In this document: positions 1-64,000 of the stretch, in pieces
Position numbering within the stretch: the stretch's first letter is position 1
Layout of the letters: each line of letters starts with the position of its first letter
DNA from: Algoriphagus machipongonensis
GTDB taxonomy: Bacteria > Bacteroidota > Bacteroidia > Cytophagales > Cyclobacteriaceae
Direction of reading: 5' to 3'
NCBI RefSeq assembly: GCF_000166275.1
Contig: NZ_CM001023.1
Coordinates: 1,615,001 to 1,679,000, forward strand
DNA: 64,000 bases
Notes under the pieces: model-generated
Databases searched by the model: none
Told to the model about the DNA's origin: nothing
Seen by the model: the letters and a program-made list of their open reading frames with translations, nothing else
Made by a program: the position numbers and the translations under genes

Positions 1-2214
<2,214 letters not shown>

Positions 2215-2246
2215 CTGTTTGTTACAGTTTCTGCCAAGACATGTTT

Positions 2247-2262
2247 CCCGATAACTATCGGG
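2247..2262. repeat. CCCGATA hairpin in the 23S-5S spacer
   Basis: CCCGATA-AC-TATCGGG, a 7-bp stem with a 2-base centre. Related palindromes recur at 2691-2710 and, degenerate, at 39863-39879, so this is probably one copy of a short dispersed palindromic repeat rather than only a processing signal. Confidence 0.6.
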
Positions 2263-2345
2263 ACTGAAGTACAAAGTACCAAGAAAGAACTTAAGATATT
2301 TACCTACTTAATGTAGGGTAGAATCAAGAGCAGAGAGACGAGAAA

Positions 2346-2362
2346 CAAGAGCATAACTCTTG
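2346..2362 (+). other. Hairpin in the 23S-5S spacer, possible rRNA processing stem
   Basis: CAAGAG-CATAA-CTCTTG lies just before the 5S gene. The wider stretch 2317-2395 is low in complexity (AAGAGCAGAGAGAC on the left, ATCTTGCCTCT on the right) and can extend the stem imperfectly. A role in 5S processing is inference; the same kind of degenerate purine/pyrimidine repeat is also common intergenic filler in this lineage. Confidence 0.35.
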
Positions 2363-2395
2363 GATCTAAGATCTGGTATCTTGCCTCTATAAGAT

Positions 2396-2506
2396 TTAGG
2401 CGGCCTAGCGCAGGGGTCCCACCTCTTCCCATCCCGAACAGAGAAGTTAAGCCCTGCCGCGCCGATGGTACTGGGGTTACACCCGGGAGAGTAGGTCGCC
2501 GCCACA
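2396..2506 (+). rRNA. 5S ribosomal RNA
   Basis: Conserved 5S core CCCATCCCGAACAGAGAAGTTAAGC is present at 2429-2453, with the loop E/helix IV region GCGCCGATGGTACTGGGG after it. The terminal helix pairs GGCGGC at 2399-2404 with GCCGCC at 2498-2503, which sets the ends to within a few bases. It follows 23S by about 180 bases, the normal 16S-23S-5S order; no tRNA lies in the spacer. Confidence 0.95.
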
Positions 2507-2512
2507 TTATTT

Positions 2513-2540
2513 AAGCCAGCTATAACAGCTGGCTTTTTTT
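2513..2540 (+). terminator. Intrinsic terminator of the rRNA operon
   Basis: AAGCCAGC-TATAACA-GCTGGCTT stem-loop followed directly by a run of eight T. It sits seven bases after the 5S gene. Confidence 0.92.
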
Positions 2541-2668
2541 TGTTAATCTCCTTCCTAGCATGTAGTGACCATGGCTGTTTCTGCCATAGCTTCGTAGGTG
2601 TAAAATTGAGATGGGGTCCAAGAAGAAACTTTTGGATGAAATCGAATGGATTCAGTGCCGAAAGCAAA

Positions 2669-2755
2669 GGGGTTACACCCGGGAGAGTCGCCCGCGATAA
2701 TTATCGGGGGCCGCCACATTATTCAAGCCAGCTATAACAGCTGGCTTTTTTTTGC
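2669..2755 (+). pseudogene. Partial duplicate of 5S 3' end plus terminator
   Basis: Bases 2669-2688 repeat the 5S bases 2473-2492 exactly (GGGGTTACACCCGGGAGAGT). From about 2709 the 5S terminal-helix strand, CACATTATT and the whole terminator are repeated almost perfectly. Between these blocks the normal few bases are replaced by a palindrome at 2691-2710. The 5' half of the 5S is absent, so no functional 5S can be made; the second terminator looks intact. Of the gene-free stretch 2507-2885, bases 2541-2668 hold nothing recognised. A small open frame over 2540-2737 is incidental. Confidence 0.8.
2691..2710. repeat. CCCG-ATAATTAT-CGGG-type palindrome inserted in the 5S duplicate
   Basis: CCCGCGATAATTATCGGGGG has a perfect inner palindrome CGATAATTATCG at 2695-2706 with G/C-rich flanks. 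It interrupts the duplicated 5S tail and resembles the hairpin at 2247-2262. Confidence 0.6.
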
Positions 2756-2803
2756 CTATTTTTTTACACTGCTTATTTATTTAATAAATAATTAGTTTAA
2801 ATG

Positions 2804-2817
2804 TTGACTTTTATCAT
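2804..2817 (+). promoter_or_regulatory. FNR/CRP-like box upstream of the cbb3 cluster
   Basis: TTGAC-TTTT-ATCAT matches the FNR consensus TTGAT-N4-ATCAA at eight of ten positions and keeps the TGA-N6-TCA core. Its centre (2810.5) lies 58.5 bases before the last base of the -7 box at 2862-2869, the same distance as for the hemN box. Fits oxygen-responsive activation from a class I-like position; inference. Confidence 0.6.
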
Positions 2818-2861
2818 GTTCTATGGTGGAATTCATCATGAGCTACTAAAACTTTCAGAAA

Positions 2862-2869
2862 TAGCTTTG
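2862..2869 (+). promoter_or_regulatory. -7 box (TAGCTTTG) of the cbb3/Usp promoter
   Basis: Exact match to the Bacteroidota -7 consensus TAnnTTTG, 17 bases before the ATG of the UspA-like gene. No good -33 TTTG is seen at the right distance, which suits an activator-dependent promoter. Confidence 0.6.
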
Positions 2870-2885
2870 GGGAAAGATTTTTACC

Positions 2886-3512
2886 ATGAACCCCAGACCT
2901 ATCCAAAAAACGTCATCTGACCTAATTGATTTAGATATCCATGGATATTCTAGCCATCGATTGGATCAAAGTTTTGACCCTAGAATGGGAGGAGTTAGAA
3001 GCCTAGAGGAAACAAATAATTGTAACCTTTTTGCCGTTAACCTAAATCAGGTGATGGATTGGCTACAAGATCATGATTTTCCGAAAGCTTTCGAAAAGGA
3101 ACCTTGCTCAATTCCCCTGTTATTGTTTGTGCCTAATTTTTCTACGAAACATTTGCTCTTTCATTATGATGGAACAACACAGTCTGCAAACCTAATTAAG
3201 GGCTTCTTACAACTATTTCAGAATAAAATATCCAAAAGTAAAGCCACTGTAATATCACCTAGTTTTATTCCAAAATCTCGATTGAAGGAAGAACAAGAAC
3301 TTATCGAAATGATATCTTCTGCCACTTCCGAAACAAGTTTCATCAAGCTCAATTTCTTAAAGATTGGAGATTTCTGGTCCTATGCCGTCAAGCATCAATG
3401 TACTTTGTTAGTAACTTCCAAAACCTATCAATTAGAACTCTCTAAAGTCTTGTTTAGCTTTTATGAAGGCTCTCTTTGGGATGATAACCTTTCGTTTTAC
3501 TTGGCTCAATAA
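2886..3512 (+). CDS. Probable UspA-like protein heading the cbb3 oxidase cluster
   Basis: A 208-residue cytoplasmic protein with no signal peptide or membrane segment. The stretch around residues 76-104 (LLFVPNFSTKHLLFHYDGT, then a helix) resembles the middle of tandem universal stress proteins of Bacteroidota, where an AYDGS-like turn starts the second domain. The glycine-rich ATP-binding motif G-x2-G-x9-G is not visible, so nucleotide binding is doubtful. It is the first gene after an FNR-like box and -7 box, 66 bases before ccoI, suggesting co-expression with cytochrome oxidase assembly. Family assignment is tentative; a lineage-specific protein of unknown function is the alternative. Confidence 0.5.
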   Translation: MNPRPIQKTSSDLIDLDIHGYSSHRLDQSFDPRMGGVRSLEETNNCNLFAVNLNQVMDWLQDHDFPKAFEKEPCSIPLLLFVPNFSTKHLLFHYDGTTQSANLIKGFLQLFQNKISKSKATVISPSFIPKSRLKEEQELIEMISSATSETSFIKLNFLKIGDFWSYAVKHQCTLLVTSKTYQLELSKVLFSFYEGSLWDDNLSFYLAQ

Positions 3513-3578
3513 CTAATGATAATTGTGATTATTAACCTGTTTTTTTGTACTTTATAATTGCAGTTTCATTTGAATAAT

Positions 3579-6005
3579 ATGAAATCTTCTTTAACACGTA
3601 ATTCTATTAAGAAATGCTTCCATTGTGGAGAGGCTTGCGAAGAATTTATCGTTTGGGATGAAAGGGATTTTTGTTGCCAAGGGTGCAAACTCGTTTATGA
3701 AGTTTTAGCAGAAAATGACCTTTGCAGTTACTATGACTTAGAACAGTTTCCAGGTGAATCCCAAAAGCTGAAAAATTCCAGAGTTAATAAATTTGATTAT
3801 TTGGATGATTTAGAAGTTCAAACTCAGCTCTTGGATTTTCAAAGTGAAAATGAAAACCATGTTACCTTTTTTATCCCCATCATTCATTGTGCTTCCTGCA
3901 TATGGCTCTTAGAAAACCTCTTTCAAATCCATAGCGGGGTTATTTCAAGTAGAGTAGATTTTATAAAGAAGAAGGTTCAAATTCGTTTTAACCCTAATAA
4001 AATCACCTTAAAAGAACTGGTTACTTCCTTATCTACTATAGGATACGAGCCTAAAATCAGTTTATCTGATCAAGGTGGTAATGCGAAACCAGTTATTGAT
4101 AAGAAGTTAATTTCTCAATTAGCAGTTGCTGGCTTCTGTTTTGGGAATATGATGCTATTTAGCCTGCCTGAATATTTTTCTGAAACACAGCTCCTTGGAG
4201 AGGGGTTTAGTAGTCTATTTAATTATTTGAACGTAGTCTTAGCTCTTCCTATAGTGTTCTATTCCGCTTTAAATTATTACCAATCTGCTTGGAATAGTTT
4301 AAAACAGAAAAAGATAAATATGGATGTGCCGATTGTCTTGGGCATTATTACATTATTTCTCTATTCCCTATGGGAGATTTTTGGGGCTGGAAATGCTGGT
4401 TATATGGATAGCCTAGGTGGACTTTTATTCTTCCTGCTCCTTGGTAAATTTTACCAACAAAAGACTTTTGCATCATTGGAGTTTGACAGAGACTTTAAGT
4501 CTTATTTTCCAATGGCTGTTACTCGATTGATAAAATCACAGGAGCAAGTAATACCCATTTCAAAATTGGAAGTGGGAGATGTAATTTTGATCAGAGATGA
4601 GGAGCTTATTCCTGCTGATGCAATATTACTAGATGATGCAGCAAGCATCGATTATAGTTTTGTGACAGGTGAAGAAATTCCCGTACCTAAAAGAAAAGGG
4701 GAGCTAATATATGCAGGAGGAAGACAAAAGGGAGAGCCTATCATGCTCACTATCCAAAAGTCACCTTCTCAAGGGTATTTAACCGACCTCTGGAATAACG
4801 AGGCCTTTGGAAAGGAAAAAGAAGGGAAACTTGAACCTTTAGCCAATAAGATCAGTGGAGTTTTTACCTGGGCTGTTTTATCGATCGCATTTCTTGCATT
4901 TGCATTTTGGGCGTCTCAAGAGCTATCTGTCGCAGTTAAAGTCTTTACTTCTGTTTTGATTGTCGCCTGTCCTTGTGCATTGGCTATGTCGACTCCTTTT
5001 ACTCTGGGTAATACTTTAAGGATTTTTGGCAAAGGGAAGCTATACCTTAAGAACGCTAGCGTTATCGAGCATTTAGCTATAGTGGATACTTTGGTTTTTG
5101 ACAAAACAGGAACCTTGACTTCTCCTTCCCAAGCTGTCATAAAATATCATGGTGAACCATTAACTGAAGAGACAAAATCTCTTTTGAAATCCATGGTATC
5201 CAGATCCTCTCATCCTTTAAGTAATCGAATAAATCACTGGCTTGGATCTCGCCCGATAGTACCAATCTCTAATTTTAAAGAAATTAAGGGATGCGGCCTC
5301 GAAGCAGAATACCAAGGTCAGCTGGTTAAAATAGGGTCACAGTCTTATACAGGAGCCCAAGATAAAGTTTATGTGGAAGATGGTAACCTAGTGTTTTTAG
5401 GAATAGGAGATCAAGTTTTGGGGTACTTACATATCCAATCAGGGCTTCGAGATCAATCTCCTGAGATGATTAAGAAACTGGCCGAACAATACGAAGTACA
5501 TTTATTGACAGGAGATCAAAGTCATGAGGAAGTGACTCTGCGAAAGAAGTTTGGAGATCAAATCACTTTTAAATTTAACCAAAGTCCACAAGACAAGCTT
5601 CAATACCTTCATGCATTAAATAAAAGAGGGAAACATACGCTAATGGTGGGAGATGGTCTCAATGATGCAGGAGCACTGCAGGAAAGTGAAGTGGGAATAG
5701 CAGTGACGGAGCATATTAGTCATTTTTCACCAGCCAGTGATGCCATCATAGATTCTTCAATGATTTCAAAAATTCCTGATTTTTTGGGTTTTGCGAAAGT
5801 GAATAGACGAATCATTGTGTTGAGTTTCATTCTGAGCTTTGCTTATAATTTGGTAGGTATTAGCCTAGCTGTTCAGGGAGTCTTAAGCCCAGTAATTTGT
5901 GCTATTCTAATGCCTTTAAGTAGTATATCAGTCGTGTTATTTACGAGCCTTGCCACCAATTTAATTGGGGTGAAAAGGGGGCTGATCAAACTAAACAAGA
6001 ACTAA
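3579..6005 (+). CDS. ccoI: CcoI/FixI copper-transporting P1B-type ATPase
   Basis: Moves copper across the inner membrane for assembly of the cbb3 oxidase. From the ATG at 3579 it is 808 residues. An N-terminal cysteine cluster (CFHCGEAC, then CCQGC, residues about 13-36) is typical of the FixI group. Next come an HMA-like metal site HCASC (Cys104, Cys107), membrane helices, the CPC metal-binding motif CPCAL near residue 463, the phosphorylation motif DKTGTLT near 508, and MVGDGLNDAGAL toward the end. An in-frame TTG at 3558 would add seven residues, but ATG is preferred. ccoS follows one base after the stop. Confidence 0.95.
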   Translation: MKSSLTRNSIKKCFHCGEACEEFIVWDERDFCCQGCKLVYEVLAENDLCSYYDLEQFPGESQKLKNSRVNKFDYLDDLEVQTQLLDFQSENENHVTFFIPIIHCASCIWLLENLFQIHSGVISSRVDFIKKKVQIRFNPNKITLKELVTSLSTIGYEPKISLSDQGGNAKPVIDKKLISQLAVAGFCFGNMMLFSLPEYFSETQLLGEGFSSLFNYLNVVLALPIVFYSALNYYQSAWNSLKQKKINMDVPIVLGIITLFLYSLWEIFGAGNAGYMDSLGGLLFFLLLGKFYQQKTFASLEFDRDFKSYFPMAVTRLIKSQEQVIPISKLEVGDVILIRDEELIPADAILLDDAASIDYSFVTGEEIPVPKRKGELIYAGGRQKGEPIMLTIQKSPSQGYLTDLWNNEAFGKEKEGKLEPLANKISGVFTWAVLSIAFLAFAFWASQELSVAVKVFTSVLIVACPCALAMSTPFTLGNTLRIFGKGKLYLKNASVIEHLAIVDTLVFDKTGTLTSPSQAVIKYHGEPLTEETKSLLKSMVSRSSHPLSNRINHWLGSRPIVPISNFKEIKGCGLEAEYQGQLVKIGSQSYTGAQDKVYVEDGNLVFLGIGDQVLGYLHIQSGLRDQSPEMIKKLAEQYEVHLLTGDQSHEEVTLRKKFGDQITFKFNQSPQDKLQYLHALNKRGKHTLMVGDGLNDAGALQESEVGIAVTEHISHFSPASDAIIDSSMISKIPDFLGFAKVNRRIIVLSFILSFAYNLVGISLAVQGVLSPVICAILMPLSSISVVLFTSLATNLIGVKRGLIKLNKN

Positions 6006-6006
6006 T

Positions 6007-6195
6007 ATGGAAGTGATTTTTCTATTGATCGGTGTCAGTTTGATCCTAGCAGGGACATTCTTATATCTATTTTTCAAAGCAATGAAAGATGGACAGTTTG
6101 ATGATGACTACACCCCTTCAGTGAGAATTTTATTTGATAGTAAACATAAAAAAGTGAAAAAAGATCAACCATCAAAACCTAATTCAAATGAATGA
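6007..6195 (+). CDS. ccoS: CcoS, cbb3 oxidase assembly protein
   Basis: A 62-residue single-pass membrane protein. One N-terminal helix (VIFLLIGVSLILAGTFLYLFF) is followed by the family signature GQFDD-Y-P--RILFD, then a lysine-rich tail. CcoS is needed for cofactor insertion into cbb3 oxidase. It lies between ccoI and ccoN as usual, starts one base after ccoI stops, and overlaps ccoNO by eight bases, so translation is probably coupled. Confidence 0.93.
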   Translation: MEVIFLLIGVSLILAGTFLYLFFKAMKDGQFDDDYTPSVRILFDSKHKKVKKDQPSKPNSNE

Positions 6196-8320
6196 TTCTA
6201 CTTTAGAAACGTTCCATTATGACAATAAAATTGTCAAGTATTTTGGAGCCGCCACCATTATCTGGGGGATCGTAGGAATGCTGGTAGGGATATTAGCTGC
6301 TACCCAGCTATTTTTACCTGAGGCGAATTTGGGGAATCCCTATACTACCTTTGGTAGAATAAGGCCCTTGCATACGAATGCAGTCATCTTTGCATTTGTT
6401 GGTAATGCCATTTTCGCAGGGGTTTATTATTCCATGCCCCGGTTATTAAAAACCCCAATGTGGAACAAAACCTTGAGTTGGTTCCATTTTTACGGATGGC
6501 AGTTAATTATTTTGGCAGCTGCTATTACCCTTCCTTTGGGATTAACTACATCCAAGGAATATGCTGAATTGGAATGGCCCATTGATATTGCCATTGCTTT
6601 AGTTTGGGTTGCTTTTGGTGCCAATATGATTGGTACTTTAATTAACCGAAGGGAGCGTCATATGTATGTGGCCATCTGGTTTTACATGGCCTCTTTCGTC
6701 ACCGTTGCTGTTTTACATATTTTCAACTCTCTAGCTTTACCAGTTGACTTCTTCAAAAGTTATTCTGCTTATGCAGGAGTTCAAGATGCTTTGGTACAAT
6801 GGTGGTATGGACACAATGCTGTCGCATTTTTCCTGACGACCCCATTCCTAGGATTGATGTATTACTTCCTTCCTAAGGCAGCTAACAGACCTGTTTATTC
6901 TTACAAGCTTTCCATTGTCCATTTCTGGTCTCTCATATTCATTTATATGTGGGCAGGACCTCACCATTTGCTTTACACTGCCTTGCCAGAATGGGCTCAG
7001 GTTTTGGGTACAGCCTTTTCCATTATGCTGATTGCACCCTCTTGGGGAGGTATGGTTAATGGTTTGTTGACGTTAAGAGGAGCTTGGGATAAGGTGAGTA
7101 ACGAACCAGTACTGAAGTTTATGGTTGTTGCTTTGACGGCCTATGGTATGGCCACATTTGAAGGCCCAATGCTTTCCCTTAAAAATGTCAATGCTATTGC
7201 TCACTATACAGATTGGATCGTAGCACACGTGCATATAGGTGGTTTAGGTTGGAATGGCTTCCTGACATTTGGTATGTTATACTGGATGTGGCCTAGATTG
7301 TTCAAAACAAAGATGTACTCGACCAAAATGGCAAATACGCACTTTTGGCTGGGAACCCTTGGTATTATTTTCTATGCCTTGCCGATGTATGTAGCTGCCT
7401 TGACTCAATTCTTAATGCTAAGAGAGTTTGATGAAATGGGTCGTTTGGCTTATGGAAATTTCCTTGAAACTGTAGTAGAGTTAGTTCCAATGTATATGCT
7501 GAGAGCACTAGGTGGAGTATTATACCTTAGTGGAGCTATCCTAATGGTTTATAATATGTGGATGACTGCTAAGCAAGGTGTTTTTCAGGAAACGGAAGAG
7601 GACGCTGCACCTGCTCTTGCCAAAAACTACAAGCCTGCTGGTGAATTCTGGCACAGAGCATGGGAAAGAAAACCAATTTTCTTTACAGTTTTAGCTACTG
7701 TTGCTATTGCAATTGGTGGAGCAATTGAAATTATCCCTACAATTCTTGTGAAATCAAATGTGCCTACAATTAGCTCTGTCAAACCCTATACTCCTTTGGA
7801 GTTAGAAGGCAGGGACCTTTACATTGCCAATGGTTGTGTGGGTTGCCATTCTCAAATGATTCGGCCTTTTAGATTTGAAACGGAACGCTATGGTGAATAT
7901 TCCAAAGCTGGAGAATTCGTGTATGACAGACCATTCCTTTGGGGCTCCAAAAGAACAGGCCCTGATTTACATAGGGTAGGAGGAAAATATCCTGATAGCT
8001 GGCATTACTTCCATATGGAGGATCCACGAAGTATGTCACCAGGTTCCTTGATGCCTCCATATCCTTGGTTGAAGACAAATGAGTTAGATTATTCAGATCT
8101 CCCTGCAAAAATAAGAACCCTCCAAAAGTTAGGGGTTCCTTATCCAGAAGGTTTTGATCAGCAAGCTACGGCAGATTTAGAGTCTCAGGCAGCTGTTATT
8201 ACAGCAAGCTTAAAAGATGCAGGCGTAGAAGTAATGCCAAATACTGAAATCGTGGCCTTGATCGCTTACTTACAAAGACTCGGTACTGATATTAAAGCCA
8301 CAGCCACCAATAACCCTTAA
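6188..8320 (+). CDS. ccoNO: CcoN-CcoO fusion, cbb3-type cytochrome c oxidase subunits I and II
   Basis: A 710-residue fusion of the catalytic haem-copper subunit and the mono-haem cytochrome c subunit. Residues 1-460 form CcoN, a many-helix domain with haem and copper ligand histidines in contexts such as HTNAVIFAF, WWYGHNAVAFF, GPHHLLY and HVHIGGLGWNG. A helix near 500-520 leads into CcoO with the haem c motif CVGCH near residue 548, conserved SQMIRPFR-E--RYGEYS, and a methionine-rich ligand region SMSPGSLMPPYPWL. Separate genes are usual in Proteobacteria; this fusion is known from Bacteroidota. It reduces oxygen with high affinity at the inner membrane. Confidence 0.96.
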   Translation: MNDSTLETFHYDNKIVKYFGAATIIWGIVGMLVGILAATQLFLPEANLGNPYTTFGRIRPLHTNAVIFAFVGNAIFAGVYYSMPRLLKTPMWNKTLSWFHFYGWQLIILAAAITLPLGLTTSKEYAELEWPIDIAIALVWVAFGANMIGTLINRRERHMYVAIWFYMASFVTVAVLHIFNSLALPVDFFKSYSAYAGVQDALVQWWYGHNAVAFFLTTPFLGLMYYFLPKAANRPVYSYKLSIVHFWSLIFIYMWAGPHHLLYTALPEWAQVLGTAFSIMLIAPSWGGMVNGLLTLRGAWDKVSNEPVLKFMVVALTAYGMATFEGPMLSLKNVNAIAHYTDWIVAHVHIGGLGWNGFLTFGMLYWMWPRLFKTKMYSTKMANTHFWLGTLGIIFYALPMYVAALTQFLMLREFDEMGRLAYGNFLETVVELVPMYMLRALGGVLYLSGAILMVYNMWMTAKQGVFQETEEDAAPALAKNYKPAGEFWHRAWERKPIFFTVLATVAIAIGGAIEIIPTILVKSNVPTISSVKPYTPLELEGRDLYIANGCVGCHSQMIRPFRFETERYGEYSKAGEFVYDRPFLWGSKRTGPDLHRVGGKYPDSWHYFHMEDPRSMSPGSLMPPYPWLKTNELDYSDLPAKIRTLQKLGVPYPEGFDQQATADLESQAAVITASLKDAGVEVMPNTEIVALIAYLQRLGTDIKATATNNP

Positions 8321-8330
8321 TTGAAAAGTC

Positions 8331-8513
8331 ATGTATAAAGAAGTTTTAAGATCCATAGAGAACATCGAAATCTATCCAGTGATTTCCTTGCTGATTTTTG
8401 TGATATTCTTTGTGATCATGTTTATCTGGGTATTAACAGTGCCCAAGAATTACATTGATCATATGAAGTCATTGCCAATGGAAGAGGATGAAATAACTAA
8501 GAAAGAGCCATGA
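8331..8513 (+). CDS. ccoQ: CcoQ-like small membrane protein
   Basis: A 60-residue protein with one transmembrane helix (about residues 17-38, ending WVLTVPKNYIDHM) and a charged tail. Size, topology and position between ccoO and ccoP fit CcoQ/FixQ, which stabilises the oxidase complex; sequence conservation in this family is weak. It starts ten bases after ccoNO and overlaps ccoP by four bases (ATGA). Confidence 0.8.
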   Translation: MYKEVLRSIENIEIYPVISLLIFVIFFVIMFIWVLTVPKNYIDHMKSLPMEEDEITKKEP

Positions 8514-9457
8514 AAAAGATACTAACCTTTATGATGGCATTTGTTAGCCTTTTGGGAACAAATGCTGTTTTCGCCCAATCTGAATCCAATTCCATGATGG
8601 CTAAATTGTCTGAAATGGATAGCAATCAGTTGACCGTGCTAATCATCATGGGTGTGATCCTTGGGATCATCGTATTATTGCTAATTCTCATCATTTACTT
8701 GATGTCATTTATTACGACAGTCTTTAGAAGAGAGAATCCGGCCATGGCGGCAGAACCAACATGGTGGGAGTCATTTAAAGAGAAGTTTATTACAGGGGAT
8801 GTTGAGGAAGAGGCAGTTGAAAAGAAAGAAATGTCCGATCACTCTTATGATGGGATTACGGAGTTGGATAATTTCATGCCCCCTTGGCTTCAATATGTGT
8901 TTTTGTTTACTGCCATCTTTGGGGTTGCTTACTTTATCAACTACTCTGTATTGGGCTATGGCAAAACAGGTATAGAAGAATATGAGGAGGAGCTTAGAAT
9001 TGAAGCAATTGCTTCTGAAGAACGAAAAGCAAATGCAGTTGCTGGTATCGACGAAACAACCGCCGTCTATGATGAATCTTCAGGTGCATTAGCTGTTGGT
9101 AAGTCAATTTTCGAAACCAATTGTGCTGCTTGTCATGCTGCTGATGGAGGAGGAGGAGTTGGTCCGAACCTCACAGATGAATATTGGATTCATGGAGGGA
9201 CTATCAAAGATTTATTCACAGTCATCAAATATGGCGTTGTGAGTAAAGGGATGGTTCCTTGGCAGGATCAGTTGAGCCCAGAAGAAATTCAAAATGTAGC
9301 CAGTTATATTTTGAGCTTAGAAGGGACTACACCTGCTAATCCAAAAGCTCCGCAAGGTGAAATTGTAGGTGCTTCATCAGAGGTAATACCAGCAGAAACA
9401 CCGGATAGCACTGCTGTCGACGGTCAGGCTGATACCTTATCAGTTGAATCAGAATGA
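8510..9457 (+). CDS. ccoP: CcoP, cbb3 oxidase cytochrome c subunit III (one haem site)
   Basis: A 315-residue membrane-anchored cytochrome c. A signal-like start (to about residue 23, ending FAQ) and a helix at about 40-72 precede a soluble linker, then the CcoP N-terminal domain with W-hG-eEyd-l-P-W-like order (ITELDNFMPPWLQYVF) and a second helix. The haem motif CAACH lies near residue 205, with a distal methionine in GMVPW. Only one CxxCH is present, where classical CcoP has two. After the domain comes an acidic, proline-rich tail of about 50 residues. Co-transcribed with ccoNO and ccoQ. Confidence 0.93.
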   Translation: MKKILTFMMAFVSLLGTNAVFAQSESNSMMAKLSEMDSNQLTVLIIMGVILGIIVLLLILIIYLMSFITTVFRRENPAMAAEPTWWESFKEKFITGDVEEEAVEKKEMSDHSYDGITELDNFMPPWLQYVFLFTAIFGVAYFINYSVLGYGKTGIEEYEEELRIEAIASEERKANAVAGIDETTAVYDESSGALAVGKSIFETNCAACHAADGGGGVGPNLTDEYWIHGGTIKDLFTVIKYGVVSKGMVPWQDQLSPEEIQNVASYILSLEGTTPANPKAPQGEIVGASSEVIPAETPDSTAVDGQADTLSVESE

Positions 9458-9466
9458 TTAACAATA

Positions 9467-9492
9467 GCTGGGAGAAGTTAACTTCTCCCAGC
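9467..9492. repeat. Perfect 26-bp palindrome between ccoP and ccoG
   Basis: Two 13-base arms meet with no spacer: GCTGGGAGAAGTT and its exact reverse complement. No T-run follows, so a plain intrinsic terminator is unlikely. It could stabilise the 3' end of the structural-gene mRNA, or be a leaky attenuator before ccoG. Confidence 0.8.
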
Positions 9493-9509
9493 ATAAATAT
9501 GCCTTAATT

Positions 9510-10925
9510 ATGGCCAAAAAAAATCCACATTTAAATCCGGAAAACTTCCGTGACTCTTTGGCAACTGTCCAAGATGATGGCAAGAGAAACTGGGTTTATC
9601 CCAAAAAGGTTAAAGGATTATTCTATAAATACAGAACTTACCTGTCTTGGTTACTTTTGGCGATTTTATTTGCAGGGCCATTTATTAAAGTGGATGGAAG
9701 GCCATGGCTCTTGTTCAATATATTTGAAAGAAAGTTTATCATTTTTGGAGCTGTTTTCTGGCCGCAGGATACTTATTTGCTAATCTTTCTTCTTTTGATT
9801 TTTTTCTTATTTGTCATTCTTTTCACCGTGGTTTTTGGTCGTGTCTTCTGTGGATGGGCTTGCCCGCAGACACTGTTTATGGAAATGGTTTTCCGTAAGA
9901 TTGAATATTGGATTGAAGGGGATGCCAATCAGCAGCGGGCACTAAACAATGCTCCTTGGAATTCAGAAAAGATTATTAAAAAGGGAGGTAAAACGCTGAT
10001 CTTTGCCTTGATCTCTTTGATGATTGGACATTTGGTGATGGCTTATTTGATAGGTGTGGACCAGGTGATAGAAGTAGTTACCCAGCCACCTTCAGCTCAT
10101 ATGGCCGGATTTATTGGTCTAATAGCTTTTTCGGGAATTTTCATGTTTGTGTTTTCTTGGTTTCGGGAGCAAGCTTGCTTGGTAGTTTGTCCTTATGGAA
10201 GACTTCAAGGGGTTTTATTGGATGATAATTCCATTAATGTAATGTATGATTTTGTGAGAGGAGAGCCTCGGGGACCCATTCGAAAAACCAAGTTAGAGGA
10301 AGAACCTAAAGGCGACTGTGTAGACTGCAATTTATGCGTTCAGGTATGTCCTACCGGTATAGATATCCGTAATGGCATTCAAATGGAATGTGTCAATTGT
10401 ACGGCTTGTATTGATGCATGTGATGAGGTGATGGAGAAAGTTGACAGACCTAAAGGCTTGATCCGATATGCTTCAAATAATAGTATAAAGAAAGGTTTTC
10501 AGAAATTGATTACAGGAAGGGTTAAAGCTTATTCTGTAATATTATTGATTTTAGTAGGAGCATTTATCGCTTTGATTTCTACCCGTGAGCCAATCAATGG
10601 AACTGTAACTAGATTTCCTGGTATGACTTTTCAAGAAAGGGAAGATGGTAGAGTTTCTAACTTGTATGAAATCACTTTGATAAATAAGACTTTTGAACCA
10701 CAAAAAGTGGTCCTCGAGCCACTTGCTGAAGGGATGGATTTAGAGGTTGTTGGAGATACTCACTGGACTCTAGAGCCTCAGTCAAAGTTTGAGGGAAGGT
10801 TTTTTCTAGTTAGAAATCAGAGTGATGTAAAAGTAAATCAAGAGGAGGTACATTTAAAATTGAGTGCAGAGGGAGAAGAGTATGGGGACATTAAAACTAA
10901 TTTCATGGCTCCAGTAAATAAATAG
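9510..10925 (+). CDS. ccoG: CcoG/FixG (RdxA), cbb3 oxidase accessory iron-sulfur protein
   Basis: A 471-residue membrane protein that in characterised bacteria reduces Cu(II) during cbb3 assembly. Several helices (about 35-55, 85-110, 160-185, 205-225) surround the conserved CGWACPQT motif near residue 114. A 4Fe-4S ferredoxin pair follows: CVDCNLCVQVCP near 270 and CVNCTACIDACDE near 298. The C-terminal third after a last helix near 345 is the immunoglobulin-like FixG domain. Begins 52 bases after ccoP, beyond a perfect palindrome; ccoH follows 14 bases later. Confidence 0.95.
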   Translation: MAKKNPHLNPENFRDSLATVQDDGKRNWVYPKKVKGLFYKYRTYLSWLLLAILFAGPFIKVDGRPWLLFNIFERKFIIFGAVFWPQDTYLLIFLLLIFFLFVILFTVVFGRVFCGWACPQTLFMEMVFRKIEYWIEGDANQQRALNNAPWNSEKIIKKGGKTLIFALISLMIGHLVMAYLIGVDQVIEVVTQPPSAHMAGFIGLIAFSGIFMFVFSWFREQACLVVCPYGRLQGVLLDDNSINVMYDFVRGEPRGPIRKTKLEEEPKGDCVDCNLCVQVCPTGIDIRNGIQMECVNCTACIDACDEVMEKVDRPKGLIRYASNNSIKKGFQKLITGRVKAYSVILLILVGAFIALISTREPINGTVTRFPGMTFQEREDGRVSNLYEITLINKTFEPQKVVLEPLAEGMDLEVVGDTHWTLEPQSKFEGRFFLVRNQSDVKVNQEEVHLKLSAEGEEYGDIKTNFMAPVNK

Positions 10926-10939
10926 CTAAAAGAATTGAT

Positions 10940-11365
10940 ATGAATTGGGGAAAAGGAATCATGTTATCCATTATAGGATTTATTTGCGTCGTCATGACGA
11001 TGGTGGTAATATCTGTACGAATGGATGGGATCGAGCTGGTTACAGATAGCTATTATGAAAAGGAAATTGTCTATCAAAATCAAATTGATAAAGAACAGGT
11101 TACTCTGGATCAAGGAAAGGATGTGATCAGTCTTAATTCGCAAAAAAAGGTTGTTCTGATAGATTTGCCCCATGGGGTGAAAGGAACTTTGCATTTGTAC
11201 CGACCATCGGATGTTAGCCTTGATAAAATCTTACCGTTACAGGGGAAAGAAAATGGTAAAATCGAGGTTCCGGTTGGGAAACTTAAGGCAGGGTATTGGA
11301 AAGCTCAATTGAATTGGGAAGAGAATGGCGTAGCTTATTACCAGGAAAAGAAAATGACTTTTTAA
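10940..11365 (+). CDS. ccoH: CcoH/FixH family protein
   Basis: A 141-residue protein with one N-terminal helix (residues 5-25) and a periplasmic FixH-type beta domain. The signature D-YYEKEIVYQNQIDKE follows the helix, as in FixH homologues, and a G-W--QL-W---G--Y line closes the domain. FixH works with the CcoI copper pump in oxidase assembly. It sits between ccoG and the SafE-type gene, with one base to the next start. Confidence 0.9.
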   Translation: MNWGKGIMLSIIGFICVVMTMVVISVRMDGIELVTDSYYEKEIVYQNQIDKEQVTLDQGKDVISLNSQKKVVLIDLPHGVKGTLHLYRPSDVSLDKILPLQGKENGKIEVPVGKLKAGYWKAQLNWEENGVAYYQEKKMTF

Positions 11366-11366
11366 G

Positions 11367-12071
11367 ATGCTTTGGACTGCTATAGTTTTAGGGTTTTTAG
11401 GTTCATTCCATTGCGTAGGAATGTGCGGTCCTATTGCCTTGGCAGTTGGGGGTTCAAACAAGAATACTTTTCTTTTAAAGAAGATGATCTATCATTTCGG
11501 ACGTAGTTTAACGTACGCCTTATTAGGATTGATTGTAGGAAGTTTGGGGTTTTCTTTGGCCTTGGCAGGAATACAACAAGGCTTATCTATTGCCATGGGT
11601 GTGGCAATTGTGATTTTGGCGATTAGCTTTAAAAAGTCTGATCTATTAATGGAGAAATCATTTTTTTCCAACTTTATCCTTTGGATAAAAAGAAAGCTGG
11701 GATTCTATATTAAATCTGGAAAAACTTCTGCCTATTTGACTACAGGGATGATCAATGGACTATTGCCTTGTGGTATGGTCTATATGGCACTTGTAGCAGC
11801 TTTAGGGATGCAAAATCCCTGGACAGGGGCAGCATATATGTTTTTCTTCGGGCTAGGAACTATACCTCTATTGCTAATACTCATGTTTTCTGGCAGTCTT
11901 TTTTCAATTCAAACCAGAGTAAAACTCCAATCTTTGATTCCTTATTTGGGAGTCTTAATTGGAGTGTTATTTATTTTTCGGGGTTTAGGTCTTGGAGGTT
12001 TTGGTTTGAGCCCTGAAATCCAACTTTATGAGTATGGCACCCAACAAGTTGAAATAACTGTTTGCCGTTAG
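11367..12071 (+). CDS. Sulfite exporter TauE/SafE-family membrane protein of the cbb3 cluster
   Basis: A 234-residue polytopic protein with about six helices. The N-terminal signature LGSFHCVGMCGPIALAV and the inner repeat GLLPCGMVYMAL match the SafE branch (COG2836) that accompanies ccoGH and is thought to help copper or thiol delivery during cbb3 biogenesis. Sulfite transport is a family label, not a supported function here. Last gene of the block, one base after ccoH. Its 3' end overlaps the convergent hemN by four bases, and no hairpin terminator separates them. Confidence 0.85.
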   Translation: MLWTAIVLGFLGSFHCVGMCGPIALAVGGSNKNTFLLKKMIYHFGRSLTYALLGLIVGSLGFSLALAGIQQGLSIAMGVAIVILAISFKKSDLLMEKSFFSNFILWIKRKLGFYIKSGKTSAYLTTGMINGLLPCGMVYMALVAALGMQNPWTGAAYMFFFGLGTIPLLLILMFSGSLFSIQTRVKLQSLIPYLGVLIGVLFIFRGLGLGGFGLSPEIQLYEYGTQQVEITVCR

Positions 12072-13426
12072 ATAGCCTTGCTAAAAAGCTGTCTTTGGGT
12101 TTTGCTTTCAGCGAGTTTTAGGTCAAACTGCATGCAGATATGCCTGATCACCGCGATCCCTTGAGAATTCACCTTTAGCTTACTTTTATCTATTGAAAGT
12201 AAACCTTCCCATTGCATCTCTTTTAGGTTGAAGATTTGTTTTTCATTTAAACTTTCCCAGATATCTAAAGGGATTTCTGCTTGGTGTTGACAAATAATAT
12301 CCAATATAATTTCACGTACAATGATATCTTTTTCACTCAAGAGATGACCTTTTTGAAAAGCCCAGGAGTCATTATTTATCATACCCTGATATGCCTCAAT
12401 GTTTTTCTCATTCTGTGCATAGGCCAAATGAATATCGCTGATACTACTAGCTCCTAATCCAATAAGGATTTTAGAGGGAGAAGTGGTGTATCCCATGAAG
12501 TTTCGATGTAAGGTGTCGTTTGTTTTGGCAGTATAAAGAGGGTCGTTAGGAAGCGCAAAATGGTCCATTCCTATTTCTCTATAACCTATTTTGATCAAAT
12601 TTGCTTTACCAAATTCATATAACTCTCTTTTTTGATTGTCATTGGGTAAGTAGCTTTCATAGCTTTTTTGTGCTGGAAAAACACTTGGAAGATGTGCGTA
12701 GGAATAAAAGGCAATTCGATCTGGACGCAACATCTTAACTTTCTCGAAAGTAGTGTATAAGGTGTCCAATGTTTGATGAGGAAGCCCATAAATGAGATCG
12801 AAATTAACCGATTGATACCCTGTTTGCCTAGCAATTGTAGTGGCTTCTTGGACTTTCTCAAATGGCTGGATTCTATGAATTGCTTGCTGAACTTTCATAT
12901 CAAAATCCTGAATCCCATAGCTGACCCGATCAAAGCCTAGTTTATGTAATTCTTCCAAATGCTCTAAGGTGGTATTGTTGGGGTGCCCCTCAAAACTGAA
13001 TTCGGCATCATCCATAACCTCCGAGGAATTTAGAATTTCTTGAAGGAAAAAAGAAAGTGATGAAGGTTTGAAGAAGGTTGGAGTTCCACCACCCAAATGT
13101 ATTCCTGCGAGTTTTGGTTTTTCGCTAAATAGCTCAAGGTATCTTTTCCATTCTAATAGGATGGAATTTAAATAAGGTATTTCTACCTCATGATTTTTTG
13201 TGATCCTCTTATTACAACCACAATAAGTGCAAAGACTCTCGCAAAAAGGAAGGTGTATATAAAGTGTAATCCCTTTACTTTTTCCATAAAGTTTAAATGC
13301 TTCTTTCACTTTGTTTTCCCAATCCTCTGAACTGATATTGTTATCCCAAAGGGGGACGGTTGGGTAGGAAGTGTACCTTGGTGCAGGTTTATTGTACTTT
13401 TGAATTAATTCTGGGGATAGCTTCAT
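12068..13426 (-). CDS. hemN: HemN, oxygen-independent coproporphyrinogen III dehydrogenase
   Basis: A 452-residue radical SAM enzyme converting coproporphyrinogen III to protoporphyrinogen IX without oxygen. The cluster motif is C62-x3-C66-x2-C69, with the extra C71 typical of genuine HemN. It also shows PRYTSYPT at residues 16-23, the glycine motif GGGTPTFF, and GLGASSIS. This distinguishes it from HemW, which lacks the N-terminal PRYTSYP segment. Convergent with the cbb3 block, whose haems it helps supply, and preceded by an FNR-like box. Confidence 0.94.
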   Translation of the reverse strand: MKLSPELIQKYNKPAPRYTSYPTVPLWDNNISSEDWENKVKEAFKLYGKSKGITLYIHLPFCESLCTYCGCNKRITKNHEVEIPYLNSILLEWKRYLELFSEKPKLAGIHLGGGTPTFFKPSSLSFFLQEILNSSEVMDDAEFSFEGHPNNTTLEHLEELHKLGFDRVSYGIQDFDMKVQQAIHRIQPFEKVQEATTIARQTGYQSVNFDLIYGLPHQTLDTLYTTFEKVKMLRPDRIAFYSYAHLPSVFPAQKSYESYLPNDNQKRELYEFGKANLIKIGYREIGMDHFALPNDPLYTAKTNDTLHRNFMGYTTSPSKILIGLGASSISDIHLAYAQNEKNIEAYQGMINNDSWAFQKGHLLSEKDIIVREIILDIICQHQAEIPLDIWESLNEKQIFNLKEMQWEGLLSIDKSKLKVNSQGIAVIRHICMQFDLKLAESKTQRQLFSKAI

Positions 13427-13441
13427 TCCATTCTCTTTTTA

Positions 13442-13449
13442 CAAAAATG
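13442..13449 (-). promoter_or_regulatory. -7-like box (CATTTTTG) of the hemN promoter
   Basis: Read on the minus strand this is CATTTTTG, one mismatch from TAnnTTTG, 15 bases before the hemN ATG. No -33 TTTG is seen, again fitting activation from the upstream FNR-like box. Confidence 0.45.
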
Positions 13450-13493
13450 GGGAGAAGCAAAGTAGGATTCAGTGACCAGATTAAGTCAAAAAC

Positions 13494-13507
13494 CTGATTA
13501 AAATCAG
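13494..13507 (-). promoter_or_regulatory. FNR-like box upstream of hemN
   Basis: CTGAT-TAAA-ATCAG, an inverted repeat with the TGAT-N4-ATCA core of FNR sites. Its centre (13500.5) is 58.5 bases from the last base of the hemN -7-like box, identical to the spacing in front of the cbb3 cluster. Confidence 0.65.
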
Positions 13508-13553
13508 TTATTGGATAAGGTTAGTTTGAATTAGTAAGAAGGTGGGTTTTTCT

Positions 13554-14597
13554 TTAATCCAATAAGAAATTGTTCAAGAAACTACTTTTCAGTAAGAGCC
13601 AAATAAAGAATAGAACCATACCCCAGAATAAATAAACCCGATAGTAATCTGAGGTTTCTTTATATCTGTTTTCCAGGATTTCTGCTTTTTCCATAGTATC
13701 AATCCTGTCAAAAATATTATTCAATGTACCTCCATCAGAAGCTCTGAAAAATTCACCATTTCCAATTTTGGCTATTTCCCTAAGATTAGTTTCATCAAGA
13801 TAGCTTTCTACCATCTGAGGTCTTCCAAAAAAGTCTGTTCCATAGGGTACCATTCCATCTTTACCTACCGCGATGGTGTAAATCTTAATGTCTAGTGCAG
13901 AAGCCAGTTGAGCAGCAAATAAAGGGTCTACATTACCAGCATTACTTTCACCATCACTTAGCAATATTAATACCTTAGAAGCAGATTCAGATTCTTTCAT
14001 TCGATTGGTGGCAGATGCGATTGCCGAACCGATGGCAGTTCCTTTTGCTTCCATCATGTTGAAGGAAATATCTTGAATGAGGTCAGTGAGTAATTTGTAA
14101 TCATTGGTAAGTGGAGCCAAGGAGTAGGCTTCACCAGCAAATACCACCATACCTATTCTATCACCAAAACGACCATTAATAAAGTCAATCGCTGTAGCTT
14201 TAGCAGCTTCCAGTCGATTGGGTTTAAAATCCTGCAAATCCATGGATTCTGAAATATCCATGACTAGCATGATATCAATACCTTCAGTAAATTGTTCTAC
14301 TCTTTCATTACTTTTTTGCGGTCTTGCCAAAGCAATAATGACCATTATCAGAGCTAGGAAGAAAAAACCTGTAGGTATTAACCTAAGGTAAGTCCAAGGG
14401 TTATTATTGGCTACCTTTTTAGGCAGAGAAAGCTCCAGAACCGGGTTCTTTAAGAATTTGACAAACTTTCTAAAAAGCATCAACAAAGGAATGATCCAAA
14501 GTAGATTAAGAACCCAAAGATTAGCCCATTCGTAGGTTTTTAAGGTCTCTGGAAAAAACCAAGACCAGCTAAAGAATTCAGCTATTTGCTCTTGCAT
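13554..14597 (-). CDS. batA: BatA-like von Willebrand factor A domain protein
   Basis: A 347-residue inner-membrane protein. Two helices lie near the N terminus (about 29-47 and 73-93) and one at the C terminus (about 318-338), enclosing a VWA domain. The MIDAS motif is DISES near residue 115, followed by DFKPNRLEAAKATAIDFI and DRIGMVVFAGEAYSLAPLT, the BatA signature. Bat proteins are linked to aerotolerance and envelope stress in Bacteroidota; the biochemical role is unknown. It overlaps the upstream gene by 20 bases and ends the operon; no batB, batC or batD follows. Confidence 0.88.
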   Translation of the reverse strand: MQEQIAEFFSWSWFFPETLKTYEWANLWVLNLLWIIPLLMLFRKFVKFLKNPVLELSLPKKVANNNPWTYLRLIPTGFFFLALIMVIIALARPQKSNERVEQFTEGIDIMLVMDISESMDLQDFKPNRLEAAKATAIDFINGRFGDRIGMVVFAGEAYSLAPLTNDYKLLTDLIQDISFNMMEAKGTAIGSAIASATNRMKESESASKVLILLSDGESNAGNVDPLFAAQLASALDIKIYTIAVGKDGMVPYGTDFFGRPQMVESYLDETNLREIAKIGNGEFFRASDGGTLNNIFDRIDTMEKAEILENRYKETSDYYRVYLFWGMVLFFIWLLLKSSFLNNFLLD

Positions 14598-15474
14598 GAT
14601 CCAGTTTTTTTAATTTTTCTAAATGCTTTTCTTTTGCGACTTGAAGTAGGAAGTCGGTAGCCTCATTGCTTTTTTCGGTTCCCCCTGCGTAAATAATCAA
14701 ATCAATGGCTCGGAGTGCCTTAAATACTTCCTGATCTCCCATTTTTTCACCAATCTCACTTGAAGTCCATTCTTGGAACGGTTGCTTTGTAAGATGTTCC
14801 ATGTAAGATTTCCATAGACCTTGAACTTCATCAGCACGTTGCAAAGTAGGATTGGCCTCCAAGTCTGAGGTTTGCTTTTTCCAATCCTTTTCAAATTTAT
14901 TCCAGCGTCTTTTCTCCCTGCGATCTTTCAATAATCGTTTGATTCTATCCGCAAATAAGAAATAGAAGACAATTAGAAGAAGAAGAACTCCTCCCAAAAC
15001 GACTGCAATAACAATCCAATTAGTAGGTTTTTCTAAAGGCTGATAAACGTTGTTTTCTCGAAAAGCAGGCTTTTCAGGAATACTGTCCAAAGTTAATTTC
15101 AGCTTAAGTTCAGCCTCCAGCGGGAAATGAGTTATACTGTCATATCTGGCAATCTCATAAACAGGAAGAGATAGGTAAACACTGGGTTCCAGAGAGAAGT
15201 TTGAAACATAATAGATCGAACTATCTTGTGTTATACCCTCTGCAGTGCTAGAAATAAATGTCTTTTTCTCCAAAAGAACCAATGGAGAAAAGTCATATAC
15301 AGAATCAGGAAAAATTAATTGTTTATCTTCTGGGTAGGTAGCTTTTAGTACATACCCAACACGTTCTCCTAATTTGGCAGAATCTTGAAGGAAATACCCA
15401 TTCACATTTACTTCTTGCGCAAAAGTGATGATTGGGAAAAAGAATAAAAGAAGTGTCTTGCTGATTTTACCCAC
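14578..15474 (-). CDS. Bat-operon membrane protein, DUF4381/BatD-like
   Basis: A 298-residue protein with a signal peptide (LLLFFFPIITFAQ), an extracytoplasmic beta-rich domain to about residue 150, one helix near 152-172, and a charged cytoplasmic tail rich in R, K and E. This layout and its place between DUF58 and BatA match the DUF4381-type component of Bat operons. The start is GTG at 15474, overlapping the DUF58 stop region by eight bases; no in-frame ATG gives the signal peptide. Molecular function unknown. Confidence 0.7.
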   Translation of the reverse strand: MGKISKTLLLFFFPIITFAQEVNVNGYFLQDSAKLGERVGYVLKATYPEDKQLIFPDSVYDFSPLVLLEKKTFISSTAEGITQDSSIYYVSNFSLEPSVYLSLPVYEIARYDSITHFPLEAELKLKLTLDSIPEKPAFRENNVYQPLEKPTNWIVIAVVLGGVLLLLIVFYFLFADRIKRLLKDRREKRRWNKFEKDWKKQTSDLEANPTLQRADEVQGLWKSYMEHLTKQPFQEWTSSEIGEKMGDQEVFKALRAIDLIIYAGGTEKSNEATDFLLQVAKEKHLEKLKKLDHARANS

Positions 15475-16345
15475 GCTTCATTCTTTTATTTCGGTATTTG
15501 AATAATTCAATCAAAGGCGCTACAATATCATCTGAAGTATCGATTTTGAGATAGTTAATCTGATTTTTCTTACAGATTTCTTGCAGGTTTACCCTTTCGG
15601 AAGAAAAAGTATCTGCAATTTTTTTAGAAAAACTTCCAAAAGCAGTATTAACCCACGTGGTCTTGCCTTCCTCTTTGTCATAAATAGGGATTATTCCCAA
15701 TGCAGGTAAGGCAGATTCCCTGGGATCTGTAAGTTGGATAGCGACTAAGTCATGTCGCTCTGCCAATGCTCTAAAGGGCCTTTCATAACCCTCATCAATA
15801 AAATCTGATATCACAATAATGACACTTCGTTTTTTGATCATGTTCAGAGAGAAGGTAAACATGGAGTTAAGGTCTGTCTTGTAAGACTTGTTTTCATGGT
15901 CAAAAATTCCCCTGATGATTTTAACTCCTTGTTTTGGGCCTTTTCCAGGCATGATGATATTTTCTTTCTGATCAGAATAACTGATCAAAGCTACCTGACT
16001 ACCATCAAAAACTGCTGCAAGATTTAAGACTCCTGCAATAATTTTACCCTGATCAATCTTCTTATTACCTGCTTGGCCAATATCTTGACTCCCGCTGATA
16101 TCTAATAAAAAGTATACACATTGATCCTTATCTTCTCGGAAAGTCTTTACGAAGGTGCCATGACCTTTTGCTGATACTTTCCATTCGATGGTTCTGACGT
16201 CATCACCATACTGATATGGACGCAAATCATCAAATTCTAGACCCGAACCTTTGAACAGAGATTGGTAATCTCCTTGAAGGTGGTTGTTAGCCACTTTTCG
16301 GATCATTATCTCATATTTTCGAAGTTTACTGAATAGTTGATTCAT
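15467..16345 (-). CDS. DUF58 domain-containing protein (Bat operon)
   Basis: A 292-residue soluble protein with the DUF58 signature GSGLEFDDLRPYQYGDDVRTIEW at about residues 33-55 (given as positions and key residues GxxxE-D-R-Y--GDD-R-IdW), followed by a VWA-like fold with FLLDISGSQ. DUF58 proteins usually partner a MoxR AAA ATPase encoded just upstream; none is present here. First gene of a three-gene operon with the DUF4381-like gene and batA. A 106-base divergent region separates it from the DUF4296 gene. Confidence 0.88.
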   Translation of the reverse strand: MNQLFSKLRKYEIMIRKVANNHLQGDYQSLFKGSGLEFDDLRPYQYGDDVRTIEWKVSAKGHGTFVKTFREDKDQCVYFLLDISGSQDIGQAGNKKIDQGKIIAGVLNLAAVFDGSQVALISYSDQKENIIMPGKGPKQGVKIIRGIFDHENKSYKTDLNSMFTFSLNMIKKRSVIIVISDFIDEGYERPFRALAERHDLVAIQLTDPRESALPALGIIPIYDKEEGKTTWVNTAFGSFSKKIADTFSSERVNLQEICKKNQINYLKIDTSDDIVAPLIELFKYRNKRMKRG

Positions 16346-16439
16346 TCCGGGTGATTTGAACCGCCTAAGTTAAAGTACTAGGACGAATTATAAAATCTGA
16401 GTTATATAAAGGGAGAAGGAAATATCCGTTAAAAAACCA

Positions 16440-16447
16440 TAATTTTG
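16440..16447 (+). promoter_or_regulatory. -7 box (TAATTTTG) before the DUF4296-mutS2 operon
   Basis: Exact TAnnTTTG match. It ends only four bases before the GTG start, so transcripts from it would be leaderless or would start at the ATG at 16464. No TTTG is found at the -33 distance. Confidence 0.45.
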
Positions 16448-16451
16448 AGTT

Positions 16452-16811
16452 GTGAAACGAATAATGCTAGTTTGCTTAAGTATTCTTTTGCTCTTCGGAT
16501 GCAGTAAGAATAATAAACCAGAAGGACTCCTTAGTGAGGATAAAATGGTTAATGTCCTGGTAGATATACACTTGACAGAAGGGATTGCCAGTGCCCTGCC
16601 TATCTCATTCGATTCTTCAGAGGTGCTTTATACTTTAATGGAAAAAGAACTCTTTGAAAAACACCAAGTAGAAGATTCTGTTTTCACTAATAGCCTCAGA
16701 TATTACTTACAGTACCCAAAAGTGATGGATGAAATGTATGAACGAGTCCTTGACTCATTGGCGTCAAAAGAAACAGAAGGAATCAAAAAAGATCCAGGAG
16801 AAATTTTCTAA
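16452..16811 (+). CDS. DUF4296 family lipoprotein
   Basis: A 119-residue lipoprotein. The short signal ILLLFGCSK gives a lipobox cysteine at residue 17. It is followed by the DUF4296 pattern LLSEDKMVNVLVDIHLTEGIA and a helical remainder including YYLQYPKVMDEMYERVLDSL. The family is restricted to Bacteroidota and its function is unknown. GTG at 16452 gives a KR-containing signal peptide and is preferred; ATG at 16464 is the alternative and fits the close -7 box better. Its stop overlaps the mutS2 start by one base (TAATG). Confidence 0.8.
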   Translation: MKRIMLVCLSILLLFGCSKNNKPEGLLSEDKMVNVLVDIHLTEGIASALPISFDSSEVLYTLMEKELFEKHQVEDSVFTNSLRYYLQYPKVMDEMYERVLDSLASKETEGIKKDPGEIF

Positions 16812-19201
16812 TGCAATATCCAACCAATTTAGATCATAAAATAAATTTTATTAAAGTAAAAGAACTGCTTAAGGAAGAATGTACCTCTGCCTTGGGAAGA
16901 AGCTTTGTAGATAAAATTTCCTTTTCATCGGACCCCAGATTGGTAACCAAACTTCTGGATCAAACAGAAGAGTTTTTTAATATTCTGATTTCAGGAGAGG
17001 TTTTTCCCTCCTCTAATTTTACAAACCTACATCCGTATTTAGAGAAAGCGAAGTTGGAAGGAGCTTATCTAGATGAAGAAGATTTTCATGAAATAAAATT
17101 GTCCTTGCAGACTTTGAAAGGATGTGTTGCTTTCTTTCAAAAGTTTGGAGAAGAATACCCTGCTTTAAGTCAATTGCTAGGGATGCTTTTGGACTTGGAT
17201 TTAGGTTTACTGAAAAGTATCGAGCAAGTAGTAGATGAGAAAGGTAAAATAAGAAGTAATGCCAGCAAGGACCTTCAATTGATTCGAAACCAAATCATCT
17301 ATGAAGAGGGCCGACTCAGGAAAGTCATGGAAAGAATTTTTCGGGAAGCCAGAGCAAAAGGTTTGACTCCTGAGGACACTGGGATGACGATTAGGGGAGG
17401 TAGAATGGTGATTCCGATTGCAGCTGAAAATAAGAGAAAACTCCGTGGTTTTATTCATGATGAATCCGCAACAGGCCAAACAGTTTTTATGGAGCCTGAG
17501 GAAGCGCTGGATATCAACAATGAGATTCGGGATTTAGAATACATGGAGCGACGTGAGATAATAAAAATACTCACAGAACTCACCAATAAACTAAGGCCTG
17601 CTATTCCTACTTTAAGAAAGGCCACAAACTATTTGGGTTTGATGGACTTTATTCGAGCTAAGGCTAAGTTTGCCCAAAAAACAGAAAGCGTTAAGCCCGT
17701 AATAACCAAAGAAAGGCAACTCATATGGACTAAGGCCCGCCATCCAATTTTGGAAATGGCCTTAAAGGCTCAAGGGAAAAAAATAGTGCCTTTGGATGTC
17801 AAGCTGATAGGGCAAGAACGACTTTTAGTAATCTCTGGACCCAATGCAGGTGGTAAGTCGGTTACATTAAAAACCGTAGCCTTGCTTCAATATATGCTAC
17901 AATGCGGACTTTTAATTCCTGTCCATCCGGATTCTAAAAGCTCTCTTTTCGATAATTTTTTCATTGATATTGGAGATGAGCAAAACCTAGAAAATGACCT
18001 CAGTACCTACAGCTCGCATTTGATGAGCATGAAGAATTTTTCTCAGTTCGCTAATAAGAAAACCATTCTTTTCATAGATGAATTCGGTACGGGAACTGAG
18101 CCGCAATTTGGGGGTGCCATTGCGGAATCTATCCTGTTAGATTTGAATAAAGCCGGAGCATTTGGGATTGTTACCACTCACTATGGAAATTTAAAGCAAA
18201 TTGCCAATAAAAATCAAGGCTTGGTAAATGGAGCCATGCGTTATGATGTGGACAAGCTAGAGCCATTATATCAACTTGAAATTGGTAAGCCAGGTTCTTC
18301 TTTTGCCTTGGAAATAGCCTCAAAAATAGGCATCTCCAAAGAGATCCTGCAGTATGCAAAAGACCATATTGGTGAAGAGAGAGTTCGGTACGATCGTTTG
18401 CTAACGCAATTGGAGAATGAGAAAAATCAATATTCAACTTTATTGGCAGAGGCAAAGTCAAAGGAGATTTTACTCAAAACCCGTTTGAGAGAATACAATG
18501 ACCTGAAGGAAACTTTAGAGCAAACTAAGAAACGCTACATTCAGGAAGCTAAGCAAGAAGCAAAATCCCTTTTAGATCAGGCAAATAAAAAGATCGAAGC
18601 AACAATCAGAGAGATTAAAGAGGGGAAGGCTGAGAAGGAAGTTACCAAGCAGCTTAGGAAGGATTTGGATGAGTTTAAACAAGTGGTGAAGCCTGAAAAG
18701 CTTGCTGTCAAAGATCCGGAAGTGGTAGTTGTCGGTGGAAAAATCCAAACTGGAGACTGGGTAAGATTAAAAGATAATGGTGCTGTTGCGCAGGTGCTTG
18801 AAATTAAAAATAAGGAAGTTGAAATTTCTATTGGTGAGTTGAAGTCAAAAGTCAAACTTTCAAGACTTGAAAAAATCTCTCAAACCCAAAAGAAAAAAGA
18901 ATTGAAATCCGTGGTGAAAGGAGGGAACTTCAACTCGAATCAAAAGATGATGGATTTTTCGCCCAATTTAGATCTGAGAGGGAAAAGAGGAGAAGAAGTG
19001 CTTTCTATCATTCAAACTTTTGTAGATGAGGGATATATGCTAGGGGTAAAAGATCTTCGAGTAGTGCATGGCAAAGGAGATGGGATCCTTCGAGAAATCA
19101 CAAGAAACTTACTCAGGACTATGCCTCAAGTAGGAAAAATGGAAGACGAACATGCTGATCGTGGAGGAGCAGGAGTAACCCTAATTACATTAAAACAATA
19201 A
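16811..19201 (+). CDS. mutS2: MutS2 family endonuclease/ATPase
   Basis: A 796-residue MutS2 protein. Such proteins suppress homologous recombination and, in Gram-positive species, act on collided ribosomes. The N-terminal coiled/clamp domain has no MutS mismatch-recognition domain. The ATPase has Walker A GPNAGGKS near residue 343, then DIGDEQNLENDLSTYSSHL and FIDEFGTGTEP. A long coiled coil (about 520-630) leads to a KOW-like segment and a C-terminal Smr nuclease domain with LDLRGKRGEE and VVHGKGDGILRE. Length is normal. Translationally coupled to the DUF4296 gene. Confidence 0.95.
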   Translation: MQYPTNLDHKINFIKVKELLKEECTSALGRSFVDKISFSSDPRLVTKLLDQTEEFFNILISGEVFPSSNFTNLHPYLEKAKLEGAYLDEEDFHEIKLSLQTLKGCVAFFQKFGEEYPALSQLLGMLLDLDLGLLKSIEQVVDEKGKIRSNASKDLQLIRNQIIYEEGRLRKVMERIFREARAKGLTPEDTGMTIRGGRMVIPIAAENKRKLRGFIHDESATGQTVFMEPEEALDINNEIRDLEYMERREIIKILTELTNKLRPAIPTLRKATNYLGLMDFIRAKAKFAQKTESVKPVITKERQLIWTKARHPILEMALKAQGKKIVPLDVKLIGQERLLVISGPNAGGKSVTLKTVALLQYMLQCGLLIPVHPDSKSSLFDNFFIDIGDEQNLENDLSTYSSHLMSMKNFSQFANKKTILFIDEFGTGTEPQFGGAIAESILLDLNKAGAFGIVTTHYGNLKQIANKNQGLVNGAMRYDVDKLEPLYQLEIGKPGSSFALEIASKIGISKEILQYAKDHIGEERVRYDRLLTQLENEKNQYSTLLAEAKSKEILLKTRLREYNDLKETLEQTKKRYIQEAKQEAKSLLDQANKKIEATIREIKEGKAEKEVTKQLRKDLDEFKQVVKPEKLAVKDPEVVVVGGKIQTGDWVRLKDNGAVAQVLEIKNKEVEISIGELKSKVKLSRLEKISQTQKKKELKSVVKGGNFNSNQKMMDFSPNLDLRGKRGEEVLSIIQTFVDEGYMLGVKDLRVVHGKGDGILREITRNLLRTMPQVGKMEDEHADRGGAGVTLITLKQ

Positions 19202-19230
19202 AAGGGAGCATTTGCTCCCTTTTATTGTTT
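19201..19230 (+). terminator. Intrinsic terminator after mutS2
   Basis: AAAGGGAGCA and TGCTCCCTTT form a ten-pair stem with a short loop, followed by a T-rich stretch. It begins at the last base of the mutS2 stop codon and may also serve the convergent lipoprotein gene. Confidence 0.85.
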
Positions 19231-19246
19231 TTATCCTACTAGCTTA

Positions 19247-19729
19247 TTATTTCTTGACCAAGTCAAATTCATAGGCTCCAGCAACTGCGGAGGTGCCGTT
19301 TTGTCTTGCCCCAGGTACCGAAATAGTAAATATCAATTTTAAATTATCACCTGTTCTGGTGAAAGACATTTCTCTTTCTGCGGCAGGCTTACTGCCAGAA
19401 AGCATGATTTTATCAAAATTATCCCCTTCAAAAGTCCAGTTTCCTGCAGCATCAAAAAGCTCATTGCTGTTTTTGCTACTATAGGATTTCGAACCACTGG
19501 AATTTAATGTTAGCTCAAAATTTTGATAGATGTCTGTAACAGCTGTCCCGTCTCTTTTTACCGTTCCACCTCCAGAGATCTCCCAAGTCAATGAGCCTTC
19601 TCCACTTAATTCTTCCAAAGCTATTTCTTCCGGAGTTTTCTGATCTGGTTCTGGACTGTCATTCCAGCAACTTTGGAGCAAAATCAAAGAAAAGAATATA
19701 GCAAAAACAGGTAGTTTTGAAGATTTCAT
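19247..19729 (-). CDS. Hypothetical lipoprotein
   Basis: A 160-residue lipoprotein with signal MKSSKLPVFAIFFSLILLQS and lipobox cysteine at 21. A PEPDQKTPEE linker precedes a beta-rich domain with repeated short strands (SLTWEISGGG, NFELTLNSSG, NWTFEGDNFDKIMLSGSKP). It resembles the many lipocalin-like or DUF-type lipoproteins of Bacteroidota, but I do not recognise a family. Single gene with no obvious partner; 59 bases separate its start from the end of the ABC ATPase gene. Confidence 0.7.
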   Translation of the reverse strand: MKSSKLPVFAIFFSLILLQSCWNDSPEPDQKTPEEIALEELSGEGSLTWEISGGGTVKRDGTAVTDIYQNFELTLNSSGSKSYSSKNSNELFDAAGNWTFEGDNFDKIMLSGSKPAAEREMSFTRTGDNLKLIFTISVPGARQNGTSAVAGAYEFDLVKK

Positions 19730-19788
19730 ATAAAAACTAATTGCATCAATTGAGATTAAATATACACAAGTATTGGGAAACCTTTTGC

Positions 19789-20409
19789 CTACTTATAGTC
19801 CTCAAGATTTAATTTTTGGGTGCAATATTCATATTCTCTCGAATCATTTGAGCAAACAATTATTATTCGGTCCTTCTTGTATTGCTCCACGAGCTCTTGA
19901 TACCAATTTACTCCCTTGACATCTAAATTGGATGTGGGTTCATCAAGGAAAACTAAAGGCACATCTGAAAATAAAGCAACTCCTAATTTTACACGTTGTT
20001 TCATGCCAGAGGAAAACTGTGCTATAGGCTTATTAGCATGAGATTCTAAGTATAAGGTTTCTATAATTTTATCAATAGAAAGCCCCGGAAGAGGAGTTTT
20101 AAATTTAAAATGGAATTCTAAAAGTTCTTTTAAAGTGAATTCCTCGGGGAGCTCCATATAAGGAGCAGAAACTGTTAAGTGATAAAACCAGTCGCTGTCA
20201 GCAACTGGTTGATTTTGTGTTTGGTACGTAATATTGCCGGAACTTAATGGAATAGAGCCACTCAGGCATTTTAGTAAAGTGGATTTTCCGGATCCATTTC
20301 CACCTGTGATGGCTATCGCATCCCCTGATTTCAAATTTAAATTCAGGTTTTTAAAAATCCATTCATATTGGAAGCGTTTGCTTGCTTCTTCCACTTGGAT
20401 TTTCAGCAT
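19789..20409 (-). CDS. ABC transporter ATP-binding protein (CcmA-like)
   Basis: A 206-residue ATPase. Walker A GGNGSGKST near residue 37, ABC signature FSSGMKQRVKLG, Walker B PLVFLDEPTSNLD and a D-loop are present; the switch histidine position reads SND, so the usual H-loop His is not obvious. Small stand-alone ATPases of this type resemble CcmA or efflux ATPases; no permease is adjacent. ATG at 20409, two bases after the lpxA stop, is preferred over an overlapping TTG at 20415. Probably the last gene of the lpx operon; a role in lipid A export is not supported by sequence. Confidence 0.83.
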   Translation of the reverse strand: MLKIQVEEASKRFQYEWIFKNLNLNLKSGDAIAITGGNGSGKSTLLKCLSGSIPLSSGNITYQTQNQPVADSDWFYHLTVSAPYMELPEEFTLKELLEFHFKFKTPLPGLSIDKIIETLYLESHANKPIAQFSSGMKQRVKLGVALFSDVPLVFLDEPTSNLDVKGVNWYQELVEQYKKDRIIIVCSNDSREYEYCTQKLNLEDYK

Positions 20410-20411
20410 GC

Positions 20412-21191
20412 TCAATGGATATATCCTTTCATGACACCTCTTTCGGAGGATCTGATAAAGTTTAGAATTTCATCCCTCTCTTTGGTAGCCGGAAGATTGA
20501 TTTCTATTTCTTCTAAAGCCCGACTATTGTTCATGCTATTTAGAAATAGGTATCTATAAACTTCCTGAATATGCGCAATAGACTCACTGGAAAACCCTCT
20601 TCTTCTGAGACCTAATGAATTGACACCGGCATAAGCCAATGGTTCTCTTGCCGCCTTCGTGAAAGGAGGGACATCTTTTCGTACTAATGAGCCACCAGAG
20701 ATCATGGAGTGCATTCCTATTTTTACAAACTGGTGTATGGCAGAAGAACCGCCAATAATCGCCCAGTCATCAATGGAGACGTGTCCTGCTATCTGAACGG
20801 TGTTTGCAATGATTACATGACTACCGATCACACAATCGTGGGCTACGTGCACATAAGCCATCAATAAGCAGTGACTGCCGATGACAGTGGTTTGTTTATC
20901 AACAGTACCTCTACTAATGGTTACACACTCACGAATCGTGGTGTTATCACCAATGATTACTGTGGAGTCTTCACCTTGAAATTTTAAATCCTGAGGGATT
21001 CCAGCGATGACTGATCCCGGAAAAATCTTACAGTTTTTTCCGATTTTTGCTCCAGGAAAAATTGTCACATTTGGACCAATCCAAGTATTGTCTCCTATTA
21101 CAACATTTTCATGGATCATCGTGAAAGGGTCCACTTGTACATTTTTGCCCAATTTTGCTTTTGGGTCTACATGTGCCATTGGGCTGATCAT
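20412..21191 (-). CDS. lpxA: LpxA, UDP-N-acetylglucosamine acyltransferase
   Basis: Transfers a hydroxyacyl chain from acyl carrier protein to the 3-OH of UDP-GlcNAc, the first step of lipid A synthesis. 259 residues of left-handed beta-helix hexapeptide repeats begin at HVDPKAKLGKNV. The catalytic region is HVAHDCVIGSH, with VGGSSAIHQFVKIG-like downstream motif (IIGGSSAIHQFVKIGMHSMI). The C-terminal helical domain contains LGLRRRGFSSE. Its start overlaps the lpxC-fabZ stop by four bases (ATGA). Confidence 0.96.
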   Translation of the reverse strand: MISPMAHVDPKAKLGKNVQVDPFTMIHENVVIGDNTWIGPNVTIFPGAKIGKNCKIFPGSVIAGIPQDLKFQGEDSTVIIGDNTTIRECVTISRGTVDKQTTVIGSHCLLMAYVHVAHDCVIGSHVIIANTVQIAGHVSIDDWAIIGGSSAIHQFVKIGMHSMISGGSLVRKDVPPFTKAAREPLAYAGVNSLGLRRRGFSSESIAHIQEVYRYLFLNSMNNSRALEEIEINLPATKERDEILNFIRSSERGVMKGYIH

Positions 21192-22582
21192 GATTCTTTT
21201 CGGGTTATGCTGGCTGTCATAACTGCTTCACAGACTAATGTGTTTCCTACATAAGCCTCTCCTCGCATTTTAGCAATGCCTCGTCTGATTGGAGCCAAAA
21301 GTTCGCATTTAAAAATAAGAGTATCTCCCGGAAGAACCATTTTTCTGAATTTACAGCTTTCTATTCCTAAGAAATATGTCCAGTAATTTTCAGGATCATC
21401 TACTGTGCTTAACACAAGGATTCCCCCTGTTTGAGCCATGGCTTCTACCTGAATTACCCCTGGCATTACTGGATTGCCGGGAAAGTGTCCCATGAAAAAT
21501 GGCTCGTTGATTGTTACGTTTTTTACCCCTGCTACCACTGTCTCATCAAGATAGATGATTTTATCCAATAACTGAAAAGGATACCTATGAGGTAGGATAT
21601 TACTGATCTGGTTGATGTCCATTACTGGAGGCAACTTAGGATCGTAGTGAGGTATATGGTTAGAGCCTGATTTTTCCATAGCTCTTTTTAATTTTTTCGC
21701 AAATGCTACATTGGCAGCGTGACCAGGTCTAGCAGCGAGGATTTGAGCTTTTAAAGGCCGCCCTACGAGCGCTAAATCTCCTACTACATCAAGTAATTTA
21801 TGTCTAGCAGGTTCATTTCTATATCTTAAGTCAACATTGTTTAAGATACCTTCCTTCTTCACCTCTACCTTCTGCTTGTTAAACATTTTTGCAAGGTGTA
21901 CTAACTCTTTCTCCTCTACCACGCGATCTACCACCACAATGGCATTATTTAAGTCCCCTCCCTTTATTAGGTTGGAATTGTAAAGCATTTCCAACTCATG
22001 TAAAAAGCAGAAAGTTCGGCAAGATGCAATCTCTTGCTTAAATTGACTGATATCTGTGATTGAAGCATGCTGACTTCCCAATACCGGCGAATTATAATCC
22101 ACCATGACAGTTACTCTATAATTGTCAGTGGGTAAGGCCACCATCTCCACTTCGCGGGACGGATCTTTATATTGAATACTTTCTTCAACTTCAAAAAACC
22201 TTCTAAGTGCATTTTGCTCTTCAACACCAGCATCTTCCAATACTTCTATGAATTGGATAGAGGATCCATCCATAATTGGAGGCTCTGGTCCATCAAGCTG
22301 AATAAGAACGTTGTCAATTTCCAGTCCCACTAATGCTGCTAATACATGCTCAACAGTATATACTCTAGCGCCATTTTGCTCTAGGGTGGTTCCTCTGGAA
22401 ACATCAACAACAAGGTCGCAATCTGCATCTACTGTAGGGCGACCTTCTAAATCAATTCTTTGAAATTTGATTCCGTGGTTGGGTGGTGCGGGTAAGAATG
22501 TCATATTGGAGATTACTCCAGTGTGTAGTCCTACGCCTGCTAGCTCCACCTGTTTCTTGATGGTATGTTGTTTTACCTTCAT
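21188..22582 (-). CDS. lpxC-fabZ: LpxC-FabZ fusion: UDP-3-O-acyl-GlcNAc deacetylase and hydroxyacyl-ACP dehydratase
   Basis: A 464-residue bifunctional enzyme. Residues 1-310 are LpxC, a zinc deacetylase with EHVLAAL (zinc His) and ARHKLLDVVGD (His and Asp zinc ligands). Residues about 320-464 are FabZ: LPHRYPFQLLDKI holds the catalytic His and GHFPGNPVMPGVIQVEAMAQ the catalytic Glu. The fusion is known in Bacteroidota and couples the committed lipid A step to fatty acid dehydration, two pathways that compete for the same hydroxyacyl-ACP. Lies between lpxD and lpxA. Confidence 0.96.
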   Translation of the reverse strand: MKVKQHTIKKQVELAGVGLHTGVISNMTFLPAPPNHGIKFQRIDLEGRPTVDADCDLVVDVSRGTTLEQNGARVYTVEHVLAALVGLEIDNVLIQLDGPEPPIMDGSSIQFIEVLEDAGVEEQNALRRFFEVEESIQYKDPSREVEMVALPTDNYRVTVMVDYNSPVLGSQHASITDISQFKQEIASCRTFCFLHELEMLYNSNLIKGGDLNNAIVVVDRVVEEKELVHLAKMFNKQKVEVKKEGILNNVDLRYRNEPARHKLLDVVGDLALVGRPLKAQILAARPGHAANVAFAKKLKRAMEKSGSNHIPHYDPKLPPVMDINQISNILPHRYPFQLLDKIIYLDETVVAGVKNVTINEPFFMGHFPGNPVMPGVIQVEAMAQTGGILVLSTVDDPENYWTYFLGIESCKFRKMVLPGDTLIFKCELLAPIRRGIAKMRGEAYVGNTLVCEAVMTASITRKES

Positions 22583-22621
22583 CTGATATTTTAGACTTTC
22601 AGGATGATTAAGGGTGCAAAT

Positions 22622-23644
22622 TTACGGCTTTTTTTCTAGTTCTCTTAAACGGTTTTCCAAGACATCAAGATTTTTAAAAATTGAGTATGATTTTAAGAAT
22701 CCTTTCATGTCCATTCCTATATAACCAAAAACTGTGTCACCCGCTTTTTTAATAGATTTGATCACGCCGGTTTTTGCACCTATGGTTGTATTATCGGCGA
22801 TTTTTAAATGCCCAATAATACCGACTTGACCTGCAATAACACAATTTTTTCCGATTTCTGTGGAACCGGAAATGCCTGATTGAGAAGCAATAACTGTATT
22901 TTCACCAATGATGACATTATGGGCAATTTGCACCAAATTGTCAATTTTAGCTCCTTTCTTTATTATCGTCGATCCCATGGTGGCACAATCAATCGTTGTA
23001 TTGGTACCTATGTTTACATTGTCTTCAATAATAACGTTCCCTATTTGAGGGATTGCTTTATAAGTTTGGTCTTCTTGCGGTGCAAACCCAAAGCCATCTG
23101 CACCAATTGCAGCGCCAGGATGAATCTCGCAATTATTTCCAATAATGGTGTCGGAGCAAATTTTTGCTCCAGGGTGAATGATAGTATTGTTTCCTATTTT
23201 AACTCGGTCCCCAATAAAAACCTGGGAGTGAATTTTTACTCCGTCTCCAATCTTACAGTCTTTTCCAATGTGAGAGAAAACACCTCGAAAACCATTTTCG
23301 CCCATTGAACTGCTGGTGTCCATAAAAGAGGGTTCTTGGACTCCCATAATGCTTGCCTTGGTAAACTGACTGTAGGCTTCCAATAGCTGAGTGAAGCCAG
23401 TATATGCGTCTTTTACCCTGATCAGGGTAGTTTTGAAAGCTTTACTGGGTTTAAAGCCTTCAGAGACGATAACCGCAGTTGCTTCGGTTTCATATAAATA
23501 CGATTGGTATTTCTCATTCGATAAGAAGCTGATTCCACCGTCTTTCCCTTCTTGAATCTTATCTAGTCTAAAAACTTTTTGTGTTTCATCTCCTTCTACT
23601 TTCCCCTGAAGGATTGCGGCGACTTGACCCAAAGTAAATTCCAT
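22622..23644 (-). CDS. lpxD: LpxD, UDP-3-O-acylglucosamine N-acyltransferase
   Basis: Adds the N-linked acyl chain to UDP-3-O-acylglucosamine in lipid A synthesis. 340 residues: an N-terminal uridine-binding domain (residues 1-100, [13 protein letters not shown]), hexapeptide repeats from about 105, the motif GADGFGFAP with preceding IHPGAAI, the catalytic [13 protein letters not shown], and a C-terminal helix. First gene of the lpxD, lpxC-fabZ, lpxA set; 39 bases before lpxC-fabZ and 16 bases after the HD gene. Confidence 0.95.
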
Positions 23645-23660
23645 ATGCTGGCTTGATGAA

Positions 23661-24893
23661 TTAGAAGTTTGAATTTAAGCTTTTGGCTTTACATATATAA
23701 TGTTTCTCTACAATTTTGCTCATAACCTTGATATTTGGTAAATCAGCAGCTTGAGCAACATCAATAACCTTTCCTTTTTTTGTGAGGATGTTGATTCTTT
23801 CTTTAGCCAAATAACCATAATTGCTTACGGTGCCATGAGAAAAGAAATAGGTGATATCCTCTTCGGGAATGTTTAATTTATGAATGGTTTTGGTTTCCAT
23901 TTCCTTTATTTCTTCTTGACTTGCTTGGTCATTTGTCAATGTGATTTTGAATAAATCCCGCGTCAAAAACATATTGGAAATATTCCGAAGCACATAATCC
24001 GGTTGGCGCTTCCAAAGTTTGACAGCTCCCCAAATATCAAGATCATCCATTTCAAGGAATTTTTTCAAAATTTCCGGATTTTGGCGAAAGTCTTCAAGTG
24101 TATGATCGTTTTGAAGGAAATAGTCAAATTCATCTGTGATCGTAAATGACTGTCCAGCTTGTCGGAGCATCTTTGCTCTCTGGATGAGATTAATTAGCAT
24201 TTTTTCTGCACTGACAGTGGTCTTGTGCAAATAAACTTGCCAATACATCAGCCTTCTGGCGCTTAGAAAATTTTCAATGGAATAAATCCCTTTCTCTTCA
24301 ATAACCACTTGGTCATTCTTTACATCCATCATCTTGATGATTCGGTCGGCGCCAATTGTTCCTTCAGATACTCCAGTGAAGAAGCAATCTCGCTGAAGGT
24401 AGTCTAGTCTGTCAATGTCAAGTTGGCTGGAAACAAGTTGATGAAAGAACTTTCTTTCGTAAGTATTCTTAAATATTCTTAAAACTAAATCTAATTTACC
24501 ATCTAATTCTTTGTTGAAAAGCTCAATAATAAGCAGGGATAATTGCTCATGAGGGATGCTTTTTAAAAGACTGTATTCCAAAGCATGCGAAAAAGGCCCA
24601 TGTCCTATATCATGTAAAAGAATGGCTATCAGTGCAGATTCATACTCTTGGTTGCTTATTTCTGTTCCTTTATTGCGTAGATTATCCAGCGTTATGCTCA
24701 TCAGATGCATCGCTCCAATGGCATGGTGAAAGCGAGTGTGTAAAGCACCCGGGTAGACGAAGTCTGTCAAACCCAGCTGTTTTATTCTGCGTAACCTCTG
24801 GAAATAAGGATGATCAATGATGGTAAAAATCAACTCGCTTGGGATTGTGATAAATCCGTAAACGGGGTCGTTTAATATCTTTTGGCTTTTCAA
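23661..24893 (-). CDS. HD domain phosphohydrolase (SAMHD1/dGTPase-like)
   Basis: About 410 residues. The HD signature is spread over [11 protein letters not shown] and [16 protein letters not shown] (metal-binding H...HD...D), with [11 protein letters not shown] holding the fourth ligand. These are the marks of the COG1078 branch of HD hydrolases, related to dGTP triphosphohydrolases; the substrate is unknown. No ATG lies near the N terminus. TTG at 24893 gives [17 protein letters not shown], the usual family start; TTG at 24917 would add eight residues but lies inside a -7 box. Divergent from porX, 59 bases apart. Confidence 0.85.
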
Positions 24894-24903
24894 TGAGGCC
24901 GAA

Positions 24904-24934
24904 TTTGATTGACTCAAAAGTAATTATAATTTTA
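24904..24934 (+). promoter_or_regulatory. porX promoter (-33 TTTG, -7 TAATTTTA)
   Basis: TTTG at 24904-24907, a 19-base spacer and TAATTTTA at 24927-24934 match the Bacteroidota promoter pattern with one mismatch. The predicted start site leaves a leader of about 12 bases before the porX ATG at 24953. Confidence 0.6.
24915..24922 (-). promoter_or_regulatory. -7 box (TACTTTTG) for the HD hydrolase gene
   Basis: Exact TAnnTTTG on the minus strand. It overlaps the upstream TTG candidate at 24917, which argues for translation from TTG 24893 with a very short leader. It interleaves with the divergent porX promoter. Confidence 0.5.
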
Positions 24935-24952
24935 AAAGAAACGGAAACGAAA

Positions 24953-26512
24953 ATGTCTCAAAAGTTCAATATACTATGGGCAGACGATGAAATCGATCTA
25001 CTCAAACCACATATTCTATTTCTAGAACAGAAAGGTTATGAAATAACTACTGCAAATTCTGGTGTAGATGCTATTGAGGAAGTGGAAGCCCATAATTTTG
25101 ATGTTATTTTTTTAGATGAAATGATGCCTGGGATGACAGGGCTGGAAACTTTACAACAAATAAAACTGATCAAGCCCCAGATTCCCGTGGTCATGATCAC
25201 AAAGTCTGAAGAGGAGCATATAATGAATGATGCCATCGGAGGGAAGATTGCAGATTATTTAATCAAACCTCTCAACCCAAATCAGATTTTGCTTTCTGTA
25301 AAGAAGTTGTTGCAAAATAAGCAACTGATAGACGAGAAAACAACCCTTAACTATCAGCAAGAGTTTATGAAGATAAGCATGGCCTTTGGGGATGCTCAAG
25401 ATCATCAAGACTGGACTGATATCTATAAGAAGTTGATTTATTGGGAGATGCAGATTGATGCCACGGAGAATAAAAGCATGATAGAAGTGCTAGAAACTCA
25501 AAAAATTGAAGCCAATTCTTCTTTTGCCAGATTTGTAAAAGACAATTATATAGACTGGATGGAGGAAAAAAATAAGGAAAAGCCACTTCTTTCCCATCAA
25601 GTATTAAAACAGAAAGTGTTTCCGAAAGTACAGTCAGGAAAACCTTTGTTTTTAATTGTCATCGATAATTTGCGTTTGGATCAATGGGAAGATATTGAGC
25701 CGATTTTAGCTCCTTATTTTAATGTTGAAAACAAGGATACCTACTATAGTATTTTGCCTACCACTACCGCATTTGCCAGAAATGCACTTTTTAGTGGGAT
25801 GATGCCTATGGATATGGCACGGTTTTACCCAAAATTATGGGAGGATGAGGATTCTGATGAAGGGAAAAATAATTTTGAGGAAGATTGGCTAAAGATCAAT
25901 CTGGATAAGAATAGGATGAATATAAAAGCATCTTATCAAAAAATCCTACAAACGCAGCAAGGGAAAAATGCGGTGGATCAATTTCATCAGCTCATGCAAA
26001 ATGACTTAAACGTATTGGTGTATAATTTTGTGGATATGATGTCTCATGCGCGAACAGACATGAAAATGATCCGCGAATTGGCGCCGGATGAATCTGCTTA
26101 CAGGTCTTTAACCAAAAGCTGGTTTGAACACTCTTCTTTATTTGAGTTGTTTAAGAAAATTCATCATGCTGGAGCAGAAGTGATCGTGACTACTGATCAT
26201 GGGACGAAGCGAGTAAACAAACCTTATCGAATCATAGGTGATAAAAATGTAACCACAAATTTGAGGTACAAACAAGGGAAAAACCTCAATTTTGAAGCAG
26301 GAAAAGTCTTTGAAATCAAGAGGCCTGAAGATGCGAAACTTCCAAGACTCAACGTTTCTTCCAGCTATGTTTTTGCTGTAGAGGACTATTTCTTCGCTTA
26401 TCCGAATAATTACAACTATTATGTCAACTTCTATAAGGATACTTTTCAACATGGAGGTGTATCTTTGGAAGAAATGATCATACCGATTGTTCAGTTGTCA
26501 CCAAAATCGTAA
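24953..26512 (+). CDS. porX: PorX, response regulator with PglZ-type phosphatase/phosphodiesterase domain
   Basis: Regulator of the type IX secretion system and gliding in Bacteroidota. 519 residues from ATG 24953 (MSQKFNILWADDE). Receiver domain at 1-120 with acidic pocket WADDE, phospho-acceptor in VIFLDEMMPGMTG and lysine in LIKPLN. Residues 200-519 form an alkaline-phosphatase-superfamily PglZ domain, with IVIDNLRLDQWE, ILPTTTAFARNALFSG (nucleophile Thr region) and TTDHGTKRV metal ligands. Published work on PorX describes zinc-dependent cleavage of oligonucleotides. An upstream frame to 24893 is unlikely since it overlaps the promoter. tsaE follows five bases later. Confidence 0.95.
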   Translation: MSQKFNILWADDEIDLLKPHILFLEQKGYEITTANSGVDAIEEVEAHNFDVIFLDEMMPGMTGLETLQQIKLIKPQIPVVMITKSEEEHIMNDAIGGKIADYLIKPLNPNQILLSVKKLLQNKQLIDEKTTLNYQQEFMKISMAFGDAQDHQDWTDIYKKLIYWEMQIDATENKSMIEVLETQKIEANSSFARFVKDNYIDWMEEKNKEKPLLSHQVLKQKVFPKVQSGKPLFLIVIDNLRLDQWEDIEPILAPYFNVENKDTYYSILPTTTAFARNALFSGMMPMDMARFYPKLWEDEDSDEGKNNFEEDWLKINLDKNRMNIKASYQKILQTQQGKNAVDQFHQLMQNDLNVLVYNFVDMMSHARTDMKMIRELAPDESAYRSLTKSWFEHSSLFELFKKIHHAGAEVIVTTDHGTKRVNKPYRIIGDKNVTTNLRYKQGKNLNFEAGKVFEIKRPEDAKLPRLNVSSSYVFAVEDYFFAYPNNYNYYVNFYKDTFQHGGVSLEEMIIPIVQLSPKS

Positions 26513-26517
26513 TACGT

Positions 26518-26949
26518 TTGATTGAGTTGAAATTCGACAAAGCACTCATTTTAGAAGCAGCCAAGAAAATAGTGGAGGAATGTGGGGATGAGAAATTTTG
26601 GATATTTCAAGGAGAAATGGGTGCTGGCAAAACCACTTTGATAAAAGCTTTGGGATCCATCTTTAATATCACTGATTCTATTAGTAGCCCCACCTTCGGA
26701 ATTGTCAATGAATACAGCAATGAAAAGGGGGATGATTTTTACCATTTTGACTTTTATAGGTTAGATGATCCCACGGAAGCATTGGATATTGGAATAGAAG
26801 AGTATTTTTATAGCGGAAATTATTGTTGGCTAGAATGGGCAGAAAAAGTTGCTGAATTCCTTCCAGATCAGTATTTTCTCATCAAACTAGAAATTTTGTC
26901 AAGGACAGAAAGAAAACTCACCCTTCAACACATCCGAAATGCCAGCTGA
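26518..26949 (+). CDS. tsaE: TsaE, tRNA threonylcarbamoyladenosine synthesis ATPase
   Basis: P-loop protein needed for t6A modification of ANN-decoding tRNAs, working with TsaB, TsaC and TsaD. 143 residues with Walker A GEMGAGKTT at about residues 32-40, the family motif SSPTFGIVNEY, and YHFDFYRLDDPTEALDIGIEEYF with the conserved W near CWLEWAEK. No ATG or GTG precedes the Walker motif suitably, so TTG at 26518 is used (TTG 26527 is the alternative). It overlaps the alanine dehydrogenase start by 11 bases. Confidence 0.93.
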   Translation: MIELKFDKALILEAAKKIVEECGDEKFWIFQGEMGAGKTTLIKALGSIFNITDSISSPTFGIVNEYSNEKGDDFYHFDFYRLDDPTEALDIGIEEYFYSGNYCWLEWAEKVAEFLPDQYFLIKLEILSRTERKLTLQHIRNAS

Positions 26950-28150
26950 ATTAAGTGAACTATCGGCAGTAGGTCTGATACCTAAAGAATCCCCTTCAAA
27001 AGTCAGGAAAGGGTCAAGAAATCTCACTATTGGGATTCCAAAAGAAATCTCTAGCCAGGAAAAAAGAGTGGTTCTTACGCCCGAGGCAGTTGGGATTTTA
27101 TCCAATAATGGTCTTCGGGTGGTTTTGGAGGCTGGTGCCGGTACACAAGCAAATTTTTCAGATCAGGACTATTCTGATGCTGGAGCTAAGATCGTTTATT
27201 CCAAGAAAGAGGCTTTGGCCTGTGAGATTGTGTTGAAAATTGATGCCCCTTCCCTGGAGGAGCTAGAACACATGAGTCAAAGTGCCTGTTTAATTTCTGC
27301 TCTTCAAATAGGTAGGCAAAGTAAGCAGTTTATCGAAATATTAAATTCCAAAAAGATTACCGCTGTAGCGTTTGAATACTTAGAAGATAAGGTAGGAGGA
27401 ATGCCGGTAGTAAGAGCGATGTCCGAAATTGCAGGAAGTACGGTGATGCAAATTGCAGCAGAATACCTTTCTAGTGCAAATGAGGGCAAAGGGATGATTA
27501 TGGGAGGAGTGACAGGAGTTCCACCAACTCAAGTGGTAATTATAGGAGCTGGTACTGTAGCAGAATATGCTGCTAGAACCGCCTTAGGCTTAGGCGCCAA
27601 TATTAAAGTATTTGATAATCATATTTATAAACTGAGAAGGATCAAGCTTTTATTGGGCCAGCAGATCTATACTTCTACGATTGATAATTTCAGTTTGAGT
27701 CAGGCTATGGCTGAAGCGGATGTAGTTATTGGTGCGCTTCGTGCTGAGAAAGGCAAAAATAAAATTGTGGTAAGTGAGGAGATGGTTGCCAATATGATGC
27801 ACGGCAGTGTGATCATTGATGTAGGGATAGATGAGGGAGGTTGCATTGAAACCGCGAAAATGACTTCTCATGATGAACCGGTTTATAAGATTCATGACAT
27901 TGTACATTACTGCGTTCCCAATATTGCCTCCAGAGTTGCGAGAACAGCTTCTTATTCCCTTAGCAATATCTTTACTCCAATCATCCTTCAAATGTCTGAT
28001 TTAGGTGGGCCAGAAGAGATGATATTTAATTACAAATGGTTTTTACGAGGAGTTTATACCTACAGAGGAAGTCTGACCAATGCGTATTTGGGTAGGAAAT
28101 TTGGGTTATCACACAAGGAACTCCAGCTATTACTAGCAGCCCGATATTAA
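26939..28150 (+). CDS. ald: Alanine dehydrogenase
   Basis: NAD-dependent interconversion of alanine and pyruvate plus ammonia. 403 residues; an unusual N-terminal extension of about 28 residues precedes the conserved start LTIGIPKEISSQEKRVVLTPEAV. Next are the substrate lysine region ALACEIVLKIDAP, the Rossmann motif VVIIGAGTVAEYAA near residue 203, and MMHGSVIIDVGIDEGG with HYCVPNIASRVARTAS. It shares an operon with porX and tsaE and ends three bases before the convergent response regulator. A related transhydrogenase alpha subunit is less likely given length and C terminus. Confidence 0.9.
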   Translation: MPAELSELSAVGLIPKESPSKVRKGSRNLTIGIPKEISSQEKRVVLTPEAVGILSNNGLRVVLEAGAGTQANFSDQDYSDAGAKIVYSKKEALACEIVLKIDAPSLEELEHMSQSACLISALQIGRQSKQFIEILNSKKITAVAFEYLEDKVGGMPVVRAMSEIAGSTVMQIAAEYLSSANEGKGMIMGGVTGVPPTQVVIIGAGTVAEYAARTALGLGANIKVFDNHIYKLRRIKLLLGQQIYTSTIDNFSLSQAMAEADVVIGALRAEKGKNKIVVSEEMVANMMHGSVIIDVGIDEGGCIETAKMTSHDEPVYKIHDIVHYCVPNIASRVARTASYSLSNIFTPIILQMSDLGGPEEMIFNYKWFLRGVYTYRGSLTNAYLGRKFGLSHKELQLLLAARY

Positions 28151-28153
28151 AAT

Positions 28154-28627
28154 TTAGGAAAGTAAATTCTGACGAAGAAGGAATTCTAACTGTTCATTAG
28201 CTTTCAGTAAAGCATCTGTAAGCTTTTCGTTTTCTCTTCTTAAAGTATATATCTCAAAAGCGTTTTTTATTACCGTTCTTAAGTAATCTTCTTCCCAAGG
28301 TTTAGTTAAGTAATGATATACCTGACCCTTATTGATCGCATCAATAACTGCTTGTATATCAGTATAACCTGTTAATAAAAGTCGTATAGGTTGAGGGTAA
28401 ATTGGGATAATACTTTCAAGAAATTCTACACCAGTTTCTTCTGGCATCCTCTGATCTGTAATAATCAGATCAACACTTTCTTTCTCCAGAATTTCTCGCC
28501 CTTCAACGGCCGAAACGGCCAAAAATATTTTATAATCCCGACGGAAAGTTGCCTTAAATGCATGAAGGTTGTTTTCTTCATCATCTACATACAAAATCTT
28601 TATTTTTTCTTCCCTTTCGGTTTCCAT
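28154..28627 (-). CDS. Single-domain response regulator (DQRMP/KPW type)
   Basis: 157 residues: a receiver domain and a short helical tail (ENEKLTDALLKANEQLEFLLRQ). Acidic pocket VDDEE, phospho-acceptor Asp in LIITDQRMPEETG, Thr in LLTGYTDIQAV and Lys in YLTKPWEE. The DQRMP and INKGQVYHYLTKPW signatures match receivers of the RpfG group, but no HD-GYP output domain is attached. Its receiver is closely similar to that of the kinase at 33907, on the other side of the divergent MoeY-like operon, so the two probably belong to one pathway. Confidence 0.85.
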   Translation of the reverse strand: METEREEKIKILYVDDEENNLHAFKATFRRDYKIFLAVSAVEGREILEKESVDLIITDQRMPEETGVEFLESIIPIYPQPIRLLLTGYTDIQAVIDAINKGQVYHYLTKPWEEDYLRTVIKNAFEIYTLRRENEKLTDALLKANEQLEFLLRQNLLS

Positions 28628-28715
28628 AAACTTCTTGATCCTATGATAGGTGTTATTTATATAGCCAAATAATCTTATTTCCTGTTAAAAAACAAAGAAT
28701 AATAGACTGTATTTT

Positions 28716-28791
28716 ATCTATTTTTGACTTAAATTAAATATTCCTCACGTTTATGTCTTAAATAGTTAAGCTATCTATTTGACATAAAACG
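28716..28791 (+). promoter_or_regulatory. Triple CTATTTnnGACWTAAA motif with large inverted repeat (candidate operator)
   Basis: Copy 1, plus strand, 28718-28733: CTATTTTTGACTTAAA. Copy 2, minus strand, 28765-28750: CTATTTAAGACATAAA. Copy 3, plus strand, 28775-28788: CTATTTGACATAAA, lacking the two middle bases. Copies 2 and 3 form an inverted repeat with a nine-base loop, extended by CG pairs at 28748-28749 and 28790-28791. Copy 3 covers the -33 TTTG of the downstream operon. This looks like a binding site for a dimeric regulator that I cannot name. Confidence 0.6.
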
Positions 28792-28807
28792 GAATAAATT
28801 ATCTTTA
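28778..28807 (+). promoter_or_regulatory. Promoter of the MoeY-like operon (TTTG-N18-TATCTTTA)
   Basis: -33 TTTG at 28778-28781, an 18-base spacer and -7 TATCTTTA at 28800-28807, one mismatch from TAnnTTTG. The expected start site leaves a leader of about 20 bases before the ATG at 28834. Confidence 0.6.
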
Positions 28808-28833
28808 CTGAGATATTCACCCAGTTTACACAA

Positions 28834-31101
28834 ATGTCAATTAAAATTTCTACTGATCAAAATGACCAGTACCTCCCTATATTGCTCAACCCTCAATTAA
28901 AGGATGACTGGTTAAGAATAAGTCGTCTTTTTGAAGACAATATTACAATAGTTAGTGATCAAATAGAAAGCCAAGTTTCAGATCTTATTAAATCTCAAAA
29001 TCCAGATAGGACGATTCCTTCTGGGGAGTTAGATATTCTCGTAAAAGAGTTTTTCTCCGATAAAGAAAAAGTTAAATATGGGAACTGGGTGTACTATCCC
29101 TGGAAAAATATTCTGGTTCACCTACTCGCAGAAGATGAGTTTGTTAAAATAAGAACTCTTCGAAATAATTTTAAAATAACTCCGTCTGAACAAGAGATTC
29201 TTGGAAAGAAGAAAGTGGGAGTTGTGGGTCTATCTGTAGGGCAAAGTGTGGCGTTAGCCATGACTTTGGAGAGGGGGTATGGAGAAATAAGGCTTGCTGA
29301 TTTTGATACGCTTGAGTTGAGTAATTTGAATCGACTGAAAGCTGGAGTGGTAAGTTTAGGCTTGGAGAAGGTGATTTTGGCAGCGAGAGAAATTGCTGAA
29401 ATAGACCCTTATCTAAAAGTGAAAGTCTTCCGCGAGGGAATTACCGAGGAGAACGTTGAAGATTTTATTTTGGATGGAGGGAAATTAGATTTGCTTATAG
29501 ATGAGTGTGACAGCTTAGATATCAAAGTATTACTAAGAAATAGGGCCAAGAAGCATCGCCTGGCAGTCATGATGGAAACATCAGACAAAGGCATGTTGGA
29601 TATAGAAAGATTTGATTTGGACCCAGAGAGGGAGTTGTTTCATGGGCTGCTTTCAGGAGTTGATGTAAATACATTAAAAAATCTGACCAATACTGAAAAG
29701 GTATCCATTGTACTGAAAATCACAGGACTTGAGACTTTAACACCCCGTATGAAAGTTTCATTGCTTGAAATTGGGCAAACCATTACGAGTTGGCCCCAGT
29801 TAGCATCAGGAGTCTTTTTAGGAGGTGCTTCTGTGGCACATGCCTCCAGAAAATTCCTTTTAGGTGAAGATGTGAAGTCTGGGAGGTTTTATGTGGATTT
29901 TGATCAATTATTCCAACTCAAGGAATCTGAAGAAATTGGTATTCCTTCATCTGATTTTCCTGAACTTTCGGAATTTAGTTTTAAAGTTCCTGAAAATGTA
30001 CTTCAGTCAGCCTATCAATTGTCAGAAAATGAGCTTCAAGAGTTGGTGAGTATGGCTAATTTGGCTCCTTCAGGAGGAAATATTCAGCCTTGGGTTTGGG
30101 TATTTGATAGAAAAGGAATTCTTCACCTCTTTCATGACAAGGTAAGAAGTCATTCCATGTTGGATTATAAAGGTACCGGGTCATTGATTGCTTTTGGTGC
30201 CGCTATAGAGAACTTAAGATTATGTGCTGGTCGCTTAGGAATTGAAATAGAAGTGATTCATCAGATTCAAGAATTTGGAGATGATTGTATAGCAAGTATT
30301 CGTTTCGTTTCGAAGGATTCAGGGGCATTGGATGTGAAGTTTAAAGAGCTTGTAGAAGGTGTTTCATTGAGATGTACGAATAGAAAAAATCCTAAACGAT
30401 ATAAGATTTCAAAGGAAGAGTTAGATTCCTTACTCGAGGTCTCCGAAGAAGAAGGGGTATCTCTAGAATGGACGGAACAGGAAAATGATCTTGATCAATT
30501 GGCTAAAGTTGTAGGGGGAATGGACCGATTGAGGTTCTTTCATGACCAAGGCTTAGTGGATTTTGTGAATGAGGTGAGGTGGACTGAAGAGGAAGCTTTC
30601 AAAACAAAAGATGGGATTGATATTGCGACTTTAGAATTATCTGGAACCGAAAAAGCAGCTATGGGCTTGCTAAGGGATCCTCGAACTATTAAATTCTTCA
30701 GAAAGTATTTGATGGGGTATGGATTGACGAAAATATCCAAAGACACTATTAACTTGGCAACTGGAATTTTCTTAATCAAAACAAAAAAATATGATCCCGT
30801 GTCTATTCTAAAAGCGGGTGCGGTTTTGCAAAGAATTTGGATCAAAGCCAATATGATGGGGTTAAGTGTTCAACCCGTCTCGGCAATGTTATTTATATTT
30901 CACAGAATTTTGGGTGAAAAAGACCATGGCTATACTGCTGTGGAAGAAAAAGAAATTAGAGAACTGAAGGAGTCCTTCAATAGGATTTTCAATAAAAATA
31001 ATGACCAGCAAGAGATATTTATGTTTAGGGTAAATAAAGCTGGAGAGCCAAGTATGCGAGCTTATAGAAGAGATTATTCGGAAACCTTAATCAAAGTCTG
31101 A
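28834..31101 (+). CDS. Rv1355c/MoeY-like ThiF-nitroreductase fusion protein
   Basis: 755 residues without signal peptide or helices. Residues about 120-300 form an E1-like ThiF adenylation domain: GVVGLSVGQSVAL nucleotide loop, ADFDTLELSNLNRL with the conserved Asp and Arg, and LLIDECDSLDIK. The zinc CxxC pairs of ThiF/MoeB are absent. Residues about 390-730 form a nitroreductase-like flavin domain: ENELQELVSMANLAPSGGNIQPW and a C-terminal VLQRIWIKANMMGLSVQPVS. Mycobacterial Rv1355c (moeY) has this architecture, though its proposed molybdopterin role is unproven. Two bases before the acyltransferase-like gene. Confidence 0.82.
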   Translation: MSIKISTDQNDQYLPILLNPQLKDDWLRISRLFEDNITIVSDQIESQVSDLIKSQNPDRTIPSGELDILVKEFFSDKEKVKYGNWVYYPWKNILVHLLAEDEFVKIRTLRNNFKITPSEQEILGKKKVGVVGLSVGQSVALAMTLERGYGEIRLADFDTLELSNLNRLKAGVVSLGLEKVILAAREIAEIDPYLKVKVFREGITEENVEDFILDGGKLDLLIDECDSLDIKVLLRNRAKKHRLAVMMETSDKGMLDIERFDLDPERELFHGLLSGVDVNTLKNLTNTEKVSIVLKITGLETLTPRMKVSLLEIGQTITSWPQLASGVFLGGASVAHASRKFLLGEDVKSGRFYVDFDQLFQLKESEEIGIPSSDFPELSEFSFKVPENVLQSAYQLSENELQELVSMANLAPSGGNIQPWVWVFDRKGILHLFHDKVRSHSMLDYKGTGSLIAFGAAIENLRLCAGRLGIEIEVIHQIQEFGDDCIASIRFVSKDSGALDVKFKELVEGVSLRCTNRKNPKRYKISKEELDSLLEVSEEEGVSLEWTEQENDLDQLAKVVGGMDRLRFFHDQGLVDFVNEVRWTEEEAFKTKDGIDIATLELSGTEKAAMGLLRDPRTIKFFRKYLMGYGLTKISKDTINLATGIFLIKTKKYDPVSILKAGAVLQRIWIKANMMGLSVQPVSAMLFIFHRILGEKDHGYTAVEEKEIRELKESFNRIFNKNNDQQEIFMFRVNKAGEPSMRAYRRDYSETLIKV

Positions 31102-31102
31102 A

Positions 31103-31813
31103 ATGTTTCATTTTAAAGCATTTAGGGCGATAGATGAACCGGAAAGGTGTCAAAAATTTGTTCAGGGGCACTCCGATGTCCTTAAGCAATATGGTGTCAC
31201 CAAAGTCACCTCATCAAACAATGATTGGGTCAATAACCCATTTGTGTATGTGGTGACTGTGGAGAATGAGGAAACATCAGAAGTAGTCAGCGGTTTGAGG
31301 ATTCATATAGCTCATCCAGACTTTCCTTTGCCTATGGAGCAAGCAGTTTCTCAGGTTGATCATAATATTTTTCAGTTAGTCAAAGATTATTCAAAAGAAG
31401 GTACAGGGGAAGTATCCGGACTTTGGAATTCCAAATCCATTTCTGGTTATGGAATAGGAGCTGTGTTACTGATCAGGGCTGGTATCGCTATTGCCACACA
31501 ACTAAAACTAGGTTCTTTATTGGCGCTTGTGGCGGAGTATACCTTAAAACCTTCTCTTCAAAAAGGTTTTGAAATTGAAACTGGTGTAGGGAATTCAGGT
31601 ACTTTCTTTTACCCAAAACTGGATTTAGTAGCTACTTCCATCGTAATGAAGGACCCAGAGAAATTACCACTTGCTGATGCCTCTGAAAGGGAAAGGATTT
31701 TTGAACTTAGAGAAAAGGTGCAATACAAAAAAATAGAAGAAGGTCCGAAAGGTAAGTTTGAAGTAGACTATGACCTTTTGATTGAAAATATTAATTGGAG
31801 AGATGATGTATAA
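31103..31813 (+). CDS. GNAT/autoinducer-synthase-like acyltransferase candidate
   Basis: 236 residues, soluble. Strands VYVVTVENEETSEVVSGLRIHIA are followed by GEVSGLWNSK, a position equivalent to the ELSR/EVS motif of acyl-homoserine lactone synthase and N-acyl amino acid synthase folds. A glycine-containing helix GYGIGAVLLIRAGIAIATQL could bind acyl-CoA, and a strand-loop FEIETGVGNSGTFFYP follows. I infer a GNAT-fold N-acyltransferase; substrate unknown. It starts two bases after the ThiF-nitroreductase gene and overlaps the histidine kinase by up to 11 bases, implying tight co-translation. Confidence 0.5.
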   Translation: MFHFKAFRAIDEPERCQKFVQGHSDVLKQYGVTKVTSSNNDWVNNPFVYVVTVENEETSEVVSGLRIHIAHPDFPLPMEQAVSQVDHNIFQLVKDYSKEGTGEVSGLWNSKSISGYGIGAVLLIRAGIAIATQLKLGSLLALVAEYTLKPSLQKGFEIETGVGNSGTFFYPKLDLVATSIVMKDPEKLPLADASERERIFELREKVQYKKIEEGPKGKFEVDYDLLIENINWRDDV

Positions 31814-33914
31814 GATTTTTGTTTTTTGCCTATTGTTTTTGGCAACAACATTTCAAGGCTTTGCACAATTTGAGAATGTTGAAAAAGTAGAATGCTTCTC
31901 CTATAAAATGACCGACCCTGATGTAGGGGTTGAAGAATTAATTCAAGAAGAATCGTTTACATATAACAACTGTAATAATTTCAATTTTGGAATTAATGAA
32001 AGTGTGCTGTGGGTAAAGTTAGAGCTAAATGGACTTAGCGACATAGAAAACCCAACGTTTACTTTAAATTCCACCTCACTGGATCTAGTCGATTTTTATT
32101 CAGTCAAAGGTGGAGAAGTGATTAGAGAACAAAAGAATGGTCGCCTTTTAGGGATAGAAGCTCGTGATGTTGATTCTCAGAAAATCATATTTGAAATTAA
32201 TAATGAGGAAATTACAGCTGACTATTTTTTGGTTAGAATTCAAAATGTAGATAAAAAAATATTCACTGGTTTTGTATCCTCTAAAGAAGATTTATTAAAC
32301 ATTCTGAATTTTGAGGAGATCCTTTTTGGGATTTTGACAGGGATATTTATAGGCTTGTTTTTTTATAATTTGTTTTTATACTTTTCCGTAAAAGACAAAA
32401 TCTATTTTATATATGTTTTGCACACCTTATTGGTTTGGTTTGCACAAGCCTCCATTCTAGGATTTACCCAGTTCCTACTTTGGCCCGATTGGGATTGGAT
32501 GAATCAACGGTCTATAGTGATTTTTTCTTCTTTGGTAAGTATTGTTGGGATTTGGTTCTTAAGAATATTTTTACTCTCCAAGAGTATCGTCCCCAAACTG
32601 GATAAAGGATTTAATGTGATCTTTTTGGTTTATGGGTTTATACTATTAAATGCCATCGTCTTTTCTATTACGATAAGCTACCAGGTGCTTTTAGTCACTC
32701 AGTCTATTGTAGTAATATTTGTATTGGCTGTTGCAGTGATGATTTTGAGAAAGGGGTACAGACCAGCAAGATATTATTTGTTGGCTTGGTCCATTTTTAT
32801 GGTAGGTATTTTCCTTTTTGTTTTTAGTGAAATGGGTATAATTCCATCCAATAATTTCACAGCTTACATTATGCCTTTAGGTTCAGCTTTGGAGGTGGTG
32901 CTTCTTTCATTTGCATTGGCAGATAGGATTAACATCCTTAAAAAGGAAAAAGAGAGAGAGCAGGCGGAAAGATTGGAAGTTTTGAAGGAAAATGAAACCC
33001 TAGTTAAAGAACAAAATACGCTTCTTGAAAAGAAGGTGAAGATGAGGACTGATGAGTTGGAAAGTGCACTACGCAACCTGCAAAATACGCAAAGCCAATT
33101 GGTTAATCAGGAGAAGATGGCATCTTTAGGGCAATTGACAGCGGGTATTGCACATGAAATAAACAATCCAATCAATTTTGTGAGTTCTAATATTATGCCT
33201 CTTAAAAGAGATATTAAGGATATCATGGAGGTGATTGATTTTTACAGAAATACGGGATTAAAGGAATTTACAGAGGAGTCCAAAAAGGAGGCAAAAGATC
33301 TGGAAGAAGATCTGGAGTTGGATTATGTATTGGATGAAGTAGATCAATTGCTTAAGGGAATGGAAGATGGAGCCCGTAGAACAGTAGAGATTGTCAAAGG
33401 GCTTAGATTATTCTCCAGAGTGGATGAGCAAGATGTCAAAAAGGTAGATTTGCATGATGGCATTAACAGTACTATTATCCTTTTGAATAGCTCCATCCCG
33501 GGTAAAATTAGGATTGTCAGAGAGTTTAATGAGCTTCCTATGGTGGAATGCCTGGCGGGTAAGATTAACCAGGTATTTATGAATATTATTAATAATGCCG
33601 TTCATGCTCTTTCGGACCATATGGAGGAAATTAAAGATCCGCATATAACTATTCGAACTAAATCTAAAGTGGATTACGTTACGGTAGAAATTGAAGATAA
33701 TGGGCCGGGTATGCCTGATACTGTAAAAGAACGTATATTTGAACCATTCTTTACGACGAAAGCTGTTGGAAAAGGGACTGGTTTAGGCCTGTCAATTGTT
33801 TATTCTATTATTGAAAATCACAAAGGGACCCTAGAAGTGAAAACCACTCAGGGTGAGGGTACAACTTTTATTATTACCCTACCTGTAAACCAAAGTACTC
33901 AAAAATATGAGTGA
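31803..33914 (+). CDS. 7TMR-DISM sensor histidine kinase
   Basis: About 703 residues. A signal peptide ([17 protein letters not shown]) is followed by a 7TMR-DISM extracellular beta domain (about 25-170), seven helices (about 175-385), a coiled coil (390-440, [17 protein letters not shown]), and the kinase core: H box [20 protein letters not shown] box [13 protein letters not shown]1 DNGPGMP and G2 [13 protein letters not shown] domains bind carbohydrate-like or other small ligands outside the cell. ATG 31803 or 31806 follows a GGAG; an upstream start would spoil the signal peptide. It overlaps the next gene by eight bases. Confidence 0.92.
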
Positions 33915-34992
33915 TAAAATCCATGTACTCTATATTGATGATGAGGATAATAACCTAAAGTCATTTAGAGCCACACTTAGAAAAGACTTTAAAATTTTTA
34001 CTGCTATTGATGCAGAAGAAGGCTTGAGGATTGCCCAGGAAGAGGAAATTCATGTGGTAATTGCTGATCAAAGAATGCCCGGTATGACTGGGACAGAGTT
34101 CTTTGAAAAGATGGTGGAAATCAATCCTGATCCCATCAGAATACTGTTAACAGGATATTCAGATATTGCTTCGGTTATTGATGCAATCAATAAAGGGGAA
34201 GTCTATCGTTTTATAGATAAGCCTTGGAATATTGAACAGATTAAAAACTCTATTAAAAATGCTGCTGATATCTATTTTATGAGAATGGAGTTGAAGGAGA
34301 AGAATATCCGACTGAAAAAACTTCACTCTGAAATGAATCAGTTTGTTTACAGTTTGTCGCATGAATTGAGAGGCCCACTGATGAGTATTTCAGGAGTTTC
34401 AAAATTGGCGAAGCTTGAAGTGGAAGATGCGAGAATTCTGGAGTATTTTGAAATGATAGATTCCTCTACCAACAAGCTAGATGATTACATCTATAAGATG
34501 CTTGATTTTTATCGATCTACTAAAATTGATCATAAAGTGACTGAGATTGATTTTCAGGTGACTATAGATCAGCAGATGGAATCATATCAGGCGAAATTTG
34601 ATTTAAGCCATTTTAAAATAGATTTACAAATCAACCAACGACATACTTTTTATTCGGATGATGCCAAGATTAGGGTAATCTTAAATAATTTATTCAGCAA
34701 TGCAGTCCAGTTTCAAAAGCATGGACCAGGACAAAAATGGATATCCTTGAGCATTGACGTGTTGGAAAATGAGGCAATCATCAACGTGGAGGATAATGGT
34801 ATAGGAATTGATAAAAATTCTCAATCCGAAGTCTTCAACCTATTTACAAGAGCTACTCAAAAGAATGTAGGGGTAGGATTGGGGCTTTATATGGTCAAAG
34901 AAGCCGTGGAGCAAATGGGAGGTAAAATAGATTTAAAATCAGCGCTAAATGAAGGAACTTGCATTACAGTGACCTTACCTAGTATGAAATAA
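33907..34992 (+). CDS. Receiver-histidine kinase protein
   Basis: 361 residues with the receiver in front of the kinase. Receiver 1-120: YIDDED, VVIADQRMPGMTG, LLTGYSD, FIDKPWN. A short coiled linker leads to the HisKA domain with VYSLSHELRGPLMSISG (His near 153), then HATPase with N box VILNNLFSNAVQF, G1 DNGIGID and G2 VGVGLGLYMVK. There are no membrane segments, so it probably receives phosphate from the upstream 7TMR kinase and passes it on. No DNA-binding output is present. Its receiver closely resembles the stand-alone regulator at 28154. Confidence 0.9.
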   Translation: MSDKIHVLYIDDEDNNLKSFRATLRKDFKIFTAIDAEEGLRIAQEEEIHVVIADQRMPGMTGTEFFEKMVEINPDPIRILLTGYSDIASVIDAINKGEVYRFIDKPWNIEQIKNSIKNAADIYFMRMELKEKNIRLKKLHSEMNQFVYSLSHELRGPLMSISGVSKLAKLEVEDARILEYFEMIDSSTNKLDDYIYKMLDFYRSTKIDHKVTEIDFQVTIDQQMESYQAKFDLSHFKIDLQINQRHTFYSDDAKIRVILNNLFSNAVQFQKHGPGQKWISLSIDVLENEAIINVEDNGIGIDKNSQSEVFNLFTRATQKNVGVGLGLYMVKEAVEQMGGKIDLKSALNEGTCITVTLPSMK

Positions 34993-35024
34993 TAAAGAAA
35001 AGGTGTCATTTTACTTCTAAAGCG

Positions 35025-35032
35025 TATCTTTG
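35025..35032 (+). promoter_or_regulatory. -7 box (TATCTTTG) of the pyrophosphatase gene
   Basis: Exact TAnnTTTG match, about 48 bases before the ppa ATG. No clear -33 TTTG is seen upstream. Confidence 0.55.
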
Positions 35033-35080
35033 CTGCTGATTTGAGGGAAATCTCACTTTTTAGAAACAAACAAAACAAAT

Positions 35081-35620
35081 ATGATTAATCCTTGGCACGA
35101 CGTCAATATTGGGAAAAATGCTCCTGAAACGGTCATGGGCGTGATAGAAATTCCAAAAGGAAGTAAAGGCAAGTACGAATTAGATAAGAAAACAGGGATG
35201 CTCTATCTGGATAGAGTTTTGTTTTCAGCGGTTCATTACCCCGCAAATTATGGTTTTATTCCACAAACCTTTTGTGAAGATCACGATCCATTAGATATCT
35301 TGATTATTTCTCAGATTGATATTCCTTCCATGTGCCTAGTTGAGGCAAAAGTTATCGGAGTAATGAGAATGGTTGACGGTGGTGAAGCAGATGATAAGAT
35401 TATTGCGGTAGCTGCAGGCGATCAGTCTGTAAATTATATTGAAGATATTGATGATCTTCCTCCGCACTTAATGAAAGAAGTTCACAGATTCTTTGAGGAC
35501 TATAAGAAGTTGGAGAACAAAGAAGTGAAAGTGGAAGATTTCCTCGGCAAAGAAGATGCGATGAGGATCATTAAGGAGAGTGTGGAACTCTACGATCAAA
35601 ATTTCCGAACAAAAAGATAA
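35081..35620 (+). CDS. ppa: Inorganic pyrophosphatase, family I
   Basis: Hydrolyses pyrophosphate to phosphate, pulling biosynthetic reactions forward in the cytoplasm. 179 residues, normal for the bacterial hexameric type. It has the substrate strand KYELDKKTGMLYLDRVL, YPANYGFIPQT, the metal site EDHDPLDILI (D-x-D-P-x-D) and the later KIIAVAAGDQ with Asp. Own -7 box upstream and terminator downstream, so it is a single-gene unit. Confidence 0.96.
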   Translation: MINPWHDVNIGKNAPETVMGVIEIPKGSKGKYELDKKTGMLYLDRVLFSAVHYPANYGFIPQTFCEDHDPLDILIISQIDIPSMCLVEAKVIGVMRMVDGGEADDKIIAVAAGDQSVNYIEDIDDLPPHLMKEVHRFFEDYKKLENKEVKVEDFLGKEDAMRIIKESVELYDQNFRTKR

Positions 35621-35627
35621 AAGTAGA

Positions 35628-35654
35628 GCCTGAGATCAATCTCAGGCTTTTTTG
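35628..35654. terminator. Terminator between ppa and the convergent membrane gene
   Basis: GCCTGAGATCAATCTCAGGC hairpin (eight-pair stem) followed by seven T. It reaches into the last codons of the opposing gene at 35642. Confidence 0.88.
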
Positions 35655-36100
35655 TTTTTCACCTGTTTTTTGGTGGCTTTTTTCTGAAGGTAGCTGATGA
35701 ATTTACCATAGGACTCATGCTCATGATTGGAGATGGAGATAGACTGCTTATCCGAAAAAGCGATCGTCAGCTGTTTGAATTCCTTTTTGTTTGCTAGGAT
35801 GGTTTCTTCTTCCCAAGCTAAAATATCTTTCAAAGGATAAGTTTTTTCATAGCCTCTCAAGGGAAGCCTTACTGCTATTTGATTGTTGCCAGCTGCAATA
35901 AATCGGTACCCTGCTAATAATTTCACCAAAAGCATTAATAGAACCAATGTGATCAAAGGAGCCGAAATTAAGTAGAACCAAAGCCCAAAACTTCCTTTGT
36001 AGGCAAAGTCTCTTAAAATAAAGACCAGCCCAGCAAGCAATGCCAGGACTACCAGCCCAAGGGAAAAGTAAGTAGAAATTTTTGGTTTAATTAATATCAT
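35642..36100 (-). CDS. Two-helix membrane protein with PH-like domain
   Basis: 152 residues. Two N-terminal helices (about 10-30 and 41-63) are followed by a beta-rich soluble domain (YRFIAAGNNQIAVRLPLRGYEKTYPLKDILAWEEE) that resembles bacterial PH-like domains, ending in a lysine-rich tail. No catalytic motif; function unknown. Its start overlaps the acpH stop by 14 bases, so the pair is co-expressed. Confidence 0.68.
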   Translation of the reverse strand: MILIKPKISTYFSLGLVVLALLAGLVFILRDFAYKGSFGLWFYLISAPLITLVLLMLLVKLLAGYRFIAAGNNQIAVRLPLRGYEKTYPLKDILAWEEETILANKKEFKQLTIAFSDKQSISISNHEHESYGKFISYLQKKATKKQVKNKKA

Positions 36101-36692
36101 CTTGATGTTGTATCTCTTCTAGTTTTTGCTTTGCAAAAGTCTTTAAATCTTCGAAAAAAGCGAAGAAAATGATTTCAAATTCCTCTTCCTTTTCCAAAAG
36201 CGCTAAATGTGCTTGCTCCATTTTTGAATCAAACTTGGTTCTTTTTGATAATCCCGTGAGGGAACTTTGTATTCCCTTAATAGTGGAATAATGTAAAAGC
36301 CAATTATCCTTTTTCATCCAATAGAAAAGATTTCCAAACCTATTAGGGAAATAGGCCTCGTATTTTGAAACCTGTTCATAAACTTCCAAGGTAAAATCCT
36401 CCAAGGATTGATTGGAATATCGGTTCCAGTTTTTGCCCAAAAAATAATCAAAGAAAATGTCAGTTATGACCGTAGAGTAATGTCCGAATTTTGGTCTTAG
36501 GTACGTCTGTCCTGCCCTAACCAAAGGATGGGAATCTGTAAACTTGTCTATCTCGCGGTGCAATAGGATGCCATGCCTTATTTTATCTGGATATTGAGCC
36601 ATCATTTTTCCTTTGACAAAATCTCCAATGAAATTGCCTAAAAGAACTTCTTCTTGTCTGAAGGAAAGATAGGCATGTGCCAGGTAGTTCAT
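36087..36692 (-). CDS. acpH: Acyl carrier protein phosphodiesterase (AcpH/DUF479)
   Basis: Removes the phosphopantetheine arm from acyl carrier protein, converting holo- to apo-ACP. 201 residues, normal length. The N-terminal signature MNYLAHAYLSF, then LLGNFIGDFVKG and GILLHREIDKFTDSHP, carries the His and Asp residues typical of this HD-like family; DIFFDYFLGKNW follows. Divergent from the helicase gene with 63 bases between starts. Confidence 0.92.
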   Translation of the reverse strand: MNYLAHAYLSFRQEEVLLGNFIGDFVKGKMMAQYPDKIRHGILLHREIDKFTDSHPLVRAGQTYLRPKFGHYSTVITDIFFDYFLGKNWNRYSNQSLEDFTLEVYEQVSKYEAYFPNRFGNLFYWMKKDNWLLHYSTIKGIQSSLTGLSKRTKFDSKMEQAHLALLEKEEEFEIIFFAFFEDLKTFAKQKLEEIQHQDDIN

Positions 36693-36755
36693 CCGTGCTT
36701 TTGTAATAGAAAACCTGAAAGGTTTTGATTAGTTTCGATCCCAAATTACACATTG

Positions 36756-38684
36756 ATGGATAAAATCACCGAGGAATTTAAGAAAGGGCTAAAACTTTTA
36801 AAGACGGAATGGCAAGAGGATCTGGCTCAATACCGACAGAAATTTCTAAATACCTCCATTGCAGATAAGAAAAAAGAAGGGATAACCTGGCATCCTGTTC
36901 AGCTAAAAAAGAGCAAGATTGGGATGGGGGAGCGCTTAATAGTCGAGGTGGAGAAACATGAGGATAATCAGTCTTCAGCTTTTAATTCTGGAAAGTCAGT
37001 TTCATTTTTTACCACACAGGATAGTTATCAAAGCGCAGAACACCGAGTAAATGGGGTGATCAATTTTGTAAGGAAGAATACCATGATAGTTACCTTGCAG
37101 GCAGATGAAATTCCTGATTGGATGGAAGGGGGGCGGCTTGGAGTTGATTTGCTTTTTGATGAAGCAAGTTATCGAGAGATGGAGTTTGCATTGAAGAAGA
37201 TGATGTCTGAGGAAAATAAACGTGTGGAGGAATTAAAGCATGTGCTTTTAGGAGAAAAAGCCCCTCAGTTTAATGATACCCCATATAAAAGCAACCCAAA
37301 TCTTAACTTCTCCCAAAATCAAGCATGCCAACTCATCTCCAATGCCAAGGATGTGGCGGTGGTGCATGGTCCTCCGGGAACGGGGAAAACGACCACGTTG
37401 ATAGAAGCTATTGAGCAAGCAGTGACTGCTGGTCAATCCATTTTGGTATCTGCTCCCAGTAATGCCGCTGTGGATTTGTTGGTAGAAAAGCTGATCGATC
37501 AGGGGATTGAGACCTTGCGTCTCGGTCATCCTGCTAGGGTAGAGGAGAAGATCTTAAATCAGACTTTGGATGCCAAAACAGCATTTCATTCCAGCTACCG
37601 TGACTTGAAAAAACTTAGAAAAGAAACCGATCAATATTTAAAGCTAGCAAAGCAATACAAACGGAAATTTGGGCCTGAGGAAAGAGCGCAGCGAAAATTG
37701 ATGTATGCGGAAGTTTCCAGACTCAGAGAAGCTTCAAAATCGCTGGAGGAATATATACAATATGATATTTTTCAAAAGACCAAGGTGTTTGCGAGTACAC
37801 TGGTGGGAGCCTCCTCTTATAGTTTGAAGGGGATGGAATTTGATGTGGTTTTCATCGATGAAGCGGCACAAGGTTTAGAAGCTGCTACTTGGATTCCCAT
37901 TTTGAAGGCTAAGAAGGTAGTTTTTGCAGGGGATCATTGTCAGCTTCCTCCTACGATCAAATCCTATCAGGCGGCTCAGGAAGGATTGGCTGAAACTTTA
38001 TTTGAAAAAGTGATTGCTAGAAAATCTCAGGCTTCGCAAATGCTCCAAGTGCAGTATAGAATGCCAGAAGTGATTATGGGATTCTCCAATGAACAGTTTT
38101 ACAAAGGAGAACTTCAGGCTGCCGAAAATACCAAATTGCATACTTTTCCCGGAGAGGATCAACAATTGGAATGGATAGATACAGCCGGAGCTGGATACAA
38201 TGATCAAAAGGAAGCAGAAAGTCTAAGTACCTGCAATCCGGAGGAGGCCGCTTTTGCCTGTCGCTATTTAAATGAGATGATTGTGCGAATTGGAATCGGG
38301 AATTTTAAGCAAGAAGGGTGGACCATTGGTTTGATTGCCCCTTATGGAGCACAAGTTCGGTTGTTGAGATCTTTGATTTTTGAGGGATTTGAATACCCCA
38401 ATTTGAAAGCTTTTTCAGATTTGATTACCATCGATACGGTGGATGGTTTCCAGGGGCAGGAGCGGGACCTGATGTTGATTTCTTTGACCCGATCCAATGA
38501 AAAAGGTGAAATTGGTTTTCTTGCAGATGAGCGGAGAATGAACGTCGCTTTGACCCGGGCGAAGCGAAAATTGGTGCTGGTAGGAGATAGCAGCACACTT
38601 GCCCTAAACCCATTTTTCGATCAATTACTGCAGTATTTTGAGAAGAATAATGGGTATCGAAGTGTTTGGGAGTTTTTGGGGTGA
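36756..38684 (+). CDS. UPF1/IGHMBP2-type superfamily 1 helicase
   Basis: 642 residues from ATG 36756 (an overlapping TTG at 36753 is less likely). An N-terminal beta-barrel region (about 1-180) precedes two RecA domains: Walker A GPPGTGKTTT near 207, motif Ia SAPSNAAVD, motif II VFIDEAAQ, motif III GDHCQLPPT, motif IV QYRMPEVIM, motif V DTVDGFQGQERD and motif VI VALTRAKRKL. The arrangement matches IGHMBP2-family 5'-to-3' RNA/DNA helicases. No nuclease domain is attached. It is a single gene; convergent with a small peptide gene 16 bases away. Confidence 0.92.
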   Translation: MDKITEEFKKGLKLLKTEWQEDLAQYRQKFLNTSIADKKKEGITWHPVQLKKSKIGMGERLIVEVEKHEDNQSSAFNSGKSVSFFTTQDSYQSAEHRVNGVINFVRKNTMIVTLQADEIPDWMEGGRLGVDLLFDEASYREMEFALKKMMSEENKRVEELKHVLLGEKAPQFNDTPYKSNPNLNFSQNQACQLISNAKDVAVVHGPPGTGKTTTLIEAIEQAVTAGQSILVSAPSNAAVDLLVEKLIDQGIETLRLGHPARVEEKILNQTLDAKTAFHSSYRDLKKLRKETDQYLKLAKQYKRKFGPEERAQRKLMYAEVSRLREASKSLEEYIQYDIFQKTKVFASTLVGASSYSLKGMEFDVVFIDEAAQGLEAATWIPILKAKKVVFAGDHCQLPPTIKSYQAAQEGLAETLFEKVIARKSQASQMLQVQYRMPEVIMGFSNEQFYKGELQAAENTKLHTFPGEDQQLEWIDTAGAGYNDQKEAESLSTCNPEEAAFACRYLNEMIVRIGIGNFKQEGWTIGLIAPYGAQVRLLRSLIFEGFEYPNLKAFSDLITIDTVDGFQGQERDLMLISLTRSNEKGEIGFLADERRMNVALTRAKRKLVLVGDSSTLALNPFFDQLLQYFEKNNGYRSVWEFLG

Positions 38685-38700
38685 CATGCCAAAGGGGATA

Positions 38701-38820
38701 TCATTCTCCCTTCTTTATTTTATTTTTACCTCCACTGATCTTGTAGATCAAAAATCCTACACCTACTAAAAAATGTAAGATTAAAATTCCTACAATGATC
38801 ATGATCGAAGTCGAACTCAT
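38701..38820 (-). CDS. 39-residue single-pass membrane peptide
   Basis: ATG at 38820 gives MSSTSIMIIVGILILHFLVG, then VGFLIYKISGGKNKIKKGE and TGA. One strongly hydrophobic helix (residues 6-26) and a basic, lysine-rich C-terminal tail (positive-inside) give a convincing small membrane protein. It lies 24 bases after the DUF4924 gene on the same strand, so it is probably co-transcribed. No family recognised. It is below the length cut-offs of most gene callers. Confidence 0.6.
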   Translation of the reverse strand: MSSTSIMIIVGILILHFLVGVGFLIYKISGGKNKIKKGE

Positions 38821-38844
38821 TTTCAGTAGCTTTTGTAAAGGGTT

Positions 38845-39384
38845 TTAATTTTCTGGCAAGGAATGAATAGTATGATAATAACGGCTGAGGTAACTCAAAA
38901 CATCTCCGAAAGCTTCTGCTGATTTCAGCTGTTCATCAGATACTTTTTTGCCTAATAGACGACAAAGTAATAGCCCATATACCCCGTTGAGGCATATTTG
39001 GATCTCATTTCCAAGGTCTTTTCCTTCTGCATCCATTACCGCTTGAAGTACATGTGGTTTTACGTTTTGGTACGTGTCGAAATAGGTTTTGTCACGTTTA
39101 AGTAAGTCCCAATGGATTTCTGATAATTCCTTTACTAAGGCATTCAATTCTGTGAGATGCCCTGAATCCATTTTCTCCTCTGCTTTTAGTTTTTGGGTAA
39201 GGTTCTCAAACCAATTTCCCACTTCCGTTTTGACTTCTTCGGTAACAGGATAATGCGTAATGACATATTGTTTGATTTCATCCATGTTGCCCTGGTAAGA
39301 TCGAATCAGATCCTCCATTTGGTACATGTAAACAATGTATTCGGCAATATTTTGAGACTTTTTCTTTTCTGCTACTGACTTCAT
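38845..39384 (-). CDS. DUF4924 family protein
   Basis: 179-residue all-helical cytoplasmic protein, a Bacteroidota-specific family of unknown function. Signature features seen: KSQNIAEYIVYMYQMEDLIRSY near the N terminus, EVGNWFENLTQKLKAE in the middle, and the C-terminal EIQICLNGVYGLLLCRLLGKKVSDE. A tiny membrane peptide is encoded just downstream on the same strand. The upstream side is a 630-base repeat-rich, gene-free stretch. Confidence 0.85.
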   Translation of the reverse strand: MKSVAEKKKSQNIAEYIVYMYQMEDLIRSYQGNMDEIKQYVITHYPVTEEVKTEVGNWFENLTQKLKAEEKMDSGHLTELNALVKELSEIHWDLLKRDKTYFDTYQNVKPHVLQAVMDAEGKDLGNEIQICLNGVYGLLLCRLLGKKVSDEQLKSAEAFGDVLSYLSRYYHTIHSLPEN

Positions 39385-39505
39385 GATGCAAATGTAAGAA
39401 AAGATTGTTTTTTGCTTGTAGCCGTTTCAAAAGGAATAGTACTTGGTGAAAGGTTGGTTTTTGTCACGCTGGGGTTCCCTGATTGATTTGTTTAGGCTAA
39501 AGAAG

Positions 39506-39560
39506 TGTCAGTCCGAGCACTGGAGCGACGAAAGTCGCGCATATCGAGGACCTTTCGACA
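39506..39560. repeat. Nested palindromic repeat with GAAA tetraloop
   Basis: Nested pairs: TGTC (39506-39509) with GACA (39557-39560), GTCC (39511-39514) with GGAC (39548-39551), and a perfect inner hairpin GCGAC-GAAA-GTCGC at 39525-39538. The text GTCAGTCCGAGC...GAGGAC resembles a repeat family seen between genes in many Bacteroidota genomes. It lies in the gene-free stretch 39385-40016, where I see no coding region. Confidence 0.65.
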
Positions 39561-39834
39561 TGGTTAAAAATGGTAGTTTGATGTAAATTTCTAAAAATCA
39601 GATATTTAAAAATTTATTCTCAGATGTTAAAGTGAATTTCAACTATATGATTATCCGAAATCTTCCAAATACTCAAATTTTCTTTGCTCACCTTGTAAAA
39701 GGACGGAAGATCGAAGCAGCCAATATTTTTGAACACTCCTAATCTTATGGTGCTTTTGGTTATTTACTGGTATAAAACGGATACATATAAAATCAATTAA
39801 CTAATTCCAGACCCGGCGGGGTCAAAGCTTTAAA

Positions 39835-39854
39835 CCTGCCTGCCGGCAGGCAGG
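39835..39854. repeat. Perfect 20-bp palindrome CCTGCCTGCCGGCAGGCAGG
   Basis: Exact self-complement of 20 bases, far more GC-rich than its surroundings, and a form that recurs as an extragenic repeat in Cytophagales. Immediately after it, 39863-39879 (CCCGATAGTTATCTGGG) is a degenerate copy of the CCCGATA palindrome found near the rRNA genes. Confidence 0.75.
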
Positions 39855-39885
39855 GCCCAGGCCCCGATAGTTATCTGGGTCAACT

Positions 39886-39914
39886 CTGGGTAAAAATGGA
39901 TTAGATTTACCCAG
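39886..39914. repeat. Inverted repeat CTGGGTAAA...TTTACCCAG
   Basis: Nine-base arms at 39886-39894 and 39906-39914 with an 11-base loop, directly following the two palindromes. No T-run, so not an obvious terminator for the RND operon, whose last stop is at 40017. Confidence 0.6.
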
Positions 39915-40016
39915 CGCTGGCCCGGGATTTTCTTTCGGAGACAGAATGGTTTTGCCAGCAAGGTGGAGCCTAATCTTTATTTCAAACTATCCAAAAAATT
40001 AATTAAATCTATTTGA

Positions 40017-41489
40017 TCATTCCCCATCAACTTGCCAACCTCCACCTAAGCTTCTATAAAGCTCAACTTTTGCCAAAGCCAATTGCATTTTCAGTTGCAC
40101 GACATCCAATTGGTTTTGTAGCGCATCCTCTTGAGCATTGATGATTTCCAGGTAGTTTGCAAACCCACTTTCAAAAAGCAAAAATGCATCTGCCATACCT
40201 TTGGTGGTTGTTCTCATTCGTTCTTGAGCGATTTCATATTCTTCCTGAAGCTTTTCGATATTTACCAAGGCACTGGATACTTCAGAAACAGCAGTATTGA
40301 TTTTGTCTCTAAAATCTAGCTCGGCAATTTCCCTTTGCTTAATGGCGATTCTATGATTGGTTTTCAGTTTCCTATTTTGAAATATGGGCTGAAACAAGGC
40401 ACCATTAATCAATGCAAATCCGGAACTGATAGGGTCGATAACCGTGCCTAACGCCATTGAATTGAGTCCTGCACCGGCATTAATTGTTAAAGAAGGGTAC
40501 TTCATAGCTTGTGCGATCCCTACGCGTGCATTGGTAGAAATAAGTTCATACTCAGAAGCAGCCACATCCGGTCTGTTTTGAATCAGTTCAAGAGGCACAC
40601 CAGTAGTATAGGTATGGTCCAAGGCCAATTGATCTAAAACTCCCTTGAATTCTAGAGCTCCTGGAGTTCGGCCAATCAAATTATTCAAACGGTTCTCCTG
40701 AATAACGTAGGCTTTTTCCAGCTGTGGAATCAATGCCTTTGCCCTCAACATTTGGGATTTGGTTTGCTGAATTGCCAAAGAGGTGTTTTCTCCAGCGTCG
40801 TACTGAAGTTCGACGATCTTCAACGTGTTCTTGCTCAAATCATAGTTTCTCTGCGCTACTGTCAATTGGGATTTCAACATTAAAATATTGAAATAGGTGG
40901 ATGCGACCTCAGAAACCAACGCTGTTTGCACAGCTTTTTTGAATTCCTGAGTTTGCATATACTTTGCCTGAGCAGCTTCCTTTTGCCAACGTAATTTTCC
41001 CCAGATATCAATTTCCCAGCTTGCCTGCAAAGTCACAGCATAAGCTAATCTCTCCGTATAAAGTGTTTTTGGAACACCATCTGGATGGTTTCTTCTGGCT
41101 CTATTGGAACCATAATTATTATAATTTTCAGAATAATATTCACGGTTGAACCTAGCAGGATTGGAGTTTAAGCTTGGTAGAAAATTAGCCTTGGACTGCA
41201 ATAAGCTTTCATTTGCAATCTCTATCTGCTTTGCAGTTTTCTGAAGGTCAAAGTTTCCGGCTAATGCTGAATCAATTAGAGAATTCAGAGTGGAATCCTG
41301 AAAGAATTCCGCCCAATTGATAGAGGCTATGTGCTCGTCTCCAACAAAAACGCTGTCTTGAAGTTTTTCGCTTCCATAGAATTCCTCTGGTAAATTGGTT
41401 TCAGGTCGGGTATAATTTTCACCGACTTTGCAACTCACCGCTACTATCAGCAAAAAGAAAAGTGTTATAAGTCTTTTAGTATGAATCAT
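40017..41489 (-). CDS. RND efflux outer-membrane lipoprotein (NodT/OprM family)
   Basis: 490-residue TolC-like channel. Signal MIHTKRLITLFFLLIVAVSC gives a lipobox cysteine at residue 20; C-V-G-x-N-Y-T-R-P-E follows, the usual start of this family. The two repeats of long alpha-helical hairpins and strands are seen, with ALVSEVASTYFNILMLKSQL and LIQNRPDVAASEYELISTNARVGIAQAMKYPSLTI, the family signature RPD-xxxE-L--A-A-IG-A----P. It would carry substrate through the outer membrane. Start overlaps the permease stop by four bases. Confidence 0.93.
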   Translation of the reverse strand: MIHTKRLITLFFLLIVAVSCKVGENYTRPETNLPEEFYGSEKLQDSVFVGDEHIASINWAEFFQDSTLNSLIDSALAGNFDLQKTAKQIEIANESLLQSKANFLPSLNSNPARFNREYYSENYNNYGSNRARRNHPDGVPKTLYTERLAYAVTLQASWEIDIWGKLRWQKEAAQAKYMQTQEFKKAVQTALVSEVASTYFNILMLKSQLTVAQRNYDLSKNTLKIVELQYDAGENTSLAIQQTKSQMLRAKALIPQLEKAYVIQENRLNNLIGRTPGALEFKGVLDQLALDHTYTTGVPLELIQNRPDVAASEYELISTNARVGIAQAMKYPSLTINAGAGLNSMALGTVIDPISSGFALINGALFQPIFQNRKLKTNHRIAIKQREIAELDFRDKINTAVSEVSSALVNIEKLQEEYEIAQERMRTTTKGMADAFLLFESGFANYLEIINAQEDALQNQLDVVQLKMQLALAKVELYRSLGGGWQVDGE

Positions 41490-44400
41490 TGTTTCGCTGG
41501 TTCTGCTTTTTTACTAATTCTCAAAGGGAATCGATCTTGCAATTCTTGGAAAACATAGGATAGGACTGGAATGAAAATAAGACCTAAAGAAATCCCGAAA
41601 ATCATTCCTCCTGCGGTACCGATACTCACTGATTTTGTTCCTTCGGCAGAAGATCCCACAGAAAACATCAAGGGAACCAGACCAGCAGTAAATGCAAAAG
41701 AAGTCATCATAATCGGCCTTAATCTCAATTGACAGGCTTCAATTACCGCTTCAAACACTGGTAAACCTGCTCTACGTTTTTGAGCTACGAATTCGACGAT
41801 TAGAATGGCATTTTTAGCCAGGAGTCCAATCAACATAATCAATCCTACCTGCACGTAAATATTGTTATCTATACCTACCAAGTTGATGGATGCGAAAATC
41901 CCCAAAATACCAGCTGGCAAGGAGAGAATCACGGCCATAGGAAGCCAGAAACTTTCATATTGTGCTGCAAGGATAAAATAGGTAAGAATGATACTTATGA
42001 TAAATATGGTGGTGGTGCTTGAGCCAGATTTCTTTTCCTCTAAACTCATTCCTGTCCACTCAAAACCTAGGTTAGCAGGCAGTTTCTCTTCGCTTAGTTT
42101 TTCAAGCATATCCATCACATCTCCTGTACTATAACCTTTGGCAGGAGTGATGTTAATTCTTGCCGCATTGTATAGGTTATATCGGAATACAGTCTCGGGA
42201 CCATAGGTTTGTTCTAAGCTCACAAAAGAACTAAGAGGAACCATTTCTTGCTTATCATTTTTGACCATGATGGAGTTAATCGCATCAGGTGTTTCTCTAA
42301 ATTGAATGTCCGACTGCATATAGACCATATACTGTCTTGTAAACCTATTGAAATCACCTACCCGAGTTCTACCAAAGTTTGATTGGATCGTGAACATCAT
42401 ATCCTTTACGCTGACTCCTAAAGCCTTCGCTTTTTCATAGTCAATGTTCAGTTTAAACTGTGGGAAATTGGTGTTGTAAGAGGTAAAGGCTTTCTCAATT
42501 TCTTTCTTTCGGGAAAGCTCAGCTACGAACTCGTTGATTAATACGCCGAATTCTGCCAAATCTCCATCAGAATAATCTTGAAGCACGATTTGAACCCCAT
42601 CAAAATTACCAAAACCTTGTACTGTGGGTCTTGGATACATGTTGATCTTGGCTTCATTTAAGACACTCAATTTTTGAGTAAGATGTTTAACTACCTCTTG
42701 AATATTTGAAATATCACCGCGTTCTTTGACGCTTTTTAATTTGATATACCCCAGACCTGTTGATGCACTTTCAGAATCATCAACAATGTTGTAACCAGAG
42801 ACAGTGTTCACAGAAGCTACGGCAGGTTCAAGGTGTAATAAAGAATCTGCTTGTTTAAGTAATTGGTTCGTCCTAAAAAGTGAGGATCCTTCTGGCATGG
42901 AAAGGGAGAAGATCAAGAAATTATCATCCTCTGTTGGAATAAATCCTTTTGGAGTAGTGGAGGCTAGGAAATAGGTGAATCCAGATACTAAAACTAATCC
43001 AGCCAATGTCCACCATTTACGTAGGATGGCCCATTTAATGAGACGGATGTATTGGAAAGTGAATTTGTCAAAAACAGTATCAAATTTCTTTAAGCTTTTC
43101 GTTTTGATGTCTTTGATTTTCTCCATTTTCTCGGAATCCTTGATTTTTCCGATGATCTTGATTTTAGATGGCTTCTTTTCTTTCTTTTTACCCAAAATCA
43201 AGGCACTAAGTACAGGGACCAATGTCAAGGCATTAATCGCAGAAATTAGAACCGCAAAAATGATCGTGAAGGCGAATTCCTTATAGAAAACTCCTACTGG
43301 TCCATCCAAGAAACCTGCTGGTAAAAACACAGCTGCGATTACAATGGTAATGGAGATAATGGCACCAGTGATTTCCGACATGGCTGCATTCACAGCATCC
43401 AAGACTTGCATGCCCTGATCATGGATTTTTTCATAAATAGCTTCGATGACCACAATGGCATCATCCACCACAATACCTATCGCCAATACGATGGAGAACA
43501 TACTTAATACGTTCATCGTGGCTCCAATTATCTGAAGAAAGAAGAATGTACCAATGAGTGATACAGGGATGGAAATAGCGGTAATAATGGTAGCCCTAAA
43601 GTCTTGTAGAAAGATGAATACTACCAGGAAGACCAGAACAAATGCTTCTATCAGCGTTTGTTGCACATGGTGCATTGATTCGTCAATCTGATCACGAACA
43701 CTGTAAGTGATTTTATAATGGATACCCTCTGGAAAGACTTTGGCTTGGTCTTCTAAAACCTTCCGTACTGCCTTGTCAATCTCTACTGCGTTTGCTCCTT
43801 GCTGCTGCACTATATCAATGGTAACAGCCGACTTTCCATCTAGCTTGTTATCACTGGCATAGTTGGATGCACCAAACTCTAATCTAGCGACGTCTTTTAG
43901 TCTCAACTGAGAACCATCCTCCTCGGATTTGATGACAATGTTTTCGTACTCTTCAGCCTCGCTAAACCTTCCGCTATGCTTTAATACAATCTCAAATGTC
44001 TCGGTAGAGTTTTCTCCAAATCTACCTGGTGCTGCTTCAAAACTCTGATCACGAACTTGATTTAAAACCTCTCTTGGAGTCAATCCATACAAGGCTAGTT
44101 TTTCAGGGTTCAACCAAATACGCATGGCATAATCCCTAGATCTCAAAATTGAAGCTTCAGCAATTCCGCTCACTCGCTTTAGCTCCCTACGGATTTTCAT
44201 CCGTGTATAGGCATTTAAGAAAGTTTCATCATAGTCGCCATTCTCACTGTAGATATTGATGGTCATCAAAGATCCTTTCAATCTTTTTAATACCACGATA
44301 CCAGCTTCCCTGACCTCAGCAGGAATTTGCTCCATCACCTTGGAGATCCTGTTTTGGATTTCTACAGCAGCGACGTTAGGGTCAGTCCCAGGCTCGAAGT

Positions 44401-44677
44401 AAACTGTAGATCTTCCTCGGCCCGAGTTAGTGGCAGTAGAGTTTACATAACTCATATTTTCTGCTCCGTTGATGGCCTCCTCTAAGGGAAGTAAGACTGA
44501 GTTGGCAACAGTTTCAGCATTTGCACCAGGATAGTAAACCTGCACACTGACACTTGGAGGTGCGATTTCAGGGAATCTTTCCACAGGCAGCATACGCATG
44601 CTGGCTGCCCCGGCTAATACCAATAAGACGGATATTACCAGTGCGAGAACGGGTCTTTGTATAATGTTTTTAAACAT
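41486..44677 (-). CDS. RND multidrug efflux permease (HAE1/AcrB type)
   Basis: 1,063-residue inner-membrane proton antiporter. It begins MFKNIIQRPVLALVISVLLVLAG with RFPEIAPPSVSVQVYYPGANAETV, the AcrB-type start. Helix 4 carries GIVVDDAIVVIEA, holding the paired Asp of the proton relay, and the second half has GLLAKNAILIVEF. The large porter loops are complete, with one low-complexity lysine-rich stretch near residues 500-530 between halves. Drug type rather than metal type is suggested by the DD pair; substrates are unknown. Confidence 0.94.
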   Translation of the reverse strand: MFKNIIQRPVLALVISVLLVLAGAASMRMLPVERFPEIAPPSVSVQVYYPGANAETVANSVLLPLEEAINGAENMSYVNSTATNSGRGRSTVYFEPGTDPNVAAVEIQNRISKVMEQIPAEVREAGIVVLKRLKGSLMTINIYSENGDYDETFLNAYTRMKIRRELKRVSGIAEASILRSRDYAMRIWLNPEKLALYGLTPREVLNQVRDQSFEAAPGRFGENSTETFEIVLKHSGRFSEAEEYENIVIKSEEDGSQLRLKDVARLEFGASNYASDNKLDGKSAVTIDIVQQQGANAVEIDKAVRKVLEDQAKVFPEGIHYKITYSVRDQIDESMHHVQQTLIEAFVLVFLVVFIFLQDFRATIITAISIPVSLIGTFFFLQIIGATMNVLSMFSIVLAIGIVVDDAIVVIEAIYEKIHDQGMQVLDAVNAAMSEITGAIISITIVIAAVFLPAGFLDGPVGVFYKEFAFTIIFAVLISAINALTLVPVLSALILGKKKEKKPSKIKIIGKIKDSEKMEKIKDIKTKSLKKFDTVFDKFTFQYIRLIKWAILRKWWTLAGLVLVSGFTYFLASTTPKGFIPTEDDNFLIFSLSMPEGSSLFRTNQLLKQADSLLHLEPAVASVNTVSGYNIVDDSESASTGLGYIKLKSVKERGDISNIQEVVKHLTQKLSVLNEAKINMYPRPTVQGFGNFDGVQIVLQDYSDGDLAEFGVLINEFVAELSRKKEIEKAFTSYNTNFPQFKLNIDYEKAKALGVSVKDMMFTIQSNFGRTRVGDFNRFTRQYMVYMQSDIQFRETPDAINSIMVKNDKQEMVPLSSFVSLEQTYGPETVFRYNLYNAARINITPAKGYSTGDVMDMLEKLSEEKLPANLGFEWTGMSLEEKKSGSSTTTIFIISIILTYFILAAQYESFWLPMAVILSLPAGILGIFASINLVGIDNNIYVQVGLIMLIGLLAKNAILIVEFVAQKRRAGLPVFEAVIEACQLRLRPIMMTSFAFTAGLVPLMFSVGSSAEGTKSVSIGTAGGMIFGISLGLIFIPVLSYVFQELQDRFPLRISKKAEPAKQ

Positions 44678-44733
44678 ACTTTTTATCAGGATTTACCTGG
44701 CGAAAAAATGGGATTTGCCAAAAGGATTTCCAC

Positions 44734-44754
44734 TCCTCTTAGAATTTAAGAGGA
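44734..44754 (-). other. Hairpin between membrane-fusion and permease genes
   Basis: TCCTCTTA-GAATT-TAAGAGGA, an eight-pair stem in the 157-base gap of the efflux operon. No T-run follows in the direction of transcription. It may tune permease expression or mark an mRNA processing site; no separate promoter consensus is convincing here. Confidence 0.45.
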
Positions 44755-44834
44755 TCAGTTTCCAGGTTTGATTTGTTCAGATTTCCTAACTCAAGCTTAG
44801 GATTTCACCAAGCCTCCGAGAAAGGGTTTTGTGA

Positions 44835-45989
44835 TTAATTCTGGGTTAGTAATTGTCCTTGTTCTAAAGGTTTTACAAGAACCCCTTCACTCAATTTATC
44901 AAGACCCGCAGTAACGATGCGATCATTTTCTTTGAGAATATCTCCACTGACGATATAGTCATTTCCAGACCTTCCTTCAATGGTGATTTCTTCTCTTGAA
45001 ACAGTATTGTCCTCATTTAAAACATAAATGAATCGCTTGTTTTGAATTGAAGTCGTTGCAGATTGTGGGACGAGAAGAGCATTGGGATATATTTGCTCCA
45101 TTAAAATTTTTCCTGTATTTCCTGTTCTTAATAGTGTGTCAGGATTTTCGAAGTGAGCTCTCAAAGTGATTGAACCTGTAGATCTATTGATCTGACCTGA
45201 GTTGGCATCAATGGTTCCCACTTTATCATAAACACTCCCGTCAGCCAATACTAATTTTACATCAGGATTCATTTTCTTGGAAGTAGAGTCCTTCTTCATT
45301 CTTTCAAAATAAAGGTAGTCAGACTCACTCATGGAGAAATAAACATAGATCTCATGAACGTTTGACAAAACTGTCAATGGCGTCTCATCTGATTTTTTAA
45401 CCACGTTTCCGATTGATTTTGGTATTCTTCCCATCAAACCATCGACTGGAGCTTTTATCGTAGTAAAAGCCATGTTAATACGCATATTCGCAGCTTCTGC
45501 CTCAGCTTTGGCCAAAGAAGATTGAGCTACCTCATAATCAGCAATGGTAGTCTCCATTCTTACTGGAGAAATCACTTCGTTTTCGATCAAAGGTTTTAGC
45601 CTGTCAATTTCAGTTTGTGCCTTTTTCAATTTAGCCTTTTCGAGATCCACATTGGCTAAAGCATTTTTCAAGTCCTCCATGTAGGGTTGACTGTTGATTT
45701 TAAACAATGCATCACCTTTGTTTACATATTGGCCTTCGTCAACATAGATTTCTTCTAATATCCCTTCTACCTGAGGTCTAATTTGAACATTTTCTACACC
45801 TTCGATAGATCCAAGGTATTTATAGGAAATAGCTGCAGGCTCTTCTTTTAAGGTCAAAACTGGTAAAGCAATTCCTTCATCTTCAATTTCTTCCTCCTCA
45901 CAACCATAAAACCCAAAACTTAGCGTTAAGCAAGTAAGGATAATGGCAAATGGTTTAAACTTATGCTGTTTGATCTTTAGTGTTTTCAT
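44835..45989 (-). CDS. RND efflux periplasmic adaptor (membrane fusion protein)
   Basis: 384-residue lipoprotein with lipobox LTLSFGFYGC (Cys near 29). Barrel-sandwich hybrid domain GSIEGVENVQIRPQVEGILEEIYVDEGQYVNKGDALFKI, an alpha-hairpin (about 105-160), the second lipoyl half TTIKAPVDGLMGRIPKSIGN, and a beta-barrel with membrane-proximal domain (LRTGNTGKILM, VPQSAT). It links permease and outer-membrane channel. First gene of the operon; no regulator is encoded next to it. Confidence 0.93.
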   Translation of the reverse strand: MKTLKIKQHKFKPFAIILTCLTLSFGFYGCEEEEIEDEGIALPVLTLKEEPAAISYKYLGSIEGVENVQIRPQVEGILEEIYVDEGQYVNKGDALFKINSQPYMEDLKNALANVDLEKAKLKKAQTEIDRLKPLIENEVISPVRMETTIADYEVAQSSLAKAEAEAANMRINMAFTTIKAPVDGLMGRIPKSIGNVVKKSDETPLTVLSNVHEIYVYFSMSESDYLYFERMKKDSTSKKMNPDVKLVLADGSVYDKVGTIDANSGQINRSTGSITLRAHFENPDTLLRTGNTGKILMEQIYPNALLVPQSATTSIQNKRFIYVLNEDNTVSREEITIEGRSGNDYIVSGDILKENDRIVTAGLDKLSEGVLVKPLEQGQLLTQN

Positions 45990-46055
45990 GACGAATAGGT
46001 CGAATTAGTGCTGATAACAGTTGGTATAAAATGGATTTAGAAATAATCATACCAC

Positions 46056-46069
46056 TGCAATTTTTTGCA
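46056..46069. promoter_or_regulatory. Inverted repeat TGCAA-TTTT-TTGCA upstream of the RND operon
   Basis: Five-base arms around four T, 67 bases before the adaptor start. It could be an operator for an unlinked regulator. The surrounding gene-free stretch 45990-46344 otherwise holds only the divergent promoters; no small gene is seen. Confidence 0.35.
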
Positions 46070-46328
46070 CTTGATGAAGGTTATGGCTTGATTTTCAGCG
46101 AGTAGTGGGTCAGGGCAGGCTAAAAAGTGGGTAATTTTTGATGAAGTTTGGGGAATTTTTCCGCAAATTTTACTGATTTAAGGGACGTATGCTTCAAAAT
46201 CAGAAAGCTTTGACCTCTTTTGTGGAAAGTATTTAACTAACCTTTTAACAATTTTTAATCCTATCTCTTTCAAAACAGTACCTTTTAAGAAAGGAGTAAA
46301 AATAAAAAGCGATAAGCCTAATTTTTAC

Positions 46329-46336
46329 TACTTTTG
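46329..46336 (+). promoter_or_regulatory. -7 box (TACTTTTG) of lepA
   Basis: Exact TAnnTTTG match ending eight bases before the lepA ATG, so the mRNA would have almost no leader. No TTTG is found at the -33 position. Confidence 0.55.
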
Positions 46337-46344
46337 CCCCCAGA

Positions 46345-48138
46345 ATGGATATGCAAAAAATTAGAAATTTCTGTATCATCGCCCATATCGATCATGGGAA
46401 GAGTACACTAGCGGATAGATTACTGCAAGAAACAGAGACGGTCGCAGACCGTGACATGCAAGAGCAGTTGTTGGATAACATGGATTTGGAACGCGAACGC
46501 GGGATCACCATTAAGTCCCACGCGATTCAAATGCGGTATACTCACGAAGATGAAACCTATACACTCAATCTGATAGATACTCCTGGACATGTGGATTTTT
46601 CATATGAAGTTTCCCGGTCTATCGCAGCTTGTGAAGGAGCATTGCTTATAGTAGATGCATCGCAGGGTATCGAAGCTCAGACGATTTCCAATTTATATCT
46701 GGCCTTAGGTCATGATCTGGAGATTATTCCGGTTTTGAACAAGATAGATTTGCCTGGAGCTGATCCAGAAGCAGTGGCAGATGAAGTGATTGATTTGATC
46801 GGTTGCGATAAAGAGGATATTATTCTTGCCTCCGGCAAAACGGGGATTGGTATAGATGATATTCTGAAAGCTGTGGTCACTAGAATCCCAGCACCATCAG
46901 GAGATCCTGAAGCGCCACTTCAAGCCATGATTTTCGACTCGGTATACAACCCGTTTAGGGGAGTTGAAGTCATTTTTAGGATTTTCAATGGTACTTTCAG
47001 CAAGGGCGATAAAATTAAATTTGTCAATACCGGTAAAGAATACGAGGCAGATGAAATTGGAATCTTGGGATTGAATCAAATCCCTCAGGAAACCATGAGC
47101 GCCGGAAATGTAGGTTACCTTATTTCTGGAGTTAAAGTTGCCAAGGAGATTAAAGTCGGTGACACCATCACCCATATAAAAAGACCCTGTGCCAAAGCTA
47201 TTCAGGGTTTTGAGAACGTAAAACCAATGGTTTTTGCAGGGATTTACCCAGTAGAGACCACGGATTATGAGGAGCTAAGAGCTTCCATGGAGAAGCTTCA
47301 ACTAAACGATGCCTCCTTGGTATGGGAACCTGAAACTTCCATGGCCTTGGGCTTTGGTTTCCGTTGCGGATTCCTAGGGATGCTTCATATGGAGATAATC
47401 CAAGAGCGATTGGAGCGGGAGTTTGATATGACTGTAATTACCACAGTTCCTTCTGTGCAGTTCAAAGCCTTGATGACCAGTGATGAGTATCAGGTGATCA
47501 ATGCACCTTCTGATATGCCAGACCCTACCAAAACTAAGCATATTGAAGAACCTTATGTGAAGGCTTCTATCATTACTGCTGGAGAGTACGTAGGTCCTGT
47601 AATCACCTTGTGTATGGATAAACGAGGTCAGATCAAAAATCAGGTATATCTCACAGCAGATCGGGTAGAACTTACCTTTGACATGCCTTTAGCGGAAATC
47701 GTCTTTGATTTCTTTGATAAGCTAAAAACCATTTCCAGAGGTTATGCCTCTTTGGATTATGAATTAATTGGATACCAGGTTTCACATATGGTGAGGTTGG
47801 ATGTTATGCTTAACGGAGAACCTGTGGATGCATTATCTGCGGTCGTTCACCGAGATAAAGCCTACGAATGGGGCAAGAGACTTTGTGAAAAGCTTAAGGA
47901 ATTGGTTCCAAGACAGATGTTTGAAATCGCGATTCAGGCAGCAATCGGTCAAAAAATTATCGCAAGAGAAACGGTAAAAGCCTTGCGTAAAAACGTATTG
48001 GCCAAATGTTATGGTGGTGATATTTCACGTAAACGTAAACTTCTGGAAAAGCAGAAAAAAGGGAAAAAGCGAATGAGACAAGTAGGAAACGTAGAAGTTC
48101 CTCAGGAAGCGTTTATGGCGGTGCTCAAGCTTGATTAA
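46345..48138 (+). CDS. lepA: Elongation factor 4 (LepA)
   Basis: 597-residue translational GTPase that affects ribosome assembly and stalled translation. G1 [10 protein letters not shown]2 with [11 protein letters not shown]3 DTPGHVDF, G4 NKIDLPGA. The C-terminal EF4-specific domain has [30 protein letters not shown] in shortened normal form, length typical. ATG 46345 is used; ATG 46351 is possible. The downstream 168 bases contain a TACGA-rich repeat instead of a clear terminator. Confidence 0.97.
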
Positions 48139-48157
48139 TCTGGAAGTACGATTTACG

Positions 48158-48187
48158 AAGTACGAAGTTTGAAATACAAAGTACGAG
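48158..48187 (+). repeat. Left arm of inverted repeat around the S23-type gene
   Basis: TACGA-rich 30-base arm. It matches the reverse complement of 48684-48713 at 24 of 30 positions by hand alignment, with the first 11 bases identical (AAGTACGAAGT). Confidence 0.7.
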
Positions 48188-48306
48188 ATTGAACTGAACT
48201 TCTAGAACCCTATTAATCTTAAGATAACTTAGAGTGAAAATTGAAATTTGAGAAATGAGAAATGGAAATTTTAGATTAATGAAGTAACTTATAGTTAAAA
48301 ATTTCC

Positions 48307-48669
48307 ATGAGTCAAGCGTTAAAAGATCGGACTAAGAAGTTTGCAATTGATGTTTGGTATCTATGCTCAAAAATACCTCAAACGAGAGAATTCAATAATT
48401 ATGTAAACCAGCTTTTGAGATGCTCTAGTTCAGTTGCAGCTAATTACCGAGCTGCAATGAGAGCAAAATCAAATGCTGATTTTATTTATAAACTTAAGAT
48501 TGTAGAAGAGGAAGCCGATGAAAGTCAGTTTTTTCTTGAAATCCTAGAGAAAATTTCCTCAAAGCAAGACTTGAGACTAGAAATTGAAAGGTTAATAAAA
48601 GAATCAGATGAGCTAATTGCTATTGTTGTAGCAAGCCTTAAGACGGCTCGATCTAAAATTAAAGACTAA
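48307..48669 (+). CDS. S23-type four-helix bundle protein
   Basis: 120 residues, all helical. It follows the 23S rRNA intervening-sequence (S23/IVP) pattern: LKDRTKKFAIDVWYLCSKIP with the opening aromatic helix, REFNNYVNQLLRCSSSVAANYRAA, then SNADFIYKLKIVEEEADESQFFLEIL and a last helix. Family members occur inside 23S rRNA insertions, beside reverse transcriptases (Avd) and, as here, alone in intergenic spacers flanked by repeats. Function unknown. It separates lepA and folD and has a lower-GC, lysine-rich composition. Confidence 0.9.
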   Translation: MSQALKDRTKKFAIDVWYLCSKIPQTREFNNYVNQLLRCSSSVAANYRAAMRAKSNADFIYKLKIVEEEADESQFFLEILEKISSKQDLRLEIERLIKESDELIAIVVASLKTARSKIKD

Positions 48670-48683
48670 AAAATTGTTGGAAG

Positions 48684-48713
48684 CTCGTATTTCGTAAATC
48701 TTACTTCGTACTT
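48684..48713 (-). repeat. Right arm of inverted repeat around the S23-type gene
   Basis: Reverse complement of this arm pairs with 48158-48187 at 24 of 30 positions. Further TCGTAA repeats continue to about 48740, right up to the folD start, so folD may depend on a promoter inside or beyond the element. Confidence 0.7.
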
Positions 48714-48744
48714 ACTTCTTCCCAAATCGTAACTCGTAAATAAA

Positions 48745-49626
48745 ATGATCTTAATCGACGGAAAAAAAACATCCTCTGATATCAAGTCTGAAATTGCAGC
48801 TAGAGTTGCTGAAATAAAAGTTGAGGGTGGAAAAACACCACACTTAGCAGCTATTCTTGTAGGGAATGATGGGGCAAGTCAAACCTACGTAAACGCAAAA
48901 GTGAAAGCTTGTGAGTTTTGTGGTTTTGAATCTACCTTGGTAAGGTTGGAAGAAACAATTTCTGAGGAAGAGCTTTTGAAAGTAGTGGAGGATATTAACG
49001 AAAACCCTGAAATCGATGGGTTGATTGTTCAGCTCCCTCTTCCAAAGCATATTTCTGTAGAGAAAGTTACCAATAAGATTAAGCCTGAGAAGGATGTGGA
49101 CGGATTTACTCCGGCAAACGTAGGGAGAATGGCACTTAACTGGCCAGCATACGTGGCAGCAACTCCTTATGGAATCGTGGAGCTGTTGAAAAGATATGAG
49201 ATTGAAACTTCCGGGAAGAATTGTGTAGTCATAGGAAGAAGTCATATCGTCGGAAGCCCAATGAGTATTTTGATGGCTAGAAACGGCTATCCGGGGAATG
49301 CGACGGTGACTCTGACCCATAGCCGTACCAAGAACTTAGAGGAGATTGCACGATCTGCAGATATTTTGATCGTGGCTTTAGGTAAGCCTCATTTCGTAAC
49401 TGCTGATATGGTAAAGCCAGGGGCTGTAGTGATTGATGTGGGGATCCACAGAATTGAAGATGCGAGCAAAAAATCTGGATTCAGGTTGGTGGGAGATGTG
49501 AAGTTTGATGAGGTTTCAGAAGTTGCTTCAGCGATCACGCCTGTACCAGGAGGTGTAGGTCCGATGACAATTGCATCTTTGCTTTACAACACTTTGTTGG
49601 CAGCAGAGAAGAAGGTCTACGGATAA
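48745..49626 (+). CDS. folD: FolD, methylenetetrahydrofolate dehydrogenase/cyclohydrolase
   Basis: Bifunctional enzyme interconverting methylene-, methenyl- and formyl-tetrahydrofolate for one-carbon metabolism. 293 residues, normal. Substrate motif [15 protein letters not shown] with the catalytic lysine, [28 protein letters not shown], nucleotide-binding [13 protein letters not shown], and the C-terminal [20 protein letters not shown]. No terminator is obvious before the tRNA gene 78 bases downstream. Confidence 0.97.
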
Positions 49627-49660
49627 AATTAAAAATATTTGGAAAAGCTGTGGAGTAGGG

Positions 49661-49692
49661 GTTGCTTCGAATAGGCAACATTTCTACTTTTG
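49661..49692 (+). promoter_or_regulatory. Promoter of tRNA-Leu (GTTG-N20-TACTTTTG)
   Basis: -7 TACTTTTG at 49685-49692 is an exact consensus match and GTTG at 49661-49664 is a 3-of-4 -33 box with 20-base spacing. The tRNA starts 13 bases after the -7 box. Confidence 0.6.
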
Positions 49693-49704
49693 CTGACCCT
49701 AACC

Positions 49705-49788
49705 GCGCACGTGGTGAAACTGGTAGACACGCCATCTTGAGGGGGTGGTGCATTAAGTTGTGTGGAAGTTCGAATCTTCTCGTGCGCA
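49705..49788 (+). tRNA. tRNA-Leu (anticodon GAG)
   Basis: 84-base class II tRNA. Acceptor stem GCGCACG (49705-49711) pairs with CGTGCGC (49781-49787), discriminator A at 49788. Anticodon stem CCATC/GGTGG encloses loop TTGAGGG, giving anticodon GAG (reads CUC and CUU). A long variable arm precedes the T arm with GTTCGAATC. CCA is not encoded. Sits between folD and its own terminator. Confidence 0.95.
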
Positions 49789-49794
49789 CAAAGA

Positions 49795-49821
49795 AGCTCT
49801 GAAGTAATTCAGGGCTTTTTT
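49795..49821 (+). terminator. Terminator after tRNA-Leu
   Basis: AGCTCTGAA-GTAA-TTCAGGGCT stem (nine pairs, one G-T) followed by a T-run. Confidence 0.85.
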
Positions 49822-49953
49822 CTTTCCCTCGGTTTTTGAAAAATTCTCATCGGGAAGGCAAGACTTTTTTATTAGTTCGAAATGATTTAGTTTACGAATG
49901 GCTTATTAAGTTAATTCAATAAGTTTTTTTTAATTATTAAATCAAAAGTTTTT

Positions 49954-51141
49954 ATGAGGCTAATTAAGTGGGTACTCTTAGTTTTTTTTATTTCCTGCAC
50001 AGGGGAGAAATCAGAATATCAAACTGAGGAAAAATCCGAAACAGAACCAGAAGAGGGGATTGTCCTTCGGCCAATCAATATCTATGAGAAGTTACCAGAC
50101 CCAATAGTTCAAATTGATAGTTTATTTGAATTTGTGGATCTGGTGCCTTTTGAAGTTCCAGAATCAGCCTTTTTATCATCCATAACTAAATTAAAACTAG
50201 TAGGGAGTGAATTTCTAGTGTTCGATAAAAAGCAATTAAAATTGATGTTGTTTGATAAGTCGGGCAAGTTCATCAGGACTTATGGATCTAAAGGGGAAGG
50301 GCCAGGTGAATATTTAGACATTTCTGATTTTGAAGTTTTTGATGGAAAAGTGTATCTGATGTCAAGAGGAAATCAAGCGTTATTGGTTTATGACGTTGAT
50401 TCAGGGGAGTTTTTGGAGAAAATTCCAATTGGCATTTTTGGAGACAAGTTGGCTTCAGTAGGAAATGGAGAGTTTGTGATTTACGTAAATCATAATACTG
50501 CAAATGATCATTTTAATATTTACAGAATTGATAGTATGGGAAATATTCTGGATTCTTATTTTAGGTTTGATCCAAAAAAGGAAACAATGATAATTACTAT
50601 CTCCGGTTTTATGACGAAATCTGAGCTAGGGGTCAATTTTTCAAAGCCTTTTCATGATACGGTCTATACTTATGATGTTGAAGGAAAGGACTTTAAAGCA
50701 AAATACCATACGGATCTATTAAGCGAATTTATGGTTGAAAATCAGCGAGATTTTATGGCTTTAGCATCTCCTGAGACTTTGGTGAAATCCGTTAGAGGAG
50801 GAGAATCCATGAACGGGAATTATTTGTTGGAGAATAAGGATTATTTAGTCTTTAATTTTCTGGATTATTCCACATTTAAATCTGGAGTATTCGATAAAGA
50901 GAATTCCGAATTTTCAGTGTTTGCTTATATTTCTGAAAATCCAATTTTTAGACTTTTTGATGATCCACAAGTTCTAACTGATGATAATTTGCTCTATTTC
51001 CCAGTTTATGGCGAAAAGGTGATGTCAGATGATTTTATCAATCAAAATTTTGAATCAGAGTTTCAATCTAAATTAGTTGAAAAGTTAGAGGCGAAAGGGA
51101 AGGATTACCCTTATTTTATTTGTGTAAGTCGTATCAGGTAA
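49954..51141 (+). CDS. 6-bladed beta-propeller lipoprotein
   Basis: 395 residues. Short lipoprotein signal MRLIKWVLLVFFISC (Cys15), an acidic linker, then the Bacteroidota 6-bladed beta-propeller family pattern: DSLFEFVDLVPFEVPESAFLSSITKLKLVGSEFLVFDKKQLKLMLFDKSGKFIRTYGSKGEGPGEY in the first blade, whose key part is F-D-SGKF-R--G--G-GPGEY. Such proteins are common cell-surface lipoproteins of unknown role. Stand-alone gene; no promoter consensus was found. Confidence 0.85.
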   Translation: MRLIKWVLLVFFISCTGEKSEYQTEEKSETEPEEGIVLRPINIYEKLPDPIVQIDSLFEFVDLVPFEVPESAFLSSITKLKLVGSEFLVFDKKQLKLMLFDKSGKFIRTYGSKGEGPGEYLDISDFEVFDGKVYLMSRGNQALLVYDVDSGEFLEKIPIGIFGDKLASVGNGEFVIYVNHNTANDHFNIYRIDSMGNILDSYFRFDPKKETMIITISGFMTKSELGVNFSKPFHDTVYTYDVEGKDFKAKYHTDLLSEFMVENQRDFMALASPETLVKSVRGGESMNGNYLLENKDYLVFNFLDYSTFKSGVFDKENSEFSVFAYISENPIFRLFDDPQVLTDDNLLYFPVYGEKVMSDDFINQNFESEFQSKLVEKLEAKGKDYPYFICVSRIR

Positions 51142-51175
51142 AATTCCATGGATACTTGGTAAGTTATTTATACTT

Positions 51176-51289
51176 TTTTCCACCAATGACCTCTTTTGAT
51201 GTGCTGCTTCTCCAGAAGCTGGACATAATTCTATCCATTTAAAGCTATATATGTAGAAATAAAAATCTCTATTTTCCACCAATGGACTC
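51176..51289 (+). repeat. Direct repeat pair TTTTCCACCAATGRMCTC
   Basis: Copies at 51176-51193 and 51272-51289 agree at 16 of 18 bases and are 96 bases apart, in the gap before the DsrE gene. The intervening sequence shows no coding potential that I trust. Possibly paired regulator sites or the scar of a small duplication. Confidence 0.5.
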
Positions 51290-51337
51290 TCAGTTGCCCA
51301 ATAAATTCCCTAGCTTTTCGAGCTAATTATATTTCTT

Positions 51338-51880
51338 ATGAACCGACTACTTAAAGCAACGCTTTTCTTTGCTGCAATTTTTATTTCCCAATTGACTATC
51401 GCACAAACTGCACAGTATCCTTTGGTGAAGGGCTATGGAGGTATTTACGAAGTGCCAGATGCCATAGAAAGACCAGATCCTAGCCTAGATTATAAAATCA
51501 TCGTGGACATGTCCACAGGTGCTTCTGACCCCAAACAAATTAGCCGTTGGGTAGATAATGTTGCTCGCATGATGAACCTACATGGATTGGCTGGAGTGAA
51601 AAAAGAACAGATGCATGTAAAAGTGGTAATCCATGGGGGAGCTATTTTTACGGTTCTAAATAATGAGGAATATCAAAGCAGATATCAAGTAGATAACCCT
51701 AACCTGCCTGTCTATCAGGCATTAAAAGATGCAGGGGTAGAATTCCTGGTTTGTGGACAGTCCATGCATGCCAGAAATCTTAAAAAAGAGAATATTTCTC
51801 CTTTGATTGGTATTGCGCATTCGGCATTGACTACCATCACCACATATGTTCCTCAAGGCTACACATTGCTGAAGTTCTAA
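51338..51880 (+). CDS. Secreted DsrE-family protein
   Basis: 180 residues with a signal peptide (LLKATLFFAAIFISQLTIAQ, cut after AQ). The rest is a DsrE-like fold: KIIVDMSTG, a helix RWVDNVARMMNLHGLAGV, VKVVIHGGAIFTVLNNEEY, and VEFLVCGQSMHARNLKKENI with Cys in the position used by DsrE proteins for sulfur relay. Periplasmic members occur widely in Bacteroidota; their substrate is unknown. It lies 39 bases before the hybrid kinase gene. Confidence 0.85.
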   Translation: MNRLLKATLFFAAIFISQLTIAQTAQYPLVKGYGGIYEVPDAIERPDPSLDYKIIVDMSTGASDPKQISRWVDNVARMMNLHGLAGVKKEQMHVKVVIHGGAIFTVLNNEEYQSRYQVDNPNLPVYQALKDAGVEFLVCGQSMHARNLKKENISPLIGIAHSALTTITTYVPQGYTLLKF

Positions 51881-51919
51881 TACTTGGAATAATTATTGGT
51901 ATTTTTGGAGGACCAGTCT

Positions 51920-54457
51920 ATGAAAAAAAATAGTCCTTCATCCAAAACTGCCAGTAAGGTCGTTATCGGCTTTATCTTTGCCACCATCTTCTTGATCGGT
52001 GTGGCAGGGTTGACTTATTATACCCTCAATCGTCTGGTGAAAACTGTGGCGGAACTGGCCGAACCCAATCAAAAGTTAAATCTTTTGAACGAACTGCAGG
52101 CCGAGATTTTTGAAGTTTCACAGATTGAAAGTGTTGGGCCAAAAGGAGATTTTCGGGTTCAGGACTCCACCATCAATTCCTTAAATAAGAAGTTGGATCA
52201 GCTGGATGAATGGGCCACCGATGATCTGGAGAAAGCCAATATTGAAATTATCCGAAACAACCTTTCTACGCTCATTACTGGGTATGTGGATTTATTTGAA
52301 GTAAAGAATAACCTAGCCAATCGGAATTTTACACGTGAAGCTTTAAGAAAAGTGGAGTTGGGAATCAGAAGAAGGGCTTCGGAGGTGGAAACTGCACCCC
52401 TAAGAACCATTAAGCCATCGGATATTATCCTCAATCAGCTAGAAGAGCAGAATGCCAAACTTCAGGAATTGCCTACAGGGCAGGAGCTTCAAAGAGGAAG
52501 ATTGCCAGCGGATGTTGCTCGAGAGGAAGATAAACTGGTCAACTACCTCAAAAACCTTCAAAAACAAAATACCCAAGGAAATAAGGATTCCCAAGCGGGG
52601 ACTTTGGATAGTATCCTTTACAATATCCGCGGGGTGATTAGCAGGATTTATCGTGAAGAGTCTTATCAAAGGCAGAAACTGGCAACATTGGAATCCGAGC
52701 TTTCCCAAAAGCAAAGTGAGATCATTGGAACTATTCAGCAGCTACTAAGAACTTTGCAAAGGCGCGTTTTGGAGGATTCCGATTCTCAAAACGTGGCAGC
52801 TTATGGACTAGCAAATGATGTTATTTTCTTTTTGGTTTTAGTTGTGGCTTTTGCAGTACTTGGCTCAGCAATTCTGGTTTATTCCATTCTTAAAGAGATT
52901 CGCCTCAATAGATCTTATCAGGAAAATTTACTCCTCTCACAGCAAAAGGCCGAACAGCTGGCAAAATCGAAACAAGAGTTTCTGGCGAATATGAGTCATG
53001 AGATCCGTAATCCACTTCATGTGATTCAGGGTTACCAGTCTGTTTTGGAAAAATCACATCTTGATACGGCACAACAATCTTATTTGAGAATGATTGGCTT
53101 TGCTTCGCAGACCTTAATGGAAATCGTGGATGATGTGCTCGATTTTTCTAAACTGGAAGCAGGTAAGTTGAAGTTGGAATTCACTCCTTTTGACCCGGTA
53201 AATCTATTTGGTTCGCTTCAGAATTTTTTCGAATTACAAGCGGACGAAAAGAACCTTGGCTTTCATTGGTCGGTCGATCTCCCGGAAGATAAGTGGTTGC
53301 TTGGAGATCAATTGAGGCTCAAACAAATCCTTAATAATTTACTTTCCAACGCATTCAAATTTACCGAGGAAGGATCTATAAATGTGGGAGTGAAATGGGT
53401 GGAAGGAATTCTTACGGTAGAAATAAAAGATACTGGTATTGGGATGAGTGAGGAAGTTTTGGAAAAGGTGTTTTTGGAATTCGATCAAGCGGATAATTCA
53501 ATTTCCAGGAAATTTGGAGGGACGGGACTAGGACTGGCAATTGTGCACCGACTGGTTCATTTGATGCATGGAGAAATCAATACTTCAAGCAAAGTTGGAG
53601 TAGGAACCTGTATTTCTATCTCCTTACCTATGGAAACCACCAAGGTGCAGATCTCCGATTCCATTAATGAAGAGTTTAATTTTATAGATTTGACTGGCAA
53701 GAAAGTACTCTTAGTGGATGATGATAAAGTAGGCTTAAAATATTTAGAGACCATTTTGACATATTTCGGCGCAGAAGTGATTTCTTTTCCAGGCGGGATA
53801 GAGTATAGAGATAATTTTGAGGAAACGGAAATAGACCTTGCCATCACTGATATACAGATGCCTGAATTTTCCGGTTTTGAGGTCGTAAAATCCCTTAGAG
53901 GTTTTGATGCGTATGAAGATTTGCCTATCCTAGCCATGACAGCAAATGTCTTTGTAGAGGAAAAGGAAAAGATGATGCAGGAAGGTTTTGATGAATTGCT
54001 TTTTAAGCCATTTCAAGAAAAAGCTTTAGTCTTATGCTTAGGAAATGTCTTCCCTGATCGGGCAAAAACAAAGAGTCTTTCTTACCCTTCAGAAGCTCCG
54101 GTGGAAAGTAATGAGCTTTTTGACTTGAAGGATATGAAACGCTTCTGCATGGGAGATGAAGCTTTATTATTAGATATCCTAAAAGATTTGATCAAGGATA
54201 CAGATCACGATATGAAAAAGCTTCATAATGCCAGAGAAGAGGATCGATGGGATGAAGTCTTGGAGATTTGTCACCAACTGGGAAGTAGGCTAGGTCAGAT
54301 TAAGAGTCCTAGCGGAGAACTGGCCAGGAAAGTGGAAAATAGCTTGAAATTAGGCACGAGGAATGGCCTTGATGAAGTATTGAATCTATTAGAACTGGAA
54401 GTGGAAAGGTTGCTGGGAGCTCTCTCAGAAAGTTTGCTTTCTACAGAGAGCCATTAA
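51920..54457 (+). CDS. Hybrid histidine kinase with receiver and Hpt-like domain
   Basis: 845 residues from ATG 51920, preceded by a GGAGG; a TTG at 51896 would add eight residues. Helix 1 (about 14-38), a long helical periplasmic sensor region (to about 295), helix 2 (about 298-325), HisKA with LANMSHEIRNPLHVIQGYQ, HATPase with N box LNNLLSNAFKF and GTGLGLAIV, receiver with VDDDK and DLAITDIQMPEFSG, and a C-terminal Hpt-like bundle containing CHQLGSRLGQI with His. It can run a full phosphorelay. Ends one base from the convergent sigma-54 regulator. Confidence 0.92.
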   Translation: MKKNSPSSKTASKVVIGFIFATIFLIGVAGLTYYTLNRLVKTVAELAEPNQKLNLLNELQAEIFEVSQIESVGPKGDFRVQDSTINSLNKKLDQLDEWATDDLEKANIEIIRNNLSTLITGYVDLFEVKNNLANRNFTREALRKVELGIRRRASEVETAPLRTIKPSDIILNQLEEQNAKLQELPTGQELQRGRLPADVAREEDKLVNYLKNLQKQNTQGNKDSQAGTLDSILYNIRGVISRIYREESYQRQKLATLESELSQKQSEIIGTIQQLLRTLQRRVLEDSDSQNVAAYGLANDVIFFLVLVVAFAVLGSAILVYSILKEIRLNRSYQENLLLSQQKAEQLAKSKQEFLANMSHEIRNPLHVIQGYQSVLEKSHLDTAQQSYLRMIGFASQTLMEIVDDVLDFSKLEAGKLKLEFTPFDPVNLFGSLQNFFELQADEKNLGFHWSVDLPEDKWLLGDQLRLKQILNNLLSNAFKFTEEGSINVGVKWVEGILTVEIKDTGIGMSEEVLEKVFLEFDQADNSISRKFGGTGLGLAIVHRLVHLMHGEINTSSKVGVGTCISISLPMETTKVQISDSINEEFNFIDLTGKKVLLVDDDKVGLKYLETILTYFGAEVISFPGGIEYRDNFEETEIDLAITDIQMPEFSGFEVVKSLRGFDAYEDLPILAMTANVFVEEKEKMMQEGFDELLFKPFQEKALVLCLGNVFPDRAKTKSLSYPSEAPVESNELFDLKDMKRFCMGDEALLLDILKDLIKDTDHDMKKLHNAREEDRWDEVLEICHQLGSRLGQIKSPSGELARKVENSLKLGTRNGLDEVLNLLELEVERLLGALSESLLSTESH

Positions 54458-54458
54458 T

Positions 54459-55862
54459 TTAATCCAGCCCGTATTTTTCCATTTTACTATACAAGGTTTT
54501 TCTGTCCATTTTCAATATCCTTGCAGTTTTAGATTTATTGAATTTGGTGTCATTTAAGACTTTTTGGATCAATTCTTTTTCCTGCTCAATCCATTGTGTT
54601 TTGTAATCTTTTGGAGAAGGCAACTCTCCTGGTTGAGAAATTGAACTGTTTGAAAAACTTGCGCTAGACATAGAATTTGGTTCGTACAAGCCTTCTGGCA
54701 ATGCATCTTTTTCTACCTGATCGCCATTTGTCAAGAGTACAGCTCTCTTGATGATGTTTCTTAATTCCCGCAGGTTTCCTGGCCAATCATAGGCTAGAAA
54801 AATATCCCAAACCTCGGGAGATAATGTTTTGACAGATTTGTTTAGGCGTTCATTACTTTCCTCCAGGAATTGTCCGGTGAAATCTTCCATGTCTTCCTTT
54901 CTTCTTCTTAAAGGGATTGCCTGAAGAGTGAATTCGTTTAGTCTATGGTAAAGATCTTCGCGAAACTGACCATCGCCAGAGTTTGCGATTAAGTTATCGT
55001 TCGTCGCTGCGATTATTCTTACGTCGATCTGGATCTCTTTATTTCCACCAATTTTCCGGATTCTCCTTTCTTGAATCGCTCGAAGTAATTGTATCTGAAC
55101 TTCATAGCTCAGGTTTCCGATTTCGTCTAAGAAGATCGTGCCGCCATTGGCAGATTCAAAATGACCTGTTTTATGCTCCAAAGCCCCGGTAAAGGCACCT
55201 TTTACGTGACCAAAAAGTTCACTTCCGGCAAGTTCTTTAGGTAAAGCACCACAATCGATTGCTACGAAAGGACCATTTTTTCTGGTAGATAAATCATGAA
55301 TTCGTCTGGATACGAATTCTTTACCTGTTCCAGTTTCTCCTAAAACCAAAACACTTAAGTCTGTTGGCGCAACTAATTGGATGTGTTTTTCCAGCTTTTC
55401 TGCTTCATTGGAGCTCCCTATGACATAACTACCTTTGGCAATTTTAGTGTCCTTTGATTTAGGTTGCGGTGATGAAATTGGTGTCGGTTCAACAGGCGTT
55501 GATTTTGCAGACAAAGATTCCTTCACCGTTGCCAATAACTCATCTGGGTTGATTGGTTTTGTAATGTATTCGAAAGCTCCAAGCTTCATCGCCTTAATAG
55601 CAATTCGGATGTCAGAATAGTGGGTAATTAAAATTACTTGTGTCTGCGGAAATTTGGATTTGGACCATTGTAATAGCTCCATTCCTGTTCCATCAGGCAA
55701 ACGAAAATCAGCAATGATCAAATCAAAGCTTTTCGAGCTGAGGATTTGTTGGGCATCTTTAACCTTGGTGCATGTTTCAACACTGTACCCATTTTTCTCG
55801 AGAAAAGTCTTTACTATTCTTGAATAGGTAAGATCATCTTCGATTAATAATATATGCTTCAT
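54459..55862 (-). CDS. NtrC-family sigma-54-dependent response regulator
   Basis: 467 residues. Receiver 1-120 with EDDL, phospho-acceptor Asp in LIIADFRLPDGTG and ITKPIN. AAA+ domain has Walker A GETGTGKE, ELFGHVKGAFTGA (the GAFTGA loop contacting sigma-54), Walker B GTIFLDEIG and the R-finger region. The C-terminal Fis-like helix-turn-helix is NKSKTARILKMDRKTLYSKMEKYGL. Activates promoters that use RpoN. It ends next to the hybrid kinase, which may act on it, though convergent genes are not an operon. Confidence 0.95.
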   Translation of the reverse strand: MKHILLIEDDLTYSRIVKTFLEKNGYSVETCTKVKDAQQILSSKSFDLIIADFRLPDGTGMELLQWSKSKFPQTQVILITHYSDIRIAIKAMKLGAFEYITKPINPDELLATVKESLSAKSTPVEPTPISSPQPKSKDTKIAKGSYVIGSSNEAEKLEKHIQLVAPTDLSVLVLGETGTGKEFVSRRIHDLSTRKNGPFVAIDCGALPKELAGSELFGHVKGAFTGALEHKTGHFESANGGTIFLDEIGNLSYEVQIQLLRAIQERRIRKIGGNKEIQIDVRIIAATNDNLIANSGDGQFREDLYHRLNEFTLQAIPLRRRKEDMEDFTGQFLEESNERLNKSVKTLSPEVWDIFLAYDWPGNLRELRNIIKRAVLLTNGDQVEKDALPEGLYEPNSMSSASFSNSSISQPGELPSPKDYKTQWIEQEKELIQKVLNDTKFNKSKTARILKMDRKTLYSKMEKYGLD

Positions 55863-55891
55863 GTATTAATTTGCCGTTGGGACTACAAGTT

Positions 55892-55927
55892 TACAAAAAA
55901 AGCATCGGGCAACTTGCCCGATGCTTT
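55892..55927 (-). terminator. Terminator of the small secreted-protein gene
   Basis: Near-perfect hairpin AAAGCATCGGGCAA-C-TTGCCCGATGCTTT; on the minus strand the stem ends in seven T. It lies 22 bases after the stop of the gene at 55949 and 37 bases before the start of the sigma-54 regulator gene. Confidence 0.9.
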
Positions 55928-55948
55928 AAATTTAGGTGAATTGAGCAA

Positions 55949-56266
55949 CTAGTTTACTATTTCCTTGCCTTCTTGGTCGTATTTTTTGGTCAGTTTTTCT
56001 TCTGTACCATCATCAAATATTACCTCGAAAAGGAAGGTTCCATCCAACTGAGTAATTTGATATGCTTCAGCGATTGGCAAAGCTTTCAAGGTTTCGTCAG
56101 CTGCAATGGTTGATTTCACTGCATCGGGTAGAGCATCAGCTTCAATCTTAACTTTTTCCTGTTGAGCTGATACTTCTATTGGGTTTACATTTTCCAAGGT
56201 TATTTGTGGTGCAGCCATTGCTGCTCCGGTAAATAACGTAGCTATGATTAAAAGCGACTTTTTCAT
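55949..56266 (-). CDS. Small secreted PepSY-like protein
   Basis: 105 residues. Signal peptide MKKSLLIIATLFTGAAMAAP, a helix LPDAVKSTIAADETLKALPIAEAYQI, then strands TFLFEVIFDDGTEEKLTKKYDQEGKEI. The order (helix of V-I--D--L, then Y-V-f-dG--l-yD-dG-ei) follows PepSY-like small periplasmic proteins of Bacteroidota. Function unknown. Single gene with its own terminator. Confidence 0.75.
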   Translation of the reverse strand: MKKSLLIIATLFTGAAMAAPQITLENVNPIEVSAQQEKVKIEADALPDAVKSTIAADETLKALPIAEAYQITQLDGTFLFEVIFDDGTEEKLTKKYDQEGKEIVN

Positions 56267-56303
56267 GGTTAATAGTTGGTTGTAGATGTTAATTGGTAAA
56301 GTA

Positions 56304-56324
56304 GTTAGAGTCCGGACTCCTAAC
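56304..56324. promoter_or_regulatory. Palindrome GTTAGAGTCC/GGACTCCTAAC
   Basis: Ten-pair inverted repeat with a single bulged base and no loop; the inner GAGTCCGGACTC at 56308-56319 is perfect. It lies about 40 bases before the start of the small secreted-protein gene and 300 before the amidophosphoribosyltransferase. No loop and no T-run suggest a protein-binding site. The rest of the gene-free stretch 56267-56625 shows only the promoter at 56561-56596. Confidence 0.5.
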
Positions 56325-56560
56325 CCGAGTTTTTCAAGTTCGGATCTAAATATCTTTTATGCGAAGCCTGTGCCAAGTGCCCAAATGCGTTAAAGAGCTA
56401 CGTTTTTGAGAAATGTCAAAAATAATTTTGTGGAATTACACCTCAAATTGTTCTTAAGAAACCTAAAAATGTCCCTATGAATGGGCGTTATTTCTTCTAT
56501 TTCGGTGATTTGCCTATTTGAGGATTAGTTGCAGAATTTAAAATCTTGAAATCGAACTTT

Positions 56561-56596
56561 TTTGAGGAAAAATTCTTTTAATTTCTAGTAACTTTG
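56561..56596 (+). promoter_or_regulatory. Promoter of the amidophosphoribosyltransferase-like gene
   Basis: -33 TTTG at 56561-56564 and -7 TAACTTTG at 56589-56596 (exact TAnnTTTG), with a slightly long 24-base spacer. The ATG follows 30 bases after the -7 box. Confidence 0.55.
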
Positions 56597-56625
56597 TCCA
56601 TTCAAAATAACATTCGCCAGAATCC

Positions 56626-58509
56626 ATGAGTGACGCCATCAAACACGAGTGCGGAATAGCAATGATCAGGCTTCGCAAACCTGTACAATATTACATCGAT
56701 AAGTACGGGTCTGCCGCTTATCCAGCAAACAGGCTCTATGTCCTGATGCAAAAACAACTTAACCGAGGTCAAGATGGGGCAGGGGTTGCCAACATCAAGA
56801 TTGGTACAGACCCAGGGACTAGGTATATCAGTAGATACCGTTCGATTGAGCCTTCAGCAGTCAACTATATCTTTGATAAAATCAATAAGAAGTATAAAAA
56901 GGCAAAGAAGCTAGGTGGGCATGACGCTTTGACGGATGGCGCTTGGCTTAAAGAAAATATTGCCTTTACAGGAGAAGTTTGGTTGGGACATTTACGCTAC
57001 GGAACCCACGGTGAAAATAGCATTGAAACCTGCCATCCTTTTTTGAAGCAAAACAACTGGAGAAGCCGGAACCTAGTGATGGCCGGAAACTTCAACATGA
57101 CGAATGTAGAAGAGCTATTCAGTAAGTTGGTTCAGTTGGGTCAGCACCCAAAAGAGAAGACGGATACGGTGACAGTGATGGAAAAGATCGGCCACTTCTT
57201 GGATGAAGAAAATCAGCGAATTTTTGATAAATACAAACATCAATATTCCAATGAACAAATCACCCATGTCATTGAGAATGAACTGGATGTTGCTAGAATA
57301 CTAAGAAGATCTTGCCGAGATTTTGATGGAGGATACACGATGGCAGGAATGATTGGAAACGGATCTTCATTCGTAGTGAGAGACCCTTCAGGAATTCGTC
57401 CAGCCTATTATTATGCAGACGATGAAGTAGTCGTTGTAGCGTCAGAGAAGCCAGCCATCAAATCTGCTTTCAACATAGATTTTAATTCCATTCAGGAGAT
57501 TAAGCCAGGGCATGCCTTGGTTATCAATAAAGACGGATCTTATGCAGAGTCTGAAATTCTCCCGGCAAGAGAAAAGACCTCTTGTAGCTTCGAGAGAATT
57601 TATTTTTCTAGAGGTACAGATCCGGCGATCTATCAGGAGCGAAAAGATTTGGGTAAAGCATTAATTCCGCAGATTCTTAAAGCGATTGATTTTGATTTGA
57701 AGAACACAGTTTTCTCTTACATTCCAAATACTGCTGAAACTGCATTCTTGGGAATGATTGAAGGATTGGAGGATTACTTGAGTGCCAAAAGAAGAGAGGT
57801 CTTCATGGATAACAAACCTCATATGGGTGAGCTTGAAGAACTTCTTAATTTCAGACCAAGGGTTGAGAAATTGGTCAGTAAGGATGTCAAATTGAGGACA
57901 TTTATCACCAATGATGATGATCGAGACACCATGGTAGCCAATGTTTATGATACTACCTATGAAGTGGTAAAATCAGGAGTAGATTCTTTGGTGGTAATTG
58001 ATGACAGTATTGTCAGAGGGACTACACTTGAAAAAAGTATTTTGACGACTTTAGACAAGTTAAATCCTAAGAGAATTATTATCGTTTCTTCAGCTCCTCA
58101 AATTAGATTCCCAGATTGCTACGGAATCGATATGTCGAGAATGAAGGAGTTTATTGCTTTCCGTGCAGCACTTGCTTTGATCAAGGAAAGGAACATGGAT
58201 GATTTATTGGATACGGTTCACGAATCTTGCTTGAATCAGCCAAATGCCTATGAGAATTTTGTAAAGAGAATTTACGAACCATTTACTAATGATGAGATTT
58301 CTGAAAAAGTGTCTCAAATCGTTGTCTCTGGAGGTATCAAAGCTGAAGTGAAAGTGATATTCCAAACAGTGGAAAACCTTCATAAGTGTATCCCTAAGCA
58401 TACGGGAGACTGGTATTTTACTGGTGATTATCCTACCACAGGGGGGACTAGAGTGGTGAACCGCTCTTTTGCCAACTTCATGGAAGGAAAAACTGTCAGA
58501 GCATACTAA
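56626..58509 (+). CDS. Long-form amidophosphoribosyltransferase-like protein
   Basis: 627 residues, longer than the roughly 470-500 of classical PurF. An N-terminal class II glutamine amidotransferase domain has Cys at residue 9 (MSDAIKHECGIAMIRL), NRGQDGAG and GHLRYGTHG. A phosphoribosyltransferase domain follows with the PRPP loop VVIDDSIVRGTTLE near 462 and IRPAYYY between domains. Bacteroidota carry such a long paralogue in addition to normal PurF. The first purine step is the likely reaction, but the nucleophile needs eight residues removed. Single gene. Confidence 0.8.
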   Translation: MSDAIKHECGIAMIRLRKPVQYYIDKYGSAAYPANRLYVLMQKQLNRGQDGAGVANIKIGTDPGTRYISRYRSIEPSAVNYIFDKINKKYKKAKKLGGHDALTDGAWLKENIAFTGEVWLGHLRYGTHGENSIETCHPFLKQNNWRSRNLVMAGNFNMTNVEELFSKLVQLGQHPKEKTDTVTVMEKIGHFLDEENQRIFDKYKHQYSNEQITHVIENELDVARILRRSCRDFDGGYTMAGMIGNGSSFVVRDPSGIRPAYYYADDEVVVVASEKPAIKSAFNIDFNSIQEIKPGHALVINKDGSYAESEILPAREKTSCSFERIYFSRGTDPAIYQERKDLGKALIPQILKAIDFDLKNTVFSYIPNTAETAFLGMIEGLEDYLSAKRREVFMDNKPHMGELEELLNFRPRVEKLVSKDVKLRTFITNDDDRDTMVANVYDTTYEVVKSGVDSLVVIDDSIVRGTTLEKSILTTLDKLNPKRIIIVSSAPQIRFPDCYGIDMSRMKEFIAFRAALALIKERNMDDLLDTVHESCLNQPNAYENFVKRIYEPFTNDEISEKVSQIVVSGGIKAEVKVIFQTVENLHKCIPKHTGDWYFTGDYPTTGGTRVVNRSFANFMEGKTVRAY

Positions 58510-58534
58510 ACCAAACAGGTTTAAGTTTCAATAT

Positions 58535-58575
58535 AAAGGGCACATGGAATTTTCTTTGTGCCCTTTTCTTTTTGC
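58535..58575 (+). terminator. Terminator after the amidophosphoribosyltransferase-like gene
   Basis: AAAGGGCACA (58535-58544) pairs with TGTGCCCTTT (58557-58566), with a 12-base loop and a T-rich tail. Confidence 0.82.
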
Positions 58576-58628
58576 TTGAGCTGCATGATATATTAGTGTT
58601 TTAATAGAATTTAATAGCTTCAAATACG

Positions 58629-59681
58629 ATGGAAATAAACGTACCATTACTTAAGGAAATTTGTGAAATAGCTGGAGCACCAGGCTTCGAAAAGCGTGTG
58701 AGAGATTTGGTCCTAGACCTTGTGACTCCACATGTGGATGAGGTGAAGGTTGATAATATCGGAAATGTAATTGCGATCAAAAAGGGGAAAAGAAACCCAG
58801 ATGGCAAGCGCGTGATGGTGGCCGCTCACATGGATGAGATAGGTTTTATTGTTACCAATATTGATGATAATGGATTTCTTCGTTTCCACACCTTGGGAGG
58901 GTTTGATCCCAAAACTTTGACTGCCCAAAGAGTGATAGTTCATGGTAAAAAGGACATAGTAGGCGTGATGGGCAGTAAGCCAATTCATGTGATGTCACCT
59001 GAGGAGAGAACTAAGCTTCCGAAGACCACTGATTTTTTCATCGACTTGGGTATGCCCAAATCTGAAGTAGAAAAATTCATCACAGTTGGTGATCCTGTGA
59101 CCAGAGATCGCGAATTGATAGAAATGGGAGATTGTGTCAACTGTAAGTCTATTGATAACAGGGTAGCAGTGTTTATTTTATTGGAGACCTTAAAGCAACT
59201 AGAAAATCCTGCCTATGATGTCTATGCAACTTTCACGGTTCAGGAAGAAGTGGGCATTAGAGGAGCCAATGTGGCGGCTCATGGGATAAACCCTGATTTT
59301 GGGATTGCTTTAGATACAACCATTGCTTTCGATGTACCAGGTGCACAGGCTCACGAAAAAGTAACCGAACTTGGAAAGGGTACGGCTATAAAAATCATGG
59401 ATGCGTTGACTATATGTGATTATAGAATGGTGGAGTTTATGAAGCAAACTGCCCAGAAGGAAGAAATCAGTTGGCAGCCAGAGATTTTGACAGCTGGAGG
59501 TACCGATACTGCTGGAGTTCAAAGAATGGGGAAACAAGGAGCCATCGCTGGAGCAATCTCAATCCCTACAAGACATCTTCATCAGGTCATAGAAATGTCT
59601 CATAAGAAAGATATTTTTGATTCCATTTCACTTCTTAAAGCCTGCTTAGAGCAAGTAGATTCATACGATTGGAAACATTAA
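58629..59681 (+). CDS. M42 family metallopeptidase (glutamyl aminopeptidase/endoglucanase-like)
   Basis: 350-residue cytoplasmic dinuclear zinc aminopeptidase. Signature motifs: ICEIAGAPGFEKRVRD at the N terminus, VAAHMDEIGFIV with first zinc His, DNRVAVFILLETL with bridging Asp, FTVQEEVGIRGANVAA with the catalytic Glu pair, ALDTTIAFD, and ISIPTRHLHQVIEM with the last His. Usually a dodecameric shell that trims short peptides. Single gene, ending before a strong terminator. Confidence 0.94.
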   Translation: MEINVPLLKEICEIAGAPGFEKRVRDLVLDLVTPHVDEVKVDNIGNVIAIKKGKRNPDGKRVMVAAHMDEIGFIVTNIDDNGFLRFHTLGGFDPKTLTAQRVIVHGKKDIVGVMGSKPIHVMSPEERTKLPKTTDFFIDLGMPKSEVEKFITVGDPVTRDRELIEMGDCVNCKSIDNRVAVFILLETLKQLENPAYDVYATFTVQEEVGIRGANVAAHGINPDFGIALDTTIAFDVPGAQAHEKVTELGKGTAIKIMDALTICDYRMVEFMKQTAQKEEISWQPEILTAGGTDTAGVQRMGKQGAIAGAISIPTRHLHQVIEMSHKKDIFDSISLLKACLEQVDSYDWKH

Positions 59682-59701
59682 CAGATTTTCCCTGAATTAA
59701 T

Positions 59702-59735
59702 AAGCCCTGTAGACTTTACTACAGGGCTTTTTTTA
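59702..59735 (+). terminator. Terminator after the M42 peptidase gene
   Basis: AAGCCCTGTAG and CTACAGGGCTT form an 11-pair stem with a six-base loop, followed by T residues. Confidence 0.92.
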
Positions 59736-59778
59736 TGTCTTGATTTCCAGTGGTCTTTTTTTTGCATTTTTTGATGCT

Positions 59779-60774
59779 ATGAGTCAACTATTAAAGCCTC
59801 AAAGCTTAAAGACAAAGCCAGAAAAGGTTCGGGTTGAGCCATTTTTGGCTTTTGGAAATAAGGAAACTGTTTTTGTAAAAGGACGAGTAATTAGCTCCTA
59901 TAGGGAGCGGAGGCCTTCTTCAAGAAATTCTTGGATCAGAAATATTATTGCATCTATTCGGAGATACTCAGTATTTAGCGTGGCTAATGCAAAAGTTGAA
60001 ATCATGCTTCATGAGAAAACTTTTGAAGTAGAAACCGATGAAGATGGGGTTTTTGAGAAACAAATTGAGGTGAGAAATCCCAATCCTGGAGTGGTGGAAC
60101 AAGTCAACTTTAAGGTAAAAAGTCCTGCCACTAAAAATAAATCTGTTTGGGTTGCAAAAGGGGTCTCAAGGTTTAACCAAAAGACAGGAGTTATCTCGGA
60201 TATTGATGATACCGTATTAATCTCACACTCTACAGAGTTGGGGAAGAAATTTTGGCTTTCTATATCTAAAAATGCTTATACCCGAAGGCCTCTTCCTGGG
60301 GTTTCCAAGTTTTACAGAGCATTGACTCATAATGGAGAGAATCCAATATTCTATGTTTCCAGCAGTGATTGGTCTTTGTACGATTTGATCCGTGATTTTA
60401 TGAGGTTTAGAAACATTCCTCTTGGGCCCACATTGCTCAAGGATAAACACATCAATATTAAGAATATATGGAAGTCCGGTGGTGGAAGCCACCAACATAA
60501 ACTGGAAAAGGTGCAAAGGATTTTTGACCTATACCCCAATATGAAATTTTTTCTAATTGGTGACAGTGGACAACATGACCCTGAATTATATGCGGAGATT
60601 ATCAAAAGTAATCCCGATAGAATTCTTGCAGTTTTTATTCGCTTAGTCGGGTCCTTGGAGCCAGAAAGAAAGGCCAATCTAGAGAAAATTATAGGCCTTA
60701 ATAATTTCTTCTTTATAGAATCATCAGATGAAGCCCTCGAGTTGGCTTCAAATCATAAATTCCTAGAACAATAA
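59779..60774 (+). CDS. App1-type phosphatidate phosphatase (DUF2183)
   Basis: 331 residues from ATG 59779; an upstream TTG at 59740 would add 13 residues of T-rich origin and is unlikely. A beta-sandwich domain at 30-130 has FVKGRVIS and VEIMLHEKTFEVETDEDGVFE. It is followed by the HAD-like catalytic domain GVISDIDDTVLIS (DxDxT, near 139), PIFYVSSSDWSLYDLI and FFLIGDSGQHDPELY. Yeast App1 dephosphorylates phosphatidate to diacylglycerol, which is the inferred reaction. It lies four bases before a diacylglycerol-kinase-family gene, whose activity would be the reverse. Confidence 0.87.
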   Translation: MSQLLKPQSLKTKPEKVRVEPFLAFGNKETVFVKGRVISSYRERRPSSRNSWIRNIIASIRRYSVFSVANAKVEIMLHEKTFEVETDEDGVFEKQIEVRNPNPGVVEQVNFKVKSPATKNKSVWVAKGVSRFNQKTGVISDIDDTVLISHSTELGKKFWLSISKNAYTRRPLPGVSKFYRALTHNGENPIFYVSSSDWSLYDLIRDFMRFRNIPLGPTLLKDKHINIKNIWKSGGGSHQHKLEKVQRIFDLYPNMKFFLIGDSGQHDPELYAEIIKSNPDRILAVFIRLVGSLEPERKANLEKIIGLNNFFFIESSDEALELASNHKFLEQ

Positions 60775-60778
60775 AATT

Positions 60779-61672
60779 ATGTCTAAAGTATGTTTATTCA
60801 TTTATAATCCGATCTCTGGAGAGAATTCCTTAGATGAGGAATCATTGATCGAAATGTTTCAGGTAAAACTTCCTTTATACCAGGTAGAAGTTTTTGTCAC
60901 CACTGGTAAGGACGATGAGTCCAAGGTGAAAATTGAATTTGATAGAGTTAAGCCTGAAATGGTTTTAATTGGTGGCGGAGATGGTACAGTTAAAATGGTG
61001 GCAAAATCTCTTAGAGAGGAAAATGTGCCGCTTTGCATAGTTCCTTTAGGTTCTGCGAATGGTTTAGCAAAATGTATGGGGATTCACATGATTGAGGATG
61101 CTTGGGAGGCAATACGGGATCATAATATTTATGATGTGGATGCAATCAGAATCGGTGATGAACTATGTCTTCATTTATCAGACTTTGGGTTTAACGCCAA
61201 TTTGGTGAGAAGATTTGAAGAGAAAGATGGGCGAGGGATGCTGGCTTATATACAAAGTTCAGTTTCGGAAATATTCAATATGGAGCCCCATAGGTATTTG
61301 TTGACAATCAACGGTGAAAGCCATAAAGTGTCTGCAAAAATGCTAGTGATTGCAAATGGTGATCAGTATGGGACTGGAGCATTGATCAATTGCAATGGAA
61401 AAATCAATGATGGTAAATTTGAGATAATTGCTTTAAACCCAGAATCGGCAAAAGATTATATCCGAATGACTTTGGCCATGTTTAGAGGAGATTTAGAGGA
61501 ACAAAAAGATTCCAAGATCTGGAGATGTGAGAGATGTGAAATAGAAAATGTAGACGATATTGAATTTCAGATTGATGGAGAAGTAATGGGAACTCCAAAA
61601 AAGGTGATTGCTGAGATAGAAAAGCATGCTTTTAGGTTTGTTGGTTTGAAAACAAAGGCAGTTTGTCAATAG
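60779..61672 (+). CDS. Diacylglycerol kinase-family lipid kinase
   Basis: 297 residues of the DAGK/YegS/BmrU family. Start MSKVCLFIYNPISGENS, catalytic loop VLIGGGDGTVKMVAKSL near residue 62, LPLGSANGLAKCMGI-type motif (VPLGSANGLAKCM), and C-terminal FQIDGEVMGTPKKVIAEI. Phosphorylates a diacylglycerol-like or sphingolipid substrate; which one is not readable. Four bases after the App1-type gene, so they form an operon that could set a phosphatidate/diacylglycerol balance. Confidence 0.9.
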   Translation: MSKVCLFIYNPISGENSLDEESLIEMFQVKLPLYQVEVFVTTGKDDESKVKIEFDRVKPEMVLIGGGDGTVKMVAKSLREENVPLCIVPLGSANGLAKCMGIHMIEDAWEAIRDHNIYDVDAIRIGDELCLHLSDFGFNANLVRRFEEKDGRGMLAYIQSSVSEIFNMEPHRYLLTINGESHKVSAKMLVIANGDQYGTGALINCNGKINDGKFEIIALNPESAKDYIRMTLAMFRGDLEEQKDSKIWRCERCEIENVDDIEFQIDGEVMGTPKKVIAEIEKHAFRFVGLKTKAVCQ

Positions 61673-61756
61673 TAAATTCACTCAGCCATTTGTCATTCAA
61701 AGGGTTTTCTTTTCTATTTTATTCCATAACTTCCTGTTTCATTTTCAACTAATCAA

Positions 61757-62563
61757 ATGAGCAAATACATACTTTTATTCGTAATGGGAGTTGTGTCTAT
61801 TTCTTGTACTTCAGGAAATAGTACGAACAATGAAGTTAAACCAGAGAACCAGCAATCAGATTGGCAGGTAATGTTTAATGGTGAAAATTTAGATGGGTGG
61901 ATACCTAAAATACAGCATCATGAAACTGGTGATAATTATGCAGAAACATTCCGGGTTAAAGACGGTATCATAGAAGTGAACTACGATGATTATAACGAGG
62001 GATTTGATGATCGTTATGGACACTTATTCTATGAAAAGCCATTTTCATCTTTTCATATGACCTGGGAATATCGATTTACGGATCAATGGCTAGAAGATGC
62101 GGCAAGTTATACCTATAGAAATAGCGGTGTCATGTTTCATTCCCAAGCTCCAAATTCAATTTTAAAGGAGCAGGATTGGCCGATTTCTGTAGAATGGCAG
62201 ATGCTCGCTGAAGAGAAAGAAGGTGTGCCAAGACCTACGGGGAATATGTGTTCACCTGGAACAGATGTGTTTTTTGAAGGAGAAAAAGATCCAAGACATT
62301 GTATTAATTCAACCTCTCCAACTTTCCAATGGGATGAGTGGGTAAGAGCAGATTTAATAGTTTATGGAGACTCTTTAGTGATCCATATGGTAAATGGAGA
62401 TACTGTTTTGAGATATACCAAACCGCAGATTGGAGGAGGTACAGCTACGCGTTTTGACCCAAATATTAAGGTGGATGGTACCCCATTAAAAAGTGGTTAT
62501 ATCGGACTTCAAAGTGAAGGTCAAGGTGTTTTATTTCGGGATTTGAGAATTAAAGAGCTTTAA
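61757..62563 (+). CDS. DUF1080 (3-keto-disaccharide hydrolase-like) lipoprotein
   Basis: 268 residues. Lipoprotein signal MSKYILLFVMGVVSISC (Cys17), then a concanavalin-like beta-jellyroll of the DUF1080 family: MFNGENLDGWIPKI, FRVKDGIIEVNYDDY, HMTWEYRF, NSGVMFHSQ, VEWQMLAEE and LKSGYIGLQSEGQGVLFRDLRIKEL, the classic C-terminal ending. Family members act on 3-keto-glycosides. It is a single gene; no sugar dehydrogenase partner is nearby. Confidence 0.9.
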   Translation: MSKYILLFVMGVVSISCTSGNSTNNEVKPENQQSDWQVMFNGENLDGWIPKIQHHETGDNYAETFRVKDGIIEVNYDDYNEGFDDRYGHLFYEKPFSSFHMTWEYRFTDQWLEDAASYTYRNSGVMFHSQAPNSILKEQDWPISVEWQMLAEEKEGVPRPTGNMCSPGTDVFFEGEKDPRHCINSTSPTFQWDEWVRADLIVYGDSLVIHMVNGDTVLRYTKPQIGGGTATRFDPNIKVDGTPLKSGYIGLQSEGQGVLFRDLRIKEL

Positions 62564-62592
62564 TTCCTTGCAGTTGAAGGGTTTGAGTATTT

Positions 62593-62611
62593 CTGACTAT
62601 CTTAAAGTCAG
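62593..62611 (+). terminator. Weak terminator-like hairpin after the DUF1080 gene
   Basis: CTGACT-ATCTTAA-AGTCAG followed by TAAAATTTTT. Short stem; function uncertain. Confidence 0.4.
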
Positions 62612-62643
62612 TAAAATTTTTCAAATTAAATCCTTTCTCTTCT

Positions 62644-63633
62644 ATGGAATCAAAATATGGTTTTTTAAAAATGACTATTGCTGAATTTGGTCCTTGGATC
62701 GAATCTCAACGAATTGCCCGTACAATACTGACAGTTCAACAGCACCATACTTGGAGCCCTAGCTATGTCCATTTTAATGGCTCAAACCATTTTGATCGAC
62801 AAGCGAGTATGCGTAATCATCATGTCAGAAATAATGGCTGGAATGATATAGGTCAGCACTTTACAACATTTCCAGATGGAACGATTCTGACTGGCAGGTC
62901 ACTAGAGGCTAGCCCAGCATGCATTTATGGAGCAAATAGAGATTCCATTTGCATCGAACATTTTGGGGATTTTGATGAGGGCAAAGATCAAATGACGAAT
63001 GAGCAGAGAGATACTGCCGTAAAGTTAACAGCAGCTCTTTGTCTCAAATTTAGACTTCCGATCAATACATTCAGTATTATATATCATCATTGGTTTGACC
63101 TGAATACTGGGAAACGAAATAATGGTACAGGAGGAAATAAATCCTGTCCCGGTACCAATTTCTTTGGAGGTAACAAGGTGGATGATTGCCAGGTAAATTT
63201 TTTACCTCTAGTAGCAGCGCAAATTGGAGATAGGCCTACACCACGGCCACCACAGGCTATTCAAAAGTATGTTGCAGTTACGGCTTCTGCTTTAAATGTT
63301 AGAGTAGGACCAGCCGGCTCAGCTGCTCTCGCTTCAGATCGAAACGCCGTGCTTATGGGAGGAATTCTGAGGATTTATGATGAGGCAAATGGATGGTTAA
63401 AAATATCAAATAGCCAATCACACTGGGTTTATGGAAGGTATACTGTCGATGTAAAAAGAGCTACTGTCAATGCCAATGTACTTCGGGTGAGAAGTGGTCC
63501 GGGTACTCAATATTCCATCGTTGATAACCTGATGGAACAGGAAGAAGTCTTTATTTCAGAAGAGCACCAAGGCTGGTGTAAAATCAGTTTGGAACAAAAG
63601 TGGCTAAGTAAAGATTTCTTAGACTTTTCCTGA
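62644..63633 (+). CDS. N-acetylmuramoyl-L-alanine amidase-like protein with two SH3-type domains
   Basis: 329 residues. Amidase_2/PGRP-type domain at 20-190: QQHHTWSPS (zinc His near 34-35), GQHFTTFPDGTILTGR, ICIEHFGDFDEG, IIYHHWFD (second zinc His) and GNKSCPGTNF (zinc Cys). Two bacterial SH3 repeats follow, about 210-265 (ALNVRVGPAGSAAL) and 270-325 (VLRVRSGPGTQYSIV). No signal peptide is seen from ATG 62644 or the inner ATG 62671, odd for a cell-wall enzyme. It could be released by lysis or exported by another route. Confidence 0.85.
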   Translation: MESKYGFLKMTIAEFGPWIESQRIARTILTVQQHHTWSPSYVHFNGSNHFDRQASMRNHHVRNNGWNDIGQHFTTFPDGTILTGRSLEASPACIYGANRDSICIEHFGDFDEGKDQMTNEQRDTAVKLTAALCLKFRLPINTFSIIYHHWFDLNTGKRNNGTGGNKSCPGTNFFGGNKVDDCQVNFLPLVAAQIGDRPTPRPPQAIQKYVAVTASALNVRVGPAGSAALASDRNAVLMGGILRIYDEANGWLKISNSQSHWVYGRYTVDVKRATVNANVLRVRSGPGTQYSIVDNLMEQEEVFISEEHQGWCKISLEQKWLSKDFLDFS

Positions 63634-63652
63634 ATAAAAATATAAATCAATA

Positions 63653-63683
63653 AAAAACCCGGAATTTACGATTCCGGGTTTTT
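63653..63683. terminator. Bidirectional terminator between amidase and valS
   Basis: AAAAACCCGGAAT-TTACG-ATTCCGGGTTTTT, a 13-pair stem whose flanks give T-runs on both strands, serving the convergent genes. Confidence 0.92.
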
Positions 63684-63703
63684 CAATAATCTTATATTTT
63701 GAA

Positions 63704-64000
63704 TTAGCCGAGTTTAGCTAAACTTTCTTCCAATGCTTTGATTTTCGCCTCAGCGTCTGCTTGCTTTTTACGCTCCATAGAAATCACTTTTTCAGGTGCT
63801 CCATTAACAAAACGCTCATTGCTTAATTTCTTCATCACTGAGTTAAGGAAGCCTTTGGTGTAATCCAATTCTTTCTGAATGTTCTCTTTCTCTTCTTCCA
63901 CATTAATGGAATCTCCCATAGGGACAAAACATTCATCAGATTTCACAACGAAACTAATCGCATTTTCCACCTTATCGCCAAACTCCAAGCTAGAGAGATT
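63704..64000 (-). CDS. valS: Valyl-tRNA synthetase, C-terminal end (cut by window edge)
   Basis: The last 98 residues of ValS; the rest lies beyond the right edge, as the frame stays open through base 64000. The visible part begins NLSSLEFG, runs through CFVPMGDSINVEEEKENI and ends in the coiled-coil tRNA-binding arm ELDYTKGFLNSVMKKLSNERFVNGAPEKVISMERKKQADAEAKIKALEESL, whose key piece KLSNERFVNGAPEKVI is diagnostic for ValS. The enzyme charges tRNA-Val. Followed by a strong bidirectional terminator. Confidence 0.93.
   Translation of the reverse strand, partial: NLSSLEFGDKVENAISFVVKSDECFVPMGDSINVEEEKENIQKELDYTKGFLNSVMKKLSNERFVNGAPEKVISMERKKQADAEAKIKALEESLAKLG

Follow-up and report, generated by a model that had tools for sequence, protein, structure and literature searches.

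We examined a cassette of five genes at positions 28154-34992 of a 64,000-nucleotide stretch of Algoriphagus machipongonensis DNA (hereafter the window) and confirmed all five open reading frames, laid out as follows:

28154..28627, minus strand: stand-alone receiver (REC) of 157 aa, lacking an output domain and in divergent orientation to the operon (Pfam Response_reg, E=3e-18).
28628..28833, no strand: intergenic stretch separating the operon from the divergent receiver, with promoters presumed from position only.
28834..31101, plus strand: gene 1, ThiF-nitroreductase fusion of the TrzS (Rv1355c) family (NCBIfam NF005901; Pfam ThiF and Nitroreductase).
31103..31813, plus strand: gene 2, candidate N-acyl amino acid synthase (NAS) of 236 aa (FeeM/LuxI-like predicted fold).
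31803..33914, plus strand: gene 3, 7TMR-DISM sensor histidine kinase starting at ATG 31803 or 31806 (Pfam domains).
33907..34992, plus strand: gene 4, receiver-histidine kinase (REC-HK) with REC-HisKA-HATPase domains (Pfam domains; PhcR-like architecture).

Genes 1 and 2 are separated by a single base (31102), one fewer than given in an earlier note on this DNA, whose other two spacings stand: genes 2 and 3 overlap by 11 bases if the first ATG (31803) is used, and genes 3 and 4 overlap by 8. The E1-like/flavin fusion, DISM kinase, receiver-kinase and divergent receiver described there were all recovered with Pfam domains. No output gene was found in the window cassette.

Gene 1 matched NF005901 with 740 bits (cut-off 476) over residues 6-752 of 755 and carries the Pfam domains ThiF (E=2e-20) and Nitroreductase (9e-8), and thus shows the feature by which TrzS (Rv1355c-family) proteins are recognised, a ThiF-flavin oxidase protein of full length that scores over the curated cut-off. 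Asp226 in its CD motif is invariant in 23/23 aligned homologues, including two actinobacterial family members, and corresponds by motif and numbering offset to the catalytic Asp217 of M. smegmatis, whose sequence lay outside the alignment; Arg567, present in 22/23 homologues, fits the oxidase residue Arg540 by numbering offset, the studied enzyme itself lying outside the alignment. At the place expected for Gln651, located in the same way, Gln occurs in the window, L239 and L111, and His in the Rhodococcus homologue L238. The Rv1355c family is now TrzS, in which a ThiF-oxidase acts with an N-acyltransferase to yield N-acyl oxazolones (PMC12856293, PMC10404671). Judged from its sequence, gene 1 belongs to this family and would be an N-acyl oxazolone synthase by family chemistry, and because that chemistry is published (in the same two papers) the product class can be predicted. 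The enzymes can therefore not be called undescribed, as the earlier note had it; its nearest named relative, Rv1355c/MoeY, is borne out by the NF005901 match as to Rv1355c and has to be dropped as to MoeY, and with that label a molybdopterin function was rejected, the family now being TrzS. A YcaO azole peptide pathway was also rejected: as the note had stated, YcaO is missing, with no match in the five cassette and two flanking proteins scanned.

Gene 2 gave zero matches against Pfam, NCBIfam, PADLOC and PHROG at the thresholds used. No Pfam family, and with it no LuxI sequence family, was hit at E up to 1, so that its likeness to LuxI is one of fold only, and a sequence search of the PDB with the NAS profile reached an E-value of 0.095 at best. 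Its predicted fold is that of an acyltransferase, and in a structure comparison with acyltransferases the nearest were FeeM, which is an N-acyl amino acid synthase, and AHL synthases of the LuxI type, in agreement with the acyltransferase-like character first suggested for it. By this predicted fold, gene 2 would be the adjoining N-acyltransferase of FeeM/LuxI fold that goes with a TrzAS pathway, and we treat it as a candidate N-acyl amino acid synthase.

Gene 3 has the Pfam domains 7TMR-DISM_7TM (4e-49), DISMED2 (5e-13), HisKA and HATPase, arranged as an ectodomain (DISMED2) and 7TM region over about aa 1-380 followed by the kinase core; across relatives the sensor half is hypervariable and the kinase half conserved. 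Gene 4 combines Response_reg, HisKA and HATPase, with no DNA-binding domain found, and lies 3' of the DISM kinase in 113 and 5' of ThiF in 2 of 115 non-redundant loci, a set preselected for the presence of NAS, DISM kinase and REC-HK. The best NCBIfam resemblance of the stand-alone receiver was to a NosR-type receiver, far under the cut-off, and a short REC gene lies at most 6 kb from ThiF in 50/53 and 55/64 loci (two ThiF sets with room downstream). Plasmid searches with REC-HK and REC had generic kinases and receivers among the matches listed, where Phc proteins were not singled out.

Search profiles for NAS and ThiF were built from kinase-linked loci, so that kinase-less relatives may have escaped detection. 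A DISM kinase lies 3' of NAS in all 60 NAS-anchored loci whose downstream sequence extends for 1.5 kb or more, and near ThiF in 60/64 and 52/53 loci of two ThiF-anchored sets with room downstream; since PF07695 matches only twice in the whole genome, this pairing goes beyond chance. Two exceptions, both from Dyadobacter, have NAS-DISM-REC at another genomic site, and at three loci with room the sensor is absent, ThiF standing beside NAS (L191, L204) or beside a weak GNAT match (L215). Fusions of the ThiF-NTR-NAS and ThiF-NAS kinds also occur (L197, L204). Among 36 genomes of the genus, NAS and the DISM sensor were found together in 25 and neither in 11. NAS keeps its DISM partner in loci in which no ThiF was seen and where methyltransferases, an ICMT-family protein or an FAD oxidase adjoin it, and the oxidase is missing from many Bacteroidota versions of the cassette. 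The earlier note had made its proposal depend on adjacency beyond very close relatives, and the pairing recurs in many families of Bacteroidota whose flanks are unrelated and whose gene orders differ. In the window's own family the cassette lies for the most part between constant neighbours, the AlaDH and PPase genes; shared synteny as the sole cause was rejected because other families differ in flanks and the NAS/ThiF order is reversible. The coupling of enzyme genes to a DISM sensor is thus recurrent across Bacteroidota, and the enzymes' product may itself be what the sensor perceives. Outside Bacteroidota, the three plasmid loci from Actinobacteria and the single Brevibacillus locus (L192) that were looked at showed neither an annotation of a DISM kinase nor a match to one; about 5 kb from the Streptomyces one of these plasmid loci lie a response regulator and a sensor protein of unspecified kind.

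Within the genus, NAS and the sensor half share matched allelic types that the kinase core, REC-HK and flanks do not follow. Using three type labels derived from NAS and counting label changes per tree, we obtained 2 changes on each of the NAS, 7TM and ectodomain trees, 8 on the flank and ThiF trees and 11 on the kinase-core and REC-HK trees. Loci L088 and L094 are 95-100% identical around the site and diverge strongly only in NAS, the sensor and, beyond about codon 110, TrzS. Over 114 loci, the type of tailoring enzyme required the fewest changes on the 7TM tree (14) and the most on the kinase-core tree (25). Over 108 loci, ThiF tracks the kinase core (0.29) and not the 7TM region (0.01). Distances of REC-HK likewise show a correlation with NAS (partial r 0.22-0.34). 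The 28 loci with the order NAS-ThiF-HK gave partial r of -0.05 and -0.03 for NAS versus the sensor and 0.37 for the adjacent ThiF versus 7TM; with the order ThiF-NAS-HK, the non-adjacent ThiF versus the ectodomain gave 0.38 (reached by 0/500 permutations), and ThiF versus the kinase core 0.26. This linkage test by gene order weakens the argument from co-variation: linkage accounts for part of the co-variation of NAS and sensor.

We estimate at roughly 60% the probability that the cassette is a self-contained autoinducer-type module with an N-acyl amino acid or oxazolone as its signal. The proposal starts from what the tools returned (gene 1 family, gene 2 fold, synthase-sensor pairing, interchange of tailoring enzymes and allelic co-replacement). 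The LuxI/FeeM-fold synthase would acylate an amino acid, probably an aromatic one by analogy with TrzA and TyzA. The TrzS-like protein would adenylate and cyclise the N-acyl amino acid and desaturate the ring, the exact product presumably being a neutral N-acyl oxazolone. Elsewhere the oxidase is missing, or a methyltransferase or FAD oxidase takes the place of ThiF, and a stand-in methyltransferase might cap the same carboxylate. The product would be sensed by the ectodomain/7TM half of the DISM kinase, from which phosphate would pass to the receiver-kinase and receivers, with output on a target outside the cassette, comparable to the relay proposed for PhcS-PhcR-PhcQ. We lean slightly towards the fuller version of this reading, in which signal and receptor are exchanged jointly in nature as specificity types (pherotypes). 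Actinobacterial tryptazolones are mainly cell-associated, acyl-tryptophans being found in the medium (PMC12856293), and the former count against a signal. Also counting against this reading are the tracking of the kinase core by ThiF, the correlation of REC-HK with NAS, the three loci where the sensor is absent and the lack of an output gene in the window cassette.

A distinctly less likely explanation is cue-regulated biosynthesis, with the DISM kinase sensing a glycan, an ion or envelope stress and the relay regulating synthesis of an N-acyl oxazolone whose role is that of an effector (an antimicrobial, membrane or redox lipid) and not of a ligand. No autoinducer receptor is known among DISMED2/7TM sensors like RetS and LadS, which fits this explanation, as do the weak matches of the sensor to RetS structures by sequence (E 0.3-0.5) and the ability of linkage by itself to move adjacent genes together. 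It also fits that N-acyl tyrosines are antimicrobial and proteobacterial oxazolones antibiotic-induced, as given in the discussion of PMC12856293. However, cue regulation predicts neither that the same three types occur in sensor and synthase but not in kinase core, REC-HK, ThiF and flanks, nor that tailoring type maps better to the sensor than to the kinase core, and the sensor is retained where ThiF was not seen.

We consider it improbable that linkage only, with block exchange under another diversifying pressure such as phages or predators recognising the exposed sensor, explains the pattern. The replaced block of L088 and L094 is contiguous, and the sensor tends to track whichever enzyme adjoins it in both gene orders, as linkage would have it; yet ThiF tracks the ectodomain without adjoining the kinase gene in the ThiF-NAS-HK order, and NAS, which adjoins both ThiF and the kinase gene, has types that fit the sensor and not ThiF, by the label changes above. 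Nor is it evident why recognition of an outside protein should make an intracellular synthase diversify. That the ThiF and flavin domains belong to an E1-like protein-conjugation or defence system is very improbable: PADLOC E1-E2 models matched weakly (34.8 bits at best) and over the ThiF stretch only, whereas NF005901 describes the whole protein, and no E2, JAB or ubiquitin-like gene was found among the scanned cassette and neighbouring genes. A phage-defence E1-E2 system was rejected accordingly: the ThiF matches were partial only, and none of the five cassette proteins was an E2.

What oxazolones do physiologically is a major unresolved question according to the discussion of PMC12856293, and nearly all Bacteroidota loci looked at here have a sensor kinase of their own along with the oxazolone-type biosynthetic genes. 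If the autoinducer reading is true, N-acyl oxazolones gain a physiological role, DISM receptors are autoinducer receptors with ligands that become testable, and a large environmental phylum has synthase-receptor signalling; the natural allelic types are ready material for cross-activation tests. Searches of openly licensed literature, judged by titles and abstract openings, showed no link of oxazolone chemistry to DISM kinases or Bacteroidota signalling.

The cassette resembles TrzAS, OxzAB and TyzACB in having a ThiF cyclase and a flavin oxidase next to an N-acyltransferase with a FeeM/LuxI fold, but no DISM kinase is described for those clusters in the available parts of PMC12856293 and PMC10404671. 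It further differs from TrzAS-type pathways in that its synthase matches no sequence family and that Bacteroidota versions often lack the oxidase, some having methyltransferases in place of ThiF. The authors of PMC12856293 point out that oxazolones resemble AHLs and that c-di-GMP genes adjoin trzAS, and already propose cell-cell signalling as a possible role. In architecture only, the cassette is like PhcBSRQ of Ralstonia, where a sensor kinase, a protein combining receiver and kinase, and a receiver protein come after the signal enzyme; in both systems the last two lack a DNA-binding domain (PMC8578825). In Phc, instead, a single methyltransferase makes the signal, a 3-hydroxy fatty acid methyl ester; neither ThiF nor a FeeM-like synthase is named in the passages of PMC8578825 consulted, and the sensors are compared here by layout; none of the window cassette proteins is a PhcB-type methyltransferase, and some relatives have one beside NAS. 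LuxI and FeeM share the synthase fold with the cassette, and LuxR as receptor contrasts with its candidate receptor, a membrane kinase. In staphylococcal agr, AgrB, AgrD and AgrC are variable and AgrA is conserved, giving specificity groups, and the signal is a peptide (PMC8919982); in the cassette, TrzS, NAS and the sensor half are variable and the kinase core and REC-HK conserved, a likeness for which we claim no homology. By analogy, the swapping of matched sets among close relatives resembles bacterial signal-and-receptor systems, and what is new here is that the DISM kinase is a constant partner and that synthase and sensor are swapped together as matched alleles.

The five open reading frames of the cassette, in a complete genome of 4.79 Mb (window C1:1615001-1679000), are laid out as the earlier note described, with overlaps of 11 and 8 bases; the gap between genes 1 and 2 is 1 base, not 2. 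They are as follows:

28154-28627, reverse strand: divergent gene, a lone receiver domain (REC)
28834-31101, forward strand: gene 1, ThiF-nitroreductase (NTR) fusion, TrzS/Rv1355c family (NCBIfam NF005901, 740 bits against a cut-off of 476)
31103-31813, forward strand: gene 2, NAS, candidate N-acyl amino acid synthase
31803-33914, forward strand: gene 3, DISM kinase (HK) with DISMED2, 7TMR-DISM, HisKA and HATPase domains
33907-34992, forward strand: gene 4, receiver-kinase (REC-HK) with Response_reg, HisKA and HATPase domains

Gene 2 matched no family in Pfam, NCBIfam, PADLOC or PHROGs, and its closest relatives bearing names are from Algoriphagus. Elsewhere in the window, positions 1-2507 hold the 3' part of a 23S rRNA gene and then a 5S rRNA gene, which explains their high G+C.

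To score neighbourhoods, we used DISM, NAS, ThiF, NTR and REC profiles built in this analysis, with the DISM domain confirmed by Pfam in the window and in loci L139, L140 and L110. None of the four locus sets was picked for the presence of a kinase, although kinase-free distant relatives may be under-sampled, since kinase-bearing loci supplied the 18 rows of the NAS profile and the 11 rows of the ThiF alignment. Set (a) comprised 57 loci recruited by the NAS protein or NF005901, with a ThiF gene above 250 bits in 54 (exceptions L098, L110 and L142); NAS and DISM were both nearby in 52 of the 53 ThiF loci with at least 5.5 kb downstream, the exception, L136, having neither. Set (b) comprised the best 80 of 539 confirmed places recruited by the ThiF alignment; 64 of these extend at least 5.5 kb downstream, and among them NAS was found in 62, DISM in 60 (absent in L191, L192, L204 and L215) and REC-HK in 56. 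Counted from NAS, the same best 80 of 539 gave DISM in 70 of 73 loci with at least 1.5 kb downstream, the exceptions being L190, whose contig ends behind ThiF, L191 and L204; L158 and L205 stop before any NAS could show. Set (c) comprised 62 NAS-anchored loci (L236, L237 and L285-L344); in all 60 with at least 1.5 kb downstream, a same-strand DISM kinase lies downstream, and 47 of them also have ThiF. Of the 44 short loci of set (d) (L241-L284), 40 had DISM (not L241, L263, L265 or L279). The sets overlap: set (d) contains places already in (a) and (c), and some loci share a contig (e.g. L137/L195, L162/L302, L199/L328, L206/L295).

The Dyadobacter genomes of L191 and L215, each with a lone ThiF locus, carry elsewhere a NAS gene, followed by a DISM kinase of the cassette type and then by a receiver gene that runs off the end of the locus, and may thus make two such products:

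L345:2-3609: NAS-DISM-REC cassette
L346:3-3610: NAS-DISM-REC cassette

L192, a Brevibacillus thermoruber contig, encodes at 7850-10062 a ThiF relative (60% identity to the query), with no NAS or DISM match, adjoining a 351-aa protein that has no Pfam match; this stretch either arrived by stray transfer or was mis-binned. The NAS profile (A2) matched 13/395 genomes of a phylum sample, 76/395 of a class sample and 52/241 of an order sample, the three overlapping one another.

Gene order was counted in 115 non-redundant loci chosen for NAS, DISM kinase and REC-HK, after collapsing NAS proteins more than 85% identical, giving ThiF-NAS-HK-RECHK (78), NAS-ThiF-HK-RECHK (28), NAS-HK-RECHK (7, with L289 and L339 truncated upstream) and RECHK-ThiF-NAS-HK (2). 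The ThiF-only loci had no NTR match, fused or within 6 kb, with a profile made from the window's NTR domain alone, which a diverged oxidase could escape. Where ThiF is missing, other enzymes often sit between NAS and kinase: the ~255-aa proteins were SAM methyltransferases in 6/6 tested with Pfam, L326 (contig cut upstream) has an O-methyltransferase by Pfam, L237 an ICMT-family protein, and L316 another protein of ~255 aa; in L236 and L304 no such enzyme was seen there. The methyltransferases may cap the carboxylate. L110:5123-9808 encodes NAS, an FAD-linked oxidase and a DISM-SpoIIE phosphatase protein replacing the kinase, the same type of sensor with a different output. As tailoring enzymes differ or are missing among loci, the core seems to consist of NAS plus the DISM sensor, with chemistry that varies. 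At L213:14210-16238 the cassette is extended by a REC-PAS-HisKA_3 kinase and a REC-GerE (LuxR-type) regulator, a hint that the output at this locus may be transcriptional. Two different NAS genes (181 and 289 bits) lie in tandem ahead of the DISM kinase at L206:11502-12949 (L295 is on the same contig), possibly giving two signals or a hetero-pair.

Within the genus, NAS and DISM sensor occur together in 25/36 genomes and 11/36 have neither, an absence made less sure by the small assemblies of those 11 (67-91% complete). DISM-sensor matches numbered 12 each in G036 and G055 (same order), and PF07695 matches two in the window's genome (L001, G000). G037 has a similar sensor and no NAS match, possibly a receptor without synthase. 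Across 27 genus loci, counting the window itself, NAS fell into three types by its identity to the window: A1 (79-89%, 7 including the window), A2 (60-64%, 9) and B (39-47%, 11), the last internally mixed (36-100%). Mean identities for A1-A1/A1-A2/A1-B were 84/62/43 for NAS, 42/25/16 for ectodomain, 80/74/37 for 7TM, 84/84/83 for kinase core, 82/81/80 for REC-HK, 70/66/60 for the ThiF domain, and 92/92/93 and 84/82/81 for the flanking PPase and AlaDH. Types, labelled from NAS alone, changed 2 times each on the trees of NAS, 7TM and ectodomain; the tree of flanking genes (24 loci; 3 without flank genes) gave 8 changes, ThiF 8, NTR (25 loci) 7, and kinase core and REC-HK 11 each. Over flanks, kinase half, REC-HK and most of REC (one 200-base block 87%), L088 and L094 share 95-100% identity. 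Between roughly TrzS codon 180 and HK codon 250 this drops to 48-76%, flanked by shoulders of 85% (around TrzS codon 113) and 82% (around HK codon 319); by this profile the exchange stops near the sensor/kinase junction. Four further, more distant plotted pairs dip over NAS and sensor, deeply in three, shallowly in the within-B pair L103/L117.

For co-variation, 114 loci were labelled ThiF-NTR (81), ThiF (28) or none/other (5), with L289 dropped and L339 relabelled because the contig start cuts its NTR end. Label changes numbered 14 for the 7TM tree (bootstrap 13-18), 17 for ectodomain (15-19), 21 for NAS (19-23), 22 for REC-HK (21-25) and 25 for kinase core (23-28), against ~30 when shuffled; for the 108 ThiF loci, the counts were ThiF 8, ectodomain 12, 7TM 12, NAS 15, REC-HK 19 and kinase core 21. 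In partial Mantel tests on these 108, ThiF correlated with ectodomain at 0.42 and kinase core at 0.29 (0/500 permutations each), NAS at 0.12 and 7TM at 0.01; NAS correlated with ectodomain at 0.14, 7TM at 0.15 and REC-HK at 0.22 (0/500 each), and kinase core at 0.05 (48/500). Figures from all 115 loci were alike.

We put the probability that the cassette pairs a signal synthase with its receptor at roughly 0.6, since the pairing is almost constant, the chemistry can be exchanged, hypervariability is confined to the sensor and alleles are replaced in matched sets; what gene 1 does chemically is the best-founded element of this reading. When the loci are separated by gene order, the sensor generally follows the adjacent enzyme, which counts against signalling: in the 28 NAS-ThiF-order loci the sensor and NAS do not co-vary (-0.05, -0.03) and ThiF tracks 7TM (0.37), and in the 80 ThiF-NAS-order loci NAS tracks 7TM (0.41) and ThiF the ectodomain (0.38). 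Linkage is thus part of the cause of the co-variation; that linkage plus some other pressure explains the whole pattern seems to us very improbable. Biosynthesis regulated by a cue is the stronger rival, and still an unlikely one.

Returning to the synthase-receptor reading, PMC12856293 already suggests oxazolones as possible signals, from their likeness to AHLs and from c-di-GMP genes beside trzAS; among titles and abstract openings of openly licensed papers we found no report in which DISM kinases or Bacteroidota signalling are tied to the synthesis of oxazolones or N-acyl amino acids. Enzymes of these kinds, like the receptor family, have been described before; their joining as one module appears new. 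The cassette resembles agr (PMC8919982) in its pattern, including matched allelic replacement, and PhcS-PhcR-PhcQ (PMC8578825) in the layout of its relay.
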